Position numbers and translations under genes: made by a program
Shown here: piece after piece, positions 1 through 10,842 of the stretch
Numbering within the stretch: position 1 is the stretch's first letter
How the letters are laid out: every line of letters starts with the position of its first letter
Assembly (NCBI GenBank): GCA_028285025.1
Contig: JANQQH010000129.1
Coordinates: 1-10,842, forward strand
Length of the DNA: 10,842 nt
Direction: 5' to 3'
Origin: Hyphomicrobiaceae bacterium
Lineage (GTDB): Bacteria; Pseudomonadota; Alphaproteobacteria; Rhizobiales; HXMU1428-3
The notes under the pieces: generated by a model
Database searches by the model: none
Told to the model about the DNA's origin: nothing
The model's input: the letters and a program-made list of their open reading frames with translations, nothing else

Positions 1-1
1 C

Positions 2-49
2 AGTTTAAAAGCGGAAGATTTTGCCGGAATTATTGCAGCCTACGCCTAG
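2..49 (+). CDS. tpiA: Triosephosphate isomerase, C-terminal end only (partial)
   Basis: The first 49 bases read in one frame as the last 15 codons of a protein ending SLKAEDFAGIIAAYA, then TAG. This matches the usual TpiA end, where an SLK segment of the last phosphate-binding loop is followed by a short amphipathic helix. The enzyme interconverts dihydroxyacetone phosphate and glyceraldehyde 3-phosphate in glycolysis. The position just upstream of secG, pyrG and eno fits the alphaproteobacterial order tpiA-secG-pyrG. The 5' part lies outside the window, so the identification rests on a very short segment plus synteny. Confidence 0.7.
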   Translation, partial: SLKAEDFAGIIAAYA

Positions 50-56
50 CTGATAT

Positions 57-103
57 ATGGTGCACTCTTGCCTTCATTTTTAAAAGGCAAGAGTGGTGAC
101 CAT
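57..103. repeat. Strong inverted repeat after tpiA (possible mRNA 3'-end hairpin)
   Basis: CACTCTTGCCTT (63-74) and AAGGCAAGAGTG (84-95) form a perfect 12-bp stem with a 9-base loop. ATGGT (57-61) and ACCAT (99-103) extend it beyond a small internal loop. It begins 8 bases after the tpiA stop. No T-run follows the 3' arm, so it is not a classical intrinsic terminator. It could be a processing or 3'-protecting hairpin, or a Rho-associated end. Confidence 0.65.
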
Positions 104-129
104 TTGCGGGTGTTGGGGCTATTAATTTT

Positions 130-576
130 ATGGTTTTGTCTAATAAAGTGTACACGCATTTTTTCTTTAAAATTATTGTTTTAAGCGTTTTGTCCTTTGG
201 GACTAGCTGCCTTTTTGTATCTCCTTTGTTGGCCGCCAAATTAAGCAAAGAGGAATGTAAAACCCTTTCTAATCAGCTAAAAGAGCTTAAAAAACAGCCT
301 GCAGTGAAAAATATGGCGAAAGGTTTTGAATGGGTCAAAGCCAATATGGCGCCGGAAGAATTGGGCCCCATCAGAGCCTATCTTGAACTGGAGGAAACGC
401 TTAAATTTAGGTGCCGATATAAAGGCAAAAACAAAGCAAAAAAAAGTGTTGTTAAACCAGAGACAAAAAAAGCGGCTGGAAAGTCAAAACACCCCCCTTT
501 ACCGGTTAAAAAGAGAAAACCAGTCCCCAAAAAAAAACAAAAAAATTATCAAAAAGCAGGTGAAAAAAACCTCTAA
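130..576 (+). CDS. Small exported Lys-rich protein between tpiA and secG, probably frameshifted at its 3' end
   Basis: The 148-residue frame starts with a probable Sec signal peptide: basic residues K6 and K14, a hydrophobic stretch at about 11-34, and cleavage likely after LLAA (36). The mature part is a short helical domain at about 37-97 containing C43 and C95, which could pair in the periplasm, and the segment MAKGFEWVKANMAPEELGPIRAYLELEE in two pieces at 62-89. A Lys/Pro-rich low-complexity tail follows. I recall similar small exported proteins next to secG in other Alphaproteobacteria, but could not check. No function is known to me. The ribosome site is weak (GGGG 11 bases before the ATG). 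The reading frame as given ends at 574-576, but a plausible natural C-terminus lies in the +1 frame after an A9-C-A7 run (see next entry). The intended product may therefore be 171 residues. Confidence 0.65.
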   Translation: MVLSNKVYTHFFFKIIVLSVLSFGTSCLFVSPLLAAKLSKEECKTLSNQLKELKKQPAVKNMAKGFEWVKANMAPEELGPIRAYLELEETLKFRCRYKGKNKAKKSVVKPETKKAAGKSKHPPLPVKKRKPVPKKKQKNYQKAGEKNL

Positions 577-646
577 TGTGGGTTCGGGCAATTTTTTAGA
601 GGAATTTTTTAACAGTGCTCTGCCGCCTGAAGCAGAAAAGAAATAA
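529..646 (+). other. A9-C-A7 slippery run and out-of-frame C-terminal extension of the 130-576 gene
   Basis: Positions 529-537 are nine A, 538 is C and 539-545 are seven A. Removing one A (or skipping one base) moves translation into a frame that stays open to the TAA at 644-646. That adds a tail ending NFLEEFFNSALPPEAEKK, which looks like a normal acidic/hydrophobic protein end. The frame-1 tail (KNYQKAGEKNL) looks like out-of-frame read-through. Candidate causes are a homopolymer sequencing error, a recent inactivating indel, or RNA polymerase slippage that makes both forms. Confidence 0.55.
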
Positions 647-724
647 GAAAATAGCGTTCATTTGGTAATTCAGACTGATTTTGCTTGATTGAAACGGTCA
701 TTTTGAGTATTGATTGCCCTCATA

Positions 725-753
725 TTGACAAAAGACCCCTCCAAACAAATGAT
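725..753 (+). promoter_or_regulatory. Candidate sigma70-type promoter for secG
   Basis: A perfect TTGACA (725-730) is followed after 17 bases by AATGAT (748-753), which matches TATAAT at four of six positions. Transcription would start near 760, about 40 bases before the secG ATG. TCCAAA (740-745) and TTTGGA (753-758) form a 6-bp dyad overlapping the -10 region, which could be incidental or an operator. The 153-base gap (647-799) shows nothing else. Confidence 0.45.
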
Positions 754-799
754 TTGGACGTGAGTTGGTCTTAGTGTCCTCTCTTTAAAAGGATTGATT

Positions 800-1147
800 A
801 TGGCGACCATATTGCTGGTTATTCATGTGGCTATTTGCCTTGCACTTATTATCTGTGTGTTGTTGCAACGCTCTGAAGGTGGTGCGCTTGGCATTGGTGG
901 AGGGGGAGGCATGATGTCTGGGCGCGGCACAGCCAACCTTATGACCAGAACCACCGCTGTTTTAGCGGCAGCCTTTTTTCTTACCAGCATTGCTTTAACC
1001 ATTTTAGCGCGTGGTCCTGCCAGTACTGAGTCTAAAATTGATTCAATTAAGGTTGAAGGTACAAAAGAGCCTGGAAAAGTGATTGATGACATCGCGCCGG
1101 TCGCGCCTGAGACGAAAACAGACGGTCCGGTGGTTCCAACGCCGTAA
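800..1147 (+). CDS. secG: Preprotein translocase subunit SecG
   Basis: SecG is the small auxiliary subunit of the SecYEG inner-membrane channel; it assists SecA-driven export. The 115-residue product has two transmembrane helices (about 3-22 and 52-69). They are joined by a cytoplasmic loop with the family hallmark QRSEGGALG at 23-31, a glycine run, then SGRGTANLMTRTT at 40-52. A Pro/Thr/acidic tail follows, as in alphaproteobacterial SecG. I chose the ATG at 800 because AAGGA (789-793) sits six bases upstream. A TTG at 794 would abut the ribosome site. It lies directly upstream of pyrG with a 128-base gap (1148-1275). That gap is T-rich with no terminator hairpin, so read-through into pyrG is possible. 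Confidence 0.95.
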   Translation: MATILLVIHVAICLALIICVLLQRSEGGALGIGGGGGMMSGRGTANLMTRTTAVLAAAFFLTSIALTILARGPASTESKIDSIKVEGTKEPGKVIDDIAPVAPETKTDGPVVPTP

Positions 1148-1263
1148 GATTTGGGTGTTTTTTTACTCTTTACTTTTTAGGGCGGCGTTTGTTTATGAGG
1201 CCTTGTGCAAAATAATTGTTCGCAACCTAATTTTTTTATTCGAATCAACCATTAAACATGTAA

Positions 1264-2904
<1,641 letters not shown>

Positions 2905-2934
2905 AATACGCCTCATTTAACAAAGGGATAATCT

Positions 2935-2988
2935 TTGCCCGTGTGTCTTTGCTATATCTATGCTACACCTGTAAATATCTATGGTGTA
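2935..2988 (+). promoter_or_regulatory. Candidate promoter and dyad/direct repeats upstream of the first exported paralogue
   Basis: TTGCCC (2935-2940), an 18-base spacer and TATGCT (2959-2964) form a weak sigma70-like promoter. An alternative -35 is TTGCTA (2949-2954). ATATCTATG occurs twice (2954-2962 and 2975-2983), 21 bases apart. TACACC (2964-2969) and GGTGTA (2983-2988) form a dyad. The repeats fall at and just after the promoter, where a regulator could bind, but the AT-rich context makes chance matches likely. Confidence 0.25.
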
Positions 2989-3017
2989 CATTTATATAAA
3001 AGAGCAGGAGACTTTAG

Positions 3018-3764
3018 ATGACAACCTTGAAATCTATAACAACAGACTGTTTTAAAGTCATATGTCTCTGTTTATGCACAATTGTGGCAAGTCAAATAAT
3101 GATTAGCCCTGTGTTGGCTGAGCAACCTTTTAGTAAATCTTATTCTATTGCTGGGCAGCCTGTTATTTTAAGTTTGCCTAAGGGCTATTGTCCTATGGAT
3201 GAAAGCAATCTGAGTGACAAAAGATTGATTGATGCTGTCAAATTGAGCGTTAAAGGGGCCAACCAAGTTATAATGCAATATGCCGATTGCCAAGAATTAA
3301 AAGATTGGCGTAGCGGCAAACAAAGATTTCTAAATAATTTTGGTAGCTATCAAACCTCTTTGAGATTTATAAATGTAAATATGAAGGGACGGGAAGCGGC
3401 AACGGTTAAAGAAATTTGCAATGTCTTTAAAAAACAAAGCAAAGAATTGATGGACAAGGTTAAACCTGACATTGATAAACGGATTGAAAATGCTTTTGAT
3501 AATATCAAAATGAATGAAATGAAGCTACTTGGTGTTAGCCATGAAGACAGCACGGTTTGCATTACGGCCACTTTCCAGCGATTGCAAACAGAAAACAAAA
3601 CTAGCAAAGATCAAATGAACATAAGTGCTGTTAATGTGTTGAATGGACGGCTCATGTTCTCTTACCTTTATACGCCTTATAAAGGTGAAAAGGTCATTGA
3701 AAGATACACCAAAACGATGGTTGGTTTAAATAATGTCAACCAGCTTAAGAACAACCAAAAATAA
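3018..3764 (+). CDS. Exported four-cysteine protein of unknown function, copy 1
   Basis: I do not recognise this family. The 248-residue product has a probable signal peptide (K5, K13, hydrophobic about 14-33, cleavage after PVLA, residue 34), so it is likely periplasmic. The mature part has four cysteines, C58 (LPKGYC), C91 (ADCQEL), C134 (KEIC) and C181 (VCIT), all conserved in copy 2, which suggests two disulphides. Another strongly shared block is WRSGKQ...LNN...YQTSL at about 97-115, followed by a charged helical segment (about 125-170) and VNVLNGRL near 205-212. About half of aligned residues are identical between the copies. An excellent ribosome site (AGGAGA, 3006-3011) lies six bases before the ATG. 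It sits downstream of pyrG in the same orientation, 113 bases after its stop, and may have its own promoter. Confidence 0.85.
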   Translation: MTTLKSITTDCFKVICLCLCTIVASQIMISPVLAEQPFSKSYSIAGQPVILSLPKGYCPMDESNLSDKRLIDAVKLSVKGANQVIMQYADCQELKDWRSGKQRFLNNFGSYQTSLRFINVNMKGREAATVKEICNVFKKQSKELMDKVKPDIDKRIENAFDNIKMNEMKLLGVSHEDSTVCITATFQRLQTENKTSKDQMNISAVNVLNGRLMFSYLYTPYKGEKVIERYTKTMVGLNNVNQLKNNQK

Positions 3765-3779
3765 TCAATTAAAAATTTT

Positions 3780-3845
3780 ATGCAGCCGCTTTCAAAAGTC
3801 AACATTGCTGGCCACCCCATTGGTCAGCAAAGCGGATTGGTTTAA
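3780..3845 (+). pseudogene. Fossil duplication joint: degraded kdsA start fused to a copy of the pyrG end
   Basis: This 22-codon mini-frame starts 15 bases after copy 1, as kdsA starts 10 bases after copy 2. Its first 16 residues, MQPLSKVNIAGHPIGQ, align without gaps to KdsA MKPDSKVAIGGQTVSQ with 8 identities; the first 42 bases match at 26 positions. Its last 20 bases (3826-3845) match the last 20 bases of pyrG (2885-2904) at 19 positions, in the same frame and with the same TAA. A kdsA start joined to a pyrG end is the junction expected from a tandem duplication of a unit running from the pyrG tail, through the exported-protein gene, into the kdsA start. It may be translated as a 21-residue peptide, but I expect no function. 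Confidence 0.6.
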
Positions 3846-3889
3846 GCTTAATGCAACAAACATCAATAAAGTTTACCTATTGAGCATCT

Positions 3890-3918
3890 TTGTTATACCA
3901 GAACAAATAATTTATGCT
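3890..3918 (+). promoter_or_regulatory. Candidate promoter for the second exported paralogue
   Basis: TTGTTA (3890-3895), a 17-base spacer and TATGCT (3913-3918) each match the sigma70 consensus at four of six positions. The segment TCTTTGTTATACC around the -35 matches TCTTTGCTATATC upstream of copy 1 at 11 of 13 positions. It lies at the same 42-base distance after the pyrG-type stop, consistent with a duplicated leader. Confidence 0.3.
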
Positions 3919-3995
3919 AAATAGGCTGCCATAAGAAGTGAATAAACAAGAGCGCCTTGTAAAAAGGAACGTTCAGAAGCGTAGGAGACCGACCG

Positions 3996-4745
3996 ATGGG
4001 GTCTAGTAAAAGAACATTGTTATTTTTAAAATTCTTGATTGTCAGCCTGGTGATGACTTGCTGTTTGGCACATTATAGTTTGTTGCGAGCTGAAACAGTT
4101 GCAAGCAAGTCCTTTATGATTTCAGATAAGCCTGTTGCTTTAGTGTTACCTAAAAATTACTGTGTTTTGGATGAAAAACAGTCCTCTGACAAAAACCTAA
4201 TTGATAGTGTTCAAAAAAGTGTAAAAGACGTCAATGAATTATTGGTCTTATTTGCTGATTGTCAGGAGCTTAAAAATTGGCGTTCTGGCAAACAAAAATA
4301 CTTGAACAATCTTGGTAATTATCAGACGTCTTTAAAGTTCAAAAAAACCGATATGACAGGGCGTGAAGCTGAGACGATTAAAGAGATTTGCACCTTATTT
4401 AAAAAACGTAGTGAAACTTTGATGGATGATATTAAACCTGAAATTGATCGACGGATTAAAGAAGGGTTAAAGAATGTTGAGATTAATAAAATGAAAATGA
4501 TTGGTGTCATTCATGAAGATGCTTCCATTTGCGTAACGGCTGCGTTCCAACGGTTGAAAACTGAAAGTGGCACAATAAAAGAACAACTGAATATAAATGG
4601 TGTGAATGTTTTAAATGGGCGGCTTATTCTTAGCCATCTCTATACACCTTATCGTGATGATCAAGCTGTTTTTGATCAATTGAAGGCCTTGATGCTGGGT
4701 CTTAATAAAGACAATCAGCACGCCAATAAAAAACCCAAAAAATAA
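3996..4745 (+). CDS. Exported four-cysteine protein of unknown function, copy 2
   Basis: This 249-residue paralogue of the 3018-3764 gene is of no family I recognise. The signal peptide has K5/R6, a hydrophobic region at about 8-30 and cleavage probably after A32 (LLRA|ET). The four mature cysteines C56, C89, C132 and C179 align with those of copy 1, as do ADCQEL, WRSGKQ, GREA, LMD, FQRL, VNVLNGRL and LYTPY. The alignment needs only about one gap after the signal peptide, and about half of residues are identical. The divergence is spread over the whole protein, so the duplication is old and both copies look maintained. The C-terminus is Lys-rich. AGGAGA (3983-3988) lies seven bases before the ATG. 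The stop is ten bases before the kdsA ATG, and kdsA lacks a clear ribosome site, so the two are probably cotranscribed and may be translationally coupled. Confidence 0.85.
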   Translation: MGSSKRTLLFLKFLIVSLVMTCCLAHYSLLRAETVASKSFMISDKPVALVLPKNYCVLDEKQSSDKNLIDSVQKSVKDVNELLVLFADCQELKNWRSGKQKYLNNLGNYQTSLKFKKTDMTGREAETIKEICTLFKKRSETLMDDIKPEIDRRIKEGLKNVEINKMKMIGVIHEDASICVTAAFQRLKTESGTIKEQLNINGVNVLNGRLILSHLYTPYRDDQAVFDQLKALMLGLNKDNQHANKKPKK

Positions 4746-4755
4746 AAAGTGTTAT

Positions 4756-5589
4756 ATGAAGCCCGACTCAAAAGTAGCTATAGGTGGTCAAACAGTTAGC
4801 CAAGAGTTGCCGTTTCATCTTTTTGCTGGGCCGTGCCAATTGGAAAGCCGTAACCATGGGCTTGAAATGGCACAGGCCCTCAAAGAGATTTGTACCAAGC
4901 TTGGTGTTGGACTGACATTTAAAGCTTCTTTTGACAAAGCCAACCGAACCAGCGCGCAAGGAAAACGGGGCCTGGGGCTTGACAAGAGCCTGGCTGTTTT
5001 CGCTGAGATTAAAGAAACTCTTGGTCTTAGCCTTTTAACTGATGTGCATGAAAACATACAATGCGCCCCAGTGGGGGAAGTGGTGGATGTGTTGCAAATC
5101 CCAGCCTTTTTATGTCGCCAGACAGATTTGTTGTTAGCCGCCGGTCAAACAGGCAAAGTGGTGAAAATTAAAAAGGGTCAGTTTTTAGCGCCGTGGGATA
5201 TGAAAAATGTGGTTGATAAAGTGCTCTCAACCGGCAATCAAAATATCCTTTTAACCGAGCGCGGCGCTAGCTTTGGCTATAATACACTGGTGACAGATTT
5301 TCGTGGGTTACCCATAATGGCGCAAACCGGTTGCCCGGTGGTGTTTGATGCTACTCATTCAGTGCAACAACCTGGTGGGCAGGGCACATCAAGCGGGGGG
5401 CAACGAGAATTTGTGCCTGTATTGGCAAAGGCTGCTGTGGCGGTTGGTGTTGCCGGCTTGTTTATTGAGACCCATAATGATCCTGATAAGGCCCCGTCTG
5501 ATGGACCAAACATGATGCCTTTAAATGAAATGGAATGCCTACTTACCCAGCTGCAAGCAATTGATGGTTTGGTTAAAGCTGAAGCATAA
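4756..5589 (+). CDS. kdsA: 3-deoxy-8-phosphooctulonate (KDO-8-phosphate) synthase, metal-dependent type
   Basis: KdsA condenses phosphoenolpyruvate with arabinose 5-phosphate to give KDO 8-phosphate, the precursor of the KDO sugar that joins lipid A to the LPS core. The 277-residue TIM barrel shows AGPCQLES (24-31), FKASFDKANRTS, TDVHE, LQIPAFLCRQTDLL, KKGQFLAPWDM, GYNTLVTDFRGLPIM and the PGGQGTSSGGQREF loop. The Aquifex-type metal ligands known from the literature (C11, H185, E222, D233) correspond to C27, H201, E238 and D249 here, all with a constant +16 offset. This indicates the metal-dependent class, not the Asn-containing E. coli class. No strong ribosome site precedes the ATG; the upstream gene ends ten bases earlier. 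The stop is only five bases from the stop of the convergent DUF1835 gene. Confidence 0.96.
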   Translation: MKPDSKVAIGGQTVSQELPFHLFAGPCQLESRNHGLEMAQALKEICTKLGVGLTFKASFDKANRTSAQGKRGLGLDKSLAVFAEIKETLGLSLLTDVHENIQCAPVGEVVDVLQIPAFLCRQTDLLLAAGQTGKVVKIKKGQFLAPWDMKNVVDKVLSTGNQNILLTERGASFGYNTLVTDFRGLPIMAQTGCPVVFDATHSVQQPGGQGTSSGGQREFVPVLAKAAVAVGVAGLFIETHNDPDKAPSDGPNMMPLNEMECLLTQLQAIDGLVKAEA

Positions 5590-5594
5590 TCTTT

Positions 5595-6593
5595 TTAATT
5601 TAAAGCAGGTGGGGCTTGCAAAGCTGATTGTTCCCAATCCCAGCGCCATAAATTGTTGGGACGAATATGAGTGCCGCCTAGATGATAATCTATCTCGTTA
5701 TGGTCTGCGTGGTCGGCGGTGCCGGTTAAAATTTCTTGACCTAAATCGGTTAAGGTTAGTTGTGATTGTATGAAGCTTTTTCTGGTTTCGCTGTCTTGAA
5801 AAACTTGCATTGAAGAGCCAAAGGGCAAGCCTTCAATTAGAGGGGCTGAGCAAAATTGTAATTTTGATAGCACTTCAAAAAAGCCCAAGTCACCCCAAAA
5901 CTGGGCTTCTTCCATAGCTTGGCAACGGCCAAACAACATGCCGGGCTTGTTGATGCCGCGGCTAAGGGAATAGAGTATTTGTCGCTGTGTGCGTGACAAG
6001 CCATCAGGGCCGGGCAATTCTTCTAACAACCTGGTTAAAGCTTGTCTCAAAAACGGGAAGCCAGCTGGTTTTAAGGTGATAAACTCAGCTAGTTTTTCTG
6101 GGGTTTCATGAGACACAGTTTGCCAGGCCAAATCGGCAATGGCCATCATCTGCTCACCAACAGGTTGGGACAGGCTTTCCAGTTTTAATATGGTGTTAGG
6201 TTGTTGCATGCCTAAATAGGTTTCAGCTTGCACCAAAAACACCTTGTCGAACCGCTTGAGGTGATAGAGGCGGGTTAGAATTTCTATTAATTGGAGTTGA
6301 TCATATAGATCATGTTCAAACCACAACTCGATGGCGTCGTATACTTTATGGTTTTCAAGCAAGCGATCGCGGGTTTGATAGGTTTGTTCTAGAGCCTCTT
6401 GCTGCTCGACTTTGCGTCCTGCCCAATATGTGGCGCGCAAGGAGCGAAAATTGGCTTGCTCTTCTTGTGCGCTTATGGGGCCAATGGGGCCTTCATGCAA
6501 ACTGTCACGCCAGGGGAAAATGTGGCCTTGTTTGCCCGCTGCGGTTAACAAGTCTGCAGCAGTGTCACCATTGGTGAGGATGAGAGACGACAT
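5595..6593 (-). CDS. DUF1835-family protein, last gene of the queuosine operon
   Basis: This 332-residue cytoplasmic protein has no signal peptide or membrane segment. It carries the DUF1835 signature at its N-terminus: LILTNGDTAADLL (4-16) followed by WRDSLHEGP (28-36). The middle has IELWFEHDLYDQLQL. The C-terminus has LTLTDLGQEIL and LGGTHIRPNNLWRWDW, as in the long DUF1835 proteins I recall. The biochemical function is not known to me. AGGGG lies six bases upstream of the ATG. It begins 24 bases after the queF stop in the same orientation, so it is probably cotranscribed with queC-E-D-F. That placement is the only hint about its role, and it may be incidental. Its 3' end faces kdsA with five bases between stops and no visible terminator. 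Confidence 0.85.
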   Translation of the reverse strand: MSSLILTNGDTAADLLTAAGKQGHIFPWRDSLHEGPIGPISAQEEQANFRSLRATYWAGRKVEQQEALEQTYQTRDRLLENHKVYDAIELWFEHDLYDQLQLIEILTRLYHLKRFDKVFLVQAETYLGMQQPNTILKLESLSQPVGEQMMAIADLAWQTVSHETPEKLAEFITLKPAGFPFLRQALTRLLEELPGPDGLSRTQRQILYSLSRGINKPGMLFGRCQAMEEAQFWGDLGFFEVLSKLQFCSAPLIEGLPFGSSMQVFQDSETRKSFIQSQLTLTDLGQEILTGTADHADHNEIDYHLGGTHIRPNNLWRWDWEQSALQAPPALN

Positions 6594-6617
6594 AATGGAC
6601 CCCTTGAAAGATTAGAT

Positions 6618-7079
6618 TTAACCGCGTCCGCGGTAGGTGGGAACGTTTTGATCTGGCAACCAGATATTGTCTGGCAAGGTGCCGGTTTGCCAAAACACAT
6701 CAATAGGAATGCCGCCGCGAGGATACCAATAGCCGCCGATGCGCAAAAAGGCTGGCTCTAGCAATTCAGCTAACCGTTTGCCAATCGCCACGGTGCAATC
6801 TTCATGAAAGGCACCGTGATTGCGAAACGAGCCTAAATAGAGTTTCAAAGATTTGGATTCCACAAGCCATTGTCCGGGCACATAATCGATCATCAAGTGG
6901 GCAAAGTCTGGTTGGCCGGTCACGGGGCATAAAGAGGTAAATTCCGGGCAAGTAAAGCGGGCAACATAAGGGCTGTCAGGGTGTGGGTTGGGCACACGGT
7001 CTAACGTTGCTTCCTCAGGTGAGGAAGCGATTTCAGATTGTCCCCCTAATTGGGTCACGTGCTGTTCAATATCACTCAT
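6618..7079 (-). CDS. queF: NADPH-dependent preQ0 reductase (7-cyano-7-deazaguanine reductase), short form
   Basis: QueF reduces the nitrile of preQ0 to the aminomethyl of preQ1, which Tgt then inserts into tRNA. The 153-residue product is the short unimodular form. It has nucleophile C51 in [13 protein letters not shown] and the general acid D58. The QueF motif is ESKSLKLYL (74-82), and [11 protein letters not shown] (85-95) has H92/E93 for substrate binding. I start at ATG 7079, because the frame open to 7124 only runs back into queD. The ATG overlaps the queD stop in an ATGA (7076-7079), a standard sign of translational coupling. AGAGGA about 13 bases upstream is too far for an ideal ribosome site, which supports coupling. 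Confidence 0.96.
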
Positions 7080-7453
7080 GATTTTTTGTGTTGTGATCCT
7101 CTGTAAATACAGCCTTCGCCACAACTATCACGCATCACCGCCACTTCATAGAGGCCGGGCAAAGTTTCATCAAGTTGCTCCCAAATCCATAGTGCCAGAT
7201 GTTCTAAAGTTGGCCATTGCAACCCTTCTACATCTTCATTCAAGAAGCGATGATCAAGTTTTTCGCGCACATCTTTTAAAGCCTCTTCAATATTGCCTAA
7301 ATGGAAAATCAGCCCTGTATCGGTCTGGGGTAGCCCATCAAGTGTCACTTTGACCCGGAATGAATGGCCGTGAATACGGGCATTGGGGCTGTCTGGTGCG
7401 GCAGAGGGGAGAAAGTGGGCCGCTTCAAAGGTAAATTCTTTAAATATCTGCAT
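7076..7453 (-). CDS. queD: QueD-family 6-carboxytetrahydropterin synthase, lacking the usual catalytic cysteine
   Basis: QueD converts 7,8-dihydroneopterin triphosphate to 6-carboxytetrahydropterin, the second step to queuosine. The 125-residue protein has the pterin-synthase fold signatures. The zinc ligands are H13 (FEAAHFL), H28 and H30 (IHGHSF). The catalytic pair is D67/H68 (KLDHRFLN), followed by [15 protein letters not shown] and CGEGCIYRG near the end. Compared with E. coli QueD as I remember it, the segment up to HGH aligns without gaps. The catalytic C27 becomes N24, the DF after the first strand pair becomes HL (51-52), and the pterin-binding E110 becomes D109. The only cysteines are C111 and C115. 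The operon position between queE and queF argues that it works in this pathway. It starts 35 bases after queE without a good ribosome site. Confidence 0.9.
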
Positions 7454-7488
7454 AAAATTTATGTCGTTAATTAACTGGGGCTTGAGCC

Positions 7489-8130
7489 TTAAGGTATGTT
7501 GAGAATTTTATGGTTTTGCAAGCTTAGTTTCCAACTGGGATTGGCTTTACAATAAGCAATTGTTTCTTGTGTGCTCTGATCAATAGCCGGGCCATCCATC
7601 GGTTGCAAATAAAAATGTTCAAAGCGCCAGGTCAAAAAATTTGATAGGTCCATGCCCGATTGTCCAAAAACGACTTTTAATTCATTACCTTGTTGTTGGA
7701 TGATTTCAGAGCCTGCTTTTGGGCTCACGCAAATCCAGTCAAAGCCAGCTGGTGCTTTTATGGTGCCATTGGTTTCAACAGCAACATAAAATCCTTGAGC
7801 TTTAAATGCTTCAATCAAAGGCTCATCAACTTGCAGCAAAGGCTCACCGCCGGTACAAATCACCATTAAGGGTAAGTTGCTTTGATATTGCTTAATGTTG
7901 GCAATCTCGGTTGCCTTTGAAGCGAGTTCATCGGCTGATTTAAATTTGCCACCGTTTAGCCCATTAATGCCAACAAAATCAGTATCACAAAACTGGCATG
8001 TTGCGCTTTCACGGCTTTCTTCCAGACCATTCCATAAATTACAGCCGGCAAAACGCACAAAAACTGCCGGGCGCCCACTATGGGCACCTTCGCCTTGTAA
8101 ACTGTAAAAAATTTCTTTGACTGAATACAT
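7489..8130 (-). CDS. queE: 7-carboxy-7-deazaguanine synthase (radical SAM)
   Basis: QueE uses S-adenosylmethionine and a 4Fe-4S cluster to contract 6-carboxytetrahydropterin to 7-carboxy-7-deazaguanine (CDG). The 213-residue protein begins MYSVKEIFYSLQGEG, the usual QueE start. Its cluster cysteines are C30, C45 and C48, a CX14CX2C motif in place of the standard CX3CX2C. This matches the variant described for Burkholderia multivorans QueE. The SAM-binding GGE is at 94-96 (CTGGEPLL), VSPKAGSEI follows, and the end SLQNHKILNIP is typical. I chose ATG 8130 because the frame extending to 8244 only overlaps the end of queC. It begins 13 bases after the queC stop with a weak ribosome site, in the same operon. 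Confidence 0.96.
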   Translation of the reverse strand: MYSVKEIFYSLQGEGAHSGRPAVFVRFAGCNLWNGLEESRESATCQFCDTDFVGINGLNGGKFKSADELASKATEIANIKQYQSNLPLMVICTGGEPLLQVDEPLIEAFKAQGFYVAVETNGTIKAPAGFDWICVSPKAGSEIIQQQGNELKVVFGQSGMDLSNFLTWRFEHFYLQPMDGPAIDQSTQETIAYCKANPSWKLSLQNHKILNIP

Positions 8131-8143
8131 GAATTCGTTTCGA

Positions 8144-8866
8144 TCAATTTGCGTCTTGCCAGATTTGATAACCTTTGCGGCGCAAATCACAAGCCGGACA
8201 TGCCCCGCAACCATAGCCCCAATCATGCAGCTCATCGCGCACACCTTGATAACAGGTGTGGCTGTATTGGCGGATAATGTCTATCAATGGTTCATCTCCA
8301 AGCTCGTAGGCCAATTGCCAACTTTGGGCCTTTGAGCTGAGCATTAAAGGTGTGAGTATTTCAAAATCTGTTTCCATGCCAAGATTCAAAGTGCGATTTA
8401 GATGTTGTATGGTTTTTTGTCGGCAATCAGGATAGCCAGCATAATCGGTTTCACACATGCCGCCAACCAACACGCCTAAGTCTCGGTTATAGCCAATTAC
8501 CGCTGCGTAATGAAAGAAGAACAAATTTCGCCCTGGTACAAATGTTGTTGGCAATCCGGTTTCGCCAACAGTGATATCTTGGGTTTTATCAGTAAGGGCA
8601 GATGAGGAGAGGCTTGAAAAGGTTGACAGGTCTAAAACCCGATCTTGCCCAAGCTTTGTTGCCCAGTTTGGAAAGTTTTGTTTTAATTCATTAAGCACCT
8701 TAAGCCGACAGGTAAGCTCAATTGCATTGCGTTGCCCATAATCAAAGCCAATCGTTTCAACATAATAAAATCTATCAAGCGCATAGGCCAAACAGGTGGT
8801 TGAATCTTGACCACCAGAAAACAATACCAAAGCGCGGCTTTTGCTTAATCGTTTGACATTAGACAT
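8144..8866 (-). CDS. queC: 7-cyano-7-deazaguanine (preQ0) synthase
   Basis: QueC makes preQ0 from 7-carboxy-7-deazaguanine, ammonia and ATP. The 240-residue protein has the PP-loop ATP-pyrophosphatase motif SGGQDSTT (17-24), FDYGQRN (41-47), and the zinc site C205, C220, C223, C226 (HTC ... GCGACPAC) followed by LRRKGY. Length and motifs are standard. It is the first gene of the minus-strand operon queC-queE-queD-queF-DUF1835. AAAGG lies seven bases before the ATG. Upstream is a 241-base region shared with divergent eno. It contains hairpins that would lie in the queC leader if the promoter is distal. Confidence 0.97.
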   Translation of the reverse strand: MSNVKRLSKSRALVLFSGGQDSTTCLAYALDRFYYVETIGFDYGQRNAIELTCRLKVLNELKQNFPNWATKLGQDRVLDLSTFSSLSSSALTDKTQDITVGETGLPTTFVPGRNLFFFHYAAVIGYNRDLGVLVGGMCETDYAGYPDCRQKTIQHLNRTLNLGMETDFEILTPLMLSSKAQSWQLAYELGDEPLIDIIRQYSHTCYQGVRDELHDWGYGCGACPACDLRRKGYQIWQDAN

Positions 8867-10394
<1,528 letters not shown>

Positions 10395-10446
10395 TGGCAT
10401 TCCTTTGCCAGCCAAACTTATAAGTTTTTAGGGCTAATGACTCAAA

Positions 10447-10477
10447 AAAGGCGCAAAACCTGAAGTTTTGCGCCTTT
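10447..10477. terminator. Bidirectional intrinsic terminator between eno and the convergent peptide gene
   Basis: AAAGGCGCAAAAC (10447-10459) and GTTTTGCGCCTTT (10465-10477) form a perfect 13-bp stem with a 5-base loop. On the minus strand the arm runs into six T (complement of 10444-10449), a good tail for the peptide gene. On the plus strand only TTT follows, but the stem is strong. The location between two convergent stops fits a shared terminator. Confidence 0.9.
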
Positions 10478-10512
10478 CCTGTGTTAATGAGAGGAACAAA
10501 CCTGATACCTAA

Positions 10513-10716
10513 TTATTCAGCGGGTTTTTCCTTACAATATTTGCACTCTTCATCCCAGATTTCTCCTTCTGGGCAAGTCTCATTTTCTTTAACAATCGTT
10601 TTCTGGCCCTTAGCAGTTTTTTCTGCTGCACCAGTAAAAGAAAGCGGGCCAAAAGCACCCAGCATAAAAGTGCTAAGAGCTATTGTTAATGCAACTTTCT
10701 TTAAAACATTCGTCAT
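10513..10716 (-). CDS. Small exported three-cysteine protein (67 residues), unknown function
   Basis: I do not recognise a family. The product has a clear signal peptide: K6/K7, hydrophobic about 8-28, cleavage near GAA at 29-31. A mature peptide of about 36 residues is left, hydrophilic and acidic at its end, with C48, C58 and C61 in CPEGEIWDEECKYCKE (48-63). Three cysteines mean one would be unpaired, or the peptide may bind a metal or form a dimer. I chose ATG 10716 because AGGAGA lies six bases upstream. The frame open to 10770 would start inside the upstream inverted repeat and spoil the signal peptide. It converges with eno at the shared terminator. The AGGAGAC ribosome site resembles those of the two exported paralogues at 3018 and 3996. 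Confidence 0.75.
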   Translation of the reverse strand: MTNVLKKVALTIALSTFMLGAFGPLSFTGAAEKTAKGQKTIVKENETCPEGEIWDEECKYCKEKPAE

Positions 10717-10754
10717 ATAGTGTCTCCTGATAGGTAAATTATCATGGCCTCGTG

Positions 10755-10793
10755 TCATGACAAAAACCATTTAAATTTAACTTTTTGTCATGA
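10755..10793. repeat. Perfect 12-bp inverted repeat with 15-bp spacer, likely operator
   Basis: TCATGACAAAAA (10755-10766) and TTTTTGTCATGA (10782-10793) are exact reverse complements around a 15-base AT-rich spacer that contains its own ATTTAAAT palindrome. Each arm also contains the palindrome TCATGA. Read on the minus strand, TTGTCA (10763-10758) could act as a -35 for the peptide gene, with TAATTT (10741-10736) 16 bases later. No T-run follows either arm, and the element sits upstream of a gene, so an operator is more likely than a terminator. Confidence 0.6.
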
Positions 10794-10816
10794 ATTCGCT
10801 TAAAAAAAGGAAAGAA

Positions 10817-10842
10817 ATGGTAAATTATATAATATTATATTA
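10817..10842 (+). CDS. Possible start of a plus-strand gene cut by the window edge
   Basis: An ATG at 10817 is preceded by AAAGGAAAG (10806-10814), a good ribosome site with short spacing, and stays open for the remaining eight codons (MVNYIILY). If real, this gene would be divergent from the peptide gene and share the 10755-10793 inverted repeat as a control region. The remaining sequence is too short and too AT-rich to judge. Confidence 0.25.

Follow-up and report, generated by a model that had tools for sequence, protein, structure and literature searches.

Because natural junctions fade, most of what is understood about the origin of small single-gene duplications in bacteria has been deduced from amplifications obtained in the laboratory. 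At the level of abstracts, our literature search returned no description of a natural fossil joint from such a duplication, which is no proof that none exists. Among the closest described systems, the Ben+ amplifications of Acinetobacter baylyi have junctions with 0 to 5 bp of shared sequence and amplicons of 12 to 290 kb (PMC9997567), and duplications have been engineered in Escherichia coli with 9-bp microhomology borders (PMC11111574). In both, the end of a unit is joined head-to-tail to its beginning with little homology. The birth of a tRNA gene in Pseudomonas fluorescens likewise produced a new bacterial copy by tandem duplication; there, however, the duplications were large-scale and took place in laboratory populations (PMC7661048).

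Here, we describe a 66-base segment (hereafter the scar) lying between two paralogous genes, X_A and X_B, at a locus where pyrG and kdsA flank the pair. It is probably the novel joint left when a unit consisting of the pyrG tail, X, and the kdsA start was tandemly duplicated long ago, and it is known from one species. As in A. baylyi and E. coli, the end of the unit is joined head-to-tail to its beginning with little homology; the joints described in those species are fresh and were obtained under selection, whereas this one is natural, with a unit of ∼0.95 kb holding a single gene whose copies stand at 49% identity. The present joint appears to represent an event of that kind, preserved as an old natural remnant. 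The duplication process itself would be ordinary; a scar still readable after the proteins have drifted to about half identity is unusual.

The pyrG-kdsA locus and the X family

The window, that is, the whole stretch of DNA analyzed (10,842 nucleotides), is an entire contig (G000:C518) of a 2.41-Mb genome in 549 contigs. It carries an open reading frame (ORF), secG, pyrG, X_A, the gap, X_B, and kdsA in this order (Table 1); downstream of kdsA lie the gene for a DUF1835 protein and queF/D/E/C on the minus strand, and then eno. The names que, secG, and eno are those we presume from the sequence. The two flanking genes, pyrG and kdsA, are both open and full length. In the ORF before secG (130-646), there is an apparent frameshift in an A-rich run near 530-545, with the frame 130-576 stopping and the frame 326-646 continuing; a single longer ORF occupies this place in the congeners G005 and G002, and either a sequencing slip or a genuine frameshift could account for the break. 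Before X_A, a 21-base sequence is repeated imperfectly, head to tail (71%), at positions 2954-2995.

Table 1. Features of the pyrG-kdsA interval in the window
Feature	Positions	Strand	Remarks
pyrG (CTP synthase), intact	1276..2904	+	Pfam CTP_synth_N and GATase; 83-85% identity to congeners
Last 20 bases of pyrG	2885-2904	+	Parent of the scar's right half
X_A, first copy	3018..3764	+	248 aa; predicted to be exported from the look of its N terminus
Scar, whole	3780-3845	+	66 bases, 22 codons; ATG-to-TAA frame MQPLSKVNIAGHPIGQQSGLV
Left part of scar, from a former kdsA start (first 17-18 codons)	3780..3833	+	KdsA profile; 13/17 residues of KdsA P0015
Putative crossover zone	3826..3833	+	AGCAAAGC; equals pyrG 2885-2892, also readable as kdsA codons 16-18
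Right part of scar, repeating the final 20 bases of pyrG with stop	3826..3845	+	19/20 identical
Region preceding X_B	3846..3995	+	Predicted copy of 2905-3017; see shuffle comparisons of the flank
X_B, second copy	3996..4745	+	249 aa; same family as X_A; B clade with P0002 and P0003
kdsA (KDO-8-phosphate synthase), intact	4756..5589	+	NCBIfam NF003543 and TIGR01362; start is parent of the scar's left half

Over 245 codons, X_A and X_B are identical at 49% of amino acids and 60% of nucleotides, in line with an earlier reading of this DNA (the sequence-only reading), which had put the proteins at about half identity. Neither protein matched a Pfam or NCBIfam family. The best match of the X structure model (mean pLDDT, 68.4) in a Foldseek comparison with the PDB was Mog1p (E = 4.8e-5; TM 0.36 on the query); with this TM score and a pLDDT of ∼68, the fold serves as a lead, weakly suggesting that X is PsbP/Mog1/DcrB-like. 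X is rare: in a sample of 397 genomes of the order, 6 have it (E ≤ 1e-5), and in the genus, 3 of 8 genomes do, including that of the window. In viral contigs, 43 stretches matched a search pattern, none of them related to X.

The two halves of the scar

Within the gap, a kdsA start is followed by a pyrG tail, both on the plus strand, such that the end of the putative unit is fused to its start, and homologous copies (X_A and X_B) lie on either side. For the kdsA half, we built a profile of the KdsA N terminus from 73 in-register proteins (54 distinct 17-mers) among the best 120 of 8000 scored, leaving out the kdsA of the window, and applied it to 13,642 start codons from the window and from 12 loci, of which two overlap. 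The scar ranked 8th of the 13,642 sites with 23.96 bits; the own kdsA scored 19.7 bits and the next site −0.1. Ranks 1 to 7 all belonged to genuine kdsA starts, representing six genes because one was counted twice, and in the 12 scanned loci no kdsA-like start other than the kdsA genes scored above −0.1. This profile score removes the doubt left by the base count of the sequence-only reading, 26 of 42 identical between scar and own kdsA, which is reproduced here; under each scoring scheme, 1 of 1000 shuffles was as good, and with the whole gap the numbers were 1 and 3 of 1000. The kdsA-like segment recognized in that reading is likewise borne out by the profile; its extent, given there as 14 to 16 codons, is revised to about codon 17. 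Among the best 120 of the 8000 proteins scored, the KdsA closest to the scar was P0015 (MKPLSKINIADHVIGQQ), equal to it at 13 of 17 residues, and the own kdsA shares 7 of 17 residues with P0015. At the DNA level, the first 51 bases of the scar have 30 matches to the own kdsA, 31 to that of G005, and 21 to 27 to those of the other five congeners. The scar ATG lies 15 bp past the X_A stop, compared with X-kdsA spacings of 10 bp (X_B), 18 bp (G006), and 29 bp (G005), and the distance from the scar to X_B is 150 bp, compared with pyrG-X spacings of 113 bp (X_A) and 173 bp (G005).

The second half of the scar repeats the end of pyrG. Positions 2885-2904 and 3826-3845 are identical at 19 of 20 bases with the same frame and stop, as had been noted from the sequence, and when 2840-3020 was compared with the gap, dinucleotide shuffling of the latter reached the score in 0 of 1000 trials under either scoring scheme. 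With the whole of pyrG, the two schemes gave 5 and 0 equally good shuffles out of 300. No other pair in the window reached at least 15/20. In the 2.41-Mb genome, the 20-mer (R at base 9; up to 3 mismatches) occurred at five sites; the pyrG and scar sites were free of mismatches, the other three had 2, 3, and 3 mismatches, and a reversed control pattern gave no sites. A dispersed repeat or mobile element was also considered and set aside, given just three further sites within 3 mismatches in 2.41 Mb. The scar tail resembles the own pyrG tail (19/20) more closely than those of seven congeners (13 to 16/20) or of G045 (9/20), suggesting that the tail is of local origin. Anchored extension to the left of the tail gave a pyrG similarity of 0, as a joint predicts.

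Because the kdsA homology reaches about codon 17, it overlaps the pyrG copy: Q16-Q17 match KdsA and the bases beneath them match pyrG, and the two homologies thus overlap by up to 8 bases. Q-Q stands at KdsA residues 16-17 in P0015 and P0016; AGCAAAGC equals pyrG, whereas the DNA of the own kdsA does not support the kdsA side. A short-homology crossover leaves an overlap of this kind, and a few shared bases were probably used, the kdsA side being read from the proteins of relatives rather than from the own kdsA DNA.

Similarity to the right of the tail was mixed, and we do not count it as support for the duplication. In local comparison of 3846-3995 with 2905-3017, 202 and 404 of 1000 shuffles were as good, and in global comparison 43 of 500. 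Anchored rightward extension ran for 52 bases under one scheme, a result equaled by 5 of 200 mononucleotide shuffles and by 10 of 600 dinucleotide shuffles; under a second scheme, 118 of 600 shuffles did as well, and under a third, all 600. The presumed duplicate flanks of 113 and 150 bases gave no reliable alignment, and comparing the region before X_B with the stretches downstream of pyrG yielded nothing firm, the score being equaled by 43 of 500 shuffles for the own stretch and by 48 to 430 of 500 for those of relatives.

Relatives and the age of the duplication

In the protein tree, there are two clades, A and B, each of which contains one of the window's copies together with copies from relatives: X_A groups with P0004, P0011, and P0005 (A clade relatives are 77 to 87% identical to X_A), and X_B groups with P0002 and P0003. 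The two clades come out as sisters (support 88/86) with the X of G006 outside. Neither A joined with G006 (p-AU 0.087) nor B joined with G006 (p-AU 0.147) was rejected; an exclusive pair of the window's X_A and X_B was rejected (p-AU 5e-79). A wider tree with four long rows left the forks around A, B, and G006 open. The favored topology (88/86) would place the X_A/X_B duplication after G006 split off. P0002 (B-type) and P0011 (A-type) are both listed with a longest contig of 3,137,713 bases, from which we infer a single genome carrying both types, and the duplication would then be older than the split from that species. Judged by a length of 57,427 bases, the A-type P0005 and the KdsA P0014 probably share one JGI contig.

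The loci of relatives bear on the ancestral arrangement. The congener G006 has a single X in the order pyrG, small ORF, X, kdsA, spread over two contigs with overlapping ends; its X and kdsA are 18 bp apart with no scar between them, one case of the scar-free single-copy relative that the sequence-only reading had called for. In G005, the order is pyrG-X1-kdsA-X2 (L024 4270-6678), with X1 34% and X2 40% identical to X_A. No joint was found at this two-X locus, where X1 is too divergent for placement, and the order without a joint points to a different event in which X was doubled otherwise. Four further congeners (G001, G002, G003, and G007) have pyrG and kdsA 186 to 625 bp apart without X; in G004, kdsA was not found, and the contig stops ∼0.5 kb past pyrG. 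Outside the family, X adjoins pyrG in G045 and kdsA in G170, each with one of the two neighbors within 10 kb, which together suggest that pyrG-X-kdsA is likely the ancestral order. In G132, neither pyrG nor kdsA lies within the 9.7 kb read around X. After pyrG in G001, G002, G004, G006, and G007, there is a small ORF of ∼80 codons with a hydrophobic stretch (by eye) and starts such as MFTQV, MFTNV, and MFSNF; it was not seen in the window.

At fourfold sites, the difference between X_A and X_B is 0.55, compared with 0.67 for random sequence (38 sites). A rough neutral clock from these 38 sites gives an expected identity of ∼0.61 along one branch. The kdsA half of the scar fits this clock (26/42; P = 0.52), and the pyrG half lies above it (at least 19/20, P = 0.0007; at least 11/12 outside the overlap, P = 0.023). 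The excess conservation of the tail that had puzzled the sequence-only reading thus persists, with P from ∼0.02 (12 bases) to 0.0007 (20 bases), but is smaller than it had supposed, because 8 of the 20 tail bases may be kdsA homology and because the window's pyrG is under selection. The tail is therefore kept better than neutral expectation, a real but modest puzzle. The A-like C terminus of P0003 (B-type), NQLKNNQQQ, was weighed as evidence of conversion and dropped, because P0007 ends similarly (by eye) and the ending may be ancestral.

Origin of the scar and its possible exchange with kdsA

From an ancestral pyrG-X-kdsA arrangement, DNA within the first ∼17 codons of kdsA would have become fused to the terminal ∼20 bases of pyrG, either by illegitimate recombination or by template switching during replication; the fusion probably used a few bases common to both, all or part of AGCAAAGC. 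The product would have been pyrG-X_A-(kdsA start/pyrG tail)-X_B-kdsA, with only X doubled and both housekeeping genes whole; afterwards, X_A and X_B would have diverged while the joint decayed in place. The order, frame, and spacing of the scar, together with both parental homologies, the lack of a joint in G006, and the A and B clades, were observed directly and support the tandem duplication of pyrG tail, exported gene, and kdsA start proposed in the sequence-only reading. We infer that a single event made both the second copy and the joint; how long the shared stretch was and by which route recombination took place are likewise our reconstruction.

A course of two steps would begin with a larger duplication, giving pyrG-A-kdsA1-pyrG2-B-kdsA2, followed much later by a deletion from kdsA1 to the end of pyrG2 via the same shared bases, with loss of the spare kdsA and pyrG and a scar much younger than the A/B split. 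Although such a history accounts for a scar better kept than A/B synonymous sites and closer to the P0015 kdsA start (13/17) than the own kdsA is (7/17), we consider it unlikely: it takes two events and long upkeep of a spare pyrG and kdsA, and the genus has one pyrG match in each of 8 genomes and kdsA in 7 of 8, the sole second match (G005) being 45% identical and on another contig. Homology-facilitated illegitimate recombination, which needs foreign DNA, leaves a short-homology joint on one side and a homologous one on the other. Applied here, a fragment running from the pyrG tail through X_B to the kdsA start would have come from a congener by transformation, with its homology anchor in kdsA and a short-homology join on the other side. 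The GQQ type of KdsA start, common to the scar, P0015, and P0016 and absent from the own kdsA, fits such an import. The A/B tree (sisters, 88/86) and the pyrG tail speak against it, and since the tail matches the own pyrG at 19/20 and those of seven congeners at 13 to 16/20, any donor would have to be a closer species than those compared; we regard an import as very improbable.

Frame and conservation coincide: the well-kept stretch is an open ATG-TAA frame, and its tail exceeds the neutral expectation, which would suit a 22-codon peptide or leader translated and kept under selection, a role compatible with an origin by duplication. This role is nonetheless improbable, given that no Shine-Dalgarno-like sequence precedes the scar ATG (by eye) whereas X_A and X_B both have AGGAGAC, and that a 22-codon frame easily stays open. 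An RNA element or a terminator was considered as well and set aside: the window had no Rfam match at gathering scores, and 2850-4800 had no terminator-like site (shuffle mean, 1.5), both of which also count against a leader; promoter-like sites (6 found; shuffle mean, 6.0) were not above shuffles. Least credible, and very improbable, is that the kdsA start alone is real and the pyrG match is due to chance. If 8 of the 20 bases derive from kdsA, 11/12 are left to explain, and three other genomic sites come within 2 to 3 mismatches of the 20-mer. Against this stand the shuffles (0 of 1000), the lack of any other window pair at 15/20, and a match that is in frame and finishes precisely with the pyrG stop, at the place where the kdsA homology ends; the fortuitous match that the sequence-only reading had allowed for thus finds no support.

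Under the tandem duplication that we prefer, the scar is a direct repeat of the kdsA start ∼1 kb away, and it may not have been inert. In the KdsA proteins of close relatives, residues 12-18 alternate as a unit between two types, VSQE (P0014, P0013, and also the own kdsA) and GQQ (P0015 and P0016), and the scar carries the GQQ type. In P0014 to P0016, residues 1-11 are identical and the bodies are 96 to 98% identical. Among 172 KdsA pairs with up to 6% body difference, P0014-P0015 (6/7) and P0014-P0016 (5/7) had the most differences at residues 12-18, a segment that is variable generally (36 of the 172 pairs differ at 4/7). An exchange of this block between the scar and kdsA would account for the pattern, a possibility that we regard as doubtful, the signal amounting to two or three residues. 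By eye, the 338-aa KdsA P0019 (JGI) has an apparent internal repeat around VKKGQFLAPWDMKN, which is either an in-frame internal duplication or an assembly artifact.

If the GQQ block did come from the scar, a relic of duplication with partly pyrG-derived codons would have rewritten the N terminus of a housekeeping enzyme. Both breakpoints of the duplication can be placed within a few bases, inside conserved genes that serve as references. The locus in a sister species would gauge how fast the joint decays and whether its halves continue to recombine with their parents. What the window preserves is a natural unit of ∼0.95 kb, containing one gene and sparing its neighbors, that was likely duplicated by a short-homology mechanism.
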